From assembly GCF_013359725.1 (NCBI RefSeq), contig NZ_JABFMW010000002.1, positions 310,001 to 374,000 on the forward strand: 64,000 bases of DNA. Direction: 5' to 3'. The DNA is from Pseudarthrobacter sp. C4D7. Its GTDB lineage: Bacteria; Actinomycetota; Actinomycetes; Actinomycetales; Micrococcaceae. A program made the translations under genes and the position numbers. The notes under the pieces were generated by a model. It ran no database searches. It worked only from the letters and a program-made list of their open reading frames with translations, and was not told the origin of the DNA. This document shows, piece after piece, positions 1 to 64,000 of this stretch (the stretch's first letter is position 1; each line of letters starts with the position of its first letter).

Positions 1-472
1 GCTGCCGGACTTCTCCGAAGAGGTCTCCTTCGAGGCCGAACTCTGCGTGGTCATTGGCCGCATCTGCAAGGACGTGCCCGAAGACCGCGTGGACGATGTC
101 ATCTTCGGATACACCTGCGGCAACGACCTCACGGCCCGCGACGTCCAGAAGACCGACCTGCAGTGGACCCGCGCCAAGGGATTCGACACCTCCGCCCCGC
201 TGGGGCCCTGGATCGAAACCGACCTGGACACGGAGGACCTGCAGATCCAGGGGCGGCTCAACGGCGAGGTGCGCCAGGACGGCAGCACCAGCCAGATGAT
301 CCGCGGCGTGCGCGAACTGGTGTCCGTCGTGTCGCAGGCCTTCACCCTCCTGCCCGGCGACGTCATCATGACCGGCACGCCGGCCGGCGTGGGCCTGGTC
401 AAGGAGGGCGACCGCTTCGAGGTGGAGATCGAGGGCATCGGCCGGCTCTCCAACCCGATCGTCCGCCGCTAA
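1..472 (+). CDS. Fumarylacetoacetate hydrolase family protein (partial, 5' end missing)
   Basis: C-terminal part of an FAH-fold enzyme; the reading frame is open from the first bases of the window and stops at TAA 470-472, so the start lies upstream. Visible family features are the acidic metal-binding stretch SFEAELCVVIG, the GYTCGNDLTARD block and the closing MTGTPAGVG motif. Members act on 2,4-diketo or 2-hydroxy-dienoate acids (acylpyruvate hydrolase, oxaloacetate decarboxylase or aromatic-catabolic isomerase/decarboxylase); which substrate applies cannot be read here. In mycobacteria the same family member sits beside the glutamyl-tRNA synthetase gene, so this is conserved neighbourhood rather than a catabolic cluster. 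The gltX start follows 57 bases later. Confidence 0.88.
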   Translation, partial: LPDFSEEVSFEAELCVVIGRICKDVPEDRVDDVIFGYTCGNDLTARDVQKTDLQWTRAKGFDTSAPLGPWIETDLDTEDLQIQGRLNGEVRQDGSTSQMIRGVRELVSVVSQAFTLLPGDVIMTGTPAGVGLVKEGDRFEVEIEGIGRLSNPIVRR

Positions 473-513
473 GGCCGTCACTCCGGGCGGGAAGCCGCAC
501 CCGGCCGGGCGGG

Positions 514-519
514 TAAAGT
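514..519 (+). promoter_or_regulatory. Probable -10 element of gltX (TAAAGT)
   Basis: TAAAGT lies 10 bases before the gltX ATG. A transcript starting about 7 bases downstream would have only a few leader bases, in keeping with the near-leaderless promoters seen repeatedly in this window. There is no clear Shine-Dalgarno sequence before this ATG. Inference only. Confidence 0.4.
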
Positions 520-529
520 TGAAGCCACT

Positions 530-2044
530 ATGAGTATCGCTTCTTCGTCACCTGCCGCCGCCATTCCCCCCGTCACCGCCGACACGCCCGTACGGGTCCG
601 TTTCTGCCCCTCGCCCACGGGCACCCCGCACGTGGGACTGATCCGGACAGCCCTGTTCAACTGGGCCTACGCGCGCCACACCAAGGGCACGCTGGTCTTC
701 CGGATCGAGGACACGGACGCGGCGCGCGACAGCGAGGAAAGCTACCACCAGCTGCTCGACGCACTGAAGTGGCTGGGCATCGACTGGGACGAGGGCGTGG
801 AAGTGGGCGGCCCCCACGAGCCGTACCGGCAGTCACAGCGCGGCGACATCTACCAGGATGTCATCAAGCGGCTGCACGAGGGCGGATTCATCTATGAGTC
901 CTTCTCCACCCCGGAAGAGATCGAGGCCCGCCACCGCGCCGCCGGCCGGGACCCGAAGCTTGGCTACGACGGCTTTGACCGCCACCTGACCGATGAGCAG
1001 CAGGCCCAGTACCGGGCGGAGGGCCGGCAGGCTGTCCTGCGCCTGCGCATGCCGGACGAGGACATCACGTTCACCGACCTGGTCCGGGGCGACATCACCT
1101 TCAAGGCAGGGTCCGTCCCCGACTTCGCCGTGGTGCGGGCCAACGGTGCACCGCTCTACACCCTGGTAAACCCCGTGGATGACGCCCTGATGGGCATTAC
1201 GCATGTGCTCCGCGGTGAAGACCTGCTGAGCTCAACGCCCCGCCAGGTGGCGCTTTACCGGGCCCTGCATGCCATCGGCGTAGCCGAGTACATGCCGGAA
1301 TTCGGCCACCTGCCCTACGTCATGGGCCAGGGCAACAAGAAGCTCTCCAAGCGTGATCCCGAGTCCAGCCTGTTCCTGCACCGGGAGCGGGGCTTCATTC
1401 CGGAAGGCCTGCTGAACTACCTGTCCCTGCTGGGCTGGTCGCTGAGCGCGGATGAAGACATCTTCACGGTGGAGCAGCTCGTGGAGCACTTCGACATCCA
1501 CGACGTCCTGGGCAACCCCGCCCGCTTCGACCTGAAGAAGGCCGAGGCCATCAACGGCACCCATGTCCGGATGCTTGAACCCAAGGTCTTCCGGGACCGC
1601 GTTGCGCACTACCTGCGCGAGGCGGGCCTGGTGGGGGAGATCCTGACAGACCGCGAGGAGGAGATCCTCACCGAGGCAGCCCCCCTGGTGCAGGAGCGCA
1701 TCACGCTGCTGGGCGAAGCGCCCGAGATGCTGGCTTTCTTCTTCAAGGCCGACGACGCCGTGGACGTTGCCGATGACGCCCGCAAGGGCCTGCCGGCAAA
1801 CCTTGCCGAGGTGCTTGACGCTGCCATCGCCGCCCTGGAACCGGTGGAGGAGTGGACAGCGGAGAACATCCAGGCTGCCCTCAAGCAGGCACTGGTGGAG
1901 GACCTTGGCATCAAGCCCCGCCTGGCATTCGGCCCGGTCCGCACGGCCATTTCCGGCCGCCGGGTCTCGCCGCCGTTGTTCGAGTCCATGGTCATCCTCG
2001 GCAAGGAGTCCGCGCTGCGCCGGCTCCACGCCTTCCGCGGCTGA
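530..2044 (+). CDS. gltX: Glutamyl-tRNA synthetase (probably non-discriminating)
   Basis: Class I aminoacyl-tRNA synthetase that attaches glutamate to tRNA in the cytoplasm. The 504-residue protein has the HIGH-type signature as HVGL (residues 34-37) and the KMSKS loop as KLSKR (271-275), followed by the helical anticodon-binding region, and is of normal length. Bacteria of this group generally lack GlnRS and use a GluRS that also charges tRNA-Gln, with GatCAB converting the product; that this copy is non-discriminating is inferred from the lineage. Both substrate tRNA genes lie within 3 kb downstream. The stop overlaps the ATG of the HAD gene by one base (TGATG), suggesting translational coupling. 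Confidence 0.97.
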
Positions 2045-2781
2045 TGACCGCCCCCAGCCGGGCTGCCGCCGCTACGTTGGAGACACCCTTCGGGGCCGTC
2101 CGCGGCGTCCTGTTCGACATCGACGACACGTTGGTGGACCTCGAATATTCGATGACCACCGCCCTGCGCGAGGTCAGCGAACACCTCCTGCCCGGCCTGG
2201 ACCAGGCCGGGTGGGAGCGGTTCGGACGCATCTTCACGCACGAAACCACGCATTACTACGACCGCTACCTTGCCGGAGAGCTGACGTTCAACGAACAGCG
2301 CCTGCTGCGGGGCAGGGCGGCACTGGGACACTTCGGCGTTGAACTGGCAGACGGCGAGGAGTCCCACCGCTGGCTCAGTGCCTATGTGGAGAAGCAACCC
2401 GCGTACGTCAGGCCGTTTCCCGACGTCCAACCCCTGCTGGACCTCCTGGACCGTGCAGGCATCCCTTACGGTGCGGTGAGCAACAACGTCCACGATTACC
2501 AGCGGGCCAAGCTGGACGGTGCCGGACTGGAGCGGATTACCCACCTGGTAGGCACCGATACGATGGGCGTCGCCAAACCCCATCCGGCCATCTACCTTGA
2601 AGGCGTCAGGCTCCTTGGCACGCCCGTTGCGGAGACACTGTATGTGGGCGACAACCGCCTGCTGGACGCTGAAGGGGCGACGGCGGCCGGCCTGGTGGGC
2701 GTATGGCTCAACCGGGCGGGCGAGGTCGTGGAGGAGTTCGGCGGCGGAATGGTTTCGTCCCTGGAGCAGCTCCTCGGCTAA
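2044..2781 (+). CDS. HAD-superfamily hydrolase (phosphatase-like)
   Basis: 245-residue haloacid-dehalogenase-fold hydrolase. The four HAD motifs are visible: DIDDT with the nucleophile at Asp25 and the acid/base at Asp27, the Ser of VSNN as motif II, the Lys of AKPHP as motif III, and YVGDN as motif IV. The helical cap between motifs I and II makes it a C1-cap protein like phosphoglycolate phosphatases or pyrimidine 5'-nucleotidases; the substrate is not known. The frame is open further upstream inside gltX, but ATG 2044 is chosen because it forms a TGATG junction with the gltX stop and places the DxD motif at the usual distance from the N-terminus. Confidence 0.9.
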   Translation: MTAPSRAAAATLETPFGAVRGVLFDIDDTLVDLEYSMTTALREVSEHLLPGLDQAGWERFGRIFTHETTHYYDRYLAGELTFNEQRLLRGRAALGHFGVELADGEESHRWLSAYVEKQPAYVRPFPDVQPLLDLLDRAGIPYGAVSNNVHDYQRAKLDGAGLERITHLVGTDTMGVAKPHPAIYLEGVRLLGTPVAETLYVGDNRLLDAEGATAAGLVGVWLNRAGEVVEEFGGGMVSSLEQLLG

Positions 2782-2789
2782 GCATCCGC

Positions 2790-2833
2790 ACGCAGCGGCC
2801 GCGCCTTTCCAGCCGGAACCGCGGCCGCTGCGT
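2790..2833. terminator. Hairpin between convergent genes
   Basis: Perfect 14-bp inverted repeat (arms 2790-2803 and 2820-2833, loop 16 bases) between the HAD gene and the convergent LxxG-repeat gene. No T-tract follows on either strand, so it would be a U-less, bidirectional terminator of the kind often seen in actinobacteria. Confidence 0.65.
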
Positions 2834-2853
2834 CGATGAAAGCACTTTGGGCG

Positions 2854-4419
2854 TCAGCCGGCTGTATCCAGCCGGCTGGAACGCCGGCGCAGCACCAGGT
2901 ACGCCCCCGCAGCGGCAGAGACCAGCACTGCCATCAGCAACAGCGCAACCACGGGGTTGTCCAGCCATGACGACGGCGACACAGCCGCCACTTTGGCGTG
3001 CAGTTCCTGCGTGCCGGCCGCAATCCTCGCATTACCGTCGGCCAGCTTGCCTGCACCGTCGGCGAGTTTCCCCGAGCCGTCATCCAGCTTGCCGTTGCCG
3101 TCAGCCAGCTGCCCGGTTCCGACAGCGAGCTGGGCTGATCCCGTCTGCAGCTGCCCTGTGCCGCGGCTCAGCGCAACGGTGCCGTCCGAGAGCGCCTCGG
3201 TTCCGGCCAGCAGGCCCGGGTTGGCCGGGTCCCCGTCACCAGTGATCCCTGCACTGAGTTTGGTGGTCCCGTCCTGCAGGCTGTTGGCGGCGTAAATCAG
3301 GCCGGGGCTGTCCGGGTTGCCGGGTACCCCGTCCATTCCTTTCCGGATCTTTGCCGTGCCCTCTGCCAGCATGGACGTTCCCAGCACCACGCCGGGGTTC
3401 TGCGGGTCCGTTGCATTGAGCTTTTCGGCCAGAGTGGCGAAGCCCGCTTTCAACCGCCCCGCGCCGTCGTCCAGCTGTCCCGCTCCGGCGGCGAGGCTGC
3501 CGGTTCCGGCCTTAAGCTGCCCGGCGCCGTCGTTAAGCTTTGCTGCCCCCGCATCCAGCTGGCCCGCTCCCGCGTAGGCACGGCGGCCGCCGTCGGCCAG
3601 CTTCGCGATCTGGTCCTTGATCACAGCCAGGGGAACCAGGCCCTGGGGGCCGTTCGCGGCCGCTTCCAGCTGGTCCAGGCCCTGGCTGAGCGCGGCGAGG
3701 CCGTCGCCCTGGGCTGGATCGTTGCCCGTGCCCGGGTAGCCCTTCAACGTGGCCGTTCCGTTCTTCAGTGCCGCAGTCCCCGCGCTCAAGCTGGTGGCGC
3801 CGGCATCGAGCTGCACGGCGCCCACGGCAAGCCGGGCAGTGCCTGACTGAAGCTGACCCGCGCCGTCGGCAAGGTTGTCCGGTGCGTTTCCTGCGGCCGT
3901 GGGCGTCAATGCCGCTGACAGCGCCACGGCGCCGGCCTGGAGCTTCCGGGCGCCGTCATCCACCTGGTAGACGCCCGGGACGAGCTTGTTCACCACGTCG
4001 TTCTGCAGCTTCGTGGTGCCGGCGTGCAGCTTGTCCACTCCCGGTGCCAACTGGTCACGGACTCCGGAAAAGATCTTCCCGGCGCCCGCCTGCAGGGCAG
4101 CAGCTCCTTTATCCAGCTCGATGCTTCCGGTCCTGATCTTGGCTGAGCCGTCTTTGACCTGCGCCGCGCCCAGGTTGGCTGCGCCCGCCCCGGCCGCCAG
4201 CTTCCCACTGCCGTCCTTGAGCTGTGACGCCCCTGCCGCAGCCTGTTGGGCTCCGTTCATGAGCTGGGCGGATCCGCTGGAGATCTGGCCGGTGAGGTAG
4301 GTGTAGAACGCAAGGAACAGGGCGAGCAGAACGGACAGGGCAATGATCGCCATGGACTGGGAGCGGGGTCTGTGCTTTGCTGCGGCAATGGTTGCTGTGC
4401 GGGTGGTCAACGCTGACAC
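2854..4419 (-). CDS. Membrane protein with xxxLxxG heptad repeats (YhgE/Pip-related)
   Basis: 521-residue protein with an N-terminal membrane segment at about residues 22-43, a long stretch of seven-residue units with Leu and Gly at fixed places (for example QLKDGSGKLAAGAG), and a second membrane segment near 485-505 followed by a short Arg-rich tail. This is the LxxG heptad repeat of the YhgE/Pip families, predicted to form an extended extracytoplasmic rod between two anchors. The ABC-2 membrane domain of full YhgE proteins is absent. The function is unknown; relatives affect cell-surface processes and phage infection in Firmicutes. GTG 4419 has an AGGA only one base upstream; TTG 4410 would be better spaced. 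Tandem TetR-type operator candidates lie about 110 bases upstream. Confidence 0.85.
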   Translation of the reverse strand: MSALTTRTATIAAAKHRPRSQSMAIIALSVLLALFLAFYTYLTGQISSGSAQLMNGAQQAAAGASQLKDGSGKLAAGAGAANLGAAQVKDGSAKIRTGSIELDKGAAALQAGAGKIFSGVRDQLAPGVDKLHAGTTKLQNDVVNKLVPGVYQVDDGARKLQAGAVALSAALTPTAAGNAPDNLADGAGQLQSGTARLAVGAVQLDAGATSLSAGTAALKNGTATLKGYPGTGNDPAQGDGLAALSQGLDQLEAAANGPQGLVPLAVIKDQIAKLADGGRRAYAGAGQLDAGAAKLNDGAGQLKAGTGSLAAGAGQLDDGAGRLKAGFATLAEKLNATDPQNPGVVLGTSMLAEGTAKIRKGMDGVPGNPDSPGLIYAANSLQDGTTKLSAGITGDGDPANPGLLAGTEALSDGTVALSRGTGQLQTGSAQLAVGTGQLADGNGKLDDGSGKLADGAGKLADGNARIAAGTQELHAKVAAVSPSSWLDNPVVALLLMAVLVSAAAGAYLVLRRRSSRLDTAG

Positions 4420-4524
4420 TTCCTAACTTTTCCGCCGGACGACGCTGCCCGGGGGCGAAAACCGTGGCTGGTAAGGCGTTCCCGTTTTCCTCGTGGGTGA
4501 CCCCCAGCAGGGGGAGGGGAGAGT

Positions 4525-4555
4525 GTTACCGATGAGTAACTTACTCGAGAGTAAC
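4525..4555. promoter_or_regulatory. Tandem TetR-type operator palindromes
   Basis: Two 14-base palindromes stand side by side, TTACCGATGAGTAA (4526-4539) and TTACTCGAGAGTAA (4541-4554), with centres 15 bases apart. The second has perfect 6-base arms around a 2-base spacer. TTAC(N)6GTAA sites of this size are typical of TetR-family repressors in actinobacteria. Read leftward they lie about 110 bases ahead of the LxxG gene and could overlap its promoter. No tetR gene is present nearby, so the regulator would act from elsewhere. Confidence 0.6.
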
Positions 4556-4630
4556 CACATGGTTGGAGAGCGGGCAAGGGTTTTGCGGCAACGGTCCACA
4601 GGGTGGCCGGCCGCCCGCTTGGCGCTCGAT

Positions 4631-4659
4631 TTGTGCGAGCGGAAAGTCTCGGGTAAAGT
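4631..4659 (+). promoter_or_regulatory. Promoter of tRNA-Gln
   Basis: TTGTGC (4631-4636) and TAAAGT (4654-4659) are separated by 17 bases, a good housekeeping-sigma arrangement. Transcription would begin near 4666, about 58 bases before the mature tRNA. Confidence 0.6.
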
Positions 4660-4723
4660 AATTTCTCGTGCTGAGGCGCACGGAGCAGGGAAAATCCCCT
4701 GAAAACCGGCCCGAAAGTGCCAT

Positions 4724-4795
4724 TGGGATATGGTGTAATTGGCAACACTACGGTTTCTGGTACCGTCATTCTAGGTTCGAGTCCTGGTATCCCAG
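4724..4795 (+). tRNA. tRNA-Gln (anticodon CTG)
   Basis: A 72-base cloverleaf. The acceptor stem pairs TGGGATA (4724-4730) with TATCCCA (4788-4794), with G4795 as discriminator. The anticodon stem ACGGT/ACCGT encloses the loop TTCTGGT with anticodon CTG, and the T-arm loop is TTCGAGT. CCA is not encoded. In this lineage the tRNA is expected to be glutamylated by GluRS and then amidated by GatCAB. Confidence 0.95.
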
Positions 4796-4854
4796 CTCTG
4801 GTTTGATTGCTTGTTTCAGCAGCAAAACAGTGTGTTTCAAGCCGGTTCGCCGAT

Positions 4855-4884
4855 TTGAAATCAAGGCAAAGTGTGTGAAATACT
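4855..4884 (+). promoter_or_regulatory. Promoter of tRNA-Glu
   Basis: TTGAAA (4855-4860) and AATACT (4879-4884) are separated by 18 bases and lie about 40 bases before the mature tRNA-Glu, indicating that the two tRNA genes can be transcribed separately. Confidence 0.5.
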
Positions 4885-4923
4885 CACTGAGCTTGAGCAG
4901 CGGAGACGCTGCCGGAAGTACAT

Positions 4924-4999
4924 GGCCCCATCGTATAGCGGCCTAGTACGCTGCCCTCTCACGGCGGTAACGCGGGTTCGAATCCCGCTGGGGTCACCA
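4924..4999 (+). tRNA. tRNA-Glu (anticodon CTC)
   Basis: A 76-base gene including an encoded CCA (4997-4999). The acceptor arms are GGCCCCA (4924-4930) and TGGGGTC (4989-4995), with one G-T pair and discriminator A4996. The anticodon loop CTCTCAC carries CTC at 4958-4960, and the T-arm carries GGTTCGAATC. Unlike the neighbouring tRNA-Gln it encodes its own CCA end. Confidence 0.96.
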
Positions 5000-5003
5000 A
5001 TAT

Positions 5004-5043
5004 AAATGGTCCCGGGCAACTGCCCGGGGCCATTTCTGTTTCC
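5004..5043 (+). terminator. Rho-independent terminator after tRNA-Glu
   Basis: A 15-bp stem (5004-5018 with 5021-5035, one G-T pair) closed by a two-base AC gap is followed by TCTGTTT. It directly follows the tRNA-Glu CCA end. Confidence 0.85.
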
Positions 5044-5127
5044 CCGGCCATGGCCCGTTTGGGACCGCGGCCGGATGCGGCGCGCCGGGCCCGGTTCCCG
5101 CGTCTGCTCAACTGGCATGATGTTCCT

Positions 5128-6894
5128 GTGACCTCCCGCAACGAGCACGTCCCTCACGCCCAGCCACCGAACTCCTTGGCGGCGGTGGCACTCCTTGAGG
5201 AGATCCGCAGCGGACTGGACGGGGTCACCCTGCCACTGGCACTGCCGGGCGCCGAGCAGGCACGCCGCGATGCCGCCGCCGCGAAGGCCCAGCTGGATGA
5301 CTACATCCTTCCGCGCTACCGCAGCCTGGACGCTCCGCTCCTCGCCGTGGTCGGCGGTTCCACGGGCGCGGGCAAATCCACGCTGGTCAACGGACTCGTG
5401 GGGCATCCGGTCACGCGCGCCGGCGCCATCCGTCCCACCACCCGCCAGCCCATCCTGCTGCACAATCCCGCCGAAGCCGCCTGGTTCGAAGGCCAGCGAG
5501 CCCTGCCGGGGCTGACCCGTATCAGGGGCACGCTGGCAGCCCACCCGGCGCCCGGCGGCCACGCGGCCGAGAAGTCCGGGCCTTCCGACTCCCTGGTCCT
5601 GCTGGCTGATGCAGCAGTACCTGCCGGCATCGCACTCCTCGACGCGCCCGACGTCGACTCGATCTCCGACCAGAACCGCCTGCTCGCCGGACAGCTGCTG
5701 GCGGCCGCCGACCTGTGGGTGTTCGTCACTACGGCAAACCGGTACGCCGATGCGGTCCCCTGGAAGCTCCTCCTCGACGCCGCGTCCCGGGACATCACGG
5801 TGGTCGTGGTGCTGGACCGGGTGCCGCAAGGAGCAGAAGAGGAAGTGAGCCAGGACCTCCGGGGCCTGCTGGACCGCGAAGGCCTTGCCGGCAGCCGCCT
5901 GTTCATCATCGCCGAAACTGTCCTGGATCCGCGCGGGATGCTGCCCGCCGGGGCCGTGGAGGAGCTGCGGGAGTGGTTGGCGTCGCTGGCGAACGATGCC
6001 TCGGGGCGGACCGACGTGGCCCGGCGCACGCTGAACGGCACCGTCCGGGCGCTGGCCCAGCGGATCGCCGGCCTCGCCGGATCCGTCCGGGAACAGGAAC
6101 AGGCAGCTGCCCGGCTCGAAGCCGACGCCGTGGCGGCATATGGGGATGCGGCCGCCCGGATCCTGGACGCCACCCGCGACGGAGCCCTCCTGCGGGGCGA
6201 GGTGCTGGCGCGCTGGCAGGACTTTGTGGGCACAGGCGAGTTCTTCCGTGCCCTCGAGCAGAATGTTGGCCGCTTCAGAGACCGCTTGGGAGCGTTCTTC
6301 CGTGGTGAACCGGCGCCCGCAGTCCGGGTTGAGGCAGCCATCGAAACCGGCCTGCAGGCCGTCATCCTGGACGAGGCAGCCAACGCCGCCGAGGATACCG
6401 ACCAAAGGTGGCGCTCGGACCCGGCAGGCCGTCAGTTACTGGGCCCGGATGACCTCGCCGGCACGGATCCGGCCTTCGCGGACCGGGCGGCTGCGGAGAT
6501 CAGGGCCTGGCAGGAAGCGCTGATGGAGCTGATCCGCACGGAAGGGCAGGGTAAGCGCACCCAGGCGCGCTGGCTGTCGTTCGGCATTAACGGCCTCGGT
6601 GCCGCGCTGATGATCGTGGTGTTCTCGATGACGGCAGGGCTCACGGGGCTGGAGGTCGGCGTGGCCGGCGGCACCGCCGTCGTGGGCCAGCGCCTGCTGG
6701 AGGCCGTCTTCGGCGAGGACGCCGTGCGCCGGATGGCGGACAAGGCTCGCGAGGACCTGGCAGCGCGCTGCCACCAGCTGCTGCTGGATGAACAACAGCG
6801 GTTCCTGCGGCGCCTGCCGGCGGACAACCCCGCCCTGGCGGAGACTCTGTCCGCACAGGCCGGCGCACTGGCCCGTCTGGCGGAGCGCGCATGA
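5128..6894 (+). CDS. Dynamin-like/P-loop GTPase with C-terminal membrane segment, first of a pair
   Basis: 588-residue predicted GTPase with the P-loop GGSTGAGKST at about residues 76-85 and a DAPD-type G3 motif. A helical region rich in charged residues follows. Near the C-terminus, from SFGINGLGAALMIVV onward, are one or two hydrophobic segments and then a helix resembling the membrane-insertion part of dynamin-like proteins. The function is not established; relatives in actinobacteria occur as pairs, like mycobacterial IniA/IniC, and may remodel or protect membranes. ATG 5050 is in frame but close behind the tRNA terminator; GTG 5128 is preferred because CATGAT stands exactly six bases ahead, as in the leaderless genes here. 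The stop overlaps the second GTPase by four bases (ATGA). Confidence 0.8.
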   Translation: MTSRNEHVPHAQPPNSLAAVALLEEIRSGLDGVTLPLALPGAEQARRDAAAAKAQLDDYILPRYRSLDAPLLAVVGGSTGAGKSTLVNGLVGHPVTRAGAIRPTTRQPILLHNPAEAAWFEGQRALPGLTRIRGTLAAHPAPGGHAAEKSGPSDSLVLLADAAVPAGIALLDAPDVDSISDQNRLLAGQLLAAADLWVFVTTANRYADAVPWKLLLDAASRDITVVVVLDRVPQGAEEEVSQDLRGLLDREGLAGSRLFIIAETVLDPRGMLPAGAVEELREWLASLANDASGRTDVARRTLNGTVRALAQRIAGLAGSVREQEQAAARLEADAVAAYGDAAARILDATRDGALLRGEVLARWQDFVGTGEFFRALEQNVGRFRDRLGAFFRGEPAPAVRVEAAIETGLQAVILDEAANAAEDTDQRWRSDPAGRQLLGPDDLAGTDPAFADRAAAEIRAWQEALMELIRTEGQGKRTQARWLSFGINGLGAALMIVVFSMTAGLTGLEVGVAGGTAVVGQRLLEAVFGEDAVRRMADKAREDLAARCHQLLLDEQQRFLRRLPADNPALAETLSAQAGALARLAERA

Positions 6895-8507
6895 GCCGGC
6901 ACGGCGCGGCCCGCCAGTCCTCGCGGCTGGATGCCCGGCTCCAGGCCCTCCAGGACGCACGCGAACTGGGGGAGGGGGTGCTCCCGGACCAGGCGCTGCA
7001 GGAAGCGTTCGATGTCCTGGAACGGGCAAGTTCGCGCCGGTCCCTGTCCGGCGACCACACCGTGGTGGGCTTCTTCGGGGCAACGGGAAGCGGCAAGTCG
7101 TCCCTCTTCAACGCCGTCAGCGGGGCGGAAATTGCGACGGCGGCTGCCCGCCGTCCCACCACCTCCGAACCGTTGGCGGGGGTCTGGGGAGCGGCGGGCA
7201 GCGAAGCGCTCCTTGACTGGCTGGAGGTGGGGCACCGGCACCAGGCGGCGCCGGTAGAGGGCTTCGCGGACGAAGGGACCGGACTGATCCTGCTGGACCT
7301 TCCGGACTTCGACTCCACCCGCGCCGCCAACCGGGAGATCGTGCAGCGCATGGTGGGCATGGTGGATGTCCTGGTGTGGGTGCTCGATCCGCAGAAGTAC
7401 GCCGACGCGGCCGTCCACCACGGGTTCCTTGCCCCACTGGCCTCCCATGGGGCCGTCACGCTTGTGGTCCTCAACCAGGTGGACCGGCTGCCCGGCCACG
7501 ATGTCCAGCCGGTGCTCGATTCGCTGCACGCGATCCTTGCCGGCGAAGGGCTGGGACAGGTCCGGGTGCTTCCCGCATCCGCCCTGACCGGGGCAGGCAT
7601 CCACGAGGTGCGCGCAGCGATCCGCAAGGTGGCAGTCCAGCGGCAGGCCCAGTCCCGGCGCTTGGAGGCAGATATTTCCAAGGCCGCGGAGGACCTGCGG
7701 AGTGCCTCCGGTGACGGTGACGCTGCAGGGATCCGCTCTGCCGACAGGGCCCGGCTTGCCAATGAACTGGCTATCGCGGCCAATGTCCCTGCGGTGGTGC
7801 GCGCGGTGGGACAGTCGTACCGCCTGGAGTCCGTGCGCCGCACCGGCTGGCCGGTAATCCGCTGGCTCTCGCGGTTCCGGGTTGACCCGCTGCGGCGGCT
7901 CAACCTGCGCAGCAGCGCCCCGGCCGGACTGAACCGGACATCGCTGCCGCCGGCCGGCGCCCCGGAGCGGGCGCGGACCGACGCGGCTGTCAGGGACTTT
8001 GCGGACTCGGCCAGCGCCGGCGCACCCGGCCCGTGGCGGGCAGCGATCCGGGCGGCTGCAAGGGCCGCCCGGGAACGCCTGCCCGATGCGCTGGACCAGG
8101 CCATCGCCGGCACCGACCTGGGTGCCAACCGCGTGGCGTGGTGGTGGGGCGCGTTCAACGTGGTGCAGTGGCTGGCGCTGCTGACGGCCCTGGGCGGACT
8201 GGGCTGGCTGGGCGTCCTGGCCGGGCTCGGCTACCTTCAGCTGCCGGTGCCGGAGGTCCCGCGTGTGGAGGGATGGCCGGCGCCCACCCTGATGATCGCC
8301 CTCGGCGTGGTGCTGGGACTTTTCCTGGCCGTCACAGGGCGGATCATTGCGGCCGGAGCCGCCCGGGCCAGGTCTGCCAGGGCACGACGCCGGCTCAACA
8401 GTGCCGTTGCAGGCACGGCGCAGGAGCTGGTGGTGGAGCCCGTGGAGACGGAGATTGGCAGGCTGGCGGCCTTTACCAAGGCCCTGAAGAAAGCCCGGCA
8501 GGACTAG
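6891..8507 (+). CDS. P-loop GTPase with C-terminal transmembrane helices, second of a pair (YfjP-like)
   Basis: 538-residue protein whose P-loop FGATGSGKSS covers about residues 62-71. LLDLPDFDS serves as the G3 region and LVVLNQVDRL as the G4 region (NQVD instead of NKxD). After a helical middle section there are two hydrophobic segments near the C-terminus, around WWGAFNVVQWLALL and APTLMIALGVVLGLF, which would anchor it in the membrane. It starts in an ATGA overlap with the first GTPase, so the two are almost surely co-translated and may form a heteromeric GTPase. The role is unknown. It converges on the DUF1697 gene with ten bases between the stops. Confidence 0.8.
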   Translation: MSRHGAARQSSRLDARLQALQDARELGEGVLPDQALQEAFDVLERASSRRSLSGDHTVVGFFGATGSGKSSLFNAVSGAEIATAAARRPTTSEPLAGVWGAAGSEALLDWLEVGHRHQAAPVEGFADEGTGLILLDLPDFDSTRAANREIVQRMVGMVDVLVWVLDPQKYADAAVHHGFLAPLASHGAVTLVVLNQVDRLPGHDVQPVLDSLHAILAGEGLGQVRVLPASALTGAGIHEVRAAIRKVAVQRQAQSRRLEADISKAAEDLRSASGDGDAAGIRSADRARLANELAIAANVPAVVRAVGQSYRLESVRRTGWPVIRWLSRFRVDPLRRLNLRSSAPAGLNRTSLPPAGAPERARTDAAVRDFADSASAGAPGPWRAAIRAAARAARERLPDALDQAIAGTDLGANRVAWWWGAFNVVQWLALLTALGGLGWLGVLAGLGYLQLPVPEVPRVEGWPAPTLMIALGVVLGLFLAVTGRIIAAGAARARSARARRRLNSAVAGTAQELVVEPVETEIGRLAAFTKALKKARQD

Positions 8508-8517
8508 GGACTGTTAG

Positions 8518-9063
8518 CTAGCCCGCGTCGAGGGCCTGGGCGGCGTCGCGGACCTTGACCAGGGTACGCAGGTTACGGGTGGTGGTTGCGGCCTTGAACT
8601 TTGTCCTGGAGCTGATTTTGCTGAAGGGGCTGTCCAGGGTTCCACCCACGGATGCCAGCCACGCAAGAGCCTCCGGGGCCAGCCGCTGCTGGTCATGGCC
8701 TTCCAGCCCTGAGCCGGCCGCCTCCAGTTCGTCGAGGACGGCCGGGTCGGAGGACAGGGTGATGTAGGTGTGCGTTGACTTGTCGTCTTCAGGGTAGGGG
8801 CAGGATTCCACCAGGCTGCCTACCCGTGCGGCGTCCAGCACCACAACCCAGGCCTCGTAGCCGAAGGCTGCACGGAGGCATGTCTCGCACTCCTGTTTCA
8901 CGGCTGCGGCATCCAGGCTGCTGGAGAGCACCACGTTGCCGCTCGCCAGGAGCGTCTTTGCATCCTGGAAACCGCAGTCCTTCAGTGCGTCCCTGAGGTC
9001 CGCCATTTTGATGTTGATGCCGCCCACGTTGATGCCGCGGAGGAACACTGCGTAGCTGCTCAT
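8518..9063 (-). CDS. DUF1697 domain-containing protein
   Basis: 181-residue cytoplasmic protein matching the DUF1697 family from its N-terminal YAVFLRGINVGGIN block, which is the most conserved family feature, through LLASGNVVLSS. The biochemical role of the family is unknown. ATG 9063 is chosen over the in-frame GTG 9069 because TAGGCT stands exactly six bases ahead of it, the leaderless-promoter pattern of this window. The IclR-type regulator gene ends 42 bases upstream on the same strand. Confidence 0.88.
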   Translation of the reverse strand: MSSYAVFLRGINVGGINIKMADLRDALKDCGFQDAKTLLASGNVVLSSSLDAAAVKQECETCLRAAFGYEAWVVVLDAARVGSLVESCPYPEDDKSTHTYITLSSDPAVLDELEAAGSGLEGHDQQRLAPEALAWLASVGGTLDSPFSKISSRTKFKAATTTRNLRTLVKVRDAAQALDAG

Positions 9064-9069
9064 CGCCAC

Positions 9070-9075
9070 AGCCTA
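9070..9075 (-). promoter_or_regulatory. -10 element for leaderless DUF1697 transcript
   Basis: On the minus strand TAGGCT is followed by six bases and then ATG, so transcription would begin at or next to the start codon. Confidence 0.55.
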
Positions 9076-9105
9076 GCCGCGTAGGTGGCCGGTAGCCGGA
9101 AGGGC

Positions 9106-9825
9106 TTAGTCGTTGTTCTTCCGCAGCGCCTCGGTCAGGATGCGTCCGGCATTGCAGACCACTTCCGCGTGGAGGCGTCCCGGCTGCCGGGTCAGACGCT
9201 CTATGGGGCCGGAAATGGAGACGGCGGCAATCACCCTGCCGGAGGGGCCCCGCACCGGTGCCGAGACGGAGGCGACTCCCGGCTCGCGTTCGCCAAGACT
9301 CTGTCCCCAGCCCCGGCGTCGTACCCCTGCCAGGACCGTGGGAGTGAAGCGGGCCGACTGCAGGCCCTCCAGGAGCCGGTCGTGGTCCTCCCAGGCCAGC
9401 AGCACCTGGGCTGCCGACCCTGCCTTCATGGACAACTGGGTGCCCACCGGGATGGTGTCGCGCAGGCCGATGGGCCGCTCGGCCGAGGCGACGCAGACGC
9501 GCCAGTCGCCCTGGCGGCGGAAGATCTGGGCGCTTTCGCCGGTGGCGTCCCGCAGCTGCATGAGGACGGGGCCGGCGGAAGCGATCAGGCGGTCCTCGCC
9601 GGCTGCAGAGGCGAGCTCAACCAGCCTGCTGCCGAGCACGAACCGGCCCTGGATGTCGCGGCTGACCAGCCGGTGGTGCACCAGCGCCAAAGCGAGGCGG
9701 TGGACGGTGGGCCGGGCCAGGCCTGTGGCGGCCACGAGCTGTGCCAGGGTGGTGGGCCCTGCCTCTAAGGCATCAAGAACCTGGGCCGCTTTATCAATGA
9801 CACCGACTCCACTAGAATTGTCCAT
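9106..9825 (-). CDS. ndgR: IclR-family transcriptional regulator (NdgR/LtbR type)
   Basis: 239-residue regulator with an N-terminal winged helix-turn-helix (about residues 5-65, including LVAATGLARPTVHRLALAL) and a C-terminal IclR effector-binding domain. It is divergent from leuC. This is the arrangement of NdgR in Streptomyces and LtbR in Corynebacterium, which control leucine and other amino-acid biosynthesis genes. The frame is open 50 codons further upstream, but that part has no family similarity and would run through the shared promoter; ATG 9825 begins the standard N-terminus. An inverted repeat at 9841-9855 is a candidate binding site. Confidence 0.9.
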   Translation of the reverse strand: MDNSSGVGVIDKAAQVLDALEAGPTTLAQLVAATGLARPTVHRLALALVHHRLVSRDIQGRFVLGSRLVELASAAGEDRLIASAGPVLMQLRDATGESAQIFRRQGDWRVCVASAERPIGLRDTIPVGTQLSMKAGSAAQVLLAWEDHDRLLEGLQSARFTPTVLAGVRRRGWGQSLGEREPGVASVSAPVRGPSGRVIAAVSISGPIERLTRQPGRLHAEVVCNAGRILTEALRKNND

Positions 9826-9840
9826 GTAATGATATTGCCG

Positions 9841-9855
9841 TCTCATTATCTGAGA
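9841..9855. promoter_or_regulatory. Candidate operator in the ndgR-leuC intergenic region
   Basis: TCTCATTATCTGAGA has arms TCTCA and TGAGA around five bases. It lies between the divergent regulator and leuC starts, where IclR-type autoregulators usually bind. The assignment to NdgR is inference. Confidence 0.45.
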
Positions 9856-9938
9856 TGCAAATCTTTCGGGTGGCGCCGCGCAGAGCCCTCCTGATTCAGT
9901 TGGACTATTCAGCCAAACAGCAGTGAAGGGAGAGGGCC

Positions 9939-11393
9939 ATGGGAAAGACATTGGCCGAGAAGGTCTGGGACGCACACGTGGTGCGCAAAGGTGACGGCGA
10001 TGGTGCCAGCGCCCAGCCCGACCTCCTGTTCATCGACCTCCACCTGGTCCACGAAGTGACGTCCCCGCAGGCTTTCGAGGGCCTGCGGCTGGCCGGCCGC
10101 AAGCTGCGCCGGCCGGACCTGACCATCGCCACCGAGGACCACAACACCCCTACGCTGGACATCGACAAGCCCATCGCCGACCTCACCAGCCGCACCCAGA
10201 TCCAGACCCTGCGCAACAACTGCGCCGAGTTCGGCGTCCGGCTGCACAGCCTGGGTGATGCAGAACAGGGCATTGTCCACGTTGTGGGTCCGCAGTTGGG
10301 CCTCACGCAGCCCGGCATGACCATTGTCTGCGGTGATTCGCACACGTCAACCCACGGTGCCTTCGGTGCCATGGCCATGGGCATCGGCACCTCCGAGGTG
10401 GAGCACGTCATGGCCACCCAGACCCTGTCACTGAAGCCATTCAAGACCATGGCCGTCAATGTGGAGGGCACGCTGCGCCCCGGCGTCAGCGCCAAGGACA
10501 TTATCCTCGCCGTCATTGCCAAGATCGGCACCGGCGGCGGCCAGGGCTACGTGCTCGAGTACCGGGGTTCGGCCATCCGGGCCCTGTCCATGGAAGCGCG
10601 GATGACCATCTGCAACATGTCCATCGAGGCAGGCGCCCGGGCGGGCATGGTGGCCCCGGACCAGACCACCTACGACTACATGCTGGGCCGCCCGCACGCG
10701 CCGGAGGGCGCGGAGTGGGACGCCGCCGTCGAGTACTGGAACACACTGCGGACCGATGATGACGCCGTCTTCGACGTCGAGGTGGACCTGGACGCAGATA
10801 CCCTGGAGCCGTTCGTCACCTGGGGCACCAACCCCGGGCAGGGCGTGTCCCTGTCCCAGGCGGTTCCCTCGCCCGGGGACTTCGGCGACGAAAACGCCAA
10901 GGCCGCCGCGGAACGCGCCCTGCAGTACATGGGCCTGGAAGCTGGCACACCGATGAAGGATATCCGGGTGGACACCGTCTTCCTGGGCTCCTGCACCAAC
11001 TCCCGGATGGAAGACCTCCGGGCCGCCGCGGACATCATCCGCGGCCGCACCAAGGATCCCAACGTGCGGATGCTGGTGGTTCCCGGGTCCGCGCGCGTCC
11101 GGCTCGAAGCCGAGGCGGAAGGCCTGGACAAGGTCTTCAAGGACTTCGGTGCCGAATGGCGCTTCGCCGGATGTTCCATGTGCCTGGGCATGAACCCGGA
11201 CCAACTGGAGGTGGGGGAGCGCTGCGCCTCAACGTCCAACCGCAACTTTGAGGGGCGCCAGGGCAAGGGCGGCCGCACGCACCTGGTCTCGCCGGTCGTG
11301 GCCGCAGCCACCGCCGTGCGCGGCACCCTCAGCTCGCCCTCGGACCTTGAACCGGCGCCCGAACCCGCAGCCATCCGCATCGACGCAGCCTAG
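9939..11393 (+). CDS. leuC: 3-isopropylmalate dehydratase large subunit
   Basis: 484-residue aconitase-family subunit that, with LeuD, isomerises 2-isopropylmalate to 3-isopropylmalate in leucine synthesis. The three cysteines for the 4Fe-4S cluster are visible: Cys352 in GSCTNSR and Cys412/Cys415 in CSMCLG. The N-terminal [18 protein letters not shown] block and the length are as expected. A purine-rich GGGAGAGGG precedes the ATG. leuD begins nine bases after the stop, and the divergent IclR gene is the likely regulator. Confidence 0.98.
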
Positions 11394-11402
11394 GACAACA
11401 CC

Positions 11403-12005
11403 ATGGAAAAGTTCACCAAGCACACCGGCATTGGCGTCCCGCTGCGCCAGAGCAACGTTGACACCGACCAGATCATCCCCGCGGTGTACCTCAAGCGGAT
11501 CACCCGCACCGGTTTCGAGGACGCCCTGTTTTCGGCATGGCGGAAGGACTCCTCCTTCATCCTGAACCAGGAGCCCTACAGCGCCGGCTCCGTCCTGGTG
11601 GCCGGACCGGACTTCGGTACCGGTTCCTCCCGCGAACATGCCGTCTGGGCGTTAAAGGACTACGGCTTCAAGGCCGTGCTGTCATCCCGCTTCGCCGACA
11701 TCTTCCGCGGCAACTCGGGCAAGCAGGGGCTGCTGGCCGCGCAGGTGGCCCAGGACGACATTGAGCTCATCTGGAAGGAACTCGAGAACGCCCCCGGGAC
11801 CGAGGTCACGGTGGACCTGGAGTCCAAGACCGTGGTGTGCGGCAACATCGTGGCGCCCTTCGAGATTGACGACTACACCCGCTGGCGGCTCCTGGAAGGC
11901 CTGGATGACATCGGGCTGACCCTCCAGCACGAGGCCGACATCACGGCCTACGAGGCCACCCGCCCGTCCTTCAAGCCCAAGACCCTGCCGGCCAAGGTTT
12001 CCTAG
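11403..12005 (+). CDS. leuD: 3-isopropylmalate dehydratase small subunit
   Basis: 200-residue swivel-domain partner of LeuC. The [16 protein letters not shown] segment and the substrate-contact loop [10 protein letters not shown] are present, and the length is normal. It is the second gene of a leuCD operon with nine bases between the genes. A strong GC-rich hairpin follows the stop. Confidence 0.98.
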
Positions 12006-12022
12006 GCACCCTGCCTGCATCC

Positions 12023-12056
12023 CGGCGGGGCGCGGCAGGTCCGCCACGCCCCGCCG
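12023..12056 (+). terminator. GC-rich hairpin after leuD
   Basis: A perfect 10-bp stem (12023-12032 with 12047-12056) with no T-tract, between leuD and the murA promoter. Confidence 0.55.
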
Positions 12057-12071
12057 CCGGTGCCCCCTTAT

Positions 12072-12100
12072 TTCGGTTCGGTAACGCGACCTCCTATGCT
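12072..12100 (+). promoter_or_regulatory. Promoter of murA
   Basis: TTCGGT (12072-12077) and TATGCT (12095-12100) with a 17-base spacer. The predicted start near 12107 gives a leader of about 48 bases containing GAGGAA ahead of the murA ATG. Confidence 0.55.
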
Positions 12101-12154
12101 TGGTTGGAGCCTTTGCAAGGTTTTGGGGGCTAGTGATCGTGAGGAAACCGGTAT

Positions 12155-13480
12155 ATGAGTAGTGTTCTGACAATCCGCGGCGGTGTCCCGCTTACAGGCC
12201 GCGTCAGCGTCCGTGGGGCAAAGAACCTTGTCCCCAAGGCAATGGTGGCGGCGTTGCTGGGCAACGAACCCTCGGTGTTGCGGAACGTGCCGGAGATCAA
12301 GGACGTGGAGGTGGTTACCTCCCTGCTCCAGCTGCACGGCGTGACCGTGGAGAAGGATCCCGTCAACGGCGACCTGACCCTGGACCCCAAGGCTGCCAAG
12401 ACCGCGCCCAGCACCGCGATTGATGCCCACGCCGGCGACTCCCGCATTCCCATCCTGCTGTGCGGACCGTTGATCCACGCGATCGGCGAAGCGTTCATCC
12501 CCGACCTGGGCGGCTGCAAGATCGGTGACCGGCCCATCGACTACCACCTGGACGTCCTGCGCCAGTTCGGTGCCGTCGTGGAGAAACGCCCCGGCGGCAT
12601 CCACATTTCGGCCCCGAAGGGCCTGCACGGCGCCAAGATCTCGCTGCCGTATCCGTCCGTCGGGGCCACGGAGCAGGTCCTGCTGAGCGCCACCCGCGCG
12701 GAAGGCATCACCGAACTCTCCGGTGCCGCCACCGAACCGGAAATCATCGACCTCATCGCGGTGCTGCAGAAGATGGGCGCCATCATCAGCGTCCAGACGG
12801 ACCGCACCATCCGCATCGAGGGTGTCCGCGACCTCGGCGGGTACAACCACCGCGCCCTGTCCGACCGCAACGAGTCGGCGTCCTGGGCGTCCGCGGCGCT
12901 GGTCACGCGCGGCGACATCTTCGTCGAGGGCGCCTCCCAGCGCGACATGATGACCTTCCTGAACACCTACCGCAAGGTCGGCGGCGGAATGGACATCGGC
13001 GAGGACGGCATCCGCTTCTACCACAAGGGCGGAAAGCTGACCCCGCTGGTCCTGGAAACGGACGTCCACCCCGGCTTCATGACCGACTGGCAGCAGCCGC
13101 TGGTCGTGGCGCTCACCCAGGCGGAGGGCGTCTCGATCGTCCACGAGACCGTGTACGAGAACCGCTTCGGTTTCACGGACGCGCTCATCCGCATGGGCGC
13201 CAGCATCCAGGTGCACCGCGAATGCCTGGGCAGCGTCCCGTGCCGGTTCGGCCAGCGCAACTTCCTGCATTCCGCAGTGATCTCCGGCCCCACCCAGCTC
13301 AAGGGCACCGACATCGATGTACCGGACCTCCGCGGCGGCTTCAGCCACCTGATTGCCGCCCTGGCCGCCACGGGAACGTCGCGCGTCACGGGCATCGACA
13401 TCATCAACCGCGGCTACGAGCGTTTTACCGAGAAGCTCGCCGGCCTTGGCGCCGATTTCGACATCACCAGCACGAAGTAG
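12155..13480 (+). CDS. murA: UDP-N-acetylglucosamine 1-carboxyvinyltransferase
   Basis: 441-residue EPSP-synthase-fold enzyme that adds enolpyruvate from PEP to UDP-GlcNAc, the first committed step of peptidoglycan synthesis. Lys23 in RGAKN corresponds to the conserved substrate-binding lysine. Cys121 in GGCKIG corresponds to the catalytic cysteine that fosfomycin alkylates. Because it is Cys and not the Asp found in mycobacteria, this MurA should be intrinsically fosfomycin-sensitive; that is an inference from the family. It heads a murA-plsC-gpsA-ddl run. Confidence 0.97.
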   Translation: MSSVLTIRGGVPLTGRVSVRGAKNLVPKAMVAALLGNEPSVLRNVPEIKDVEVVTSLLQLHGVTVEKDPVNGDLTLDPKAAKTAPSTAIDAHAGDSRIPILLCGPLIHAIGEAFIPDLGGCKIGDRPIDYHLDVLRQFGAVVEKRPGGIHISAPKGLHGAKISLPYPSVGATEQVLLSATRAEGITELSGAATEPEIIDLIAVLQKMGAIISVQTDRTIRIEGVRDLGGYNHRALSDRNESASWASAALVTRGDIFVEGASQRDMMTFLNTYRKVGGGMDIGEDGIRFYHKGGKLTPLVLETDVHPGFMTDWQQPLVVALTQAEGVSIVHETVYENRFGFTDALIRMGASIQVHRECLGSVPCRFGQRNFLHSAVISGPTQLKGTDIDVPDLRGGFSHLIAALAATGTSRVTGIDIINRGYERFTEKLAGLGADFDITSTK

Positions 13481-13489
13481 AGCGGACCA

Positions 13490-14260
13490 GTGAAGGAATC
13501 TGCCAAGAGCAGGGCCACGTTCGTGTTCATCGCCGGCATCGTCCGGCCGCTGATGAACCTCATGATGTCCAAATCGTGGGAGGGCACGGAGAAGCTTCCC
13601 GCGGGCGGTTTCATTGCCGCGCCCAACCACTGCACCGAAATCGACCCCCTGGTGGTGGGGCACATGCTTTACAACCAGAAGCGTGCCCCGCACTTCCTGG
13701 CCAAGGCGGGGTTGTTCAAGGTGCCCGGCCTCGGCCCGCTCCTGCGCGCCACCAAGCAGGTACCGGTGGAGCGGTCGACGGCGGGAGCCAACCGGTCGTT
13801 GCAGGTGGCCCAGGAGATCGTGGCCGAGGGTGGCGCCATCATCATCTACCCGGAGGGCACGCTGACCCGTGACCCCGGCCTGTGGCCGATGAAGGGTCAC
13901 ACCGGCGCAGCCCGGCTGGCACTCGAGGGCGGCATCCCGGTCGTCCCGATCGCGCACTGGGGGGCGCACGAGGTCTTTCCCCGGTACGGCAAGCGGTTCC
14001 ACCTGTTCCCGCGGAAGCGCTCCCGCGTGGTCGTCGGCGATCCCGTGGACCTCAGCGCCTTCGCGGGCCGTCCTCTGGATAAAGCCACCCTTGCCGAGGC
14101 CACCGAGCTGATCATGGACTCCATCACCGGGCTCCTGGCGGGTCTGCGCGGTGAGCAGCCTCCCGCGGAGCGCTGGGATCCGGCCAAGCAGCAGCAGGCC
14201 AAGCATGGACGGTTCGTCGAACGCGGCCAGCAGCCCGGGACCGGAACGGACGCCCAGTGA
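13490..14260 (+). CDS. plsC: 1-acyl-sn-glycerol-3-phosphate acyltransferase family protein
   Basis: 256-residue membrane-associated acyltransferase. The catalytic HX4D motif is His47-Asp52 in NHCTEID, and the PEGT block appears as YPEGTLTRD. It would transfer an acyl chain to lysophosphatidate in phospholipid synthesis. The start is GTG, nine bases after murA. The last 40 or so residues are hydrophilic and Gln-rich and lie outside the conserved domain. Its stop overlaps the gpsA GTG by four bases, and the pairing with gpsA links two steps of glycerolipid synthesis. Confidence 0.9.
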   Translation: MKESAKSRATFVFIAGIVRPLMNLMMSKSWEGTEKLPAGGFIAAPNHCTEIDPLVVGHMLYNQKRAPHFLAKAGLFKVPGLGPLLRATKQVPVERSTAGANRSLQVAQEIVAEGGAIIIYPEGTLTRDPGLWPMKGHTGAARLALEGGIPVVPIAHWGAHEVFPRYGKRFHLFPRKRSRVVVGDPVDLSAFAGRPLDKATLAEATELIMDSITGLLAGLRGEQPPAERWDPAKQQQAKHGRFVERGQQPGTGTDAQ

Positions 14261-15306
14261 CCGCTGACAGAAAGCCGGGAGCGGCCCACACCGTGGCCGT
14301 CCTCGGTGCAGGGTCATGGGGAACAACGTTCGCGAAGATCCTGGCCGATGCTGCCATCGCCACCGGGACGCCGCGCACCATCAGGCTGTGGGGCCGCCGC
14401 GCCGAAGTGGTGGAGGAAATCAACACCAGCCACCGCAACAGCGACTACCTCAAGGACATCGTCCTGCCGGAGAGCATCACGGCCTCAACGGACGTCCGCG
14501 GGGTGCTTGCGGACGCCGAGCTCGTGGTACTGGCCGTTCCGGCGCAATCACTGCGCCCGCAGCTGCGTGAGTGGAAGGACATGATCGCCCCCGGGGCCGT
14601 CGTCGTCTCCCTCATGAAAGGCCTGGAGCTCGGAACGGACGCCCGCATGAGCGAGGTCATCAGCCAGGAGCTGGACCTGCCGCAGGAACGCATCGCCGTC
14701 GTCTCCGGCCCCAACCTCGCCATGGAAATCGCCCGCGGGGAACCCACGGCCTCCGTGGTGGCGTGCACGGATTCGGCGACGGCGGGTTGGCTTGCCAGGA
14801 GCTGCACCGCCCCCTACTTCCGCCCGTACACCACGGCGGACGTCGTCGGCGTCGAAATCGGCGGCATCGTCAAGAACGTGATCGCGCTGGCCGTGGGCAT
14901 TTGCGAAGGCAAGCAGATGGGGGACAACACCAAGGCCTCGGTCATCACCCGGGGGCTTGCCGAAACATCCCGCCTGGCCCTTGCGCTGGGCGGTGAAGCC
15001 AAAACCATGGCCGGGCTCGCAGGGCTTGGCGACCTCGTGGCAACCTGCTCGTCCGCGCTGTCCCGGAACCATACTGCCGGCCGGCTGCTGGGCGAGGGCC
15101 TGACACTTGAAGAGGTGGGCCGGAAAATGACCCAGACTGCCGAGGGCATCAAGTCCGGCCAGGCCGTCCATGAACTTGCCGGCAAGCTCGGCGTCGAAAT
15201 GCCCATCACTGCCGCCGTCGTGGCGGTGCTGGCAGGCAAGCTGTCCGTTGACCAACTGGGGCCGGTTCTGCTGTCCCGGGAATTGAAACCTGAAGGCGAT
15301 TACTGA
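14257..15306 (+). CDS. gpsA: Glycerol-3-phosphate dehydrogenase [NAD(P)+]
   Basis: 349-residue cytoplasmic enzyme reducing dihydroxyacetone phosphate to sn-glycerol 3-phosphate, the phospholipid backbone. The nucleotide-binding motif GAGSWGT is at residues 17-23. The catalytic Lys is in EIGGIVKNVIALA, and the C-terminal AGLGDLVATC and SRNHTAGRLL blocks are typical. GTG start in a GTGA overlap with plsC; ddl begins two bases after its stop. Confidence 0.97.
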   Translation: MTADRKPGAAHTVAVLGAGSWGTTFAKILADAAIATGTPRTIRLWGRRAEVVEEINTSHRNSDYLKDIVLPESITASTDVRGVLADAELVVLAVPAQSLRPQLREWKDMIAPGAVVVSLMKGLELGTDARMSEVISQELDLPQERIAVVSGPNLAMEIARGEPTASVVACTDSATAGWLARSCTAPYFRPYTTADVVGVEIGGIVKNVIALAVGICEGKQMGDNTKASVITRGLAETSRLALALGGEAKTMAGLAGLGDLVATCSSALSRNHTAGRLLGEGLTLEEVGRKMTQTAEGIKSGQAVHELAGKLGVEMPITAAVVAVLAGKLSVDQLGPVLLSRELKPEGDY

Positions 15307-15308
15307 CC

Positions 15309-16457
15309 ATGCCCCAAGACAACCCCACCACGGGACACGCAGCCGCCGACAGGAAGCCGCGCGTGGCCGTCCTTTTCGGCGGCCGTTCCAGCGAACATGC
15401 CGTGAGCTGCGTGACCGCGGCAGGCGTGCTGGGTGCCATCAACAAGGACAAGTACGACGTCATTCCCATCGGGATCGCCAAGACCGGCCAGTGGGTGCTT
15501 GCGCCCGCCGAAACAACCCAGTGGTCCCTCGCCGCCTCGTCGCTCCCTGAAGTGGAGCCGTCGCCGGAAACCGTTACGCTGGCCGAGATCGGCGGCGAAC
15601 ACCAGCTGATCGTGGCATCTCCCAACCAGGTTCCGCAGGAACTGGGTGCCGTTGACGTGGTCTTCCCGCTGCTGCACGGCCCGTTCGGTGAGGACGGCAC
15701 CATCCAGGGCCTGCTGGAGTTGTCGGACACTCGCTACGTGGGCGCCGGGGTCCTGGCATCGGCTGTCGGGATGGACAAGCACTACATGAAGGTGGTTTTC
15801 GAGGCTGCCGGCCTGCAGGTAGGCCCCTACGTGGTGGTGACCGACAGGCAGTGGCGCAAGGACCCCGAAGCTGTGCGGAAGCAGGTGGACCGCCTGGGAT
15901 TCCCGGTCTTCGTCAAGCCTGCCCGGGCGGGGTCCTCCATGGGCATCTCGAAGGTCGACTCCCTCGACGGGCTGGATGCCGCCATCGAGGAAGCCCGCCG
16001 CCATGACCTCAAACTTGTGATCGAAGCCGGCATTGTGGGACGCGAAATCGAGTGTGCGGTCCTGGAAGGCCGGGACACGGACGCGCCCAGGACATCGATG
16101 CCCGGCGAAATCTCCGTAGCGGGCGGTGCCCACGAGTTCTACGACTTCAACGCCAAGTACGTGGAGGATGACGCTGCGGCCCTGAGCTGCCCCGCAGACA
16201 TGCCCGCAGAAGACATCGCCCGGGTCCGCGAGCTGGCCGCCGCAGCCTTTGACGCCGTGGGCGCGGAGGGGCTCAGCCGCGTGGACTTCTTCTACACGCC
16301 GGGCGGGGAACTGATCATCAATGAGATCAATACGATGCCCGGGTTCACGCCCAAAAGCATGTATCCGCAGATGTGGGCAGCCACGGGCATGGATTACGCC
16401 GATCTGATCGACGAACTGATCTACCTGGCACTCAACCGCAAAACCGGCCTGCGCTAG
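15309..16457 (+). CDS. ddl: D-alanine--D-alanine ligase
   Basis: 382-residue ATP-grasp ligase making the D-Ala-D-Ala dipeptide for peptidoglycan. Features seen are the N-terminal GGRSSEH motif (Glu29 corresponds to the substrate-positioning glutamate), the KPARAGSSMG nucleotide loop and the metal-binding INEINTMPG segment near the C-terminus. Tight packing with gpsA suggests one operon from murA to ddl joining wall and membrane precursor supply. A perfect hairpin follows. Confidence 0.97.
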   Translation: MPQDNPTTGHAAADRKPRVAVLFGGRSSEHAVSCVTAAGVLGAINKDKYDVIPIGIAKTGQWVLAPAETTQWSLAASSLPEVEPSPETVTLAEIGGEHQLIVASPNQVPQELGAVDVVFPLLHGPFGEDGTIQGLLELSDTRYVGAGVLASAVGMDKHYMKVVFEAAGLQVGPYVVVTDRQWRKDPEAVRKQVDRLGFPVFVKPARAGSSMGISKVDSLDGLDAAIEEARRHDLKLVIEAGIVGREIECAVLEGRDTDAPRTSMPGEISVAGGAHEFYDFNAKYVEDDAAALSCPADMPAEDIARVRELAAAAFDAVGAEGLSRVDFFYTPGGELIINEINTMPGFTPKSMYPQMWAATGMDYADLIDELIYLALNRKTGLR

Positions 16458-16462
16458 TACCC

Positions 16463-16491
16463 GGCTGCCCGGGCGGCCCGCCCGGGCAGCC
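16463..16491. terminator. Bidirectional hairpin terminator between ddl and the DUF3515 gene
   Basis: A perfect 13-bp GC-rich stem (16463-16475 with 16479-16491) with a three-base loop. It touches the stop codon of the convergent DUF3515 gene and lacks a T-tract. Confidence 0.65.
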
Positions 16492-16994
16492 TACTTGCTG
16501 CCGGGAAGGTTCTGCAGCTCCTCCTGGCCCACGCAGCTCCGCGACGACGGGACCTTGCCCGCCGCTGCTGCCAGGTCCGCCAGCACTGTCGCGGAGCTGA
16601 CCTTGTCCGGGTCCATCAGGATCTCCGTGGCGGGTTCCCTGCCGTAGGTGGTCAGCGTCCACACCGGGTCGCCTTCCTTAATCACCCAGTCGACGCCGTT
16701 CACGGTCACGCAGCGGTCCGTCGTCGGCCCGGGAACGTTGACCCCGCATCGGAGAATCACCAGGGAGGGGTCGCCCCAGGCCGCCGTGCCCTGGCTGTTG
16801 GTCTTGCGCAGCCGTGAATCGCCGATTGCGTCCGGCAGTGCCACCATCATCGGCGCGCACGCCGGGTTGGCAGCATCCTTGGCTGCCGTGACATCCACGG
16901 CGGGGGAGCAGGCAGCCAGTGACAGGGCGGCAATTGCCCCAACCGATGCAATCCTTGCGGCGCGGGCGGACAGGGGCAGCTGGGGATGGTGCAT
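16491..16994 (-). CDS. DUF3515 family lipoprotein
   Basis: 167-residue predicted lipoprotein with a basic N-terminus, a hydrophobic segment and the lipobox LAAC with Cys29 as lipidation site. The mature part has paired cysteines and the conserved LRCGV and NGVDWV blocks of DUF3515, an actinobacterial family of unknown function usually found between ddl and thiL, as here. Transcription is probably leaderless, since TAGGGT (17001-17006, minus strand) lies six bases before the ATG. Confidence 0.85.
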   Translation of the reverse strand: MHHPQLPLSARAARIASVGAIAALSLAACSPAVDVTAAKDAANPACAPMMVALPDAIGDSRLRKTNSQGTAAWGDPSLVILRCGVNVPGPTTDRCVTVNGVDWVIKEGDPVWTLTTYGREPATEILMDPDKVSSATVLADLAAAAGKVPSSRSCVGQEELQNLPGSK

Positions 16995-17000
16995 GATTCC

Positions 17001-17006
17001 ACCCTA
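17001..17006 (-). promoter_or_regulatory. -10 element for leaderless DUF3515 transcript
   Basis: On the minus strand TAGGGT is followed by GGAATC and then ATG. Confidence 0.55.
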
Positions 17007-17051
17007 TCGCCGCGGCTGTCCCGGTCCGGACACAATGTCGGCCGGGCGCGG

Positions 17052-17057
17052 TAGCGT
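17052..17057 (+). promoter_or_regulatory. -10 element for leaderless thiL transcript
   Basis: TAGCGT is followed by AGTGGC and then the GTG start of thiL, a six-base gap that puts the transcript start at the start codon. Confidence 0.55.
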
Positions 17058-17063
17058 AGTGGC

Positions 17064-18110
17064 GTGCCTGAAGACCTCCGTAACCGCGTTGACCGCCAGC
17101 CCACCGTGGCCGGCCTTTCCGAAGCCGACCTGCTGGCCCGGATCTTTCCGCGCCTCCACCTGGACGCTGGCCACACGTCAAGCACACTGCTGGGCCCCGG
17201 GGACGACGCCGCGATCATCGCGGCCCCGGACGGCAAGACCGTCATCAGCATCGACACCCAGGTCCAGGACCAGGACTTCCGGCTCCTGTGGCCCAACGGC
17301 TACCGCACTACCGGCTTCGACGTCGGCTGGAAGGCTGCGGCGCAGAACCTCAGCGACATCAATGCCATGGGTGCCCACGCCACCTCCATGGTTGTCAGCC
17401 TGACCCTTCCCGTTGATACGCCGGTCAGCTGGGTGGAGGACCTGGCGGACGGCCTGACTGCCGGCATCACCGGGCTCGGCGCGTACCAGTGCTCCGTGGC
17501 CGGCGGCGACCTTGGCCGGGGACGGGAAATTTCCGTGACCGCGACCGTCCTGGGGTCCCTCGATGGCGGTGGAGCCGTCCTCCGGTCCGGCGCCCGGCCA
17601 GGGGACATCCTCGCGCTGGCCGGCACCGTTGGCCATGCGGCAGCGGGTCTCGCCCTGCTCGAATCGAACATTCCCCTGGAGACCCTTAGCCCGGCAGAGC
17701 GCGCCTTCGTCGACCTGCAGTGCCGTCCCCGGCCGCCGTTGGACGCCGGCCCGGCAGCCCGGGCAGCGGGCGCCACGGCAATGCTGGACATATCGGATGG
17801 ACTCCTGCGGGACGGCGGGCGGCTCGCCGCAGCCAGCCACGCCGCAGTGGCGCTCGACCCCGCGCACCTTCGCCGGTTCGCGGATGTGCTGTCCCCCGCC
17901 GCGGCACGGCTGGGGTCCGACGCCGCTGCGTGGGTGCTGGGCGGCGGGGAGGACCACGGGCTGCTGGCCACATTCCCGGCCGGTGTTCAGCTGCCACCCG
18001 GATTCACTGCGATAGGCTCGATACATGCACTCGGCACCGACGAAGGCCCGGGTGTCCTGATAGCTGGCCGGGCCGCGGACACCGGGGGATGGGATCACTT
18101 TGCACACTAA
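17064..18110 (+). CDS. thiL: Thiamine-monophosphate kinase
   Basis: 348-residue enzyme phosphorylating thiamine monophosphate to the cofactor thiamine diphosphate. It shows the AIR-synthase/ThiL fold signatures LGPGDDAA, FDVGWKAAAQNLSDINAMGA and SVAGGDLGRG, plus MLDISDGLL in the C-terminal half. The GTG start is leaderless. It partners functionally with thiC at 52.4-54.2 kb. Its stop overlaps the proposed TTG start of the DAK2 gene by 11 bases. Confidence 0.95.
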   Translation: MPEDLRNRVDRQPTVAGLSEADLLARIFPRLHLDAGHTSSTLLGPGDDAAIIAAPDGKTVISIDTQVQDQDFRLLWPNGYRTTGFDVGWKAAAQNLSDINAMGAHATSMVVSLTLPVDTPVSWVEDLADGLTAGITGLGAYQCSVAGGDLGRGREISVTATVLGSLDGGGAVLRSGARPGDILALAGTVGHAAAGLALLESNIPLETLSPAERAFVDLQCRPRPPLDAGPAARAAGATAMLDISDGLLRDGGRLAAASHAAVALDPAHLRRFADVLSPAAARLGSDAAAWVLGGGEDHGLLATFPAGVQLPPGFTAIGSIHALGTDEGPGVLIAGRAADTGGWDHFAH

Positions 18111-19119
18111 GGTTGCCGCCAACGCGCTGGCGATGAAGAGGTGGCTGGGCAAGGCTGAAACTGCCCTGGGAAACCACAGCGACCGGCTCAACGCCATCAA
18201 TATCTTCCCAGTCGCCGACGGCGATACGGGCACCAACCTCTACCTCACGGTCCGCGCTGCGGCCCGCTCACTGGTCCTGGAAGCGGACCAGCCGGCCCCG
18301 GTGGACGTCGGCGAAGTCCTTTCCAGGGCCGGGCAGGCGGCCATGGAAGAGGCCCGGGGAAATTCCGGCACCCTGTTCGCGGTCTTCCTGTGTGCCGCGG
18401 CGGAGCCGCTGGCCGGTCATACCCGCCTGACGTCCACCCTCCTCTCGGCAGCCCTCAACCGTGCGCAGATCCGCGCCTGGTCTGCCCTGAGCGATCCCGT
18501 TCCGGGAACCATGCTCTCCGTCATGGAGGCGGCGGCCCGTGCGGCTGCGGCAGTCGACGCCGGCCATGACGGCGATGACAGCAACCACGCCCTTGGCCTT
18601 GCGCTGGACGCGGCAGTGGAGGGCGCGCTGGTTGCCGTGGTCCACACCGAAGAGCAGCTCGATGCACTCCAGTCCGCCCATGTAGTGGATGCAGGGGGCG
18701 TGGGAATGCTGCTGATCCTGGACTGCCTCCGCTCCGCCGTCATGGGGGAGGAACTGCAGGGCGAGCTCCTGGACGGGCTGCACGGCTACGACGTTTCCGA
18801 TCCGCATATCCACGCAGCCATGCCTGACGACGACGGCGTGGAAGTCATGTGCACCATCAACCTCTCGCCCCTGAACGCCGCCACCCTGCGGCAGCGGCTG
18901 GACGAGATAGGCGAGTCCGTGATCATGAGCCAGGTGGGCAACGGGCCGGACGCCGAAGGCAATTACCGGTGGCGGGTGCACGTCCACGTCCCGGACGCCG
19001 CGCCGGCTGAGTCCATCATCCGGTCACTGGGCGAACCGTCCCAGCTCAGCATCAGCGAGCTGGCGCTCCCGCGGGATCCTGGTGCGGATGCGGTGAACAC
19101 CGGCGGGCATGAACGCTGA
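18100..19119 (+). CDS. DAK2-domain protein (short FakA/YloV-like)
   Basis: 339-residue protein with a DAK2 nucleotide-binding domain. The phosphate/Mg-binding signature is INIFPVADGDTGTNLY, followed by EEARGNSGTLFA and a DAGGVG block. Full-length relatives (YloV/FakA, the fatty-acid kinase subunit in Firmicutes) are about 550 residues, so much of the C-terminal region is missing or reduced here. The C-terminal VEVMCTINLS segment suggests part of the middle domain is kept. TTG 18100 overlaps thiL and has a GGGGATGGGA stretch ahead; ATG 18133 is an alternative that keeps the whole domain. It overlaps recG by 11 bases, the same neighbour as in many Gram-positive bacteria. Confidence 0.82.
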   Translation: MHTKVAANALAMKRWLGKAETALGNHSDRLNAINIFPVADGDTGTNLYLTVRAAARSLVLEADQPAPVDVGEVLSRAGQAAMEEARGNSGTLFAVFLCAAAEPLAGHTRLTSTLLSAALNRAQIRAWSALSDPVPGTMLSVMEAAARAAAAVDAGHDGDDSNHALGLALDAAVEGALVAVVHTEEQLDALQSAHVVDAGGVGMLLILDCLRSAVMGEELQGELLDGLHGYDVSDPHIHAAMPDDDGVEVMCTINLSPLNAATLRQRLDEIGESVIMSQVGNGPDAEGNYRWRVHVHVPDAAPAESIIRSLGEPSQLSISELALPRDPGADAVNTGGHER

Positions 19120-21379
19120 ACTGCAGCTGCCCCTCGAACGGCGGATCGGTAAGCGTTCGGCGGCGGTCATTGAGAAACACCTCGGCATCACCACCGTGGA
19201 AGGCCTCCTCAACTACTTTCCGCGCCGCTACATGAGCCGCGGTGAACTGACGCCCATCACCGAGCTTCCGCTGGACGAGGACGTCACCCTGATTGCGCGG
19301 GTGCTCTCCAGCAGCACCCGGCACATGCAGGCGCGGCGCGGCACCATCACGGACGTCATCGTTTCCGACGACGACGGGCAACAGGGGCTTCGGCTGGTGG
19401 GCGGCCGGGATTTCACCGGTAAGGTCCCCGGCACGCTCAAGATCAGCTTCTTCAACGGGTTCAAGGCGAAAAGCGAACTCCTCCAGGGGCGCCGCGCCCT
19501 TTTCTCCGGCCGGGTCACCAGTTTCAAGGGGAAGCTTGGCCTCACCAACCCGGACTTCCAGCTCCTCGATGAAGATCCGTTCAGCGACTCCGGAAAAGAC
19601 CCTGGAAAACTCGCCGCCATGCCCATCCCGGTCTATCCGGCCACGGCCAAGCTTCCCAGCTGGAAAATCCAGAAGGTGATCGCCACGCTGCTGGAGACCT
19701 TGGATCTTGGCTCCATGCCGGACCCGGTTCCTGCGGCCGTTGCGGCCAGGCAGGACTTCCTGCCCGTGGCGGACGCCTACCGCCTCATCCACGTGCCGGA
19801 AACCGCTGCCGACTGGAAGCGCGCCCAGGACCGGTTCCGCTACCAGGAGGCATTGGTGCTGCAGTCGGCTCTCGCCCGGCGCCGTGCCCAGCTCGCCGCC
19901 GAGGAAGCCACCGCCCGCCGCCCCGTCAGCGGGGGGATCCTGGCCGCCTTCGACCAAAACCTGCCCTTCACGCTTACGGCGGGCCAGGCCGCCGTCGGCA
20001 CCACGCTCGCCGCTGAACTGGCACAGGACACCCCCATGAACCGGCTGCTCCAGGGCGAAGTGGGCTCCGGAAAGACGGTCGTGGCGCTGCGGGCCATGCT
20101 CCAAGTGGTGGACGCCGGCGGGCAGGCCGCGCTCCTGGCCCCCACCGAGGTGCTCGCCGCCCAGCACTACGACTCCATCCGCCGCACCCTGGGTCCGCTC
20201 TCCAGCGATGGACTCCTGGGCGGCCTGGCCGCGAGCGAAGGGGCGTCGGTCCAGGTCACGCTGTTGACCGGGTCCATGCCCACGGCGGCACGGAAGCAGG
20301 CCATGCTGGACGCCGCCTCCGGGTCCGCCGGGATCGTTATCGGCACCCACGCGCTGCTCAGCGACAACGTCTCTTTTTATGACCTGGGCCTGATCGTGGT
20401 GGATGAGCAGCACCGCTTCGGCGTGGAACAGCGTGACGCCCTGCGGGGCAAGGCCCGGAAGCCGCCGCACCTGCTGGTCATGACCGCAACGCCTATTCCG
20501 CGCACCGTGGCCATGACCGTGTTCGGCGACCTTGAAACCTCCACCCTGGATGAATTGCCCAAGGGCCGGGCGCCCATCACCACCCACTTGGTGGGCCTTG
20601 CCGAGAATCCCGGCTGGGCGGGGCGGATCTGGGCGCGGGCCAGGGAGGAAATCGACGCCGGCCACCAGGTGTACGTGGTCTGTCCCAAGATCCGAACGGA
20701 CGACGACGGCGACTTCAGTCCGGGGGAGGACGCACCACCGGGGGTGGAGTCGGAAGAGGGCCGGGAACTCGCGTCGGTCACCGGCGTCGTGGACCACCTG
20801 TTGGGTGAGCCTGCCCTGGCGGGGGTTCCGCTGGCGCCCCTCCACGGGCGCCAGGACCCCGAGCTGAAAACCGGCACCATGGCCGGGTTCACCGCCAACC
20901 GCATCAAGCTGCTGGTGTCCACCACCGTGATCGAGGTGGGCGTGGACGTGCACAACGCCACCCTAATGGTCATCCTCGACGCCGACAGGTTCGGGATCTC
21001 CCAACTGCACCAGCTCCGCGGCCGCGTGGGCCGCGGCGGCCTGCCCGGGACCTGCCTGCTGGTCACCGCCCTTGAACCCGGCCACCCCAGCCGGCGCCGG
21101 CTGGAGGCCGTCGCGGCAACCACGGACGGTTTCCTCCTGTCGCAGGAAGACCTCAAGCTGCGGCGCGAGGGCGATATCCTTGGTGCTTCCCAGTCCGGGG
21201 GACGGTCCACCCTGAAACTCCTGCGGGTCCTGGAACACGAAGACATCATTGCCCGGGCCCGGGACGACGCCCAGGCCATTGTTGGCGGCGACCCCCTGCT
21301 GGCCGGCCACCGCGAACTCGCCGATGCAATCGAGCAATACCTCAACCCCGAGAAGGAGGCGTTCCTTGAACGCGGATAG
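19109..21379 (+). CDS. recG: ATP-dependent DNA helicase RecG
   Basis: 756-residue branched-DNA helicase that reverses stalled replication forks and processes Holliday junctions. It has an N-terminal wedge/OB region, the Walker A motif GEVGSGKT with Lys322, the VVDEQHRFG (DEQH) box, TATPIPRT, and the TRG-like C-terminal region with the QLRGRVGRGG motif VI. The length is close to the usual. It starts inside the end of the DAK2 gene. Confidence 0.97.
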   Translation: MNAELQLPLERRIGKRSAAVIEKHLGITTVEGLLNYFPRRYMSRGELTPITELPLDEDVTLIARVLSSSTRHMQARRGTITDVIVSDDDGQQGLRLVGGRDFTGKVPGTLKISFFNGFKAKSELLQGRRALFSGRVTSFKGKLGLTNPDFQLLDEDPFSDSGKDPGKLAAMPIPVYPATAKLPSWKIQKVIATLLETLDLGSMPDPVPAAVAARQDFLPVADAYRLIHVPETAADWKRAQDRFRYQEALVLQSALARRRAQLAAEEATARRPVSGGILAAFDQNLPFTLTAGQAAVGTTLAAELAQDTPMNRLLQGEVGSGKTVVALRAMLQVVDAGGQAALLAPTEVLAAQHYDSIRRTLGPLSSDGLLGGLAASEGASVQVTLLTGSMPTAARKQAMLDAASGSAGIVIGTHALLSDNVSFYDLGLIVVDEQHRFGVEQRDALRGKARKPPHLLVMTATPIPRTVAMTVFGDLETSTLDELPKGRAPITTHLVGLAENPGWAGRIWARAREEIDAGHQVYVVCPKIRTDDDGDFSPGEDAPPGVESEEGRELASVTGVVDHLLGEPALAGVPLAPLHGRQDPELKTGTMAGFTANRIKLLVSTTVIEVGVDVHNATLMVILDADRFGISQLHQLRGRVGRGGLPGTCLLVTALEPGHPSRRRLEAVAATTDGFLLSQEDLKLRREGDILGASQSGGRSTLKLLRVLEHEDIIARARDDAQAIVGGDPLLAGHRELADAIEQYLNPEKEAFLERG

Positions 21380-21412
21380 CAACGAAGGCGCAGCCCCGCT
21401 GCGGTGGCCGGC

Positions 21413-22063
21413 ATGACGCGGATTATTTCCGGGGCCGCCGGCGGCACACCCCTTGCCGCTGTCCCGGGGTCCTTGACGAGGCCCACCACGGACCGGGTCA
21501 AGGAAGCGCTGTTCTCCCGTCTCGACGCCTTTGACGTTCTCAACGGCGCCCGGGTGCTGGACCTCTATGCCGGGTCAGGTGCCCTGGGCGTGGAGAGCGG
21601 CAGCAGGGGCGCCCTGGCTGTGGACCTTGTCGAGTGCGACGCCAAGGCCAGCGGTGTGTGCCAGCGAAACGCCGACCTCATCAACGGCGTGCTGGGCCGC
21701 AAGGCCGTAACCGTCCACCGCTCCAGGGTGGAGCCGTTCCTGGACCGCGCCGGCGTCAACGCCGCCTGGGACCTGGTCTTCCTCGATCCGCCGTACCCGC
21801 TGGAGGAAGCCGGATTGTCAGCAGTGCTGGAGAAACTGTCCGCACATCTGGCGCCGGGAGCCGTTGTGGTGGTGGAACGTTCTTCCCGGTCCCCGGAGCC
21901 CGGATGGCCTGGCGGAATGACGAAATTCGCCGAAAAAAAGTACGGCGAAACCCGGTTGTGGTTCGCCGAACCCTTCGTGCCGGATGCCATTGCCCCTGGG
22001 GACCTGGCCGAGGACACCGGGCCCGGACCCCTCGGCGCCGGCGAACCTTCCGCGGAGGCTTAG
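21413..22063 (+). CDS. rsmD: 16S rRNA (guanine(966)-N(2))-methyltransferase
   Basis: 216-residue SAM-dependent methyltransferase that modifies G966 of 16S rRNA. Motif I is LDLYAGSGALG and the catalytic NPPY-type motif is FLDPPYP. ATG 21413 gives the standard MTRIISGAAGG N-terminus and is preferred to the in-frame GTG 21404. The last 20 residues are an extra acidic tail. The stop overlaps the convergent methyltransferase-like gene by four bases. Confidence 0.95.
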   Translation: MTRIISGAAGGTPLAAVPGSLTRPTTDRVKEALFSRLDAFDVLNGARVLDLYAGSGALGVESGSRGALAVDLVECDAKASGVCQRNADLINGVLGRKAVTVHRSRVEPFLDRAGVNAAWDLVFLDPPYPLEEAGLSAVLEKLSAHLAPGAVVVVERSSRSPEPGWPGGMTKFAEKKYGETRLWFAEPFVPDAIAPGDLAEDTGPGPLGAGEPSAEA

Positions 22064-22848
22064 TCCGAGTAGGGGTCCAGGTCCACCCCGGCCAGGACCC
22101 TTGCGGGGTGGGGGCCCCGCGCCGTCAGCTCAGCTGTCCAGGATTCCGGCCAGGGCCCCCGGGTGCCCGCCAGGATGATGTTGCCCGGGTACCTGCCGTC
22201 AAACATGCCGGCTTCTGCGACTGCGCCCACCCCGGCCATCGCCCCGCGCATCGCCGCCACCTGGCTCCTGACGAGGGTGAGCGCCGGCTCGTCGCCCACG
22301 TTGACGATCAGGATCCCCTCCGGCCCCAGGCGCTCGCCGGCTTCACGGTAGAATCCGCCGGTGGCAATATGGGCCGGCGCCTCCGGCCCGGAGAAGATGT
22401 CCAGGATTATGACGTCGAACGTGAGGCCGGGGTCAAGTGCACCGAGGGCTTCACGGGCGTCGCCAATGACAGTAGTCAGGTTTGTTCCGTCGGGCATGGG
22501 AAGGTGCCGCAGCACGAAATCCAGCAGTTCGCGTTCCAGCTCCACCGCGGATTGGACCGAGCCGGGGCGGGTGGCCTGGATGTACCTGGCCAGCGTCAAT
22601 GCTCCTGCTCCCAGGTGCAGCGCCTTGATCGGTTCCCCGGACGGGGCGGCAAGATCCACAAGGTGTCCGATCCTGCGGAGGTACTCGTAAAAAATCTCCT
22701 CCGGCCGGTCAACGTTGACGTGTGACTGTTCGGCTCCGCCGATGCTGAGCACGTATCCGCCGGCAGTGAATGCGTCCGGCTCGATCGTGGCATGCTGGCC
22801 CGTGGTCCGCAGGAACCGGCTCGCGGAAGTGCTGCCGCCGCCGGCCAT
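22060..22848 (-). CDS. Spermidine synthase-like / SAM-dependent methyltransferase-fold protein
   Basis: 262-residue Rossmann-fold protein resembling spermidine synthases, with ALHLGAGALTLARYI as the nucleotide-binding glycine motif, VIGDAREAL, and DVIILDIFSG in the catalytic region. The tetramerisation domain of classical SpeE is shortened, so a methyltransferase role is equally possible, and substrates cannot be assigned. ATG 22848 forms a TGATG junction with the upstream aminotransferase and is preferred to GTG 22851. The two genes are likely an operon. Confidence 0.8.
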   Translation of the reverse strand: MAGGGSTSASRFLRTTGQHATIEPDAFTAGGYVLSIGGAEQSHVNVDRPEEIFYEYLRRIGHLVDLAAPSGEPIKALHLGAGALTLARYIQATRPGSVQSAVELERELLDFVLRHLPMPDGTNLTTVIGDAREALGALDPGLTFDVIILDIFSGPEAPAHIATGGFYREAGERLGPEGILIVNVGDEPALTLVRSQVAAMRGAMAGVGAVAEAGMFDGRYPGNIILAGTRGPWPESWTAELTARGPHPARVLAGVDLDPYSD

Positions 22849-24077
22849 CACAGCCTGCCGCCCAGGGTCGCCAGCCGATCGGCGGCCTCCTCAAGGACCT
22901 CCGTCTTCTTGCAGAAGGCGAACCTGAGCAGGCTTCGGGTCCGTTCCGCGCCTTCGGGGTGGCAGAAAACAGGGACGGGGATCGCCGCCACTCCCACGAG
23001 TGACGGCAGCCGGCGGGCAAGGTCCACGGCATCGGTGACACCCAACGGAGCGGTGTCGACATTGACGAAATAGGTTCCCCGCGGCGTGAAGACGTCAAAG
23101 CCGGCGGCCCGGAGCCCTGCACTGAGGATGTCCCGTTTCCGCTCCAGTGCGGACGCGACGCCGGTGTAGAAGGCATCAGGCAGTGCCAGTCCGGTGGCGA
23201 TCGCCGCCTGGAACGGAGTACCCGAGCTGTAGGTGAGGAACTGCTTTACGGTGCGGACCGCGGCGACCAGTTCCGCGGGCCCGCTGAGCCAGCCGACCTT
23301 CCAGCCGGTGAGGGAAAACGTTTTGCCCGCTGAGGAAATGGTGATGGTCCGGTCCGCGGCGCCCGGAAGGGTGGCCACGGGAGTATGGGCCACACCGAAG
23401 GTCAGGTGCTCATAGACCTCGTCGGTAATGATGATGCTGCCGTGCTTGACCGCGAGGTCCACCACACGCTGCAGCACTGCGGGCGCGAAAACCGCGCCCG
23501 TGGGATTGTGGGGATTGTTCAGCAGCACCACCCGGGTCCGCTGGCTGAAGGCCGCCTCCAGCGCGGCCAGGTCCGGCATGAAGTCCGGGGCCAGCAGGGG
23601 AACCGTGGTGTGGGTGGCGCCGGAAAGCCCGATCACCGCACCGTAGGAGTCGTAGAACGGTTCGAACGTGAGGACCTCGTCGCCAGGTCCAACGAAAGCC
23701 AGCAGGGCGGCGGCGATCGCTTCGGTTGCCCCCGTGGTGATGATGACTTCCGTCGCCGGATCCCGCGCCAGCCCGTAAAACCGTTCCTGGTGCGCAGCCA
23801 CTGCCTCGCGCAGCTCCGGGATGCCCTTGCCCGGTGCGTACTGGTTGGCACCGGCAGCGATGGCCGCCCGCGCGGCGTCGCGGATTTCGGCCGGCCCATC
23901 CTCATCGGGGAAGCCTTGTCCCAGGTTGATGGCGCCCGTCTGGACGGCCAGCGTGGTCATCTCCTCGAAGATGGTGACGCCCAGGCGGCCGTCCGGTGCC
24001 AGGAGGTTCGCTCCCAGCGCGGTGCGCTGCCAGGGAGCAGGTGGCATGGGCGTGGAAAGTTCCCGTGCTGGATGCAT
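22848..24077 (-). CDS. PLP-dependent class I/II aminotransferase
   Basis: 409-residue fold-type I aminotransferase. The PLP-binding Lys lies in SSAGKTFSLTGWKVGW, and the family motifs NLGQGFPDEDGP, NNPHNPTG and DEVYEHLTF are visible. The closest families are N-succinyldiaminopimelate aminotransferase (DapC) and methionine/kynurenine aminotransferases of the YbdL type; the substrate is undecided. ATG 24077 is chosen because TACCAT stands six bases ahead on the minus strand, a leaderless arrangement; upstream in-frame starts would cross the divergent coaD promoter. Confidence 0.88.
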   Translation of the reverse strand: MHPARELSTPMPPAPWQRTALGANLLAPDGRLGVTIFEEMTTLAVQTGAINLGQGFPDEDGPAEIRDAARAAIAAGANQYAPGKGIPELREAVAAHQERFYGLARDPATEVIITTGATEAIAAALLAFVGPGDEVLTFEPFYDSYGAVIGLSGATHTTVPLLAPDFMPDLAALEAAFSQRTRVVLLNNPHNPTGAVFAPAVLQRVVDLAVKHGSIIITDEVYEHLTFGVAHTPVATLPGAADRTITISSAGKTFSLTGWKVGWLSGPAELVAAVRTVKQFLTYSSGTPFQAAIATGLALPDAFYTGVASALERKRDILSAGLRAAGFDVFTPRGTYFVNVDTAPLGVTDAVDLARRLPSLVGVAAIPVPVFCHPEGAERTRSLLRFAFCKKTEVLEEAADRLATLGGRL

Positions 24078-24083
24078 CCAGTC

Positions 24084-24089
24084 ATGGTA
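24084..24089 (-). promoter_or_regulatory. -10 element for leaderless aminotransferase transcript
   Basis: On the minus strand TACCAT is followed by GACTGG and then ATG. It sits 19 bases from the opposite-facing coaD -10 element. Confidence 0.5.
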
Positions 24090-24108
24090 TCCCGGCCTTT
24101 CCATGGGG

Positions 24109-24114
24109 TAGGTT
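24109..24114 (+). promoter_or_regulatory. -10 element for leaderless coaD transcript
   Basis: TAGGTT is followed by CGGAGC and then the coaD ATG, the six-base spacing typical of leaderless starts. Confidence 0.55.
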
Positions 24115-24120
24115 CGGAGC

Positions 24121-24621
24121 ATGAGACGCGCTGTGTGCCCCGGATCCTTCGACCCCATCCACAACGGCCATCTCGAGGTTATTGCCCGGGCTGCCGGTCT
24201 TTTCGACGAAGTCATCGTGGCCATCTCCACCAACTATGCGAAGAAGTACATGTTCAGCCTGGAGGAGCGGCTGGAGATGGCCCGCGAAACGCTGGCCTCG
24301 CTCAAGGGCATCGTGGTGGAACCCGTGGGTGAGGGTCTCCTGGCGGAGTACTGCCGCCAGCGGGGCGTGTCCGCCATCGTCAAAGGGCTCCGGTCGTCGT
24401 CGGACTTTGACTACGAACTCCCCATGGCCACCATGAACCGCCAGCTTAGTGGGGTGGAGACGGTCTTCCTCCCGGCCGAAGCCAGCTACGTCCATCTGTC
24501 CTCCACCCTGATCAAGGAGGTTGCGGCACTGGGCGGCCGCGTCTCGGACTATGTGCCCCGGTCGGTGCACCGGCGCATGGTCACCGGCGAGCCTTCGCCG
24601 GATCAGCTGCCAAGGCGGTAG
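24121..24621 (+). CDS. coaD: Phosphopantetheine adenylyltransferase
   Basis: 166-residue enzyme that adenylates 4'-phosphopantetheine in coenzyme A synthesis. The nucleotidyltransferase HxGH motif is His14-Asn15-Gly16-His17 in PIHNGH, and the C-terminal LSSTLIKE segment matches the ISSTxxR/K nucleotide loop. The length is normal and no Shine-Dalgarno is seen, in keeping with leaderless transcription. Confidence 0.97.
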   Translation: MRRAVCPGSFDPIHNGHLEVIARAAGLFDEVIVAISTNYAKKYMFSLEERLEMARETLASLKGIVVEPVGEGLLAEYCRQRGVSAIVKGLRSSSDFDYELPMATMNRQLSGVETVFLPAEASYVHLSSTLIKEVAALGGRVSDYVPRSVHRRMVTGEPSPDQLPRR

Positions 24622-24656
24622 GCTGGATGGGTACTTCGGCGCTGCCCGTTGCCGGT

Positions 24657-24686
24657 TTGAGTCAGCATGGCTCTTCAGGCTAGGAT
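24657..24686 (+). promoter_or_regulatory. Promoter of the DUF177-rpmF operon
   Basis: TTGAGT (24657-24662) and TAGGAT (24681-24686) with an 18-base spacer. The start near 24693 gives a leader that contains a seven-codon frame from ATG 24701 and an AGGAG at 24710-24714. Confidence 0.55.
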
Positions 24687-24719
24687 GGTACGTCGGTCAT
24701 ATGTTCAACAGGAGTTCTC

Positions 24720-25268
24720 ATTAACAGAGATGCTGGTTCGCCCCTGGCGTTCGACGTCAAGGACCTCGGGCGCAGCCCGGGAAGCATGCGGACACTGACG
24801 GAACATGTACCCGCACCGGGTGATCTTGGTGTGGCGCTCATTGGTGTTCAGGAAGGCTCGGATGTCGAGCTGGACCTGAGGCTTGAGGCCGTACACGAAG
24901 GAATTCTGGTATCAGGTACCGTTATCGCCGAAGTAACCGGCGAGTGCGGCCGATGCCTGGATCCCCTTGCGTATGACCTCGAGGTCAATGTGCAAGAACT
25001 TTTCTTCTACGAGGGCACTCAGTTCTCGGACGGAGAAGAAGATGAAGAGCAACGTCGAGTCGAGCACGATGTAATCGATCTTGAACCGGTGTTGCGGGAC
25101 GCGGTTGTCACCAATCTGCCGTTCCAGCCGGTGTGCCGGGAAGACTGCCAGGGCCTTTGCTCCGAATGCGGAGCTCGCCTGGAAGACGAGCCGGGGCACC
25201 ACCACGAGGTCCTGGATCCTCGCTGGGCTGCCCTAGCTGATATGGCTAAGCCTGACCGGCAAAATTGA
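24720..25268 (+). CDS. DUF177/YceD family protein
   Basis: YceD family protein, linked to ribosome or 23S rRNA biogenesis and typically encoded just before rpmF, as here. Two cysteine clusters (CGRC and CREDC...CSEC) form a likely zinc site. The first in-frame ATG is 24786, but the codons before it spell PLAFDVKDLGRSPGS, the conserved actinobacterial N-terminus, and the only start-like codon between there and the upstream stop with good spacing is ATT 24720, six bases after AGGAG. I therefore place the start at ATT, giving 182 residues, the usual length. If AUU is not used, the ATG form of 160 residues lacks a conserved block. Confidence 0.8.
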   Translation: MNRDAGSPLAFDVKDLGRSPGSMRTLTEHVPAPGDLGVALIGVQEGSDVELDLRLEAVHEGILVSGTVIAEVTGECGRCLDPLAYDLEVNVQELFFYEGTQFSDGEEDEEQRRVEHDVIDLEPVLRDAVVTNLPFQPVCREDCQGLCSECGARLEDEPGHHHEVLDPRWAALADMAKPDRQN

Positions 25269-25304
25269 TTTGTACGTGTTTGTCTAGAGAGAAATGAGTT
25301 AGCC

Positions 25305-25508
25305 GTGGCTGTTCCCAAGCGGAAAATGTCTCGCTCGAATACCCGCGCCCGCCGCTCGCAGTGGAAGGCGACCGCCCCCCACCTGGTGAAGACCGTTGAG
25401 AACGGCCAGGTCACCTACAGCCTGCCGCACCAGGCAAAGGTCGTTACCGACTCTGCTGGCACCGCGCTGTTCCTTGAGTACAAGGGCCGCAAGGTCGCTG
25501 ACGTCTAA
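25305..25508 (+). CDS. rpmF: 50S ribosomal protein L32 (zinc-free form)
   Basis: 67-residue L32 with the [18 protein letters not shown]-terminus. No cysteine is present, so the two CxxC zinc knuckles of many L32 proteins are absent and this is the zinc-independent type. GTG start. It follows the YceD gene, the order also known from Escherichia coli, and precedes rnc. Confidence 0.96.
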
Positions 25509-25525
25509 TCGGCCCCGCAGGCTGA

Positions 25526-26257
25526 ATGATGTCTTCAACTGAAGAGCTTCTGAAGCGTCTCGGTGTCACTATTGACGCCGGGACGCTTCGTCTTGCGCTT
25601 ACCCACCGTTCGTACGCCTACGAGAACGGTGGCATTCCCACCAATGAGCGGCTCGAGTTCCTGGGCGACTCCATCCTGGGATTCTCCGTTACCGATGCCC
25701 TTTTCCGGGACAACCCGGACCTGCCCGAAGGCGAACTCGCCAAGCGCCGGTCCGCCGTCGTCAGCACCCGGGCCCTGGCCGGCATTGGACGCAGCCTGGG
25801 CATTGGCGAGTTCATCTACCTGGGCCAGGGCGAAAAGCTCACCCACGGTAAAAACAAAGCGTCCATCCTCGCTGACACCATGGAGGCCCTGATCGGGGCA
25901 ACCTATGTCTCCAACGACATTGAGACCGCGCGCCAGCTGGTCATGCGGCTCATCGGACCGATGCTGAAGGACGCCGCCGTCCTGGGTGCCGGCACCGACT
26001 GGAAGACCAGCATCCAGGAACTGGCGGCCAGCCGGCAGCTGGGCACTATCCACTACGCAGTGGACGGCTCCGGGCCGGACCACGCCCGTACGTTCACCGC
26101 GGTCCTGAATATCGGCGGAACGGCTTACGGCAAGGGCTCCGGACACTCCAAGAAGGAAGCGGAGCAGGAAGCTGCTGCGGACGCCTGGCGCGTGCTTTCC
26201 CAGGCGGAGTCCCGGAACGCCGCCGCTGCCGCCACGGACTCCGTCACCGCCAAGTAG
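25526..26257 (+). CDS. rnc: Ribonuclease III
   Basis: 243-residue dsRNA endonuclease for rRNA and mRNA processing. The RNase III signature NERLEFLGDS is at residues 40-49 and the second acidic site lies in DTMEALIGA. A dsRNA-binding domain follows (about 160-230), then an Ala-rich tail. ATG 25526 and ATG 25529 are adjacent and either may be used. It starts 17 bases after rpmF and ends six bases before mutM. Confidence 0.97.
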   Translation: MMSSTEELLKRLGVTIDAGTLRLALTHRSYAYENGGIPTNERLEFLGDSILGFSVTDALFRDNPDLPEGELAKRRSAVVSTRALAGIGRSLGIGEFIYLGQGEKLTHGKNKASILADTMEALIGATYVSNDIETARQLVMRLIGPMLKDAAVLGAGTDWKTSIQELAASRQLGTIHYAVDGSGPDHARTFTAVLNIGGTAYGKGSGHSKKEAEQEAAADAWRVLSQAESRNAAAAATDSVTAK

Positions 26258-26263
26258 TGTCCC

Positions 26264-27229
26264 GTGCCTGAACTGCCCGAGGTCGAAGTGGTGCGCCGCG
26301 GCCTGGTCAATTGGGTCCGCGGCAGGACCATCACCACCGTTGACGTCCTGGATCCCCGCTCCATCCGCCGCCACGCCCTCGGCACGGCGGATTTCATCGG
26401 AAACCTCGAAGGCGCCACCGTGTCCGACGTGGTGCGCCGCGGCAAATTCCTCTGGATGCCGCTGACGGACAACGCACCGAGGCCGGACAACCAGCAAGGT
26501 GGTCCGGTCCCGGACGTGGCACTCATGGCCCACCTTGGCATGAGCGGTCAGCTGCTCATGCAGGATTCCGGCGTCCCTGACGAAAAGCACCTCAAGGTCC
26601 GCTTGCGCCTCAGCCCGCGCCCGGGCATGCCGGACCAGCTGCGGTTCGTGGACCAGCGGATTTTCGGCGGCCTGTTCGTCACGGCGCTGGTACCCACGGA
26701 CGACGGCGGCCCCGGTGGCCTTGCCGAATCCCCCCTGCCGCTGATCGCTGCTGAAGCAGCCCATATTGCCCGTGATCCCCTTGACCCCTCGTTTTCCTTC
26801 GACCTCTTCTACCAGCGCCTGCGCAAGAGAAGGACCGGACTGAAGAGGGCGCTCCTGGACCAGGGGCTGGTGTCGGGCATCGGCAACATCTACGCCGACG
26901 AAGCACTCTGGCGTGCCCGCCTGCATTTCGCCCGGGCAACAGACACCCTCCGCAGGGGCGAGGCCCAGCGCGTCCTGGACAGCGCCCGCGAGGTGATGCT
27001 TGATGCCCTGGCAGCAGGGGGAACGAGCTTTGACTCTCTGTACGTCAACGTCAACGGCGCCTCAGGGTACTTCGACCGGTCCCTCAACGCCTACGGCCGC
27101 CAGGGCGAGCCGTGCAGGCGCTGCGCCGAGGCAGGCATCCACGCCGTGATCCGCCGCGACCAGTTCATGAACCGGTCCTCACACACGTGCCCGGTCTGCC
27201 AGCCACGGCCCCGTAACGGCCGCTGGTAG
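26264..27229 (+). CDS. mutM: Formamidopyrimidine-DNA glycosylase
   Basis: 321-residue base-excision repair enzyme removing oxidised purines such as 8-oxoguanine. The mature N-terminus begins Pro-Glu-Leu-Pro, with Pro2 as the Schiff-base nucleophile and Glu3 as catalytic acid. The helix-two-turn-helix and the C-terminal zinc finger (CRRC and CPVC) are intact. It has a GTG start and is slightly longer than the usual 270-290 residues because of an insert after residue 65. It is the last core gene before a 13-kb accessory stretch. Confidence 0.96.
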
Positions 27230-27347
27230 CCAGGCACCTGCTGAGTCGTCCTGAATCTGCGGATTCTGCGGTTCCTGAATGTGGAATCCGCTGGAACACT
27301 GGGTTTATGAAGCCCGTGGTTCAATTGACCAGCACAAGGTGGCCCTC

Positions 27348-27983
27348 ATGACGGTTCTGAAACGGTTGTGCATGACGGGGGCAAGTGCCGCCGTCGCGCT
27401 GGCCGGCGTCGCCCTGCTGCTGAACCAGGCTGTGGCCGAGCCTGTGAACGCCTCGGTGGCCATGCCTGCATCCACGCAGTTCGCCGCCCTTGCCGCACCC
27501 GCCCGGCCCCAGGCGTCCCTGCCTGCGCAACCCGGTTCGGACCGTGGGCCGCGGCCACCGGAAGTCCTTCCTCCGGTCCAGGCACCGCCGCGTGCCCTGC
27601 CGCTCCCCGCTGCTCCGGCTCCGCTGATCCGGGGAGCACTCCCGGCGGCGGCCTCGGCGAGGAATTCGGTGGTCCGTGGGTTCCCCTCCACTATTGTGTC
27701 CTTCCCGGACAAGACCGTCCCGGTTTTCACCGCCGTGAGTCCGGGGGAGGGGGCCATGGAGTTCACAGCTGAGGGCATTACGCCGTTGACTCCGGAGCAG
27801 GCCCTGGCCCACTTCCAGCAGAGCCTGCTCAAGGTGGGATTCCGGAGCGACGTTGCACCCACCGGCCAGAGCATCGTCCTGGTCCGGGGCAAAGACCAGA
27901 TCAGTGTTTCCGCCGCAGTGACAGGAACCGGCGCCACCCGCTTCAGCCTGCTCGGCAGGTTCCACACCGGCCCGGGCAAGTAG
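27348..27983 (+). CDS. Secreted Pro/Ala-rich protein of unknown function
   Basis: 211-residue protein not matched to a family. A basic N-terminus and a hydrophobic stretch (about residues 10-30, ending near NQAVA) form a signal peptide. It is followed by a disordered Pro/Ala-rich segment of about 80 residues and a C-terminal globular part from about 105 on. The frame is open from 27279, but ATG 27348 has AAGGTGG in good position and starts directly at the signal peptide. The MFS gene begins two bases after its stop, so the pair is probably co-translated. Confidence 0.7.
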   Translation: MTVLKRLCMTGASAAVALAGVALLLNQAVAEPVNASVAMPASTQFAALAAPARPQASLPAQPGSDRGPRPPEVLPPVQAPPRALPLPAAPAPLIRGALPAAASARNSVVRGFPSTIVSFPDKTVPVFTAVSPGEGAMEFTAEGITPLTPEQALAHFQQSLLKVGFRSDVAPTGQSIVLVRGKDQISVSAAVTGTGATRFSLLGRFHTGPGK

Positions 27984-27985
27984 GA

Positions 27986-29248
27986 ATGTATATTTCCGTC
28001 TCGGACCGCAATGGCGGCCAAGGCGGCACAGCGCTGGCGCGCACTTCTGTTCCCTTCCGGCTGGCCCCCACCATCGTGTGGTTGGGAATCGTAAGCCTGT
28101 TCACCGACGTTTCCTCGGAGTCCGTGGCCGCCGTACTTCCCCTGTACCTCACGGGATACCTCGGCCTTTCGGTGATCGCCTTCGGCGTCCTGGACGGTAT
28201 CAACCAGGGGGCGGGATCCTTGGTGCGGATGGCAGCCGGCTGGCTTTCGGACCGCGCGGGCCGGCCCAAACAGGTTGCCCTGGCCGGCTACGGCCTGTCC
28301 GCCACTGCAAGGCTGGCGCTGCTTTTTGCCGGCGGATTCTGGGCCCTCACCGGCACCATGGCAGCTGACAGGATCGGCAAGGGGATCCGGACAGCCCCAC
28401 GGGACGCCCTGATCACCGTCAACGCCCAGCCCGAACACCTGGCACGGCATTTTGGGGTCCACCGGATGCTCGACACTATCGGCGCCGCCCTCGGTCCCCT
28501 GCTGGCGTCCGCCATCCTCCTGTTGATACCTTCCGGGTATTCCACCGTCTTTGTTGTCTCCCTGGCTTTTGCCGTGATTGGGGTGGCGGCCCTGGCGCTG
28601 TTCGTTCCAGACCAGCGGGCAGTAAGGAAGCAGCCCGTCGCCGAAGACAGGAAGGTGAAGCCTGCACCCGGTATCCGTTGGGCCAGGCTGCACCACAGCG
28701 CACTCGGCCGCCTTTTGCTCACGGCGGGAGTGCTTGGCCTGCTCACGGTCGGTGATGGATTCATCTACCTGGCCCTCCAGAACCGCAATTCACTTGAACT
28801 GCAGTGGTTCCCCATGCTTTATGTGGGAACAAATGCCGTCTTCCTGTTACTGGCCATCCCGCTGGGGCGGCTTGCTGACCGATGGGGAAGGACGAAAGTG
28901 TTCATCGGCGGCCACCTGGCCCTTGTGGGGTGTTACTTGCTGGCGTCCCTTCCGTTCACCGGTGCATGCGCCGTCGCGGGGTGCCTGGTCCTCCTCGGTA
29001 TCTTCTATGCTTCGACTGACGGGGTCCTGACCGCACTGGCCAGCCAACTGGTTACTCCCGAACATCTGGCTACGGGCATCAGCGCAGCCCAGACGGTGGT
29101 GGCAGTGAGCCGGATGGCTGCCTCGGCCGGGTTCGGCGTCCTGTGGTTCGCGGTGGGTCCCACCACTGCGCTTGTCCTGGTCGGAGGCCTGCTGGCCCTG
29201 GCAGTGCTGGGTTCGCCATTGCTCCTTCGCGGTCCCAAAAACAGCTAG
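27986..29248 (+). CDS. MFS transporter
   Basis: 420-residue major facilitator with about 12 membrane segments. The loop-2/3 motif A appears as GWLSDRAGRPK, and the GKGIRTAPRDAL segment after the fourth helix marks a subgroup of MFS_1 proteins of uncertain substrate. A second, weaker motif A (GRLADRWGRTK) is in the C-terminal half. It lies between two genes for extracytoplasmic proteins, so export or uptake of something handled outside the membrane is possible, but the substrate cannot be named. Confidence 0.85.
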   Translation: MYISVSDRNGGQGGTALARTSVPFRLAPTIVWLGIVSLFTDVSSESVAAVLPLYLTGYLGLSVIAFGVLDGINQGAGSLVRMAAGWLSDRAGRPKQVALAGYGLSATARLALLFAGGFWALTGTMAADRIGKGIRTAPRDALITVNAQPEHLARHFGVHRMLDTIGAALGPLLASAILLLIPSGYSTVFVVSLAFAVIGVAALALFVPDQRAVRKQPVAEDRKVKPAPGIRWARLHHSALGRLLLTAGVLGLLTVGDGFIYLALQNRNSLELQWFPMLYVGTNAVFLLLAIPLGRLADRWGRTKVFIGGHLALVGCYLLASLPFTGACAVAGCLVLLGIFYASTDGVLTALASQLVTPEHLATGISAAQTVVAVSRMAASAGFGVLWFAVGPTTALVLVGGLLALAVLGSPLLLRGPKNS

Positions 29249-29251
29249 GGT
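29246..29251 (+). promoter_or_regulatory. -10 element for leaderless transcript of the propeller gene
   Basis: TAGGGT, whose first three bases are the MFS stop codon, is followed by GCATGC and then ATG 29258. The third gene of the trio may therefore have its own leaderless transcript. Confidence 0.5.
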
Positions 29252-29257
29252 GCATGC

Positions 29258-30301
29258 ATGACCCTTCGTGCCAGGCCCACCGGCAACAAAGGCCGGTGGG
29301 CCATACTGCTGCTTGTTGCGGCCATTGCCCTCGCGGGTGCCGGAATCTTCGCCGTCCAGGCCGTCCAGCGTTTTCAGGACGACCGTGCGGCAGCCTCCGA
29401 AGCCACCCTCGCCCCGGGAGGCCCGTCCCTGCCGGCAGAACCATTCGTGCTCTTCCGGAATACTGCTTCAGGCCAGGCCTACGGCCAAGCCGCCACGGTT
29501 TCCCTCTCCGACCCCAGTGGCGCCCGTTCGGTCAGCGGCGTGGACTGCGACCGGACCTACGGCTCCCGGACCTCAGTGATCTGCCTGCGGACCCAGCGGG
29601 GCGTGGTGACACGCTTTGAAGCGTCGGTGTATGACCGCACCTGGCAGCAACAGGCCAAGTGGCCGCTGCGCGGAATTCCCAGCCGCGCCAGGATGGACAA
29701 CACCGGAACCGCCGTCGCCACCACAGTTTTCGTCACCGGCCATTCCTACGCCGGTGCAGGGTTTTCCACCGAAACCACCATCACGTCCGTCAAGGACGGC
29801 GGCGAATTGGGGAGCCTGGAGGGGTTCGTCCTGTTGGTAAACGGCGAACGGATCACGGCCGAGGACCGCAACATCTGGGGGGTGACATTCGTCCCTGGCC
29901 AGGCGGATGCCTTCTATGCCACGGCGGCATCCAGTGGCCGCATCTGGCTGGTCAAGGGCAGCGTGTCGGGCCGCACCCTGACGGCCGTGTATGACGGGGC
30001 AGAGTGCCCGTCCCTTTCCCCCGACGGTTCGCGCCTGGCCTACAAGAAAAATGCCGCCGGACCTCTCGATCCCCATTGGAATATTGCCGTCCTGGATCTG
30101 GCCGATGGCGGCGAGACTGTCCTCCAGGAAGCAGCAAGCGTCGACGACCAGGTGGAGTGGCTCGATAACAACACCCTGCTCTATGGACTTCCGCGGCCCG
30201 GGGAGCCGGGGGACAGCGACATCTGGCAGATCGCCGTCGCTCCCGGGTCCACCCCGGCCGTGTTCATCGAACATGCCTGGTCGCCCTCGGTGATCCGCTG
30301 A
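29258..30301 (+). CDS. Membrane-anchored TolB/propeller-like protein of unknown function
   Basis: 347-residue protein with an N-terminal membrane anchor (about residues 14-36) and an extracytoplasmic part containing repeated beta-rich units. LSPDGSRLAYKK is a clear TolB/WD40-like blade motif, and a second blade-like unit ends in QVEWLDNNTLLYG. The function is unknown; such propellers commonly bind proteins or cell-wall glycans. It lies nine bases after the MFS gene and converges on the giant secreted protein gene with 14 bases between. Confidence 0.72.
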   Translation: MTLRARPTGNKGRWAILLLVAAIALAGAGIFAVQAVQRFQDDRAAASEATLAPGGPSLPAEPFVLFRNTASGQAYGQAATVSLSDPSGARSVSGVDCDRTYGSRTSVICLRTQRGVVTRFEASVYDRTWQQQAKWPLRGIPSRARMDNTGTAVATTVFVTGHSYAGAGFSTETTITSVKDGGELGSLEGFVLLVNGERITAEDRNIWGVTFVPGQADAFYATAASSGRIWLVKGSVSGRTLTAVYDGAECPSLSPDGSRLAYKKNAAGPLDPHWNIAVLDLADGGETVLQEAASVDDQVEWLDNNTLLYGLPRPGEPGDSDIWQIAVAPGSTPAVFIEHAWSPSVIR

Positions 30302-30315
30302 TCCCCGGAGGGACT

Positions 30316-33300
30316 TCAGGCGGGATCGGGTGCGAAGACAACGTCGACAAAGTAATTCGTGGCGGCCGATGTCCTGTTCGGCACAGCCGTTCCCGTCCCA
30401 TACCTGAACAGGCCGTTCTTGGCGGCCGGGGCAACCAGCACCCCACTGGTCCAGTCCTTTGTGAAGAAGTTGCTGGTGTACGAGTACTTGCCCGCCGGAG
30501 CGTTGTAGGACACCACGTACGTTGATCCCACTGTGAGCCTGACGGGCGTTGAAAGGACGGCTGTCTGCCATCCGCTGGCTGTTTCGTTGGTGAAAGTTAC
30601 GCCTGCCACTTTGACGCCGGCCGGATCCCACAGGGCACCCGTGTGGACGCCCTTGTTGTTTGGCCCCTTGTAGAAGCGCAGGGCAGTCACCACCCCGGGG
30701 GCAGTTGTGCGGAACGCAGTACCCAGATCGATGGCCCGCGTTTCCGTCGACGTCGCCACCTTGGGCACCAGGCTGGAAAAGAGTGTCTGGCTGGGTGGAG
30801 GCGCTTTCGCGGTGGTGAACTGCCAGGAGGTTGGTGGGAGGACGGCACCGTCCGTGGACACCACATTGTTGGCGCTCGCCGCGATGGCAGTTCCCGCCGG
30901 AAGAAGCTGCGCCGGGCTGAACGTGATGGTCCGTCCGTCCGCGGACAATGCAGAACTGCCCGCGATGCTGGTTCCGCCGGCGGAGAGCGCCAAAGCCGAG
31001 CCCGGCTGCACTGCCGCTGACAACGTCAGCGAGGGCTTGGTGTCCACTGCCACCCCTGTGGCGTTCGCGGCGGGCGCGAACGAGCTCACCGTCAGCGGTG
31101 TTGGTGCTGGTGGAGGCGCCGTGCCGGTGAACACCACGTCCACCAGGTAGCTGTTACTGGATGAGTTCCCCGGGAAGTCAGCGCTGTACGAGTATCCGCC
31201 CGAGCCCTGCGTGGTGCGCAGCGGGCCGCTGGTGAAGCCGGTGGAGAATCCGCCCTGGGTGTAGGAGTAGGTGCCGGTGGGGGACTTGTAGGCGGCTATG
31301 TATTCAGTGTCGGCGGCTATGGCAACGGGCTGGCTGAAGGTTGCGGTCTGCCACCCGGCGGTGGATTCACCGGAGAACGTGACGCCCGCCAGCTGCTGCC
31401 CCGCTGCAGTGAACAGTGCCCCGGTATGGGTTCCGGTGTTTCCCGCGGCTTTGTAGAAGCGGACACCGGTGATGCTGCCGGCGCTTGAACTGGCAAACCG
31501 CACTCCCAGTGTCAGCGGTACGCCGTCTTTGACCTCAAGGACGGTAGGCGTCACCGTGTCCTGGTACAGCGTGCAGGGGCATGTGCCCTCAACCCGGGGC
31601 GGCGGGACCGTGGTGAAGGTCCAGCTGCCTCCGGCGCTGAGCTGCTGTCCTGTGCTGGACGTGGCAGTGACGGTTGCTGTGTAGGTTGAGGACGGGTTCA
31701 GGGGAGCGGATGGTGTGAACGTCACTTTCCCGGCCGTGGAGTTGAAAACCGTGGCCCCCGGTACTGGTGCACCATCCGGCCCGGTGAGGACCAGTGTGAC
31801 CGTCGAGGCGGAGGCCGGCTTGGAGAACGCCGCCGAGACCATGGTGTCCAGGGGAACACTTGTCGAACCGGGCAGCGGTGTCTGGCCGGTGGCGGTGAAC
31901 GGTGGATCAGCGTACTGGACCACGACGTCCACCAGGTAACTCGTCGTCGACCGGTTGCCCGGGAAGTCACTGGAGTACGAGTAGGCCCCGGCATCGGACA
32001 CGGCCCTGAGGTTGCCCGACGACAGCCCGGACCCGAACCCATTGACCGTGGCCGAATACGTGCCGGTGGTGCTCTTGTACGCCATGACGTACTCGGTGTT
32101 CGCGGTCATGGGCACAGGCTGGTTGAAGTAGGCGGTCTGCCATCCGGACGTGGATTCATTGGCGAAGGTCACTGTCGCGAGGGTGCTGCCCGACGCCGAG
32201 AACAGGGTTCCGGTATGGGTTCCGGAGTTGCCGCCCGACTTGTAGAACCGCACGCCGGTCACCGTGCCTTCGGCAGTGCTTGAGAAACGCACTCCCAGGG
32301 TCAGCGGGGTGCCGTCCTTGACTTCCGGAAGACCTGGCTGGACCGAGTCGTCGTAGAAACTGCAGGGGCAGGTGCCGGGGGCCGGTGGAGAGACGACTGT
32401 CGTGAACGACCACGTTCCTCCGGCCGTCAGCGCCCCGCCGGTGGAAGCCGTTGCCGAGAGGACGGCGGTGTACGTCGTCGCCAGCGCCAAGGGAGCCGAC
32501 GGCGTGAAGGTTGCCTTGCGGGTTACGGAGTCGTACACCGTTGAGCCTGCTGCCTGGGTCCCGTTCGCGGCTGTGAGGGTGAGCTGCACGCTGGAGGCCG
32601 TCACGGGCTTGGAGAATACCGCACCCACGGTGGTTGACTGGGGGACGCTTGAGGATCCCGGCAGCGGCCATTGGCCCGAAGCGGTCAGGGGGGTGTTGTC
32701 CGTGGTGTCGAAGACGGCGTCCACGAAGTAATTTCCGTTGCCGTAGGTGGCGGATGGGAAGGTGTCAGGGCTGCCGTAGACGCCTGCTGCCGGGCTGCCG
32801 AATCCTCCTGCGACCGTCATGGGCGGATCGCTGAAGCCGAAGTACGCCCACTGGTAGTCCTTGACCGCGTAGTGTCCTTTCGGGTCCGTGTAGGAGACGG
32901 TGTACGTCGTCCCCGCCGTGACGGCCACCGGCTGGGTGAAGAGGACCTTCTGCCAGCCCGATGCGGTCTCGGACGCGAACGCAGCGCTCGCGAGCCGTTG
33001 GCCATCGGCACTCCACAGCGACCCCACGTGGCTTCCGGTGTTGGACGTGCTCTTGTAGAAGCGCACCCCGGTGATGAACCCGTCAGTGGCGGGGGTGAAC
33101 TTCATGCCGAGTTCGTAGGCTCCGCCGTCCTGGCCGTCCTCCACCGTGGGGACCTGCTGGCCAAAGACGGTGTACGGTCCGCTCAACGGGATGGTGATGC
33201 TGGCGGCGGCACCGGCGTTCGCGCTGTCGTCGATGGCGCGGACCCGGATTCCCGCGGTGGACAGGCCCTTTTGGATGTAGGTGTACGTCCAGTTCTGCTT

Positions 33301-35085
33301 TCCCTGGGCCGGACGCCAGGTCTTGCCGCCGTCCGTGGATACTTCGACGCCGGCCACAATGCCGCCGGAATCGGTGGCGGTTCCTGACACCGTCACGGAG
33401 GATCCGTGTGCGATGGTGGTTCCGTCCGCCGGGGCGGTAATGGAGACGACCGGTCCTGCCGTATCAGTGCTGGCGCTCGCCGTCGTCAATGATGCGTCAA
33501 GGGAGGCGGGCTGGGCTCCCATATCCGCCAGGAGATTGACCTGTGCCTGCTGCATCCGGGAGTCCGGTACGGCGCCGGGGCCGTCGTGCTGCTGGTCCAG
33601 CCCCCAGGTCCACTGCACGCTGCCGGCAGAGAACACCAGGGCCCCGCTGGCCGCCTTGTATAACGTGACGCTGTGCGTGGTGGTGCCGGGCTTCACCGTG
33701 TTCCCGAAGTCCTGCAGGTACTGGTCCACGCTTCCGGTCGTTGTGGAAAGCCGGACCAGCCCCGCCGGCCTGAAGCCGTTGTCCACATCCTCATTCGATT
33801 CGTAGCCCACAGTGTGGGGCGCAAGCTGGGCGGAACCTCCTGCCGGGAGCGAAGCAAGGGACGTGTTGCGCCAGAGCCGGGACTTTCCCTCCGCTGCACT
33901 CACGGTGACCGGCAGGTCGGTGAAGTTGGACATGTACATCGTGCCGGTGAGGCCGTTTTCCGGCCGCCCTGCACCGTTGGCGGGAGCGGCATAGCGTGGA
34001 TCGCGCCACGTACCGGTCCATTCCGTGCTCGGATCGATTTTGGCGTTCGACCACGTTTCCTTATAGGAAACCAGGGTGCGGTACGCGGCCCCGTCCGCGT
34101 TCGACGGTTCGTACCGCGTACGCCAGTAGGCCTCATTGCCGGAGAGGAACTGCAGATTGACGCCGGCATCCCGGGCGGCCTCCACATTGGCGCGCTGGGC
34201 GCCGGACCAATACTCGTCATGGCCTACGGAGAGAAAGACTTTGTGGTTGAGCAGCAGTGGGCCGCTGCGGTCCGTGTCCACCCCGCTGATGTAGGAGACG
34301 TCGTAGCCATTCTTTTCCAGGAACCGCACCAGCGGGTACTCATTACTGAAGTAGAAGTCGCGCCCGTCCGGTCCGCTGCGGGTGTTTACGGGCCGGTTGT
34401 AGCTGATCTTGTACGCCCGCCCGTTGGCCCCGCCTTCGTAGAAGTCGGAACCACCGTAGGTGTTGTACGCCTGCCAGGTCGGGTCGGAGGTCTGGAAAAC
34501 CACAGGGGATCGGCTGCTGTCGTTGCGGACGATGAACGTGATGTGGCTGCGCCCTCCGGTGTCCGCACGGTTGAGGACGGCGATGTAGACGCCGGAGACG
34601 GCTGTTGACGGTACCTGCCAAGTGGCGGAGACTGCCCAGGTGCCGCAGTCGTACAGTCCGGTGGCCACATCCGAGGTGCACTGGGGCTGGGCCTGCCGGA
34701 ATGCCGAGGGGACCACGTCCGCGACTTTCCTGGCGCCGAGACCCTGGTACCACCCGGTGCGGTAGACCGCGATGGTGTAGTTGCTGGCGGTGGTATCAAT
34801 TTTGAACTGCAGCGGCTGGCCCGCGTTCACGCTGATGTCCGTCGAAAAGCCCTGCAGGGTTCCATCCCCTGCGCCGTCAACGTCCCACTCTGAGGCCGGG
34901 CTGCCGGGCCTGGAATTCTCACAGGCGATGGGGTTGAGCAGCGGCGCGCAGGGGTCCGCGGCATTGGCTGCCTGGAGGACGCCAAGGGGCACAAATGCGG
35001 GAAGCAACGCTGTAAGAAGAGCGAGTACCAGCGTGGCAGCAGACCTTTGCAGGACCGGCCGATAGTGCACCTTCGATGCGGGCAT
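30316..35085 (-). CDS. Giant secreted protein: dimethylformamidase-like domain plus four DUF4082 and Ig-like repeats
   Basis: 1589-residue exported protein. A signal peptide (about 1-43, cleavage near QAANA) is followed by a large domain (about 45-545) like the C-terminal domain of N,N-dimethylformamidase large subunits, with the blocks TGWYQGLGARKV and SVGHDEYWS. An Ig-like domain comes next. Four DUF4082 domains start near residues 633, 900, 1160 and 1430, the first three each followed by a SbsA-type Ig-like domain. The second and third DUF4082-Ig units are close copies. No LPxTG or C-terminal anchor is seen, so it is probably released or held non-covalently. Substrate unknown; a surface carbohydrate or amide is possible. 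ATG 35085 has AGGAG seven bases ahead. Confidence 0.85.
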   Translation of the reverse strand: MPASKVHYRPVLQRSAATLVLALLTALLPAFVPLGVLQAANAADPCAPLLNPIACENSRPGSPASEWDVDGAGDGTLQGFSTDISVNAGQPLQFKIDTTASNYTIAVYRTGWYQGLGARKVADVVPSAFRQAQPQCTSDVATGLYDCGTWAVSATWQVPSTAVSGVYIAVLNRADTGGRSHITFIVRNDSSRSPVVFQTSDPTWQAYNTYGGSDFYEGGANGRAYKISYNRPVNTRSGPDGRDFYFSNEYPLVRFLEKNGYDVSYISGVDTDRSGPLLLNHKVFLSVGHDEYWSGAQRANVEAARDAGVNLQFLSGNEAYWRTRYEPSNADGAAYRTLVSYKETWSNAKIDPSTEWTGTWRDPRYAAPANGAGRPENGLTGTMYMSNFTDLPVTVSAAEGKSRLWRNTSLASLPAGGSAQLAPHTVGYESNEDVDNGFRPAGLVRLSTTTGSVDQYLQDFGNTVKPGTTTHSVTLYKAASGALVFSAGSVQWTWGLDQQHDGPGAVPDSRMQQAQVNLLADMGAQPASLDASLTTASASTDTAGPVVSITAPADGTTIAHGSSVTVSGTATDSGGIVAGVEVSTDGGKTWRPAQGKQNWTYTYIQKGLSTAGIRVRAIDDSANAGAAASITIPLSGPYTVFGQQVPTVEDGQDGGAYELGMKFTPATDGFITGVRFYKSTSNTGSHVGSLWSADGQRLASAAFASETASGWQKVLFTQPVAVTAGTTYTVSYTDPKGHYAVKDYQWAYFGFSDPPMTVAGGFGSPAAGVYGSPDTFPSATYGNGNYFVDAVFDTTDNTPLTASGQWPLPGSSSVPQSTTVGAVFSKPVTASSVQLTLTAANGTQAAGSTVYDSVTRKATFTPSAPLALATTYTAVLSATASTGGALTAGGTWSFTTVVSPPAPGTCPCSFYDDSVQPGLPEVKDGTPLTLGVRFSSTAEGTVTGVRFYKSGGNSGTHTGTLFSASGSTLATVTFANESTSGWQTAYFNQPVPMTANTEYVMAYKSTTGTYSATVNGFGSGLSSGNLRAVSDAGAYSYSSDFPGNRSTTSYLVDVVVQYADPPFTATGQTPLPGSTSVPLDTMVSAAFSKPASASTVTLVLTGPDGAPVPGATVFNSTAGKVTFTPSAPLNPSSTYTATVTATSSTGQQLSAGGSWTFTTVPPPRVEGTCPCTLYQDTVTPTVLEVKDGVPLTLGVRFASSSAGSITGVRFYKAAGNTGTHTGALFTAAGQQLAGVTFSGESTAGWQTATFSQPVAIAADTEYIAAYKSPTGTYSYTQGGFSTGFTSGPLRTTQGSGGYSYSADFPGNSSSNSYLVDVVFTGTAPPPAPTPLTVSSFAPAANATGVAVDTKPSLTLSAAVQPGSALALSAGGTSIAGSSALSADGRTITFSPAQLLPAGTAIAASANNVVSTDGAVLPPTSWQFTTAKAPPPSQTLFSSLVPKVATSTETRAIDLGTAFRTTAPGVVTALRFYKGPNNKGVHTGALWDPAGVKVAGVTFTNETASGWQTAVLSTPVRLTVGSTYVVSYNAPAGKYSYTSNFFTKDWTSGVLVAPAAKNGLFRYGTGTAVPNRTSAATNYFVDVVFAPDPA
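31140..32700 (-). repeat. Duplicated DUF4082 plus Ig-like coding unit
   Basis: Within the giant gene, two consecutive units of about 260 codons encode DUF4082 followed by an Ig-like domain. They share blocks such as TLGVRF, TGVRFYK, GTHTG, ESTxGWQTA and SADFPGN/SSDFPGN at matching places. This points to a tandem duplication within the gene. Boundaries are approximate. Confidence 0.65.
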
Positions 35086-35293
35086 TGTGAACTCCTGGAT
35101 TGAAGCGTAGGTACCGGCGGGACATGGCGTCCTTGCCGGAAGCCGCACCCCCGGGGCGGCCAAACCAAGATATTCAGTTGTCCCAGCGTCAGGAGCTCAT
35201 CATCGGGGCTGTCGCCCCGGGATGGTCAGGCATTGGCGGAACCGGTACGGAGACCTTTGGGACCACCAACGCCACCGGGCAGGCAGCCTTGTA
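35086..35293 (-). promoter_or_regulatory. Long structured 5' leader of the giant secreted protein
   Basis: About 208 bases lie between the predicted transcript start and the ATG. Hairpins on the minus strand include an 8-bp stem pairing 35266-35273 with 35229-35236, a 6-bp stem 35204-35209/35214-35219 with a four-base loop, and a two-part stem spanning 35114-35139. AGGAG follows just before the start. The folded leader suggests riboswitch-like or RNA-stability control. It does not contain the conserved GGGGTGAAT core of the ydaO c-di-AMP riboswitch, and I cannot assign a class. Confidence 0.45.
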
Positions 35294-35299
35294 TGCGTG

Positions 35300-35305
35300 A
35301 GTCTA
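35300..35305 (-). promoter_or_regulatory. Candidate -10 element of the giant protein gene
   Basis: On the minus strand TAGACT lies 15 bases after TTGCCG, a slightly short spacer. Downstream of it runs the long structured leader. The 35306-35453 stretch between this and the oleD stop holds a small hairpin at the oleD end (35448-35461) and otherwise no recognised element. Confidence 0.4.
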
Positions 35306-35453
35306 GGGGCGGACGGGACGCGGCAACGGGAAACGGAAACCATTTCGGGCAGGTGTGTGGGAATCCACAGGGCGCTGACCTGGCATGATCGGCCGGGACA
35401 TGCCGCATGCGCATGGTGGTGGCCGGTACAACCGGAGCGGACTTCCTGGCGCT

Positions 35454-36449
35454 TCAGCGCCCGGAAACGGCCCGCACTGTTCCCCGACCGTAGTATTCCG
35501 CCAGCCGTTCAAGGCCTTCATCGATCGAGACGGCGGGAGTCCAGTCCAGGAGGCGTTGCGTTTCCCGCTGGTCGAACCAGTGGGCGGTGGACAGCTGCTC
35601 GGCGAGGAACCGGGTCATGGGCGGTTCGTCCTGCTGGCCGAGCCTGGGCCAGGCCTTTTCCACCACCATTCCCGCGGCCCGGGCCAGGGTTCCAGGCACG
35701 GACCACGACGGCGCGGGCACGCCGCCCGCGGCGCAGATGCCGGCGATCAGTTCGCCCACCGGCCGCGGTTCACCGTTGGTGACAACCAAAGCCCGGCCGT
35801 GGATGAAACCCATCCGGTCCAGCGCAGCCACAATCCCGGCCGCAGCGTTGTCCACATAGGTGGTGTCGATGAGCGCGGCGCCGGCGTCCAGCAGCGGCAG
35901 CCGGTTCCGTGCCGCCCGTGCCAGCACCCGCTCCACCAGTTGGGTGTCACCGGGCCCCCACACCACGTGGGGCCGCACTGCTGCCCCGCGGAAGTCCGGG
36001 CCGTCCGCGGCAAGTGCCTGCAGTTCGGCCTGGGCCTTGGTGCGGGCGTAGTCGCCGTGGGCGCGCTCCGGATCGGCCGGCTCCGCTCCAAGGCCTGCAA
36101 TGGCGGCACCCGAATTGGCCACCGAGGGCGAGGACACAAAGACCAGGTCCCGGACACCTGCTTCGCGGGCTGCGAGGATCAGCCGGCGGGTGCCCTGCAC
36201 ATTTATGGCCTCGAACTCCCCGGCACTGCCGGTGAAGGACACTTTGGCGGCAAGGTGGATGATGGCTTCCGCGCCCTGGACCGCGGCGGCCACCGCGGCA
36301 TCATCGGTGAGCGAACCGCACCGGTCCGCCGCGCCGTCGACCCCGGACGGACGCCGCTGGAACGTGCTGACCTCGTGGCCTCTGCGTACCAGCAGGCCTG
36401 CCACCTCACGCCCCAGCAGGCCGCTCGCGCCGGTAACCAGGACTTTCAT
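35454..36449 (-). CDS. oleD: NAD(P)-dependent 3-beta-hydroxysteroid dehydrogenase-like oxidoreductase OleD
   Basis: 331-residue extended short-chain dehydrogenase. The Rossmann motif TGASGLLG is near the N-terminus and YARTK carries the catalytic Tyr and Lys. In olefin biosynthesis OleD reduces the 2-alkyl-3-ketoacid made by OleA to the 2-alkyl-3-hydroxyacid. The frame is open far upstream, but ATG 36449 begins the Rossmann fold directly and overlaps the oleBC stop by four bases (ATGA). It is the last gene of oleA-oleBC-oleD, all translationally coupled. Confidence 0.9.
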   Translation of the reverse strand: MKVLVTGASGLLGREVAGLLVRRGHEVSTFQRRPSGVDGAADRCGSLTDDAAVAAAVQGAEAIIHLAAKVSFTGSAGEFEAINVQGTRRLILAAREAGVRDLVFVSSPSVANSGAAIAGLGAEPADPERAHGDYARTKAQAELQALAADGPDFRGAAVRPHVVWGPGDTQLVERVLARAARNRLPLLDAGAALIDTTYVDNAAAGIVAALDRMGFIHGRALVVTNGEPRPVGELIAGICAAGGVPAPSWSVPGTLARAAGMVVEKAWPRLGQQDEPPMTRFLAEQLSTAHWFDQRETQRLLDWTPAVSIDEGLERLAEYYGRGTVRAVSGR

Positions 36450-39103
36450 GGCTTCCCCGGACGTCCGCCGGCCAGGACGGACGATGCCCAGCGGGACAAC
36501 CGGGACCTGTCGATCTTTGCGTTGTGGCGGATATCGGTGGGTTGGGCAGGGACAACCAGGACCGCAGACACGGACACCCCAGCCGCCAGTGCGGCCTGCC
36601 GCACCTTTCCTGCGAGTCCGGGGCTCGCCGGGCCTGCCTTGCGGACCGGCGGAAGGGTTTCGACGACGGCGGCGATGGCCTGGGTGCCGGCCGGCCCCAC
36701 GCCGACGATGGCTGCCATGCTGACGGAGTCCAGGGTTTCGATGGCCCGTTCGGCTCCCACCGGAGTGACCACCGCGCCGGGCGCCGTGATGATGTGCGCC
36801 AGCCGCCCCTCCACCCACAGGCGGCCCTCGGCGTCGAAATGGCCCACATCGCCGGTACGGTGCCAGCCGGCCGGTCCTGCGCTGGCCTGGTCCGTAAGCC
36901 AAAGCCTGTCGTACCCGTCCTTGACGTGCGGCGCGCTGACCAGGATTTCGCCGGTAACTCCCGCATCGGTGACGGGCTCCGTTCCGGGGGCGGTACCGTC
37001 CGCCGCCAACGGAATGACGGCGATGCGGGCGCCGTGGACCGGGCGGCCTACGCAGACGCCGTTGCCGGCCCCCGGTACTGTTCCGGAGCCGGCATCGGCA
37101 GCGGCGGCCTTGATCTGTTCCAGGCTGATGTCGGTGACAGGCAAGGCCTCGGTCATGCCATAGGGGGTATGCAGCGAGGCGGCGGGCAGCAGGCGCTGCA
37201 CCTCGTCAAGGAGCGGTTCGGGAACGGGAGCGCCGGCGGAGAGCAGCAGGTCGACCCGCTTGAGCGCGGCCGCGCCCTCCGGGGTGAGGCCTGCCTGGGA
37301 GGCAACGACATTGCGCAGGGCGGCCGGGGAGGCGAAGACCACCGTGGCGTCGATGGCCGCGGCCGCGGCAGCGAGGGCGTGCGCGGTCAGGGTGCGGGGC
37401 GCGGTGACATCCATGGCCGGTGTGACGGACACGGCACCCAGAGCTGGTCCCAGCAGTGCGAACGGTGCGAAACCGGCCACCAGCCTGTCGCCGGGCTTGA
37501 TGCCGAAAGTTCCGGCCACGGTGTCCCGCATGGCGGCAAGCTGCCCGTGGGTGTACTGCACGCCCTTGGCTGGCCCGGTGGAGCCGGACGTGAAAAGTAC
37601 TGCGGCGGGGGAGCCGGCGGCCGGGGTGAAGGAAGGAGCCGCGCCGGCGTTCCCTGCGCCTGTCCTGGCCAGGGCGGCGAGCGAGGTCTCCACCCCGAGG
37701 AGCCGGCGTTGCCCGGCCGGGAGGTCGCGCACGCTGATGCGCCTGGCGGCCCAGCCCAGGGCCCGGGCGGCGGCCAGGGCCTTGTCAATTCCGATCAGGA
37801 CATCGGGTGTGGCTCCCTTGACCGCCCTGCTAAGGCCTTGGGTGCCCAGGCCGGCGTCGGCCACGACCACCACAGCTCCCAGCCGAAGGCAGGCATACAG
37901 GGCAACGGTCAGGTCCACGCCGGGTGGAACCATCAGGCTCACGCGGCTGCCCGTTCCTACCCCGGTCTTCCGGAGTCCGGCAGCAAGGCGGTTAACGCTC
38001 TCTTCCAGCTGCTGCCAGGTGAGGGAACGGGCCACCGTGCCGTCCGGTGCCATTTCCACGACGGCGCGCCCGCCGGCGTCCGGTCCGGCGGCCAGCTCCG
38101 TGAGGCGCGCCCACAGCGGTGTGAAGCCGTCACCGGCGGCCGGAGAGCTCTTGGCAACAGCGCTGTCCCCGGCCCGTGTGACGTTGGTGGCCAGCCAGTC
38201 GAAGACGGGGGTGGCGATGTCCCGGTCCTCGGCCACCAGGTGTCCGGCGCCCTCGTAACGGTGGACGTCGGCGTGCGGAAGCCGGGTGAGGAGGTCCTTG
38301 AGGTAGCGGTCGGAGAAGATCGGATCCCGCGGGCCCCACAGCATCAGGGCAGGTACCTCAAGGCTGCGCAGGCCTTCCGCTACACCGGTGAGCGCGGCGA
38401 AGCTGGGATGGGATGCGTCCACGGGAATGTCGGCTACGAAATTTCCGACCCCGGCACGCCGGGACGCTCCGCGGTATGGAGCCATATAAGCGTTCCGGAT
38501 ATCGGCGGGCAGCGCAGGGTGTGCCAGGGAGTGCGTCACCCGCAGGAAGGTGCCGGTGGTGGTGGTTCCCCACCGGTGCACGGCCGGATGCAGTGCCAGG
38601 CGCAGTGCCGCAGGGATGCTGGAGCCTGCCGGCTGGTGGACCGCGGTGTTGGTTAGGACGACGCCGGCGAGCCGGTCACGGTGGGCCAGCGCCCAGCCCA
38701 GGCTGACCACCCCGCCCCAGTCGTGGCCCACGGACACCACCGGACCCGCCAGGTCCAGCGCGTCAATCAGATCGCCGAGATCATTGATCCTGTCCGCCAG
38801 GCGGCGGAAGCTCCCGGTGCGCTCGGAGAACCCCATGTCCAGCTGGTCCACGGCCACCACCCGCCACGGATGGGCGGGATCCGATCCCGCGGCCAGCAGG
38901 CTGCGCCACAGGTAGGACCATGTGGGGTTGCCGTGCACGCACAGCAGGGTCCCCCGTGGAACCAGGCCGCGGCGGGCCAGTTCTTCCCCGTTGTCCAGCA
39001 GGTGCCAGCGGCGCACCGTGCCGGGTGCGTCAACGCCTGAGGTGGAAGGCACATCGATTTCGCGCGACCACTCGGCGTTGACGCCCGGCCAGTCGACGAT
39101 CAC
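36446..39103 (-). CDS. oleBC: OleBC fusion: beta-lactone decarboxylase plus beta-lactone synthetase
   Basis: 885-residue two-domain protein. Residues 1 to about 310 form an alpha/beta hydrolase of the haloalkane-dehalogenase type with HGNP at 57-60 and nucleophile Asp128 in GHDWGG, as in OleB, which decarboxylates a cis-beta-lactone to the olefin. Residues about 330-885 form an AMP-binding enzyme with TSGSTGPAKG at 505-514, as in OleC, which closes the beta-hydroxy acid to the lactone. The fusion is known in Micrococcus and other actinobacteria. GTG 39103 forms a GTGA overlap with oleA; open frame further upstream lies inside oleA and is not used. Confidence 0.92.
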   Translation of the reverse strand: MIVDWPGVNAEWSREIDVPSTSGVDAPGTVRRWHLLDNGEELARRGLVPRGTLLCVHGNPTWSYLWRSLLAAGSDPAHPWRVVAVDQLDMGFSERTGSFRRLADRINDLGDLIDALDLAGPVVSVGHDWGGVVSLGWALAHRDRLAGVVLTNTAVHQPAGSSIPAALRLALHPAVHRWGTTTTGTFLRVTHSLAHPALPADIRNAYMAPYRGASRRAGVGNFVADIPVDASHPSFAALTGVAEGLRSLEVPALMLWGPRDPIFSDRYLKDLLTRLPHADVHRYEGAGHLVAEDRDIATPVFDWLATNVTRAGDSAVAKSSPAAGDGFTPLWARLTELAAGPDAGGRAVVEMAPDGTVARSLTWQQLEESVNRLAAGLRKTGVGTGSRVSLMVPPGVDLTVALYACLRLGAVVVVADAGLGTQGLSRAVKGATPDVLIGIDKALAAARALGWAARRISVRDLPAGQRRLLGVETSLAALARTGAGNAGAAPSFTPAAGSPAAVLFTSGSTGPAKGVQYTHGQLAAMRDTVAGTFGIKPGDRLVAGFAPFALLGPALGAVSVTPAMDVTAPRTLTAHALAAAAAAIDATVVFASPAALRNVVASQAGLTPEGAAALKRVDLLLSAGAPVPEPLLDEVQRLLPAASLHTPYGMTEALPVTDISLEQIKAAAADAGSGTVPGAGNGVCVGRPVHGARIAVIPLAADGTAPGTEPVTDAGVTGEILVSAPHVKDGYDRLWLTDQASAGPAGWHRTGDVGHFDAEGRLWVEGRLAHIITAPGAVVTPVGAERAIETLDSVSMAAIVGVGPAGTQAIAAVVETLPPVRKAGPASPGLAGKVRQAALAAGVSVSAVLVVPAQPTDIRHNAKIDRSRLSRWASSVLAGGRPGKP

Positions 39104-40122
39104 CAAACGATTTCCAGCATTGCGGTGTTCAAGCCGGAACCGACGCCCATGCACAGGACCCTGTCGCCGCTTCCCAGCGACTGCGCCTCGGCGGCGAGCG
39201 TCATGGGAAGCGACGCCGGTCCCACGTTGCCCCAGTGCGGGAACGTGATGGGCACCTTGTCCGGGTCCAGGTCGATCGCATCGATGATGGCCTGGGTATA
39301 GGCGTTGCTGACCTGGTGGGTGACGTAGCGGTCCATCGCGGCCCAGTCCCATTCGGGTTGGGCTTCATGCCATGCGTCGACGACGAGCCGGAGGCCGCCG
39401 TCGAGCAGACCTTTTGTGTCAGTGGTCATGCCGTCAATGCCGCCCACGCACAGCTCGTGGTGCTCGGTGCCGGCGCGCATCACGCCGCCCACCACCCGGT
39501 GTGCGCCCGGGTGCTCGTCGGCGGGCCCCAGGACGGCGGCGGCGGCCCCGGATCCCAAGGTCAGCGTGGCGAACTCCCGGTTGAAGTCCTCGCGCGTTGT
39601 CTCGGGCCGCTGCAGCCGTGCCAGGGTGGCCTCCTGGGTCAGCTGGGCATCCTCGCCGTTGACAATGACGGCGTACTTTATCTGGCCGGAGTCGATCATG
39701 TTGGCTGCCAGGGTGAGGGCGTTCACGAAGCCCAGGCAGGCGTTGGCGAGGTCGAAGTTCATGGCCGACGACGGCAGGCTGAGGCTGTGGTGGATCTTCA
39801 CCGCCACGGAGGGCTCAAGGTTGCGCCGGGTCACCGAGGTGTTGATCAGCAGTCCGACATCGGACGCTTCGATGCCGGCTTCAGCGAGGGCCTTGGCGCC
39901 GGCTTCCACCGCGGCATCGTCGAACGACGTGCCGGGGGCCCACCAGCGGCGGTGGGTGATTCCCGCCACACGCTCCAGCAGTCGCGGCGGAAATTTGAGG
40001 CGCTGCAGGGTTGATGCCAGCCGGTGGTCAAAGTCCGTGGAGCTCACAATCCTGGGAGCCTCGACGCTGCTCACCGAGAGCAGCGCGGTGTTGCTGTGGC
40101 GGAAGGTTGCATTACCTGCCAA
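39100..40122 (-). CDS. oleA: 3-oxoacyl-ACP synthase III-like acyl-CoA condensing enzyme OleA
   Basis: 340-residue thiolase-fold enzyme that joins two fatty acyl-CoA molecules head to head, the first step of long-chain olefin biosynthesis. Cys129 in NACLGF is the acylated nucleophile, and Glu103 lies 26 residues before it, matching the Glu117/Cys143 pair of Xanthomonas OleA. His in HWGNVG and Asn in GSGLN complete the site. TTG 40122 is chosen because GAGGGG lies six bases ahead and it gives the MAGNATFRHSN N-terminus; GTG 40173 is also in frame. The gene is divergent from smc. Confidence 0.93.
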   Translation of the reverse strand: MAGNATFRHSNTALLSVSSVEAPRIVSSTDFDHRLASTLQRLKFPPRLLERVAGITHRRWWAPGTSFDDAAVEAGAKALAEAGIEASDVGLLINTSVTRRNLEPSVAVKIHHSLSLPSSAMNFDLANACLGFVNALTLAANMIDSGQIKYAVIVNGEDAQLTQEATLARLQRPETTREDFNREFATLTLGSGAAAAVLGPADEHPGAHRVVGGVMRAGTEHHELCVGGIDGMTTDTKGLLDGGLRLVVDAWHEAQPEWDWAAMDRYVTHQVSNAYTQAIIDAIDLDPDKVPITFPHWGNVGPASLPMTLAAEAQSLGSGDRVLCMGVGSGLNTAMLEIVW

Positions 40123-40290
40123 TTCAAGCCCCTCTTCATTTTCGTCCCGCAGTCCTGCGGTGACTGTACCCACTTCTGCGCAGGCTCAAGAGCTTAACTA
40201 TGCCTTTGCCGGGCCGGAACATGCATATCCACCCGTCCCGCCCGCGCCGGTGTCCGGGTGCTGCTGCCGGGAAATGTCGGTCCCGCGCAG

Positions 40291-40296
40291 TAGATT
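40291..40296 (+). promoter_or_regulatory. Candidate -10 element of smc
   Basis: TAGATT stands 61 bases ahead of TTG 40352, in the 229-base region between the divergent oleA and smc starts. The predicted leader contains AGGAG at 40334-40338. Confidence 0.4.
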
Positions 40297-40351
40297 GTAG
40301 TGAGCCGGTTCCAGCAAAATGCCCTACCCGCTCCAGGAGACCAGAAAAGCC

Positions 40352-43300
40352 TTGCACCTCAAAAGCCTCACCGTCCGGGGGTTCAAGTCCTTTGCCTCTG
40401 CGACCACCTTCGACTTCGAACCCGGCGTCACCGCCGTCGTTGGTCCCAATGGATCCGGGAAGTCCAACGTGGTGGATGCACTGGCATGGGTCATGGGCGA
40501 ACAGGGCGCCAAGACGCTGCGCGGCGGCAAAATGGAGGATGTCATTTTTGCCGGGACGTCGGGGCGTCCTCCGCTGGGCCGCGCCCATGTGTCGCTGACC
40601 ATCGACAACACCGACGGCGCACTCCCCATCGAATACAGCGAAGTGACGATCTCGCGGACGCTGTTCCGGACGGGCGGATCCGAATATGCCATCAACGGTG
40701 CCGGCTGCCGCCTGCTGGACATCCAGGAACTGCTCTCCGATTCCGGGCTGGGCCGGGAAATGCACGTCATCGTGGGCCAGGGCCAGCTGGACCGCGTCCT
40801 GCACGCCACGCCCGAGGACCGCCGCGGCTTCATCGAGGAGGCGGCGGGGATCCTCAAGCACCGGCGGCGCAAGGAACGGACGGTCCGGAAACTCGAGGCC
40901 ATGCAGGCCAACCTGCAGCGGCTCACCGATCTCACCGGCGAGATCCGGCGGCAGCTCACCCCCTTGGGGAAGCAGGCTGAGGTGGCCCGCCGCGCCCAGC
41001 GCGTCCAGTTCGACGTCCGGGACGCCCGCGCGCGCCTGCTCGCCGACGACCTCGTCCAGCTGCAGCAGGCCCTCGAACAGGATGTGGCGGACGAAGCCGC
41101 GCTTAAGGCGCGCCGGACCGCCGTCGAACAGGAACTTGAGGCCGGGCGGCGGCAGCAGGCAACCCTGGAGCAGCGTGCCGCCGAGGCCACTCCGCGGCTC
41201 AATGCCGCGCGGGATACCTGGTACCGGCTGTCCACGGCACGTGAGCGGCTGAGGTCCCTCGGTTCCCTTGCCACGGAACGGAGCCGCCTGCTGGGCTCGG
41301 AGGACACCGCGCCGGCTTCCGGGCGGGACCCCGAACAACTGGAGCGCCAGGCAGCCAGGGTGCGGCAGGAGCTGGCTGAACTCGAACAGGACATCCAGGC
41401 CAGGCGCGCCGCGCTGGATGCCGCCAGCGCAGCAAAGACAGACGCCGAACGGGCTGCGCAGGCAGAAGACCAGCGGCTTACCGCGCAGCTCCGTGCCGCC
41501 GCCGACCGTCGGGAAGGCCTTGCGCGCCTGGCCGGGCAGGTTGCCGCGGCAAGGTCCCGGGTGGAGTCTGCCCAGGCGGAGCTGGGACGGCTGCGCGAAT
41601 CGCTTGCCGCTGGAACCGAACGCCGTGCCCGCGCCCAGGCTGAGTTCACGGCCCTGGAAAACCAGGTGGCCGGCGTGGAGGAAGGTGAGGAATCACTGGA
41701 CGCTGACTATGAGGCAGCCAGCGACGCCCTGGACGCGGTCCTTGGAGAAATCGCGGACCTCAAAGCGGCCGTCAACGAAGGGGTCCGCAAGCGGGATGCG
41801 CTGGCGGCGCGCCTGGATGCGCTGAAGCTTGGCCTTGACCGCAAGGACGGCGCCAGGCACGTGCTCGAATCCGGGATCCCCGGCGTGCTGGAGAGCCTTG
41901 CTGCCGGGATCACCGTCCAGCCGGGCTTCGAGCCGGCTGTTGCCGCTGCCCTCGGTGAGGCGTCCGAGGCCGTGCTCGTCCGGGACCGGGACGCGGCAGC
42001 CGCCGTGCTGGAACGCCTCAAGGAGGACGACGCCGGGCGGGCGTCCTTGCTCCTCGCCTCGGCCCACGCCCTGCAGGCCGACAACGAAGCACACGAGCCG
42101 CTTCCGGACGGGGCGCAGTGGGCGGCTGACCTCGTGGACGGGCCTGCGGAGCACGTTGCCCTGGTCCGGCACCTGCTGTCCCGGACCGCCGTCGTCACCG
42201 GCATCGAGGCCGCGACCGCCCTGGTTGCTTCGGTTCCCTCGCTGACTGCCGTCACCCGGGATGGGGACGTCTTCACCGCCGTCTCCGCCACGGGCGGCTC
42301 TGCCAAGGCGCCGTCCCTCCTGGAGGTCCAGGCGGCAGTGGACGACGCCGGCCGCGGACTGTCGGCGGTCACCGCGGACCTTGAACGGAACAGGTTCGCC
42401 CTGGCCGCCGCCGAGGCCCGGCGGAAGGGGGCGCAGGAGGAAGCGGACGCTGCCCTGGACAAGCTGCACGACTCCGACGCCCGTCTCGCCGCCGTGGCTG
42501 AGCGGCTGGGCCACCTGAATTCAGTCCTGCGCAGCGCCGTGGGGGAGAGCGAGCGGCTGGCCGCCTCGCTGGCCAGGGCCGAAGGCAACGTCGCGGCCGA
42601 GGAAGAAGCGCTCGCGGCCGTCGCTGCCCGGTTGGCGGCGGCTCAGGAGGCCCCCATGGAGGAAGAGCCTTCGCCGGCGCAGCGCGACGCCCTGGCCGGT
42701 GCCGCCTCCGCCGCCCGCGCGGCCGAGGTGGAAGCGCGCCTGTCCCTGCGCAGCGCCGAAGAACAGTTGGTGGCTACCGGCAACCGGGTGGCGTCCCTGG
42801 AGCGCGCCGCCGCCACCGAACGCCGCGCCCGCGAGGAAGCGGCGGAGCGCGCCCGGCGCCGGCGCATCCAGGCCCGGCGCGCGGCGGCCGTGTCCGCGGG
42901 AGTCGAGCAGGCCCTTGCCTATGTGGACGTGTCGGTGGACCTTGCCCGGCACGAGCGTGACCTCGCCGAGGAAAACCGCGAGCAGCGTGACCGGGGGCTC
43001 CGGGATATCCGGGAAGCCAATGATGCCCTGGCCCGGGAACTGGCCCAACTCACCGACTCCGTCCACCGGGACGAACTCGCCCGGGCCCAGCAGCTCGCCC
43101 GGATCGAGGCGGTGGAAAGCCGCTCCGTGGACGAACTCGGCATCACCCCTGAAGCGCTGGTCAACGAATTCGGGCCGCACGTCCCGGTGCCTGTTCCGGC
43201 GGAGGAATCAGGAGACAAGTGGGCTGCCCTCCGCGCCCCGGTCGATGCGGACGGGGAGGAAATCAGGGACGGCAAGCCCTACGTCCGGCAGGAGCAGGAG

Positions 43301-43939
43301 AAACGGCTGCGGAAGGCGGAGCGGGACCTGGCCAGCCTGGGCAAGGTTAACCCCCTGGCGCTGGAGGAATTCGCGGCTCTTGAGGAGCGGCACCAGTTCC
43401 TCAGCACCCAGCTTGAGGATTTGAAGGCCAGCCGCCGTGATCTGCTGGACATCATCAAGGAGGTGGATGACAGGGTCCAGCGCGTCTTTGCCGAAGCCTT
43501 CCAGGACACCCAGGCCCAGTTCGTCCGCGTTTTCGAGCGTCTCTTTCCCGGCGGCGAGGGCCGCCTGGTCCTGACCGACCCCGCGGACATGCTCACCACC
43601 GGCATCGAGGTGGAGGCACGTCCCGCGGGCAAGAAGATCAAGCGGTTGTCCCTGCTCTCCGGCGGCGAACGCTCGCTGACCGCAGTGGCGCTGCTGGTGG
43701 CCATCTTCAAGGCCCGGCCCTCGCCGTTCTACGTCATGGACGAGGTGGAGGCGGCACTGGATGACACCAACCTTGGGCGGCTCATCACCATCTTTGAGGA
43801 ACTCCGGGAATCCAGCCAGCTCATCGTCATCACGCACCAGAAGCGGACCATGGAAGTGGCCGACGCCCTGTACGGGGTCACCATGAGGGGCGACGGCGTT
43901 TCCACCGTCATCAGCCAGCGGCTCGGGGCTGAGGTATAG
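40352..43939 (+). CDS. smc: Chromosome segregation protein SMC
   Basis: 1195-residue structural-maintenance-of-chromosomes ATPase that organises and segregates the nucleoid. The Walker A motif GPNGSGKSN is at 31-39. Two long coiled coils flank a hinge around residues 500-660, and the C-terminal head carries the signature LSGGERSL and the Walker B FYVMDEVEAALDD. The start may be ATG 40319, but TTG 40352 yields the conserved LHLKSLTVRGFKSFA beginning and has AGGAG upstream, though 13 bases away. ftsY follows after 62 bases, a common actinobacterial order. Confidence 0.96.
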   Translation: MHLKSLTVRGFKSFASATTFDFEPGVTAVVGPNGSGKSNVVDALAWVMGEQGAKTLRGGKMEDVIFAGTSGRPPLGRAHVSLTIDNTDGALPIEYSEVTISRTLFRTGGSEYAINGAGCRLLDIQELLSDSGLGREMHVIVGQGQLDRVLHATPEDRRGFIEEAAGILKHRRRKERTVRKLEAMQANLQRLTDLTGEIRRQLTPLGKQAEVARRAQRVQFDVRDARARLLADDLVQLQQALEQDVADEAALKARRTAVEQELEAGRRQQATLEQRAAEATPRLNAARDTWYRLSTARERLRSLGSLATERSRLLGSEDTAPASGRDPEQLERQAARVRQELAELEQDIQARRAALDAASAAKTDAERAAQAEDQRLTAQLRAAADRREGLARLAGQVAAARSRVESAQAELGRLRESLAAGTERRARAQAEFTALENQVAGVEEGEESLDADYEAASDALDAVLGEIADLKAAVNEGVRKRDALAARLDALKLGLDRKDGARHVLESGIPGVLESLAAGITVQPGFEPAVAAALGEASEAVLVRDRDAAAAVLERLKEDDAGRASLLLASAHALQADNEAHEPLPDGAQWAADLVDGPAEHVALVRHLLSRTAVVTGIEAATALVASVPSLTAVTRDGDVFTAVSATGGSAKAPSLLEVQAAVDDAGRGLSAVTADLERNRFALAAAEARRKGAQEEADAALDKLHDSDARLAAVAERLGHLNSVLRSAVGESERLAASLARAEGNVAAEEEALAAVAARLAAAQEAPMEEEPSPAQRDALAGAASAARAAEVEARLSLRSAEEQLVATGNRVASLERAAATERRAREEAAERARRRRIQARRAAAVSAGVEQALAYVDVSVDLARHERDLAEENREQRDRGLRDIREANDALARELAQLTDSVHRDELARAQQLARIEAVESRSVDELGITPEALVNEFGPHVPVPVPAEESGDKWAALRAPVDADGEEIRDGKPYVRQEQEKRLRKAERDLASLGKVNPLALEEFAALEERHQFLSTQLEDLKASRRDLLDIIKEVDDRVQRVFAEAFQDTQAQFVRVFERLFPGGEGRLVLTDPADMLTTGIEVEARPAGKKIKRLSLLSGGERSLTAVALLVAIFKARPSPFYVMDEVEAALDDTNLGRLITIFEELRESSQLIVITHQKRTMEVADALYGVTMRGDGVSTVISQRLGAEV

Positions 43940-44001
43940 CGGCAGGTCAGGCCCGTGAAGGGCGCCGGAACCGGGCAAGGCGTTTGTGAGAAGCTAGGGG
44001 A

Positions 44002-45207
44002 GTGAATGACATCCTTCCCATTGTCCTGTCCATTCTTGTTGCGCTGGTGGTCATCGGCGGCCTGATCCCGGTCCTGCTCAAGACCCGGCGGAACGTCACC
44101 CGCTACCCCGGTACCAGGGATGCCAACGACCCCGAAATCCGCCCCGGTGGAGGCACTGCGGTAGCGGACCGCGAAGGGACCATTGAGGGCAAGGCGCCGG
44201 AGGGCGCGGACCTCGAGGAGCTGGACACCACCACCGTTCCGGACAATGCGGCCGGGCTGGAAACCATTCGCGTCGAAACCCCGCTGCCCGTCGCCGGCCG
44301 CCTGGCCCGCCTGCGGGAGCGCCTGGCCCGCTCCAACAACGTCATGGGCAAGGGCCTGCTGGCGCTGCTGTCCAGCGACCGGATCGACGAAAGCGTCTGG
44401 GATGAAGTAGAGGAAACCCTCCTGCTCGCGGACCTGGGAACCGAACCCACCATGCAGCTGGTTGACGCCCTCCGGGAGCGCGTCAAGGTCCTGGGCACCC
44501 GCACTCCGGAACACGTCAAGACCATGCTCCGGGAAGAACTCATCAAGCTGGTGGACCCCACCATGGACCGCAGCCTCAACGTCCAGCGGCATGCCGACAA
44601 GCCCGCCGTGATGATGGTGGTGGGCGTCAACGGCGTGGGGAAGACCACCACCGTGGGCAAGCTGGCCCGCGTGCTGGTTGCCGAGGACAAGGATGTCCTG
44701 TTGGGCGCCGCAGACACCTTCCGCGCCGCTGCCGCCGAGCAGTTGGCCACCTGGGGCCAGCGCGTAGGCGTTCCCACCGTAAAGTCCGACATCGACGGCG
44801 CCGATCCCGCCTCGGTTGCCTACGAGGCAGTCAAGGCCGGGATCGAGCAGGAAGTCGATGTGGTCATGATCGACACCGCCGGGCGTCTCCAGAACAAAGT
44901 GGGCCTGATGGACGAACTGGGCAAGGTCAAGCGCGTCGTGGAAAAGCTGGCCGAGGTGGATGAGGTCCTCCTGGTGCTCGATGCCACCACCGGACAGAAC
45001 GGCCTGAACCAGGCCCGGGTCTTCTCTGAGGTGGTCAACATCACCGGCATCGTGCTGACCAAGCTGGACGGAACCGCTAAGGGCGGCATCGTCGTCGCCA
45101 TCCAGAAAACCCTGGGTGTTCCCGTCAAGCTCATCGGGCTGGGCGAAGGTGCGGACGACCTCGCCCCCTTTGATACCGAAGGATTTGTTGACGCCCTGCT
45201 GAACTGA
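44002..45207 (+). CDS. ftsY: Signal recognition particle receptor FtsY
   Basis: 401-residue GTPase that docks SRP-ribosome complexes at the membrane. An N-terminal membrane segment (about residues 3-26) replaces the purely peripheral anchoring of E. coli FtsY, as is usual in actinobacteria. An acidic linker precedes the NG domain with GVNGVGKTTT, DTAGRLQNK and TKLDGTAKGG. GTG start; the AGGGGA just before it is too close for a good Shine-Dalgarno. The partner ffh is 5 kb downstream. Confidence 0.96.
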   Translation: MNDILPIVLSILVALVVIGGLIPVLLKTRRNVTRYPGTRDANDPEIRPGGGTAVADREGTIEGKAPEGADLEELDTTTVPDNAAGLETIRVETPLPVAGRLARLRERLARSNNVMGKGLLALLSSDRIDESVWDEVEETLLLADLGTEPTMQLVDALRERVKVLGTRTPEHVKTMLREELIKLVDPTMDRSLNVQRHADKPAVMMVVGVNGVGKTTTVGKLARVLVAEDKDVLLGAADTFRAAAAEQLATWGQRVGVPTVKSDIDGADPASVAYEAVKAGIEQEVDVVMIDTAGRLQNKVGLMDELGKVKRVVEKLAEVDEVLLVLDATTGQNGLNQARVFSEVVNITGIVLTKLDGTAKGGIVVAIQKTLGVPVKLIGLGEGADDLAPFDTEGFVDALLN

Positions 45208-45222
45208 CGCCTTTCGGCGCAC

Positions 45223-45253
45223 GCGGGCGCCCGGACGTGCCGGGGCGCTCCGC
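45223..45253. terminator. Imperfect hairpin between ftsY and the convergent MFS gene
   Basis: A 12-bp GC-rich stem with two single-base bulges, between convergent stops at 45207 and 45262. No T-tract. Confidence 0.4.
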
Positions 45254-45261
45254 GCCGCAGC

Positions 45262-46503
45262 CTAGTTGGCTGGGGTGCGGAGCGTTTCGCGGGTGGGCAG
45301 CCAGCCGGCAGCCGCAAGGAGCATCGCTGCACCCGTCACGCCAAAGGCCCAGCCGAATCCCAGCCCATCCGCCAGCATCCCCGCCACGAGCGGGCCAACG
45401 ATCGCCCCGACGTCGGACATCATCTGGTACACAGCCAGCACCTTGCCGCCTGACCGACCGTTGCCGATGACGTCAGCCACGGCGGCCTGCTGGGCAGGAC
45501 CGAAAAGGCCTGACCCGACCCCGGCGAGCGTCGACGCTGCAAGGAACCAGGGGAGGTTCGCTGTGACGCCGATGGCCGCCGTGGAGAGCGCGGCCACCAC
45601 CAGACCGGACAACATCATGGGTTTGCGACCCACCGAGTCCGCCAACCGTCCCGAAAAAGTCAGTGCCGCGGCGTTTCCGGCGGCGAAAACCGCCAGTGCA
45701 AGGCCCGCCGCCTGCGGTCCCGCTCCGAAGGCCGCCGCCGCGAACAGCGGCACCGTTGCCATCCGGACGCCAAAGGTGGCCCACCCGTTGGCAAAGCTGG
45801 AGATCAGGGCGGAGCGGTAGGTTCCCGCGGCCAACGCGTCGCCAAAGCGCATGTCCGGGGCGCGGTCCCGTGCCTCGGCTCCTCCCCGCCGCTGGTGGCT
45901 CAGCTGGGTCTGGACCACGAACGCAGCCACCAGCAGTGCCGCGGCGTAGGCGAGGAAGGGGACCCGCAGGCCCAGTCCCGCCAGCAGCCCGCCCACAATC
46001 GGGCCGCAGACGTTTCCAATGAGGAACGCCGACGCGTAGGCCCCCGACACCCTGCCCCTGCTCTGGGGCGGCGCCAGCCGGACCACCAGGGCCATGGATG
46101 CCACCGTGAACATCACCGACCCGGCCCCGCCCAGCCCGCGGAACAGCAACAGCTGCCAGTAGTCCTGCGCAAAGGCGCATGCCGCCGTGGACAGTGCCAC
46201 GATCAGCAGCCCGGCGACGTAGATGGGACGTTCGCCGCGCTTGCCGATCAGGGCGCCCCCGGCCGGGGCGAATGCCAGCCGCATGAAGGCGAAGATGGCC
46301 ACAATGACCGCAGCCTCGGTGTTTCCCACCCCAAACGTTGTGGCGAACTGCGGCAATACCGGCGCAACAAGCCCGAAGCCAAGCGCGATGAGGAACGCCG
46401 CGGCCAGCATCACCTTGATGTCACGGGGGAGCTTTTTCCGCTGCGGCCTTAGCCGCGCCAAAAACCTCGAAGTGGCGCCGCTTGCGCGGGGTGGAGCCGT
46501 CAT
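45262..46503 (-). CDS. MFS transporter (drug-efflux-like)
   Basis: 413-residue major facilitator with about 12 membrane helices. The clearest motif is SGRLADSVGRKP (motif A) in the second half, and GRVSGAYASAFLIGNVCGPIVGG matches motif C of drug/proton antiporters. Efflux is therefore likely but the substrate is unknown. ATG 46503 has AAGGA ten bases ahead on the minus strand. It is inserted between ftsY and amtB, which are neighbours in mycobacteria, and is divergent from amtB. Confidence 0.85.
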   Translation of the reverse strand: MTAPPRASGATSRFLARLRPQRKKLPRDIKVMLAAAFLIALGFGLVAPVLPQFATTFGVGNTEAAVIVAIFAFMRLAFAPAGGALIGKRGERPIYVAGLLIVALSTAACAFAQDYWQLLLFRGLGGAGSVMFTVASMALVVRLAPPQSRGRVSGAYASAFLIGNVCGPIVGGLLAGLGLRVPFLAYAAALLVAAFVVQTQLSHQRRGGAEARDRAPDMRFGDALAAGTYRSALISSFANGWATFGVRMATVPLFAAAAFGAGPQAAGLALAVFAAGNAAALTFSGRLADSVGRKPMMLSGLVVAALSTAAIGVTANLPWFLAASTLAGVGSGLFGPAQQAAVADVIGNGRSGGKVLAVYQMMSDVGAIVGPLVAGMLADGLGFGWAFGVTGAAMLLAAAGWLPTRETLRTPAN

Positions 46504-46552
46504 GGTGCAGGTGTCCTTGCTGGAAAGGGAGCCGGGTGGCTGCGCGGGTGCG

Positions 46553-46568
46553 GAAACATAACCGTAAC
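46553..46568 (+). promoter_or_regulatory. Possible GlnR-type nitrogen-control half sites
   Basis: GAAAC and GTAAC are separated by six bases, resembling the repeated GTnAC/GnAAC half sites of actinobacterial GlnR. They stand about 160 bases before amtB, a usual GlnR target. The match is partial. Confidence 0.3.
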
Positions 46569-46687
46569 AAGGCGGATATGCACCATTTACTTCCTAGAGG
46601 TTGTTGTAACAGGCTGGCAATCTAAATCCTCCGCGGGCGAAACACGCCGCCCACAGACTCTTTACAGGACGCAAAAGGCGTTGGCAG

Positions 46688-46701
46688 GCGGAGTACTCCG
46701 C
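46688..46701. promoter_or_regulatory. Perfect 14-bp palindrome before amtB
   Basis: GCGGAGTACTCCGC is a perfect palindrome ending 27 bases before the amtB ATG and 10-20 bases before its GAGAGGA Shine-Dalgarno. In RNA it could form only a tight hairpin; as DNA it suits a dimeric regulator. Confidence 0.45.
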
Positions 46702-46728
46702 AAGATTCGATGAGAGAGGACGTGCACC

Positions 46729-48081
46729 ATGGAACTTACCGCAGGTCACGTTTGGGTCATGGTAGCGGCAGCCCTGGTGCTGTTCATGACACCCGGTCTG
46801 GCATTTTTCTACGGCGGCATGACCCGCGCCAAGGCAGCCCTGAACATGATGATGATGAGCTTCATCTCCATCGGCATGGTGGGCGTTGTCTGGGTGCTGT
46901 GGGGCGCTTCCATGAGCTCCGGGGAAGGGTTCATGGAAATTGTGGGCAACCCGTTCGCCACATTCGGCCTCGAGGGCATCAACACCCCTGACGGCCTGAT
47001 CAAGGTGGGCTACGCGGCCACCTTCGCCATCATCACCGTGGCACTGATCAGCGGCGCCATCGCCGACCGCGCCAAGTTCGGCGCGTGGTCCGTCTTCGTT
47101 CCCGTTTGGGTCACGCTGGTGTACTGCCCGCTGGCCTACATGGTGTGGGGCGGCGGTCTCTTCGGCCCCGAAGGGGCAATCGGCAAGGCCCTGGGGCCGG
47201 CCATCGACTTCGCCGGCGGCACCGTGGTCCACATCAACGCAGGTGTTGCGGCGCTGATCCTGGTCCTGATCATCGGCAACCGGAAGGGCTTCGGCAAGGA
47301 CCCCAACCACCGCCCGCACAACATCCCGTTCGTCATGCTCGGTGCAGCCATCCTGTGGTTCGGCTGGTTCGGCTTCAACGGCGGCGCAGCAACCACCGCC
47401 GAACAGGGCGGCCTCATCTGGGTCAACACCCTCGCTGCCCCGGCAGCAGCCATGCTCGGCTGGCTCGTCACCGAACGCATCCGCGACGGCCACCCCACCT
47501 CCCTGGGTGCCGCATCCGGCGTCGTGGCCGGCCTCGTCGCCATCACCCCCGCCTGTGCCAACGTCAGCCCGGTGGGTGCCCTTGGCCTGGGCGTCGTGGC
47601 CGGCGTCGCCTCAGCCCTCGCCGTTGGCCTGAAGTTCCGCTGGGGCTTTGACGACTCCCTGGACGTCGTCGGCGTGCACCTTGTCTCCGGCATCATCGGC
47701 ACCGTGGCGCTGGGCTTCATCGCACTGCCCACCGACGGTGTTGGCGGCGGCCTCTTCTACGGTGGCGGCCTCACCCAGCTCTGGGCACAGCTCGCTGCAG
47801 CCGGCATCGCCATCGCCTACTCGGCAGTCCTGACGGCCATCATTGCGCTGGCCATCCACAAGACCATGGGCTTCCGCGTCTCGCAGGAACAGGAAACGGT
47901 GGGTGTGGACCTCAGCCTGCACGCCGAGACTGCCTACGAGTTCGGCCTCAGTGGCCACGGTGGCAGCTTCCAGCCGCTGCACGACATGATCACCGGCAAG
48001 GGCCACGGCGAAACGGTCCAGGCATCATCCGGTGCACAACAGGCACAGCCGGCAACAGGTAAGGAAAGCGTGGGGGCATGA
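46729..48081 (+). CDS. amtB: Ammonium transporter
   Basis: 450-residue Amt/MEP/Rh channel with eleven predicted membrane helices. FFYGGMTRAKAALN near the N-terminus and the pore twin-histidine pair, in GGTVVHINAG and GVHLVSGIIG, are conserved. The cytoplasmic tail is extended by about 40 hydrophilic residues after the position where PII docks. It overlaps glnK by four bases (ATGA), so transporter and its PII regulator are made together. Nitrogen control is suggested by possible GlnR half sites upstream. Confidence 0.97.
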   Translation: MELTAGHVWVMVAAALVLFMTPGLAFFYGGMTRAKAALNMMMMSFISIGMVGVVWVLWGASMSSGEGFMEIVGNPFATFGLEGINTPDGLIKVGYAATFAIITVALISGAIADRAKFGAWSVFVPVWVTLVYCPLAYMVWGGGLFGPEGAIGKALGPAIDFAGGTVVHINAGVAALILVLIIGNRKGFGKDPNHRPHNIPFVMLGAAILWFGWFGFNGGAATTAEQGGLIWVNTLAAPAAAMLGWLVTERIRDGHPTSLGAASGVVAGLVAITPACANVSPVGALGLGVVAGVASALAVGLKFRWGFDDSLDVVGVHLVSGIIGTVALGFIALPTDGVGGGLFYGGGLTQLWAQLAAAGIAIAYSAVLTAIIALAIHKTMGFRVSQEQETVGVDLSLHAETAYEFGLSGHGGSFQPLHDMITGKGHGETVQASSGAQQAQPATGKESVGA

Positions 48082-48416
48082 GACTGATCACTGCAATCGT
48101 CAGGCCGGAAAAGCTCGAAGCCATCAGGGAAGGGCTGGAAGCCTACGGTGTCCAGGGCCTGACCGTCAGCGCGGCCAGCGGCTACGGCCGGCAACGGGGC
48201 TACACGGAGGTCTACCGCGGCGCGGAGTACAACGTGGACCTCCTGCCCAAGATCCGGGTGGAAGTCCTGGCCACGGACGAGCAGGCCGACGACATCCTGG
48301 ACGTGATCATTGCCAGTTCCAATACCGGCCGGGCGGGCGACGGCAAGGTCTGGACCATGGACGTCCATGAAGCAGTGCGGGTCCGGACCGGCGAACGCGG
48401 AGTGGCCGCCATCTAA
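48078..48416 (+). CDS. glnK: Nitrogen regulatory protein PII
   Basis: 112-residue PII protein. The T-loop carries Tyr51 in YRGAEYNVD, the residue adenylylated (by GlnD) or uridylylated in the family, and the C-terminal TGERG motif is present. It senses nitrogen through ATP/ADP and 2-oxoglutarate and plugs AmtB. The usual third gene of the operon, glnD, is absent downstream; a terminator and a convergent zwf-like gene follow instead. Confidence 0.96.
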   Translation: MRLITAIVRPEKLEAIREGLEAYGVQGLTVSAASGYGRQRGYTEVYRGAEYNVDLLPKIRVEVLATDEQADDILDVIIASSNTGRAGDGKVWTMDVHEAVRVRTGERGVAAI

Positions 48417-48458
48417 GGCAGCAACAGCGGTTCCTGCGGGGACAACCGGACACTGATG

Positions 48459-48496
48459 CAGGACGGGCGGGAACCGAAAGGTTCCCGCCCGTCCTG
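48459..48496. terminator. Strong hairpin terminator between glnK and the zwf-like gene
   Basis: A perfect 17-bp stem (48459-48475 with 48480-48496) with a GAAA tetraloop. It is followed by a short T-rich TCTGTCGTT on the plus strand and can serve both convergent genes. Confidence 0.85.
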
Positions 48497-48510
48497 TCTG
48501 TCGTTGGGGC

Positions 48511-49911
48511 TCAGTCCTTGTGGCGGTTGGTGGGCCAGGACGCGGGGCCGGCCGACCCGGCGTCGTACTCCTCCAGCGGGACCTTGCCCTGTCCCCAGGC
48601 CTTGAGCACGGGCTCGACAATCCGCCAGCAGTCCTCGGCAGTATCGCTCCGGACGGACAGCAGCGGGTCACCGTTCAGGACTCCTTCCAGCACTTCACCG
48701 TACGGCAGGAGGTCTGAGGCGCTCAGTTCGGCCTCCAGGGTGACCCTGCCCAGGCTGAAGATGTTCCCGGGACCGTTGACGTCCACGTCGAATTCCAGCG
48801 TGTCCGGGCCGAAGCCGATCCGCAGCTGGTTGGGGGAGTCCACCCCGGTGAAACCCTGGGGAAGGTGGGGCACCGGGAGGAAGGTAACCACAGCTTCCTT
48901 GCGCTTGTCGCCCAATGCCTTGCCTGAACGCAGGATGAAGGGGACGCCCCGCCAGCGCCAGTTGTCAATGTCCACCTTGATCTCGGCGAGGGTTTCCGTG
49001 CCCCGGGCGGCGTCCACACCGTCTTCTTTGGCGTAGTCGGGCACCTGCTTGCCTGCCACCGATCCCGCCGTGTAGCGGGCCCTCCGCGAGTCGGTGACCG
49101 GATCCTTGACACTGCTGGCGCGGAGCACGGCGGAGACCGCATCGCGCAGGTCGCGTTCGCCGATGGTGGCCGGCGGCTCGATCGCCATGATGGCCATGAC
49201 CTGCAGGAGGTGGCTTTGGATCATGTCCCGGAGGGCGCCGGCACCGTCGTAGTAGCGGGCACGGCCCTCCAGCGCCAGGTCCTCGTCGAAGAAGATTTCC
49301 ACCTTTTCCACGTGCTGCCGGTTCCACACGGGCTCCAGGAAGTTGTTGGCGAACCGCAGGCCCAGGATGTTCAGGACCGTGGCCTTGCCCAGGAAATGGT
49401 CCACCCGGTGGATATGGTCCTCCGGGACCAGGCGGCCCAGCGTCCGGTTCAGCGAGCGGGCGGACTCCTCGCTGGAACCGAACGGCTTCTCCATGACCAG
49501 CCGGGTGCCCTCGGGAACCTCCTGGGGCTGGAGCGTCTCGCAGGCCAGCTGGCTGATCCGGGGCGGAAGGGCGAAGTAGACTGCAACCGGCCCCTGCAGC
49601 CCGCCCAGCAGCGAAGCAAGCGCTCCCTTCTCCGTGACATCCACCTGATGGTAAGCGGTCTCCTTCTCCATGGACTCCAGGGCGTCCTTCCCCGCATCAC
49701 CTGCTGCACCTGCTGCAGCGGCGAAAGAGGAATGCACCCGCTCCCGCCACTGCTCCGGCGTCCATGGATCAGAACCCGCGCCCACCAGGCTGAGTCCCTC
49801 CGCCCGGCCTGCGGCCACAAGGCGGGCAAGGCCCGGCAGGAGAAGCCGGCCGGTCAGGTCGCCCGAGGCGCCGAGGATGAGCAGGGTCTTGACAGTTGTT
49901 TGGCTCGTCAT
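48511..49911 (-). CDS. Glucose-6-phosphate dehydrogenase family protein
   Basis: 466-residue member of the Zwf family, which oxidises glucose 6-phosphate with NADP+ in the pentose phosphate pathway. The nucleotide motif is GASGDLTGR. The active-site motif is RVDHFLGK instead of the usual RIDHYLGKE, and the catalytic His is kept in MIQSHLLQ. These changes suggest a divergent, still active paralogue rather than the main zwf, normally beside tal/pgi genes in actinobacteria; that it is a second copy is inferred. It stands between glnK and ffh, where glnD is expected. Confidence 0.85.
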   Translation of the reverse strand: MTSQTTVKTLLILGASGDLTGRLLLPGLARLVAAGRAEGLSLVGAGSDPWTPEQWRERVHSSFAAAAGAAGDAGKDALESMEKETAYHQVDVTEKGALASLLGGLQGPVAVYFALPPRISQLACETLQPQEVPEGTRLVMEKPFGSSEESARSLNRTLGRLVPEDHIHRVDHFLGKATVLNILGLRFANNFLEPVWNRQHVEKVEIFFDEDLALEGRARYYDGAGALRDMIQSHLLQVMAIMAIEPPATIGERDLRDAVSAVLRASSVKDPVTDSRRARYTAGSVAGKQVPDYAKEDGVDAARGTETLAEIKVDIDNWRWRGVPFILRSGKALGDKRKEAVVTFLPVPHLPQGFTGVDSPNQLRIGFGPDTLEFDVDVNGPGNIFSLGRVTLEAELSASDLLPYGEVLEGVLNGDPLLSVRSDTAEDCWRIVEPVLKAWGQGKVPLEEYDAGSAGPASWPTNRHKD

Positions 49912-49995
49912 TTTGCCAGCATGCCACCTACCGGGCCCGACTTGATACCCTAAGTAGTCGAGTCCCGATCATCTCCTGAAAGAAGTTCACGGCGC

Positions 49996-51579
49996 GTGTT
50001 CAATTCACTCTCTGACCGGTTGACAGCAACCTTCAAGAATCTCCGCGGCAAGGGCCGCCTGACTGAGGCCGATGTCGATGCCACCGTCCGCGAGATCCGC
50101 CGTGCCCTTTTGGACGCCGACGTCGCCGTTCCGGTGGTGCGCGAATTCACCGGCCGCGTCCGCGAACGCGCGCTGGGTGCCGAGGTTTCAGCTGCGCTGA
50201 ACCCCAGCCAGCAGATCGTCAAGATCGTCAATGAGGAACTTGTTGAGATCCTCGGCGGCGAAACGCGGCGGATCCGGCTGGCCAAGAACGGCCCCACCGT
50301 GATCATGCTGGCCGGCCTCCAGGGTGCGGGCAAGACCACCCTCGCCGGCAAATTGTCCAAGTGGCTCAAGGCCCAGGGCCACAGCCCCATGCTGGTGGCG
50401 TGCGACCTGCAGCGTCCCAACGCCGTCACCCAGCTTCAGGTAGTGGGCCAGCGCGCCAACGTCCCGGTCTTCGCACCGCACCCGGGAGCCACTTCCACTG
50501 AGCTGGACCAACCCGCCGGTGACCCGGTGGCCGTGGCCCGCGCCGGTGTGGAGGAAGCGCGCCAGAAGCTGCATGATGTGGTAATCGTCGACACCGCCGG
50601 CCGCCTGGGCGTGGACGCGGACATGATGGAACAGGCCCGCCAGATCCGCCGGGCCATCGTCCCGAACGAAGTCCTGTTCGTGATCGACTCCATGATCGGC
50701 CAGGACGCCGTGAACACGGCCCTTGCCTTCGACGAAGGCGTGAACTTCACGGGCATCGTGCTCTCCAAGCTCGACGGCGACGCCCGCGGTGGTGCCGCGC
50801 TGTCCGTTGCGTCGGTCACCGGCAAACCGGTGATGTTCGCTTCCACCGGCGAGGGCCTGGACGACTTCGAACTCTTCCACCCGGACCGGATGGCCTCGCG
50901 CATCCTGGACATGGGCGACATCCTCACGCTCATCGAACAGGCAGAGAAGGCCTGGGACAAGGATGAAGCTGCCCGGATGGCGAAGAAGTTCGCCGACCAG
51001 GAAGATTTCACCCTCGAGGACTTCCTGGCCCAGATGCAGCAGATCCGCAATATGGGCTCCATGAAGAAGATGCTCATGATGATGCCGGGCGCGCAGAACA
51101 TCAGGCAGCAGCTGGAGCAGTTCGACGAGCGGGAGATTGACCGCGTCGAGGCGATCGTCCGGTCCATGACCCCCCACGAGCGGCTGGCACCGAAGATCAT
51201 CAACGGCTCGCGCAGGGCCCGTATTGCCCGTGGTTCAGGTGTGCACGTGTCCGAGGTCAACGGCCTGCTGGAGCGCTTCGCCCAGGCCCAGAAGATGATG
51301 AAGAAAATGGCGCAGGGCGGCATGCCGGGAATGCCCGGGATGCCGGGGCTTCCCGGAGCCGGCGGCGGTGCGCGGAAGAACGCGAAGAACGCACCCAAGA
51401 AGAAGCCGAAGTCGGGAAACCCGGCCAAGGCTGCGCAGGAACGCAAGGAGGCGGAAGCCCGCCGGGCCAACGCCGCGAAGGCCCTGCCCACCGGTTCTGC
51501 TTTCGGCCAGCAGGGCGGCGACTTCGACCCGTCCTCGCTGAACCTTCCCAAGGGCTTCGATAAGTTCCTGGGCAAGTAG
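49996..51579 (+). CDS. ffh: Signal recognition particle protein Ffh
   Basis: 527-residue SRP54 GTPase that binds signal sequences and 4.5S RNA. It has an N-terminal four-helix bundle, a G domain with GLQGAGKTT, DTAGRLG and SKLDGDARGG, and a Met-rich M domain from about residue 300. A Gly/Met and Lys-rich tail after residue 435 extends the C-terminus, as is usual in actinobacteria. GTG start. A clear hairpin follows the gene. It works with the FtsY encoded 5 kb upstream. Confidence 0.97.
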   Translation: MFNSLSDRLTATFKNLRGKGRLTEADVDATVREIRRALLDADVAVPVVREFTGRVRERALGAEVSAALNPSQQIVKIVNEELVEILGGETRRIRLAKNGPTVIMLAGLQGAGKTTLAGKLSKWLKAQGHSPMLVACDLQRPNAVTQLQVVGQRANVPVFAPHPGATSTELDQPAGDPVAVARAGVEEARQKLHDVVIVDTAGRLGVDADMMEQARQIRRAIVPNEVLFVIDSMIGQDAVNTALAFDEGVNFTGIVLSKLDGDARGGAALSVASVTGKPVMFASTGEGLDDFELFHPDRMASRILDMGDILTLIEQAEKAWDKDEAARMAKKFADQEDFTLEDFLAQMQQIRNMGSMKKMLMMMPGAQNIRQQLEQFDEREIDRVEAIVRSMTPHERLAPKIINGSRRARIARGSGVHVSEVNGLLERFAQAQKMMKKMAQGGMPGMPGMPGLPGAGGGARKNAKNAPKKKPKSGNPAKAAQERKEAEARRANAAKALPTGSAFGQQGGDFDPSSLNLPKGFDKFLGK

Positions 51580-51598
51580 CGCCATCCCGCCCGCAACC

Positions 51599-51643
51599 AG
51601 CGCCAGGTGTCCGACTTGATTGCCCAAGCCGACACCTGGCGCT
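51599..51643 (+). terminator. Hairpin terminator after ffh
   Basis: A perfect 13-bp stem (51599-51611 with 51631-51643) with a 19-base loop that can itself partly pair. It is followed by CGTTCGTT. Confidence 0.7.
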
Positions 51644-51671
51644 CGTTCGTTGGGATGCAGGCACCGTGGAA

Positions 51672-51677
51672 TAGGGT
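51672..51677 (+). promoter_or_regulatory. -10 element for leaderless transcript of the hydrolase-fold gene
   Basis: TAGGGT is followed by TGGGAC and then ATG 51684. Confidence 0.55.
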
Positions 51678-51683
51678 TGGGAC

Positions 51684-54391
<2,708 letters not shown>

Positions 54392-54392
54392 C

Positions 54393-54398
54393 TAGCCT
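54393..54398 (+). promoter_or_regulatory. Candidate -10 element of the amidohydrolase gene
   Basis: TAGCCT stands 23 bases before ATG 54422, with AAAGGA (54411-54416) as Shine-Dalgarno in between. Confidence 0.45.
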
Positions 54399-54421
54399 GA
54401 CCGGGCATCGAAAGGAACCCT

Positions 54422-55495
54422 ATGGCAGACATCATCCACTTCCGCGGGCCCGTCCTCACCGCACCTGGCAAGGTGCGGCAGGGGCTCTGGTCCGTGGACG
54501 GCAGGCTCACCTTCAGCAGGCCCGCGGCTGCTCCGGACCTGATGCTGGACGGCTGGGTCATGCCGGGCTTCGTTGACGCCCACTGCCATATCGGCCTGGG
54601 CCCGGTGGAGCCCGCGGACGCCAGGGAACAGGCGCAGGCGGACCTCAATGCCGGAACCCTCCTGGTCCGGGACGCGGGCTCGCCGGCAGATACCCGCTGG
54701 ATGCAGGGTGGCAGGGACTTCCCCGTCTTGATCCGGGCCGGTCGACATATTGCGCGGACGCGCCGCTACCTGCGCAGCTTCGCCGAGGAAGTGGAGCCGG
54801 AGGGCCTGGTGGCGGCCGTCCGCAGGCAGGCGCGCGACGGCGACGGCTGGGTCAAGCTCGTGGGGGACTGGATTGACCGCAGCGCCGGCGACCTGGCACC
54901 GTCGTTCCCTGCCGCCGTCGTACGCGATGCCGTCCGGGCGGCGCACGACGAAGGCGCCCGGGTGACGGCACACTGCTTCGCCGAAGACACCCTGGACCAG
55001 GTGCTGGACGCGGGCATTGACTGCGTCGAGCACGCCACCGGGCTCCTGCCCCGGCACGTGCCCCGGTTCGTGGAGCAGGGCGTGCCGATCGTGCCCACGC
55101 TCATCAACATCGCCACCTTCCCCGACATTGCCGCCCAGGCGGAGCCCAAGTTCCCGCGCTATGCCGCCCATATGCGCGCCCTCTGGGAACGCAGGCTGGA
55201 GCGGGTGGCGGAAGCCTATGCCGCCGGCGTGCGCATCTTCGCCGGAACCGATGCCGGCAGCGTGATCCGGCACGGCAGGATCACGGACGAAATCCTCGCC
55301 CTGCACGGCGCCGGCCTGCCCATGGAGGCTGCATTGGACGCCGCCTGCTGGGCAGCACGTTCGTGGCTGGGAGCGGAAGGGCTGGATGAGGGGGCCCGCG
55401 CCGACGTCGTCATCTGCAAGGAGGATCCGCGGGCAGTACCGGACACCATTACGGCCCTGGAGCACGTGGTGCTGGGCGGGCGGATCATTCGCTGA
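54422..55495 (+). CDS. Amidohydrolase family protein
   Basis: 357-residue metal-dependent hydrolase of the imidazolonepropionase/prolidase-like group. The HxH metal motif is His54/His56 in DAHCHIG, further ligand histidines lie in VTAHCF and CVEHATG, and the catalytic Asp is in AGTDAGS. The substrate is unknown. A gene of this family follows ffh in mycobacteria too, so it belongs to the conserved backbone. It has its own promoter and is divergent from thiC. Confidence 0.88.
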   Translation: MADIIHFRGPVLTAPGKVRQGLWSVDGRLTFSRPAAAPDLMLDGWVMPGFVDAHCHIGLGPVEPADAREQAQADLNAGTLLVRDAGSPADTRWMQGGRDFPVLIRAGRHIARTRRYLRSFAEEVEPEGLVAAVRRQARDGDGWVKLVGDWIDRSAGDLAPSFPAAVVRDAVRAAHDEGARVTAHCFAEDTLDQVLDAGIDCVEHATGLLPRHVPRFVEQGVPIVPTLINIATFPDIAAQAEPKFPRYAAHMRALWERRLERVAEAYAAGVRIFAGTDAGSVIRHGRITDEILALHGAGLPMEAALDAACWAARSWLGAEGLDEGARADVVICKEDPRAVPDTITALEHVVLGGRIIR

Positions 55496-55521
55496 ATCCA
55501 GCGCCCGGGACTTGGAATAAA

Positions 55522-55533
55522 TTGAAGCTTCAA
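55522..55533. promoter_or_regulatory. Perfect 12-bp palindrome, MarR-type operator candidate
   Basis: TTGAAGCTTCAA lies in an AT-rich stretch 58 bases before the VOC gene, next to the promoter-like TAATTTTAATATG. TTGAA(N2)TTCAA sites are typical of MarR-family repressors; no regulator gene is adjacent. Confidence 0.5.
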
Positions 55534-55591
55534 GTAATTTTAATATGTGACAGGCCGCCAATGGGACGGCCGCCAATGCTAGGAGCCTTCA

Positions 55592-56467
55592 ATGACCGCA
55601 TCAGCCAGCAGCCAGGATCTTCTTCCTGCCGACCTCGCCATGGGCACCGTGATGCTCAAGGTGGGCGACATGAAGGTCATGACTGACTACTACCAGCGTG
55701 CGCTGGGCCTTGAGGTGGTGGCTGAGCAGGACGGCGGGCTCTACCTCGGCCGGCTGGGCAGGCCGTTGGTCCATCTCGCGCCGGCTCCCGGACTGCACCT
55801 TCCCGGCAGGGGAGAGGCGGGGCTGTTCCACACCGCGCTGCTGTTCGAGGACCAGGCCTCCCTCGCCGCCACCGTCGCCACCGCCGCCCAGTACGAGCCA
55901 CGCGCCTTCACCGGCAGCGCCGACCACCTGGTCAGCGAGGCCTTCTACTTCACCGACCCCGAAGGCAACGGCATCGAACTTTACTGGGACCGCCCGCGCA
56001 GCAACTGGTCCTGGAATGGAAGCGATGTGGTCATGGACAGCCTGGCCCTGCCGCCGCAGCGCTACCTTGAGCAGTACCTCACTGAGGAGTCCCTGGAAGG
56101 CCAGCGGCAGACGGCGGCCGGCGTGGGCCACGTCCACCTCCAGGTGGGCGACGTGCAGACCGCCCGCGACTTCTACGTGGGAACCCTCGGGTTCGAAAAG
56201 ACCGCGGGCTGGCACGGGCAGGCGCTCTTCGTCTCCGCAGGCCGCTACCACCACCACATGGCCATGAATGTTTGGAACAGTCGCGGCGCAGGGCCGCGCA
56301 AGGACACCCTTGGGCTGGGTGAGGTACTGATCGAGGTTCCGTCAGGGGACGACGTCGGCGCCTTGACTGACCGACTCAAGGTTGCCGGGGTGCCGGCCCA
56401 CCACACGGGCGCGGAACTTCGGTTCGAAGATCCCTGGCGCAACCGGATCCGCGTCGCCGTCCGCTGA
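55592..56467 (+). CDS. VOC family protein with two glyoxalase/dioxygenase modules (CatE-like)
   Basis: 291-residue protein with two VOC (vicinal oxygen chelate) halves, about residues 15-135 and 160-290. The first half has DYYQRALGLEVV and FYFTDPEGNGIELYWDRP; the second has GHVHLQVGDV and DFYVGTLGF. This is the layout of catechol-2,3-dioxygenase-like CatE proteins of Bacillus, which are controlled by MarR/DUF24 repressors responding to quinones. A MarR-type palindrome upstream fits. The exact aromatic substrate is not known. Confidence 0.85.
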   Translation: MTASASSQDLLPADLAMGTVMLKVGDMKVMTDYYQRALGLEVVAEQDGGLYLGRLGRPLVHLAPAPGLHLPGRGEAGLFHTALLFEDQASLAATVATAAQYEPRAFTGSADHLVSEAFYFTDPEGNGIELYWDRPRSNWSWNGSDVVMDSLALPPQRYLEQYLTEESLEGQRQTAAGVGHVHLQVGDVQTARDFYVGTLGFEKTAGWHGQALFVSAGRYHHHMAMNVWNSRGAGPRKDTLGLGEVLIEVPSGDDVGALTDRLKVAGVPAHHTGAELRFEDPWRNRIRVAVR

Positions 56468-56532
56468 TTGATGCCGCAGCGTCCGCCACGGCGGGGACGC
56501 CGGCGGGTGTGCGCCCGCCGGCCCGCAACTAC

Positions 56533-56538
56533 TAGGCT
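56533..56538 (+). promoter_or_regulatory. Candidate -10 element of the 56605 gene
   Basis: TAGGCT lies 66 bases before ATG 56605, giving a leader of about 60 bases with GGAAGAAGGG as Shine-Dalgarno region. Confidence 0.4.
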
Positions 56539-56604
56539 GATTCCGTACGGCCGGGCGGCAGGCAGCGCCCGGCGCGCTCCGCCAACGGAAGAAGGGCACC
56601 AGCC

Positions 56605-57057
56605 ATGGGCTTCACCGAAATCTTTGTCGCCACCCATGAGGCCGCGCTGAAGCGCGCCGGCAACCTTGATGCAGGACGCGGCTCTGCGGACGGCGCGGCG
56701 GCCGGCCAGTCCGTGCGGATCCAGGGCATCAGCGACTTTGAGGTGGAGCAGCTCGGCGATCTCGCCGGGATCGCCGTCCATGCCGGGGGAGCGGACTACG
56801 AATTGACCATGGTGGACGTCGCCAGCGACTCCCTCCTGGCCGTGCCGCCGGCCATGGTCCGCGCCCTGGCCGACCTGCTTACCTACGAAACCGAAGGTGA
56901 CGGCAACGTCCTTGATGACGTAGCCGAACAATGGGCCGCCCAGGAAGACATGCCGTTTGGTGCCGCCCAGGCGCGGACCTACGTGCAGCAGCTTGCAGAG
57001 CTTGCGGCCGGACTCAACGAGTCGGAGCGGACGGGGCTGTACGTCTGGTCCGCTTGA
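56605..57057 (+). CDS. Conserved hypothetical protein
   Basis: 150-residue soluble, acidic, Ala-rich protein that I do not recognise. It has no signal peptide, no membrane segment and no cysteines. The N-terminal GFTEIFVATHEAALKRA and the central ISDFEVEQLGDLAGIAV segments look like the conserved parts. The start is chosen for the GAAGAAGGG sequence ten bases ahead. A 7-bp hairpin (57066-57090) after the stop may be its terminator. It is not part of the rpsP operon, which has its own leader. Confidence 0.7.
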   Translation: MGFTEIFVATHEAALKRAGNLDAGRGSADGAAAGQSVRIQGISDFEVEQLGDLAGIAVHAGGADYELTMVDVASDSLLAVPPAMVRALADLLTYETEGDGNVLDDVAEQWAAQEDMPFGAAQARTYVQQLAELAAGLNESERTGLYVWSA

Positions 57058-57065
57058 CCCTCCGG

Positions 57066-57090
57066 GCCCGCAAGGCTCCTCCATGCGGGC
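57066..57090 (+). terminator. Weak hairpin after the 56605 gene
   Basis: GCCCGCA (57066-57072) pairs with TGCGGGC (57084-57090) across an 11-base loop, with no T-tract. The rest of the 243-base gap to rpsP holds the AT-rich GCACAATAAACAGG near 57160, a possible promoter, and an AGGAG before rpsP. Confidence 0.35.
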
Positions 57091-57300
57091 AACCGGCAGC
57101 CTTCCGGCCGTGCGCGGCGCCACGCAGGGTGCCGCCAAGTCGAAATAAGTGCGCTCATCTGGCACAATAAACAGGTACTCGATCTGCGTGGCCCCTCTCT
57201 CCGCGTCCGGATCCTGTCCTTTGAGCCCGCAAGTATGGCCCGCCCCACGGGTGCAGAAAGCCGGGTTCACCCCTTTTCTGAAACAGGAGTGACCACAAAA

Positions 57301-57723
57301 GTGGCCGTAAAGATTCGCCTTAAGCGCTTCGGCAAGATGCGCGCCCCGTACTACCGCATCGTCGTCGCGGACTCACGCACCAAGCGTGACGGCCGCGCCA
57401 TCGAGGAAATCGGCAAGTACCACCCCACCGAAGAGCCCTCGTTCATCGAGGTCAACTCCGAGCGTGCACAGTACTGGCTCTCCGTCGGCGCCCAGCCGTC
57501 CGAGCAGGTTGCCGCCATCCTGAAGATCACCGGTGACTGGCAGAAGTTCAAGGGCCTGCCGGGCCAGGAAGGCACCCTCAAGACCAAGGTCGCGAAGGAA
57601 GCTTTCGTTGCCCCGGAGAAGGGCTCGGTCATCATCCCGGAAGCCATCACCAAGAAGGCTTCCAAGTCTGACGCTGCCGAGGCTCCGGCCGACGCCGAAG
57701 CTGAGACCACCGAGGCTGAGTAA
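57301..57723 (+). CDS. rpsP: 30S ribosomal protein S16
   Basis: 140-residue S16 with the conserved [19 protein letters not shown] beginning and an Ala/Glu-rich tail of about 40 residues beyond the usual domain, typical of actinobacteria. GTG 57301 is chosen over in-frame upstream starts because it begins the family N-terminus; AGGAG lies 11 bases ahead. It is the first gene of rpsP-khpA-rimM-trmD, joining small-subunit assembly with tRNA modification. Confidence 0.96.
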
Positions 57724-57724
57724 C

Positions 57725-57967
57725 TTGCTGGCAGAAGCGCTGGAGCACCTGGTCCGCGGAATCGTTGATTCCCCGGACGACGTCAAGGTCAGTTCGAAGA
57801 GCAACCGCCGCGGGGACACCCTCGAGGTGCGTGTTCACCAGGACGACCTCGGACGGGTGATCGGCCGCCAGGGCCGCACGGCACGCGCACTGCGCACCGT
57901 GGTAGCTGCACTGGCCGGCGGCGAACCGGTAAGGGTCGACGTCGTCGACACCGACCGCCGCCGCTGA
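57725..57967 (+). CDS. khpA: KH-domain RNA-binding protein KhpA
   Basis: 80-residue single KH-domain protein with the GxxG loop in VIGRQGRTARALRTV. It begins with TTG one base after the rpsP stop, so it is translationally coupled. In Firmicutes KhpA pairs with KhpB/Jag and affects cell size and mRNA levels; in actinobacteria the gene sits between rpsP and rimM as here. A strong hairpin with a T-tract follows. Confidence 0.92.
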   Translation: MLAEALEHLVRGIVDSPDDVKVSSKSNRRGDTLEVRVHQDDLGRVIGRQGRTARALRTVVAALAGGEPVRVDVVDTDRRR

Positions 57968-57990
57968 GCGCTCGGCAACACCAGTTTTCG

Positions 57991-58032
57991 CTCCGGCCCC
58001 TCCACCATCAGGTGGAGGGGCCGGAGTTCTTT
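57991..58032 (+). terminator. Terminator or attenuator between khpA and rimM
   Basis: A perfect 16-bp stem (57991-58006 with 58011-58026) with an ATCA loop is followed by TTCTTT. It lies inside an otherwise conserved ribosomal operon and would cut or tune readthrough from rpsP-khpA into rimM-trmD. Confidence 0.85.
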
Positions 58033-58083
58033 CACAGCAGGGTGCTTTCAGTTGAAACACCCCAACCCGGAACAGAGGAACAG

Positions 58084-58629
58084 ATGCAGCTTCAGGTGGC
58101 ACGGATTGGCAAGCCGCACGGCATTCGTGGGGAAGTCACCGTCCAGGTGTTGACCGACGCCCCGGAGGACAGGTTTGTCCCCGGAACCGAGTTCGTGGTT
58201 GAGCCTGCGGCGTCAGGTCCCCTGACCGTCAGCAGTGCCCGCTGGAACAAGGACATCCTGCTGCTCGGTTTTGAGGAGATAGCGGACCGGAACCAGGCCG
58301 AGACCCTCCGCGGAGCCAAGCTCTTCATCGAGACCGAAGAGCTGGACGAGGACGACGACGAGGGCTGGTATGAACACGAGTTGGTCGGCCTTGAAGCCCG
58401 CGTCGGGTCCCAGGTGGTGGGCAAGGTGTCAGCGCTGAACACCATGCCCGTCCAGGACCTGCTGGTGGTCACCACCCCGGCCGGCGACGAGATCCTGATC
58501 CCGTTCGTGGAGCAGATCGTTCCCGAGGTGAACATCGAGGACGGCTTCATTCTCCTCACCCCGCCGGACGGTCTCTTCGCTGTCAACGCGGACGACGCCG
58601 CTGCACCGGAAGCCGAAGGCAGCGACTAG
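58084..58629 (+). CDS. rimM: Ribosome maturation factor RimM
   Basis: 181-residue 16S rRNA processing factor that binds S19 during 30S maturation. The N-terminal RimM domain starts with MQLQVARIGKPHGIRGEV, and the PRC-barrel domain carries ALNTMPVQDLLVV and ILIPFV. ATG 58084 has AGAGGAAC just upstream; the open frame before it runs through the terminator and is not coding. trmD follows with no gap. Confidence 0.96.
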   Translation: MQLQVARIGKPHGIRGEVTVQVLTDAPEDRFVPGTEFVVEPAASGPLTVSSARWNKDILLLGFEEIADRNQAETLRGAKLFIETEELDEDDDEGWYEHELVGLEARVGSQVVGKVSALNTMPVQDLLVVTTPAGDEILIPFVEQIVPEVNIEDGFILLTPPDGLFAVNADDAAAPEAEGSD

Positions 58630-59442
58630 ATGCGGATCGACGTCGTCAGCATCTTCCCCGAATACCTTGCCCCGCTTGAACTCTCGCTGATCGGCAAGGC
58701 CCGCCAGGACGGCATCCTGGACCTGCACGTCCACGACCTGCGCAGCTTCACCACCGACAAGCACCGTTCCGTTGACGACACCCCTTACGGCGGTGGCGCC
58801 GGCATGGTCATGAAACCCGAGCCCTGGGCGCAGGCCCTTTCGGCGGTGGCCGACGGCCGCCCGGACCCGGACCGCAGGCCCGTACTGATTGTCCCCTCGC
58901 CGGCAGGCGAACGGTTCACCCAGGCCCTTGCCTACGAACTGGCCGAGGAACAGCACCTCGCATTTGCGTGCGGGCGGTACGAGGGCATCGATGAGCGGGT
59001 CATTGAGTGGGCTCAGGAGCACTTCACCGTCCGGCCCGTCAGCCTGGGTGACTACGTCCTCAATGGCGGGGAAGTGGCGGTCCTGGCCATGGTGGAGGCC
59101 ATCGGCCGCCTGCTGCCCGGCGTGGTGGGCAACCCCGAATCACTGGTGGAGGAATCCCATTCCGATGGGCTGCTGGAGTATCCGGTCTACACCAAGCCCT
59201 CCGTCTGGCGGGACCGGGAGGTGCCCCCGGTGCTCCTCAGCGGCAACCACGGCAAAATCGCGCAGTGGCGCCGCCATGAACAGTACCGCCGGACCGCGCA
59301 GCGCCGTCCGGACCTCCTGGAAGGGTTCGACGCCGGCAAACTTCCGCGTGCAGACCGCACAGAGCTGCACAACCTGGGCTACGACGTCGTGAACGGCACG
59401 CTTGCCCGCCGCCCCGGCACGGCAGGCGAACAACAGGATTAG
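58630..59442 (+). CDS. trmD: tRNA (guanine(37)-N1)-methyltransferase
   Basis: 270-residue SPOUT-class enzyme methylating G37 next to the anticodon, needed to prevent +1 frameshifts. The SAM-binding knot motifs [11 protein letters not shown] and [11 protein letters not shown] and the [11 protein letters not shown] loop are intact. It starts at the base after the rimM stop. Confidence 0.97.
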
Positions 59443-59452
59443 CGCCGGCGAA

Positions 59453-59481
59453 TTGGCGTAACACAGCCGCTGTGGCAAAAT
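59453..59481 (+). promoter_or_regulatory. Promoter of rplS
   Basis: TTGGCG (59453-59458) and CAAAAT (59476-59481) with a 17-base spacer. The spacer contains the palindrome CACAGC-C-GCTGTG (59462-59474), which could be a regulator site or chance. Confidence 0.6.
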
Positions 59482-59487
59482 TAACCC

Positions 59488-59676
59488 TTGTGTCTGCTGG
59501 GTCCGCACCTGCCACAGGGGGTAGCGCGGCCAACAGCTGGGCAACCGGCCCCATCAATCCTTGAAGCGGCCGGAGACTTTACTTCGGCGGTGAGACCCCG
59601 GCCTGCACTCCAGCAGCCGGACTTGCCTGCCGTGACCCAAAGTGAATGACCTGTGGCGTTCACCAGGAGTGCAATC
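59488..59676 (+). promoter_or_regulatory. Long 5' leader of rplS
   Basis: About 190 bases separate the predicted start of transcription from the rplS ATG. No gene is seen in it. Ribosomal-protein leaders often bind their own product; whether this one folds into a known L19 leader cannot be judged by eye. AGGAG at 59665-59669 is the Shine-Dalgarno. Confidence 0.4.
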
Positions 59677-60036
59677 ATGCATATTCTCGACTCCGTCGAT
59701 GCAGCCTCGCTGCGCAACGATGTTCCCGCCTTCCGCGCGGGTGACACCCTCAAGGTGCACGTGAACATCATCGAAGGCAAGAACACCCGTGTCCAGGTCT
59801 TCCAGGGCTTCGTCCTGGGCCGCCAGGGCGATGGCGTGCGCGAAACCTTCACCGTCCGCAAGGTTTCCTTCGGTGTTGGCGTGGAGCGCACCTTCCCGGT
59901 GCACTCCCCGATCATCGAAAAGATCGAGGTTGTCACCAAGGGTGACGTCCGCCGTGCCAAGCTGTACTACATGCGTGCACTGCGCGGCAAGGCCGCCAAG
60001 ATCAAGGAAAAGCGCGACTTCAGCTCCGCCAAGTAA
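59677..60036 (+). CDS. rplS: 50S ribosomal protein L19
   Basis: 119-residue L19, at the 30S-50S interface. The N-terminal [13 protein letters not shown] and the [11 protein letters not shown] and [13 protein letters not shown] blocks are conserved. ATG 59677 is preferred to 59653 since it has AGGAG seven bases ahead. The gene is separated from trmD by its own promoter and leader, and its terminator lies inside the next gene. Confidence 0.97.
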
Positions 60037-60120
60037 GTCCGTTCCGGATTTACCGTCAGGCTGGAGCGCGGCCGTAGCCGGCAAGCGCCGGAGCAATGCA
60101 CCAGCGCCAGGATACGGACC

Positions 60121-60798
60121 ATGCACCAGACAAAACGCCAGCCCCGCAAAATGGGCTGGCGTTTTGTTTTTCTGGCCCTGCTCCTTGCCGTTGCCATCAG
60201 CGGGCTGGTCAGGTCCCTGTGGCTTGATGTCTACTTCATACCCTCCGAATCCATGGAGCCGCTCCTGGAAGGCGGGGACAGGATCCTGGTTTCGCGCACC
60301 GACTTCCAGGCCGAGCCTATCCGGCGTGGGGACGTGGTGGTCTTTGACGGGCGCGGCAGCTTCGCGCCCCTGAACAGCGGCAAGGGCCCGCTGCTGGACG
60401 CAGCAGCTTCTGCGATGCAGTGGGTGGGGCTGGCCGGCAGCGACACAACCTATGTCAAACGGGCAATCGGCCTGCCTGGCGACACCGTCGTCTGCTGCGA
60501 TGCCGGCGGAAAAGTCACTGTCAACGGCACAGCGCTGGAGGAGCCGTACATCTTCCCCGGCGACGCGCCCAGCACGCAAAAATTCAGCACCGTGGTTCCC
60601 GAGGGCAGGCTGTGGCTGATGGGGGACCACAGGTCGGTTTCCGCCGATTCACGCAGCCTGCTCGGCGCGCCCGGCGGCGGGCTCGTCCCGATGGACCGGG
60701 TAATCGGCAGGCCGGTCCAGATCCTCTGGCCGCTTGATAGATTTGCCCCAGTAGCACGGCCGCCCGTACCGGGGCCGACAACACAGAACGGACGGTAA
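60121..60798 (+). CDS. lepB: Signal peptidase I (first copy)
   Basis: 225-residue membrane peptidase that cleaves signal peptides from exported proteins. A membrane segment at about 12-32 precedes the catalytic Ser44 in PSESM and Lys113 in YVKRAIGLPGD; the GDHRSVSADSR box replaces the usual GDNRxxSxDSR. AGGA lies eight bases before ATG 60121. Codons 4-15 lie in the rplS terminator hairpin, so either ribosomes entering here melt it, or the true start is ATG 60151 inside it. The second copy starts at the base after its stop. Confidence 0.95.
   Translation: MHQTKRQPRKMGWRFVFLALLLAVAISGLVRSLWLDVYFIPSESMEPLLEGGDRILVSRTDFQAEPIRRGDVVVFDGRGSFAPLNSGKGPLLDAAASAMQWVGLAGSDTTYVKRAIGLPGDTVVCCDAGGKVTVNGTALEEPYIFPGDAPSTQKFSTVVPEGRLWLMGDHRSVSADSRSLLGAPGGGLVPMDRVIGRPVQILWPLDRFAPVARPPVPGPTTQNGR
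60132..60172 (+). terminator. Rho-independent terminator of rplS inside the lepB start
   Basis: AAAACGCCAGCCC (60132-60144) pairs perfectly with GGGCTGGCGTTTT (60153-60165) over an eight-base loop, followed by GTTTTTC. It is a classical terminator by shape, yet it is translated as the beginning of LepB. Confidence 0.85.
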
Positions 60799-61614
60799 AT
60801 GCCCGAGAACCACGCGCGGAAACCTGAACCCCGCCACGACGGTGCTTCAGAGATACCGGACGTTCCAGCTTCCGCCGCTCCCGGCGAAGACGCGGCACAA
60901 CCGGCACCCGCCCAGAAGCGGAACCGGCAGGCGTCCAAAGCCGCGGGCAACCCCCTGCTGGGATGGCTGAAGGAAATTGCCACCGTGGTGGTCATCGCGG
61001 TGGTGCTGTCCTTCCTCATCAAGACGTTCCTGTTCCGGGCCTTCTTCATTCCGTCCGAATCCATGGTGAACACCCTGGACGTTGATGACCGGATCTTCGT
61101 CAACCTCCTGGTCCCGGAACCCTTCGCCCTCAGCCGGGGAGACGTTGTGGTCTTCCGCGACACCAAGGGCTGGCTGGGACCGGCCCCGGCCAAGGTGCAG
61201 GGCCCGTTCACCTGGGTCCAGGACGGCCTCACCTTCGTCGGCCTCCTGCCCGACAATTCCGAGCAGCACCTGGTCAAACGCGTCATCGGACTGCCCGGGG
61301 ACCACGTGGTCTGCTGCGACGCCGGAGGTAAACTGACCATCAACGGAACCGCCGTTGACGAGGCCTACATCAACCCCGCCGAAGTCCCGCAGGTCCGAAA
61401 CTTTGACGTCACCGTACCGGAGGGCAAGGTGTGGGTGATGGGTGATAACCGGAACCACTCGGCGGACTCCCGCGCGCACATGGAAACCGACGGCGGATTC
61501 GTCGACCTCAAGGACCTCGAAGGAAAAGCCGCCATCATCGCCTGGCCGCTGAACAGGATCAAGACCCTCGACAACTACCCGGACGTCTTCAAGAACGTCC
61601 CGGCGGCCCGCTGA
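60799..61614 (+). CDS. lepB: Signal peptidase I (second copy)
   Basis: 271-residue signal peptidase with a longer cytoplasmic N-terminal extension (about 55 charged and Pro/Ala-rich residues), a membrane segment at about 58-80, catalytic Ser88 in PSESM and Lys160 in [11 protein letters not shown], and the canonical [11 protein letters not shown] box. It directly follows the first copy without a gap. Both keep their catalytic dyad, so both should be active, perhaps on different preproteins. rnhB starts two bases after its stop. Confidence 0.96.
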
Positions 61615-61616
61615 CC

Positions 61617-62402
61617 ATGTCGTCCGCAGTACAGGCCTCCCCAGCCAGCTCAGCGCGTCCGGCCCGCAAGCCTGCGGCCGGAGGAACGAAGGCGCCAACG
61701 CTGCGGCACGAGCGGACCTTCAAGGCCCAGGGAATCCAGTTACTCGCCGGCGTTGACGAAGTCGGCCGCGGCGCCCTTGCCGGACCGGTGAGCGTGGGGA
61801 TCGCCGTCGTGGACCTGGAACGCCAAAAACCGCTCGCCGGTGTGCGCGACAGCAAGCTCTTGAGTCCGGCCGAGCGGGAGCGGCTGGATCCGCTGGTGCG
61901 CCGCTGGAGCGTCGCCTCCGCGGTGGGGCACGCCTCCGCCGGCGAGATCGATTCGCTCGGCATCATCGCCGCCCTGCGGCTGGCCGGCAACCGCGCGTGG
62001 AGCAGCATCCTGGGCTCGGGGATTGTCCCGGAAGCTGTCCTGCTGGATGGAAGCCACAACTGGCTGTCCCCGGCGGAGCAACTCTCGCTGTTTGACCAGC
62101 CCGTGCTGGAAACCGTGTGCGAAGCCCCGGTCCACACCAAGGTCAAGGCCGACATGCAGTGCCTCAGCGTGGCCGCCGCAAGCGTCATCGCCAAGGTGGA
62201 GCGGGACCGGATGATGCGTGACCTTCATACCGAATTCCCGGATTACGGCTGGGACGTCAACAAGGGGTACGCCACCGCGGCCCACCGGAACGTGCTTCGC
62301 GCAGCGGGACCCACGCCGTACCACCGGGTCAGCTGGCGGCTTCTCGGCGGGGAACTGCAGGACGCGGGAGTCCCCGGCCTGGAGGGGCCCAGCGACGACT
62401 GA
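61617..62402 (+). CDS. rnhB: Ribonuclease HII
   Basis: 261-residue endonuclease removing ribonucleotides from DNA-RNA hybrids. The catalytic acidic residues are Asp47-Glu48 in GVDEVGRG, with a further Asp in LLDGSHNW and one in [19 protein letters not shown]. An N-terminal Ala/Pro-rich extension of about 35 residues lies outside the fold. It is in the lepB operon. Confidence 0.96.
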
Positions 62403-62451
62403 CGCCTGCCGAACGGCGCCAGCCGCGCCGGACATGGTGCAAGATGGAAGC

Positions 62452-62778
62452 ATGAGTGCTGAGGATCTTGAGAACTACGAAACCGACATGGAGCTTCAGC
62501 TCTACCGTGAGTACCGCGACGTCGTCGGCCTGTTCAGCTATGTTGTCGAGACCGAGCGGCGCTTCTATCTGGCGAACCATGTGGACCTGCAGGCCCGCAG
62601 CGCCGACGGCGAGGTCTACTTTGACCTGACCCTCCAGGACGCGTGGGTGTGGGACGTCTACCGTTCGGCCCGGTTCGTGAAGAGCGTCCGGGTGCTGACG
62701 TTCAAGGACGTCAACGTCGAGGAGCTGCCGCGCAATGAGGAGCTGGCGTTGCCCAAGGACGTGGACCTGGGGAACTAA
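62452..62778 (+). CDS. DUF2469 domain-containing protein
   Basis: 108-residue actinobacterial protein of the DUF2469 family, beginning with the typical MSAEDLENYETDMELQLYRE. The function is unknown. The frame is open from within rnhB, but ATG 62452 gives the family start and CAAGAT stands six bases ahead, suggesting a leaderless transcript. The position between rnhB and yraN is conserved in mycobacteria. Confidence 0.92.
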   Translation: MSAEDLENYETDMELQLYREYRDVVGLFSYVVETERRFYLANHVDLQARSADGEVYFDLTLQDAWVWDVYRSARFVKSVRVLTFKDVNVEELPRNEELALPKDVDLGN

Positions 62779-62811
62779 GCGCCCGGGATTTTCGACTTTC
62801 CCTCCACACCG

Positions 62812-62846
62812 GCCCCTGTCCACATAGGACAGGGGCTTTCTGTTTT
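62812..62846 (+). terminator. Rho-independent terminator after the DUF2469 gene
   Basis: A 10-bp GC stem (62812-62821 with 62827-62836), ACATA loop and a TTTCTGTTTT tail. Confidence 0.9.
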
Positions 62847-62885
62847 CCGCACGCAGCTGCCGCCAGGCTGGTTGTGGAGGTGGAC

Positions 62886-63242
62886 ATGAAATCCAAAGAC
62901 CTGTTGGGCCGGCGCGGCGAGGACCTCGCCGTGGGCTACCTGGAAGCGCTTGGCATGCTGGTGGTGGAGCGGAACTGGCGGTGCCCCGAGGGCGAGATCG
63001 ACATCGTTGCCCTGGACGGTGATGCGCTGGTCATTGCCGAAGTCAAAACGCGCCGAACCCTGGACTACGGCCACCCGTTCGAGGCGGTGGGCCCGGAAAA
63101 GCTGGCGCGGCTGCACCGGCTGGGCGCAGCGTGGTGCCGCGACCGTGAACTGCGGATGCCGCTGCGGCGCGTGGACGTTGTAGCCGTCGTGGACGACGGC
63201 GGCGGGGAACCCGTGGTGGAGCACCTCAAGGGGGTGGGGTGA
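62886..63242 (+). CDS. yraN: YraN/UPF0102 family endonuclease-like protein
   Basis: 118-residue protein with a restriction-endonuclease-like core. GEIDIVALDGDALVIAEVKTR carries the Asp and Glu-x-Lys pattern of the nuclease site, preceded by the GRRGEDLAVGYLE helix. The function is unproven; it is nearly always beside comM, as here. ATG 62886 has GGAGG five bases ahead and is preferred to 62874. The stop shares one base with the comM start (TGATG). Confidence 0.9.
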   Translation: MKSKDLLGRRGEDLAVGYLEALGMLVVERNWRCPEGEIDIVALDGDALVIAEVKTRRTLDYGHPFEAVGPEKLARLHRLGAAWCRDRELRMPLRRVDVVAVVDDGGGEPVVEHLKGVG

Positions 63243-64000
63243 TGGCATTGGGCCGGACCTATTCAGTGGCTCTCGTGGGGCTGAACGGTTACATGGTGGA
63301 AGTCGAGGCGGACATCGGCCAAACGTTGCCGGCCTTCGTCATCCTGGGATTGCCGGATGCCTCCCTGAACGAGGCCAAGGAGCGGATCCGCTCCGCCGCA
63401 AAAAACTCGGGAATCCCGCTCAGCCGCCGGAAGATCACTGCCAACCTCATTCCGGCCTCGCTGCCCAAGCGCGGATCAGGCTTTGACCTCGCCGTCACCA
63501 TGGCAGTGCTCCGGGCGGCAAACGACATTAAACCCACCGGGCGCACGGTCTTTATCGCGGAGTTGGGGCTTGATGGCCGACTCCGGCCCGTGCGGGGCAT
63601 CCTCCCTGCGGTCATGGCCGCGGTACAGGCCGGTTTCCCGGAGGTGGTGGTTGCCCAAGCCAATCTGGCGGAGGCGTCCCTTGTCCCGGGCGCCACAGTG
63701 CACGGGTACCGCACGCTTGCCCGACTCGCCCTCGACTTCGGGGCCGATCCGCAGGAACTCGCGCTGGACTTCGAACCGGACGACGCGGATGACGCCGGTG
63801 ACGGACCAGCCCTTCCCGGACCGTGCCCGGACATGGCGGATGTCTCCGGCCAAGGAGAGGCCCGGCGGGCACTGGAAGTGGCGGCAGCGGGTGCGCACCA
63901 CCTGTTGCTCACCGGACCGCCGGGCGCCGGAAAGACGATGCTGGCCGAACGGCTGCCAGGCCTCTTGCCCGACCTTGGCGACCATGAGTCCATGGAGGTC
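63242..64000 (+). CDS. comM: ComM/YifB-type Mg-chelatase-like AAA+ ATPase (partial, runs off the window)
   Basis: The first 253 codons of a ComM-family protein; the frame is open to the last base. The N-terminal Lon-protease-like domain begins ALGRTYSVALVGLNGYMVEVE and includes ILGLPDASLNEAKERI. The Walker A GPPGAGKTMLAERLPGLLP begins the AAA+ domain near residue 229. ComM is a hexameric helicase aiding branch migration during natural transformation; in non-competent bacteria its role is unclear. Confidence 0.93.
   Translation, partial: MALGRTYSVALVGLNGYMVEVEADIGQTLPAFVILGLPDASLNEAKERIRSAAKNSGIPLSRRKITANLIPASLPKRGSGFDLAVTMAVLRAANDIKPTGRTVFIAELGLDGRLRPVRGILPAVMAAVQAGFPEVVVAQANLAEASLVPGATVHGYRTLARLALDFGADPQELALDFEPDDADDAGDGPALPGPCPDMADVSGQGEARRALEVAAAGAHHLLLTGPPGAGKTMLAERLPGLLPDLGDHESMEV

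Follow-up and report, generated by a model that had tools for sequence, protein, structure and literature searches.

A terminator-like hairpin behind rplS lies within the first codons of the signal peptidase gene lepB in Pseudarthrobacter sp. C4D7

In Pseudarthrobacter sp. C4D7, comparison of the rplS-lepB junction with its relatives points to a hairpin that is probably the intrinsic terminator (attenuator) of the rplS transcript and that lies inside the first codons of lepB, not in the gap between the two genes. As proposed, an RNA polymerase moving past rplS would form the CGCCAGCCC/GGGCTGGCG stem, and the outer A-U pairs together with the following U-run would make up the release site, near positions 60166 to 60172 of the window (the whole stretch of 64,000 nucleotides that was analyzed). 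A large share of the RNAs would end at these positions, and the readthrough share would feed lepB and the genes that follow. As the gap is short and lepB begins in it, the terminator would at the same time be codons 4 to 17. We infer that RNA ends at the hairpin, that a share continues past it, and that the terminator, more than translation, determines the level. Since one hairpin can serve several roles, the likelihoods of the terminator reading and of its rivals overlap. The features of the junction are listed in Table 1.

Table 1. Positions of the junction features, numbered along the window
Feature	Positions	Strand	Evidence or remark
rplS, ribosomal protein L19	59677-60036	+	TIGR01024, E 8.9e-48; ORF
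AGGA, Shine-Dalgarno-like, 8 nt before ATG 60121	60109-60112	+	Sequence
lepB, signal peptidase I, 225 aa, start ATG 60121	60121-60798	+	ORF; TIGR02227, E 4.7e-34
Hairpin 5' arm, codons 4-8 (T K R Q P)	60130-60144	+	Inverted-repeat match; pair counts on alignment A1
Hairpin loop, 8 nt	60145-60152	+	GGAAAC (GNRA-like) or UUCG in many relatives
Hairpin 3' arm, last base of codon 11 to second base of codon 16 (G W R F V)	60153-60167	+	
U-tract TTTTGTTTTT, third base of Arg14 to Phe17, overlapping the outer 3' arm	60162-60171	+	

The hairpin spans bases 10 to 47 of lepB, about 91 to 93 nt beyond the rplS stop codon, and it is in frame with lepB codons 4 to 17 (T K R Q P R K M G W R F V F). Its stem has 15 perfect pairs, or 17 with the outer A-U and G-U pairs added, and the U-rich tail, TTTTGTTTTTC, is composed of T4 (60162 to 60165), G, T5 (60167 to 60171) and C (60172), overlapping the 3' arm. 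A preliminary description of this DNA had noted a hairpin with an 8-nt loop and a tail within the lepB open reading frame, all of which are present, and had given the stem as 13 bp, which we correct to 15 bp. Folding of 91 nt gave -42 kcal/mol, compared with -25.6 ± 2.7 kcal/mol in 200 shuffles (z -6.0), none of which was as good. Perfect inverted repeats of at least 13 bp with a loop of 3 to 12 occur at only four places in the 64-kb window, and the pattern AACGCCAGCCC-N(3-20)-GGGCTGGCGTT at a single place in the 4.32-Mb genome. The loops found in many relatives, GNRA-like or UUCG, fit an RNA. A simple terminator scan omitted the lepB hairpin, probably because that scan counts T solely after the outermost pair. 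As for a known RNA family, an Rfam search of positions 57000 to 62000 yielded no match at gathering score; the match over the hairpin was Thr_leader, with 28.1 bits against a gathering score of 55 (E 0.03).

To place the lepB start, which follows rplS after a gap of 84 bases in the window, the junction was compared across a close group of 81 loci, namely the window and the best 80 of 166 loci. This group (g1, our own label) mixes genera, with loci titled Arthrobacter, Pseudarthrobacter and Paenarthrobacter and one Micrococcaceae MAG, and it leans towards the motif, since one of the six peptide patterns used in the search lies over the hairpin codons; L147 and L159 are apparently the same contig stretch. 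The start codon is ATG in 79 of the 81 loci and TTG in the other 2, and by a loose test a Shine-Dalgarno-like triplet (GGA, AGG or GGG) lies within 12 nt before it in every one, in keeping with the earlier choice of ATG 60121 with a good AGGA upstream. The alternative start that had been considered, ATG 60151, was ruled out, as the codon at that position is ATG in 16 of the 81 close loci and otherwise CAG, CCG, CTC and others. The comparison thus indicates that lepB starts at ATG 60121 and that a start at 60151 is not general. That the hairpin is coding, as claimed before, also agrees with these 81 loci, in which hairpin and codons are both kept. Within the gap, positions 60078 to 60094 hold a GCGCCGGAGC-like stretch and a weak CCGGC/GCCGG helix, present in most of 20 close relatives. 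lepB is one of two tandem signal peptidase I genes (60121 to 60798 and 60799 to 61614), and no comparable inverted repeat was listed at the start of the second.

The pairing itself was evaluated on an alignment of 105 distinct ungapped relatives (A1), in which 94.0% of 1,680 pair cells are paired. Both sides have changed in 11 of the 16 pairs, giving 126 such cells where shuffles gave 37.6 ± 4.8; when the partner register is shifted by 1 to 3 columns, pairing falls to 30 to 51%. A1 left out the 11 of 116 distinct hairpins that had other lengths, one of them (L342) spurious, and L179, L182 and L183 had been excluded beforehand; these four spurious rows are included in the pair table of 168 loci, whereas A1 and the terminator scores are free of them. 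The core pattern was unmatched in 8 of the 168 loci, which were dropped, although one of these, L215, still has the hairpin.

In the arms, third codon bases stand opposite third codon bases, so that silent changes can repair the structure. The third bases of Lys5 and Arg14 form A-U in 79 and G-C in 26 of the 105 sequences, and nothing else. Where codon 15 encodes Phe (n = 83), a partner A goes with TTT in 63 of 63 cases, and a partner G with TTC in 12 and with TTT, as a G-U pair, in 6; 2 are mismatched. On the rplS tree, two third-base pairs change at least 5 times (columns 8/35) and at least 24 times (columns 5/38). The independent pairs on supported branches number 3 for columns 8/35, 6 for columns 5/38 and 5 for columns 7/36; the partner moved in the same direction on average 3.0, 4.2 and 3.3 times, respectively, and never in the opposite one, although with so few independent events none of these is significant alone. 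Overall, the alignment indicates that the hairpin pairing is selected and that protein conservation alone does not yield the observed silent covariation. The comparison of the same junction in relatives, proposed earlier as a check, thus found both pairing and codons kept.

The third-base positions that would form the U-tract were next compared with codon usage in the rest of lepB. Among the 81 close loci (the window and the best 80 of 166), Arg14 is CGT in all 81, against 13% of the Arg codons in the remaining lepB, and Phe15 is TTT in 79, against 19% elsewhere in the gene; codon 4 ends in A in 78, and the 9 bases after the core contain 5 to 8 T in all 81. G-C pairs would strengthen the stem and also match codon bias, suggesting that something asks for U; by this comparison the close group retains its U-tract in spite of codon bias. 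These results bear on one rival, that the hairpin only reflects conservation of a protein motif (K R Q/R P/S ... G W R F) and that its RNA has no role. The near invariance of GWR in the homologous set would agree with such a motif; however, synonymous third-base pairs covary, the rare codons CGT, TTT and NNA are nearly fixed, and lineages without the motif have different hairpins at the same place, so that this explanation is already contradicted and we give it practically no weight.

In other relatives the U-run is lost while the stem is kept. In genera such as g28 and g48, and in 25 loci of g24, the run is broken by G-C pairs and the stem stays, suggesting that the conserved core is the hairpin, which a protective or translation-lowering hairpin would fit as well. 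One such rival is a hairpin that protects or processes the 3' end, with transcripts ending farther down (by Rho or decay) and being trimmed back to a stem that shields the rplS mRNA. Hairpins without a U-run in some genera, and the regular place after rplS, agree with this unlikely reading, but trimming needs no U-tract, and yet the close group keeps one against codon bias. Weak U-tracts in some relatives need not mean that termination was lost, since Streptomyces terminators mapped by Term-seq are described, in an excerpt of PMC12207403, as having just 3 to 4 U per 10 nt and long stable stems.

A terminator score d of the d'Aubenton-Carafa type was positive for 156 of 156 homologous hairpins and for 17 of 18 non-homologous rplS hairpins, compared with 0 of 143 controls inside rplS. 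The window hairpin reached 49.4 with the outer A-U pairs counted as U-tract, and together with its GC-rich 15-bp stem and its U-tract this upholds, at the level of sequence, the earlier description of the hairpin as terminator-like. The intergenic family hairpin of L271 scored -14.6, which counts against the terminator reading. Sequence features expected of an intrinsic terminator are found at the junction: a GC-rich stable hairpin (15 bp perfect; z -6.0), a U-tract directly after the GC stem in the window and in all 81 close loci (the window and the best 80 of 166), which is absent from 25 of 25 lepB-adjacent g24 loci, and room for folding past the upstream stop codon (about 91 to 93 nt here; 18 to 97 nt in 58 of 59 family loci). 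For comparison, an excerpt of PMC4824070 states that folding ahead of a terminating ribosome needs 10 to 15 nt from the upstream stop.

The association with the end of rplS was examined in a family set of 58 loci, chosen to span genera among the 175 genomes, out of 197, that gave a match, and 22 of 23 further loci, one having been dropped for want of an rplS match. In all 80 distinct loci a hairpin follows rplS, with energies of -19.5 to -44.6 kcal/mol and one weaker than -20, which substantiates the tie to the rplS end claimed before. It is in a frame open into lepB in 70 and intergenic in 7, and in the remaining 3 the hairpin is homologous and no lepB was recognized in the short stretch; here, "in frame" means an open frame with a possible upstream start, which may occur by chance in GC-rich DNA, and the status of L269 is doubtful, its sister L267 being intergenic. 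Measured from the rplS stop in the window and 58 other family loci, the best hairpin starts after 18 to 97 nt in 58 of these 59; the exception, L188, has a different best hairpin at 121 nt. Eighteen of the 70 in-frame hairpins were not called homologous by the pattern; L215 has the same hairpin, L266 maybe a diverged one, and the others look different in sequence.

Across the order, 35 further loci (34 from other families and 1 from this family) had a best hairpin within 180 nt past the rplS stop with a median of -30.8 kcal/mol, compared with -16.4 kcal/mol for 83 overlapping control windows inside rplS. One of the 35, L222, lacks a strong hairpin after rplS (-13.1 kcal/mol) and counts against the terminator reading. 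In 34 distinct order loci the hairpin is intergenic in 23, in an open frame in 10 and without lepB in 1; five order loci had no rplS in the examined stretch. Within genus g24, 5 of 30 loci have a recognizable lepB more than 550 nt away, an intergenic hairpin and a T run of 4 to 5; the other 25 have lepB adjacent, the hairpin in frame and a longest T run of 3. On few independent events, we would say from these arrangements that the hairpin follows rplS and that lepB was laid over it. Two protein-binding roles were also considered and are disfavored: a sequence-specific protein site, as hairpins at the same place in other lineages differ in sequence, and a dimeric-repressor operator, given loops of 3 to 23 nt among homologous hairpins and a single genomic site of the pattern. 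Among individual loci, L189, from one genus, carries a loop insert able to pair with itself (CCGTGGC/GCCACGG) with the outer stem intact, and in L186 to L188 the conserved hairpin is immediately preceded by another inverted repeat, TTCCCCGG/CCGGGGAA, which seems to belong to a longer N-terminal extension of LepB.

The distances within the close group would also fit another reading. In those loci (the window and the best 80 of 166) the core stem lies at a variable 20 to 141 nt from the rplS stop, and the first base of the start codon lies 10 nt from the 13-bp core stem in all 81. An element of the lepB start would show the same pattern, which speaks against a terminator. The corresponding rival is an early coding-sequence hairpin that sets lepB translation, the stem near the start lowering (or raising) initiation and so matching LepB to the need after a ribosomal protein gene; we regard it as possible, though doubtful. 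The fixed spacing, the very stable stem and the persistence of the stem where the U-tract is gone argue for it. Nevertheless, the spacing differs in other genera, where the nearest candidate start is 1 to 60 nt from the stem (all these starts being candidates), the hairpin remains by rplS where lepB is far away, and the close group keeps its U-tract against codon bias even though G-C pairs would make a stronger stem. Coding-sequence stem-loops of fepA and bamA, reportedly described by Jagodnik et al. in 2017, would be a precedent, the fepA stem being said to raise initiation; they share a stable hairpin a few nucleotides after the start codon, whereas the lepB hairpin goes with the end of the upstream gene and with a U-tract in the close group.

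The preliminary description had gone further and proposed a translation-controlled switch, in which ribosomes that initiate on lepB melt the hairpin and RNA polymerase can pass, while untranslated RNA terminates, so that LepB tracks ribosome activity. With the core stem 10 nt from the start in all 81 close loci (the window and the best 80 of 166), a 30S subunit would probably touch the outer A-U pairs. Moreover, translation is reported to promote elongation in Mtb (excerpt of PMC10937400), and under tight coupling ribosomes prevent terminator hairpins (excerpt of PMC5021804). Against the switch, the nearest candidate start lies at varying distances from the stem in other genera, and no competing antiterminator fold was found: RNAalifold on 20 sequences of the gap and hairpin, with a poorly aligning gap, returned just the hairpin and a 5-bp gap helix in place of a mutually exclusive structure. 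A larger conserved structure with the gap was likewise rejected, as it came down to that 5-bp CCGGC/GCCGG helix.

The most direct precedent also goes against a switch. In the passages of PMC4824070 drawn on here, Li et al. placed the terminator tR2 30 bp inside an E. coli open reading frame, where it works, and translation cut its efficiency by only about 10%, because the ribosome cannot catch RNA polymerase within the first ~100 bp; ribosomes instead suppress terminators near the upstream stop codon. Given this precedent, the missing antiterminator fold and the spacing that varies between genera, the switch claim is left unsupported and we consider it improbable. By the same E. coli precedent, the lepB hairpin should terminate with or without lepB translation, and readthrough would make LepB. 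Termination at the hairpin would leave an rplS mRNA that carries the lepB start without a stop codon, which is a cost; according to the same passages of PMC4824070, RNAs from the terminator inside the reading frame are non-stop messages, and expression of the upstream gene was about half. Lying 10 nt from the start, the stem might lessen this cost by hindering initiation on terminated RNA.

Set against known systems, the candidate rplS terminator resembles the intrinsic terminators of ribosomal protein transcripts in its GC-rich stem, its U-rich tail and its place 18 to 97 nt past the upstream stop (58 of 59 loci), and differs from them in lying inside the start of the next coding sequence, in its compensatory silent changes and in the loss of the U-run in several genera. 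It shares with the tR2 construct W48 (excerpt of PMC4824070) and with the 3' ends inside E. coli reading frames (excerpt of PMC7815308) a location ~10 to 50 nt inside the frame, where, according to the former, ribosomes cannot yet suppress a terminator; in contrast to these, the lepB case is natural, precedes a signal peptidase gene and is family-wide with covariation. Like the leader-peptide attenuators (pyrBI and amino-acid operons, cited in the excerpt of PMC4824070), its terminator RNA is also translated, but there is no leader peptide, no antiterminator fold was found and the translated gene is lepB itself. A title search of open-licence PMC literature, which does not prove absence, returned nothing on an rplS-lepB terminator junction, including Term-seq in Arthrobacter.

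Taken together, a joint reading can be put forward tentatively, as a possible but by no means probable account, in which the rplS terminator largely writes the N-terminal tail of LepB. Here, rplS would need a hairpin at its end, lepB would have overgrown that hairpin more than once and with different sequences, and amino acids 4 to 16 would be set by third-to-third RNA pairing; since a terminated rplS RNA would carry a lepB start without a stop, the stem may in addition keep ribosomes off or sense their traffic. The junction itself is a natural example, found across a family, of a single stretch that is at once a terminator-like RNA structure and a protein code, and its silent covariation is the evidence that the pairing is selected. 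This raises the questions of how RNA polymerase gets past a terminator at the head of a translated gene often enough to express that gene, and of how far an RNA element can dictate a protein sequence. Searches for terminators or structured RNAs that are confined to intergenic regions would miss elements like the lepB hairpin.

Other inverted repeats were observed in the window. Upstream in the cluster, positions 57991 to 58026 hold another strong terminator-like element, a perfect hairpin of 16 bp followed by a TTCTTTC tail (d 56.3), located between what we take to be the rpsP region and the probable start of rimM. A terminator-like hairpin with d 50.2 lies at positions 5007 to 5032, directly after a tRNA-Glu gene (4924 to 4999). 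Finally, a perfect inverted repeat of 17 bp, whose loop is GAAA and whose tail is poor in U, occupies positions 48459 to 48496, antisense to a mechanically called 245-aa ORF.
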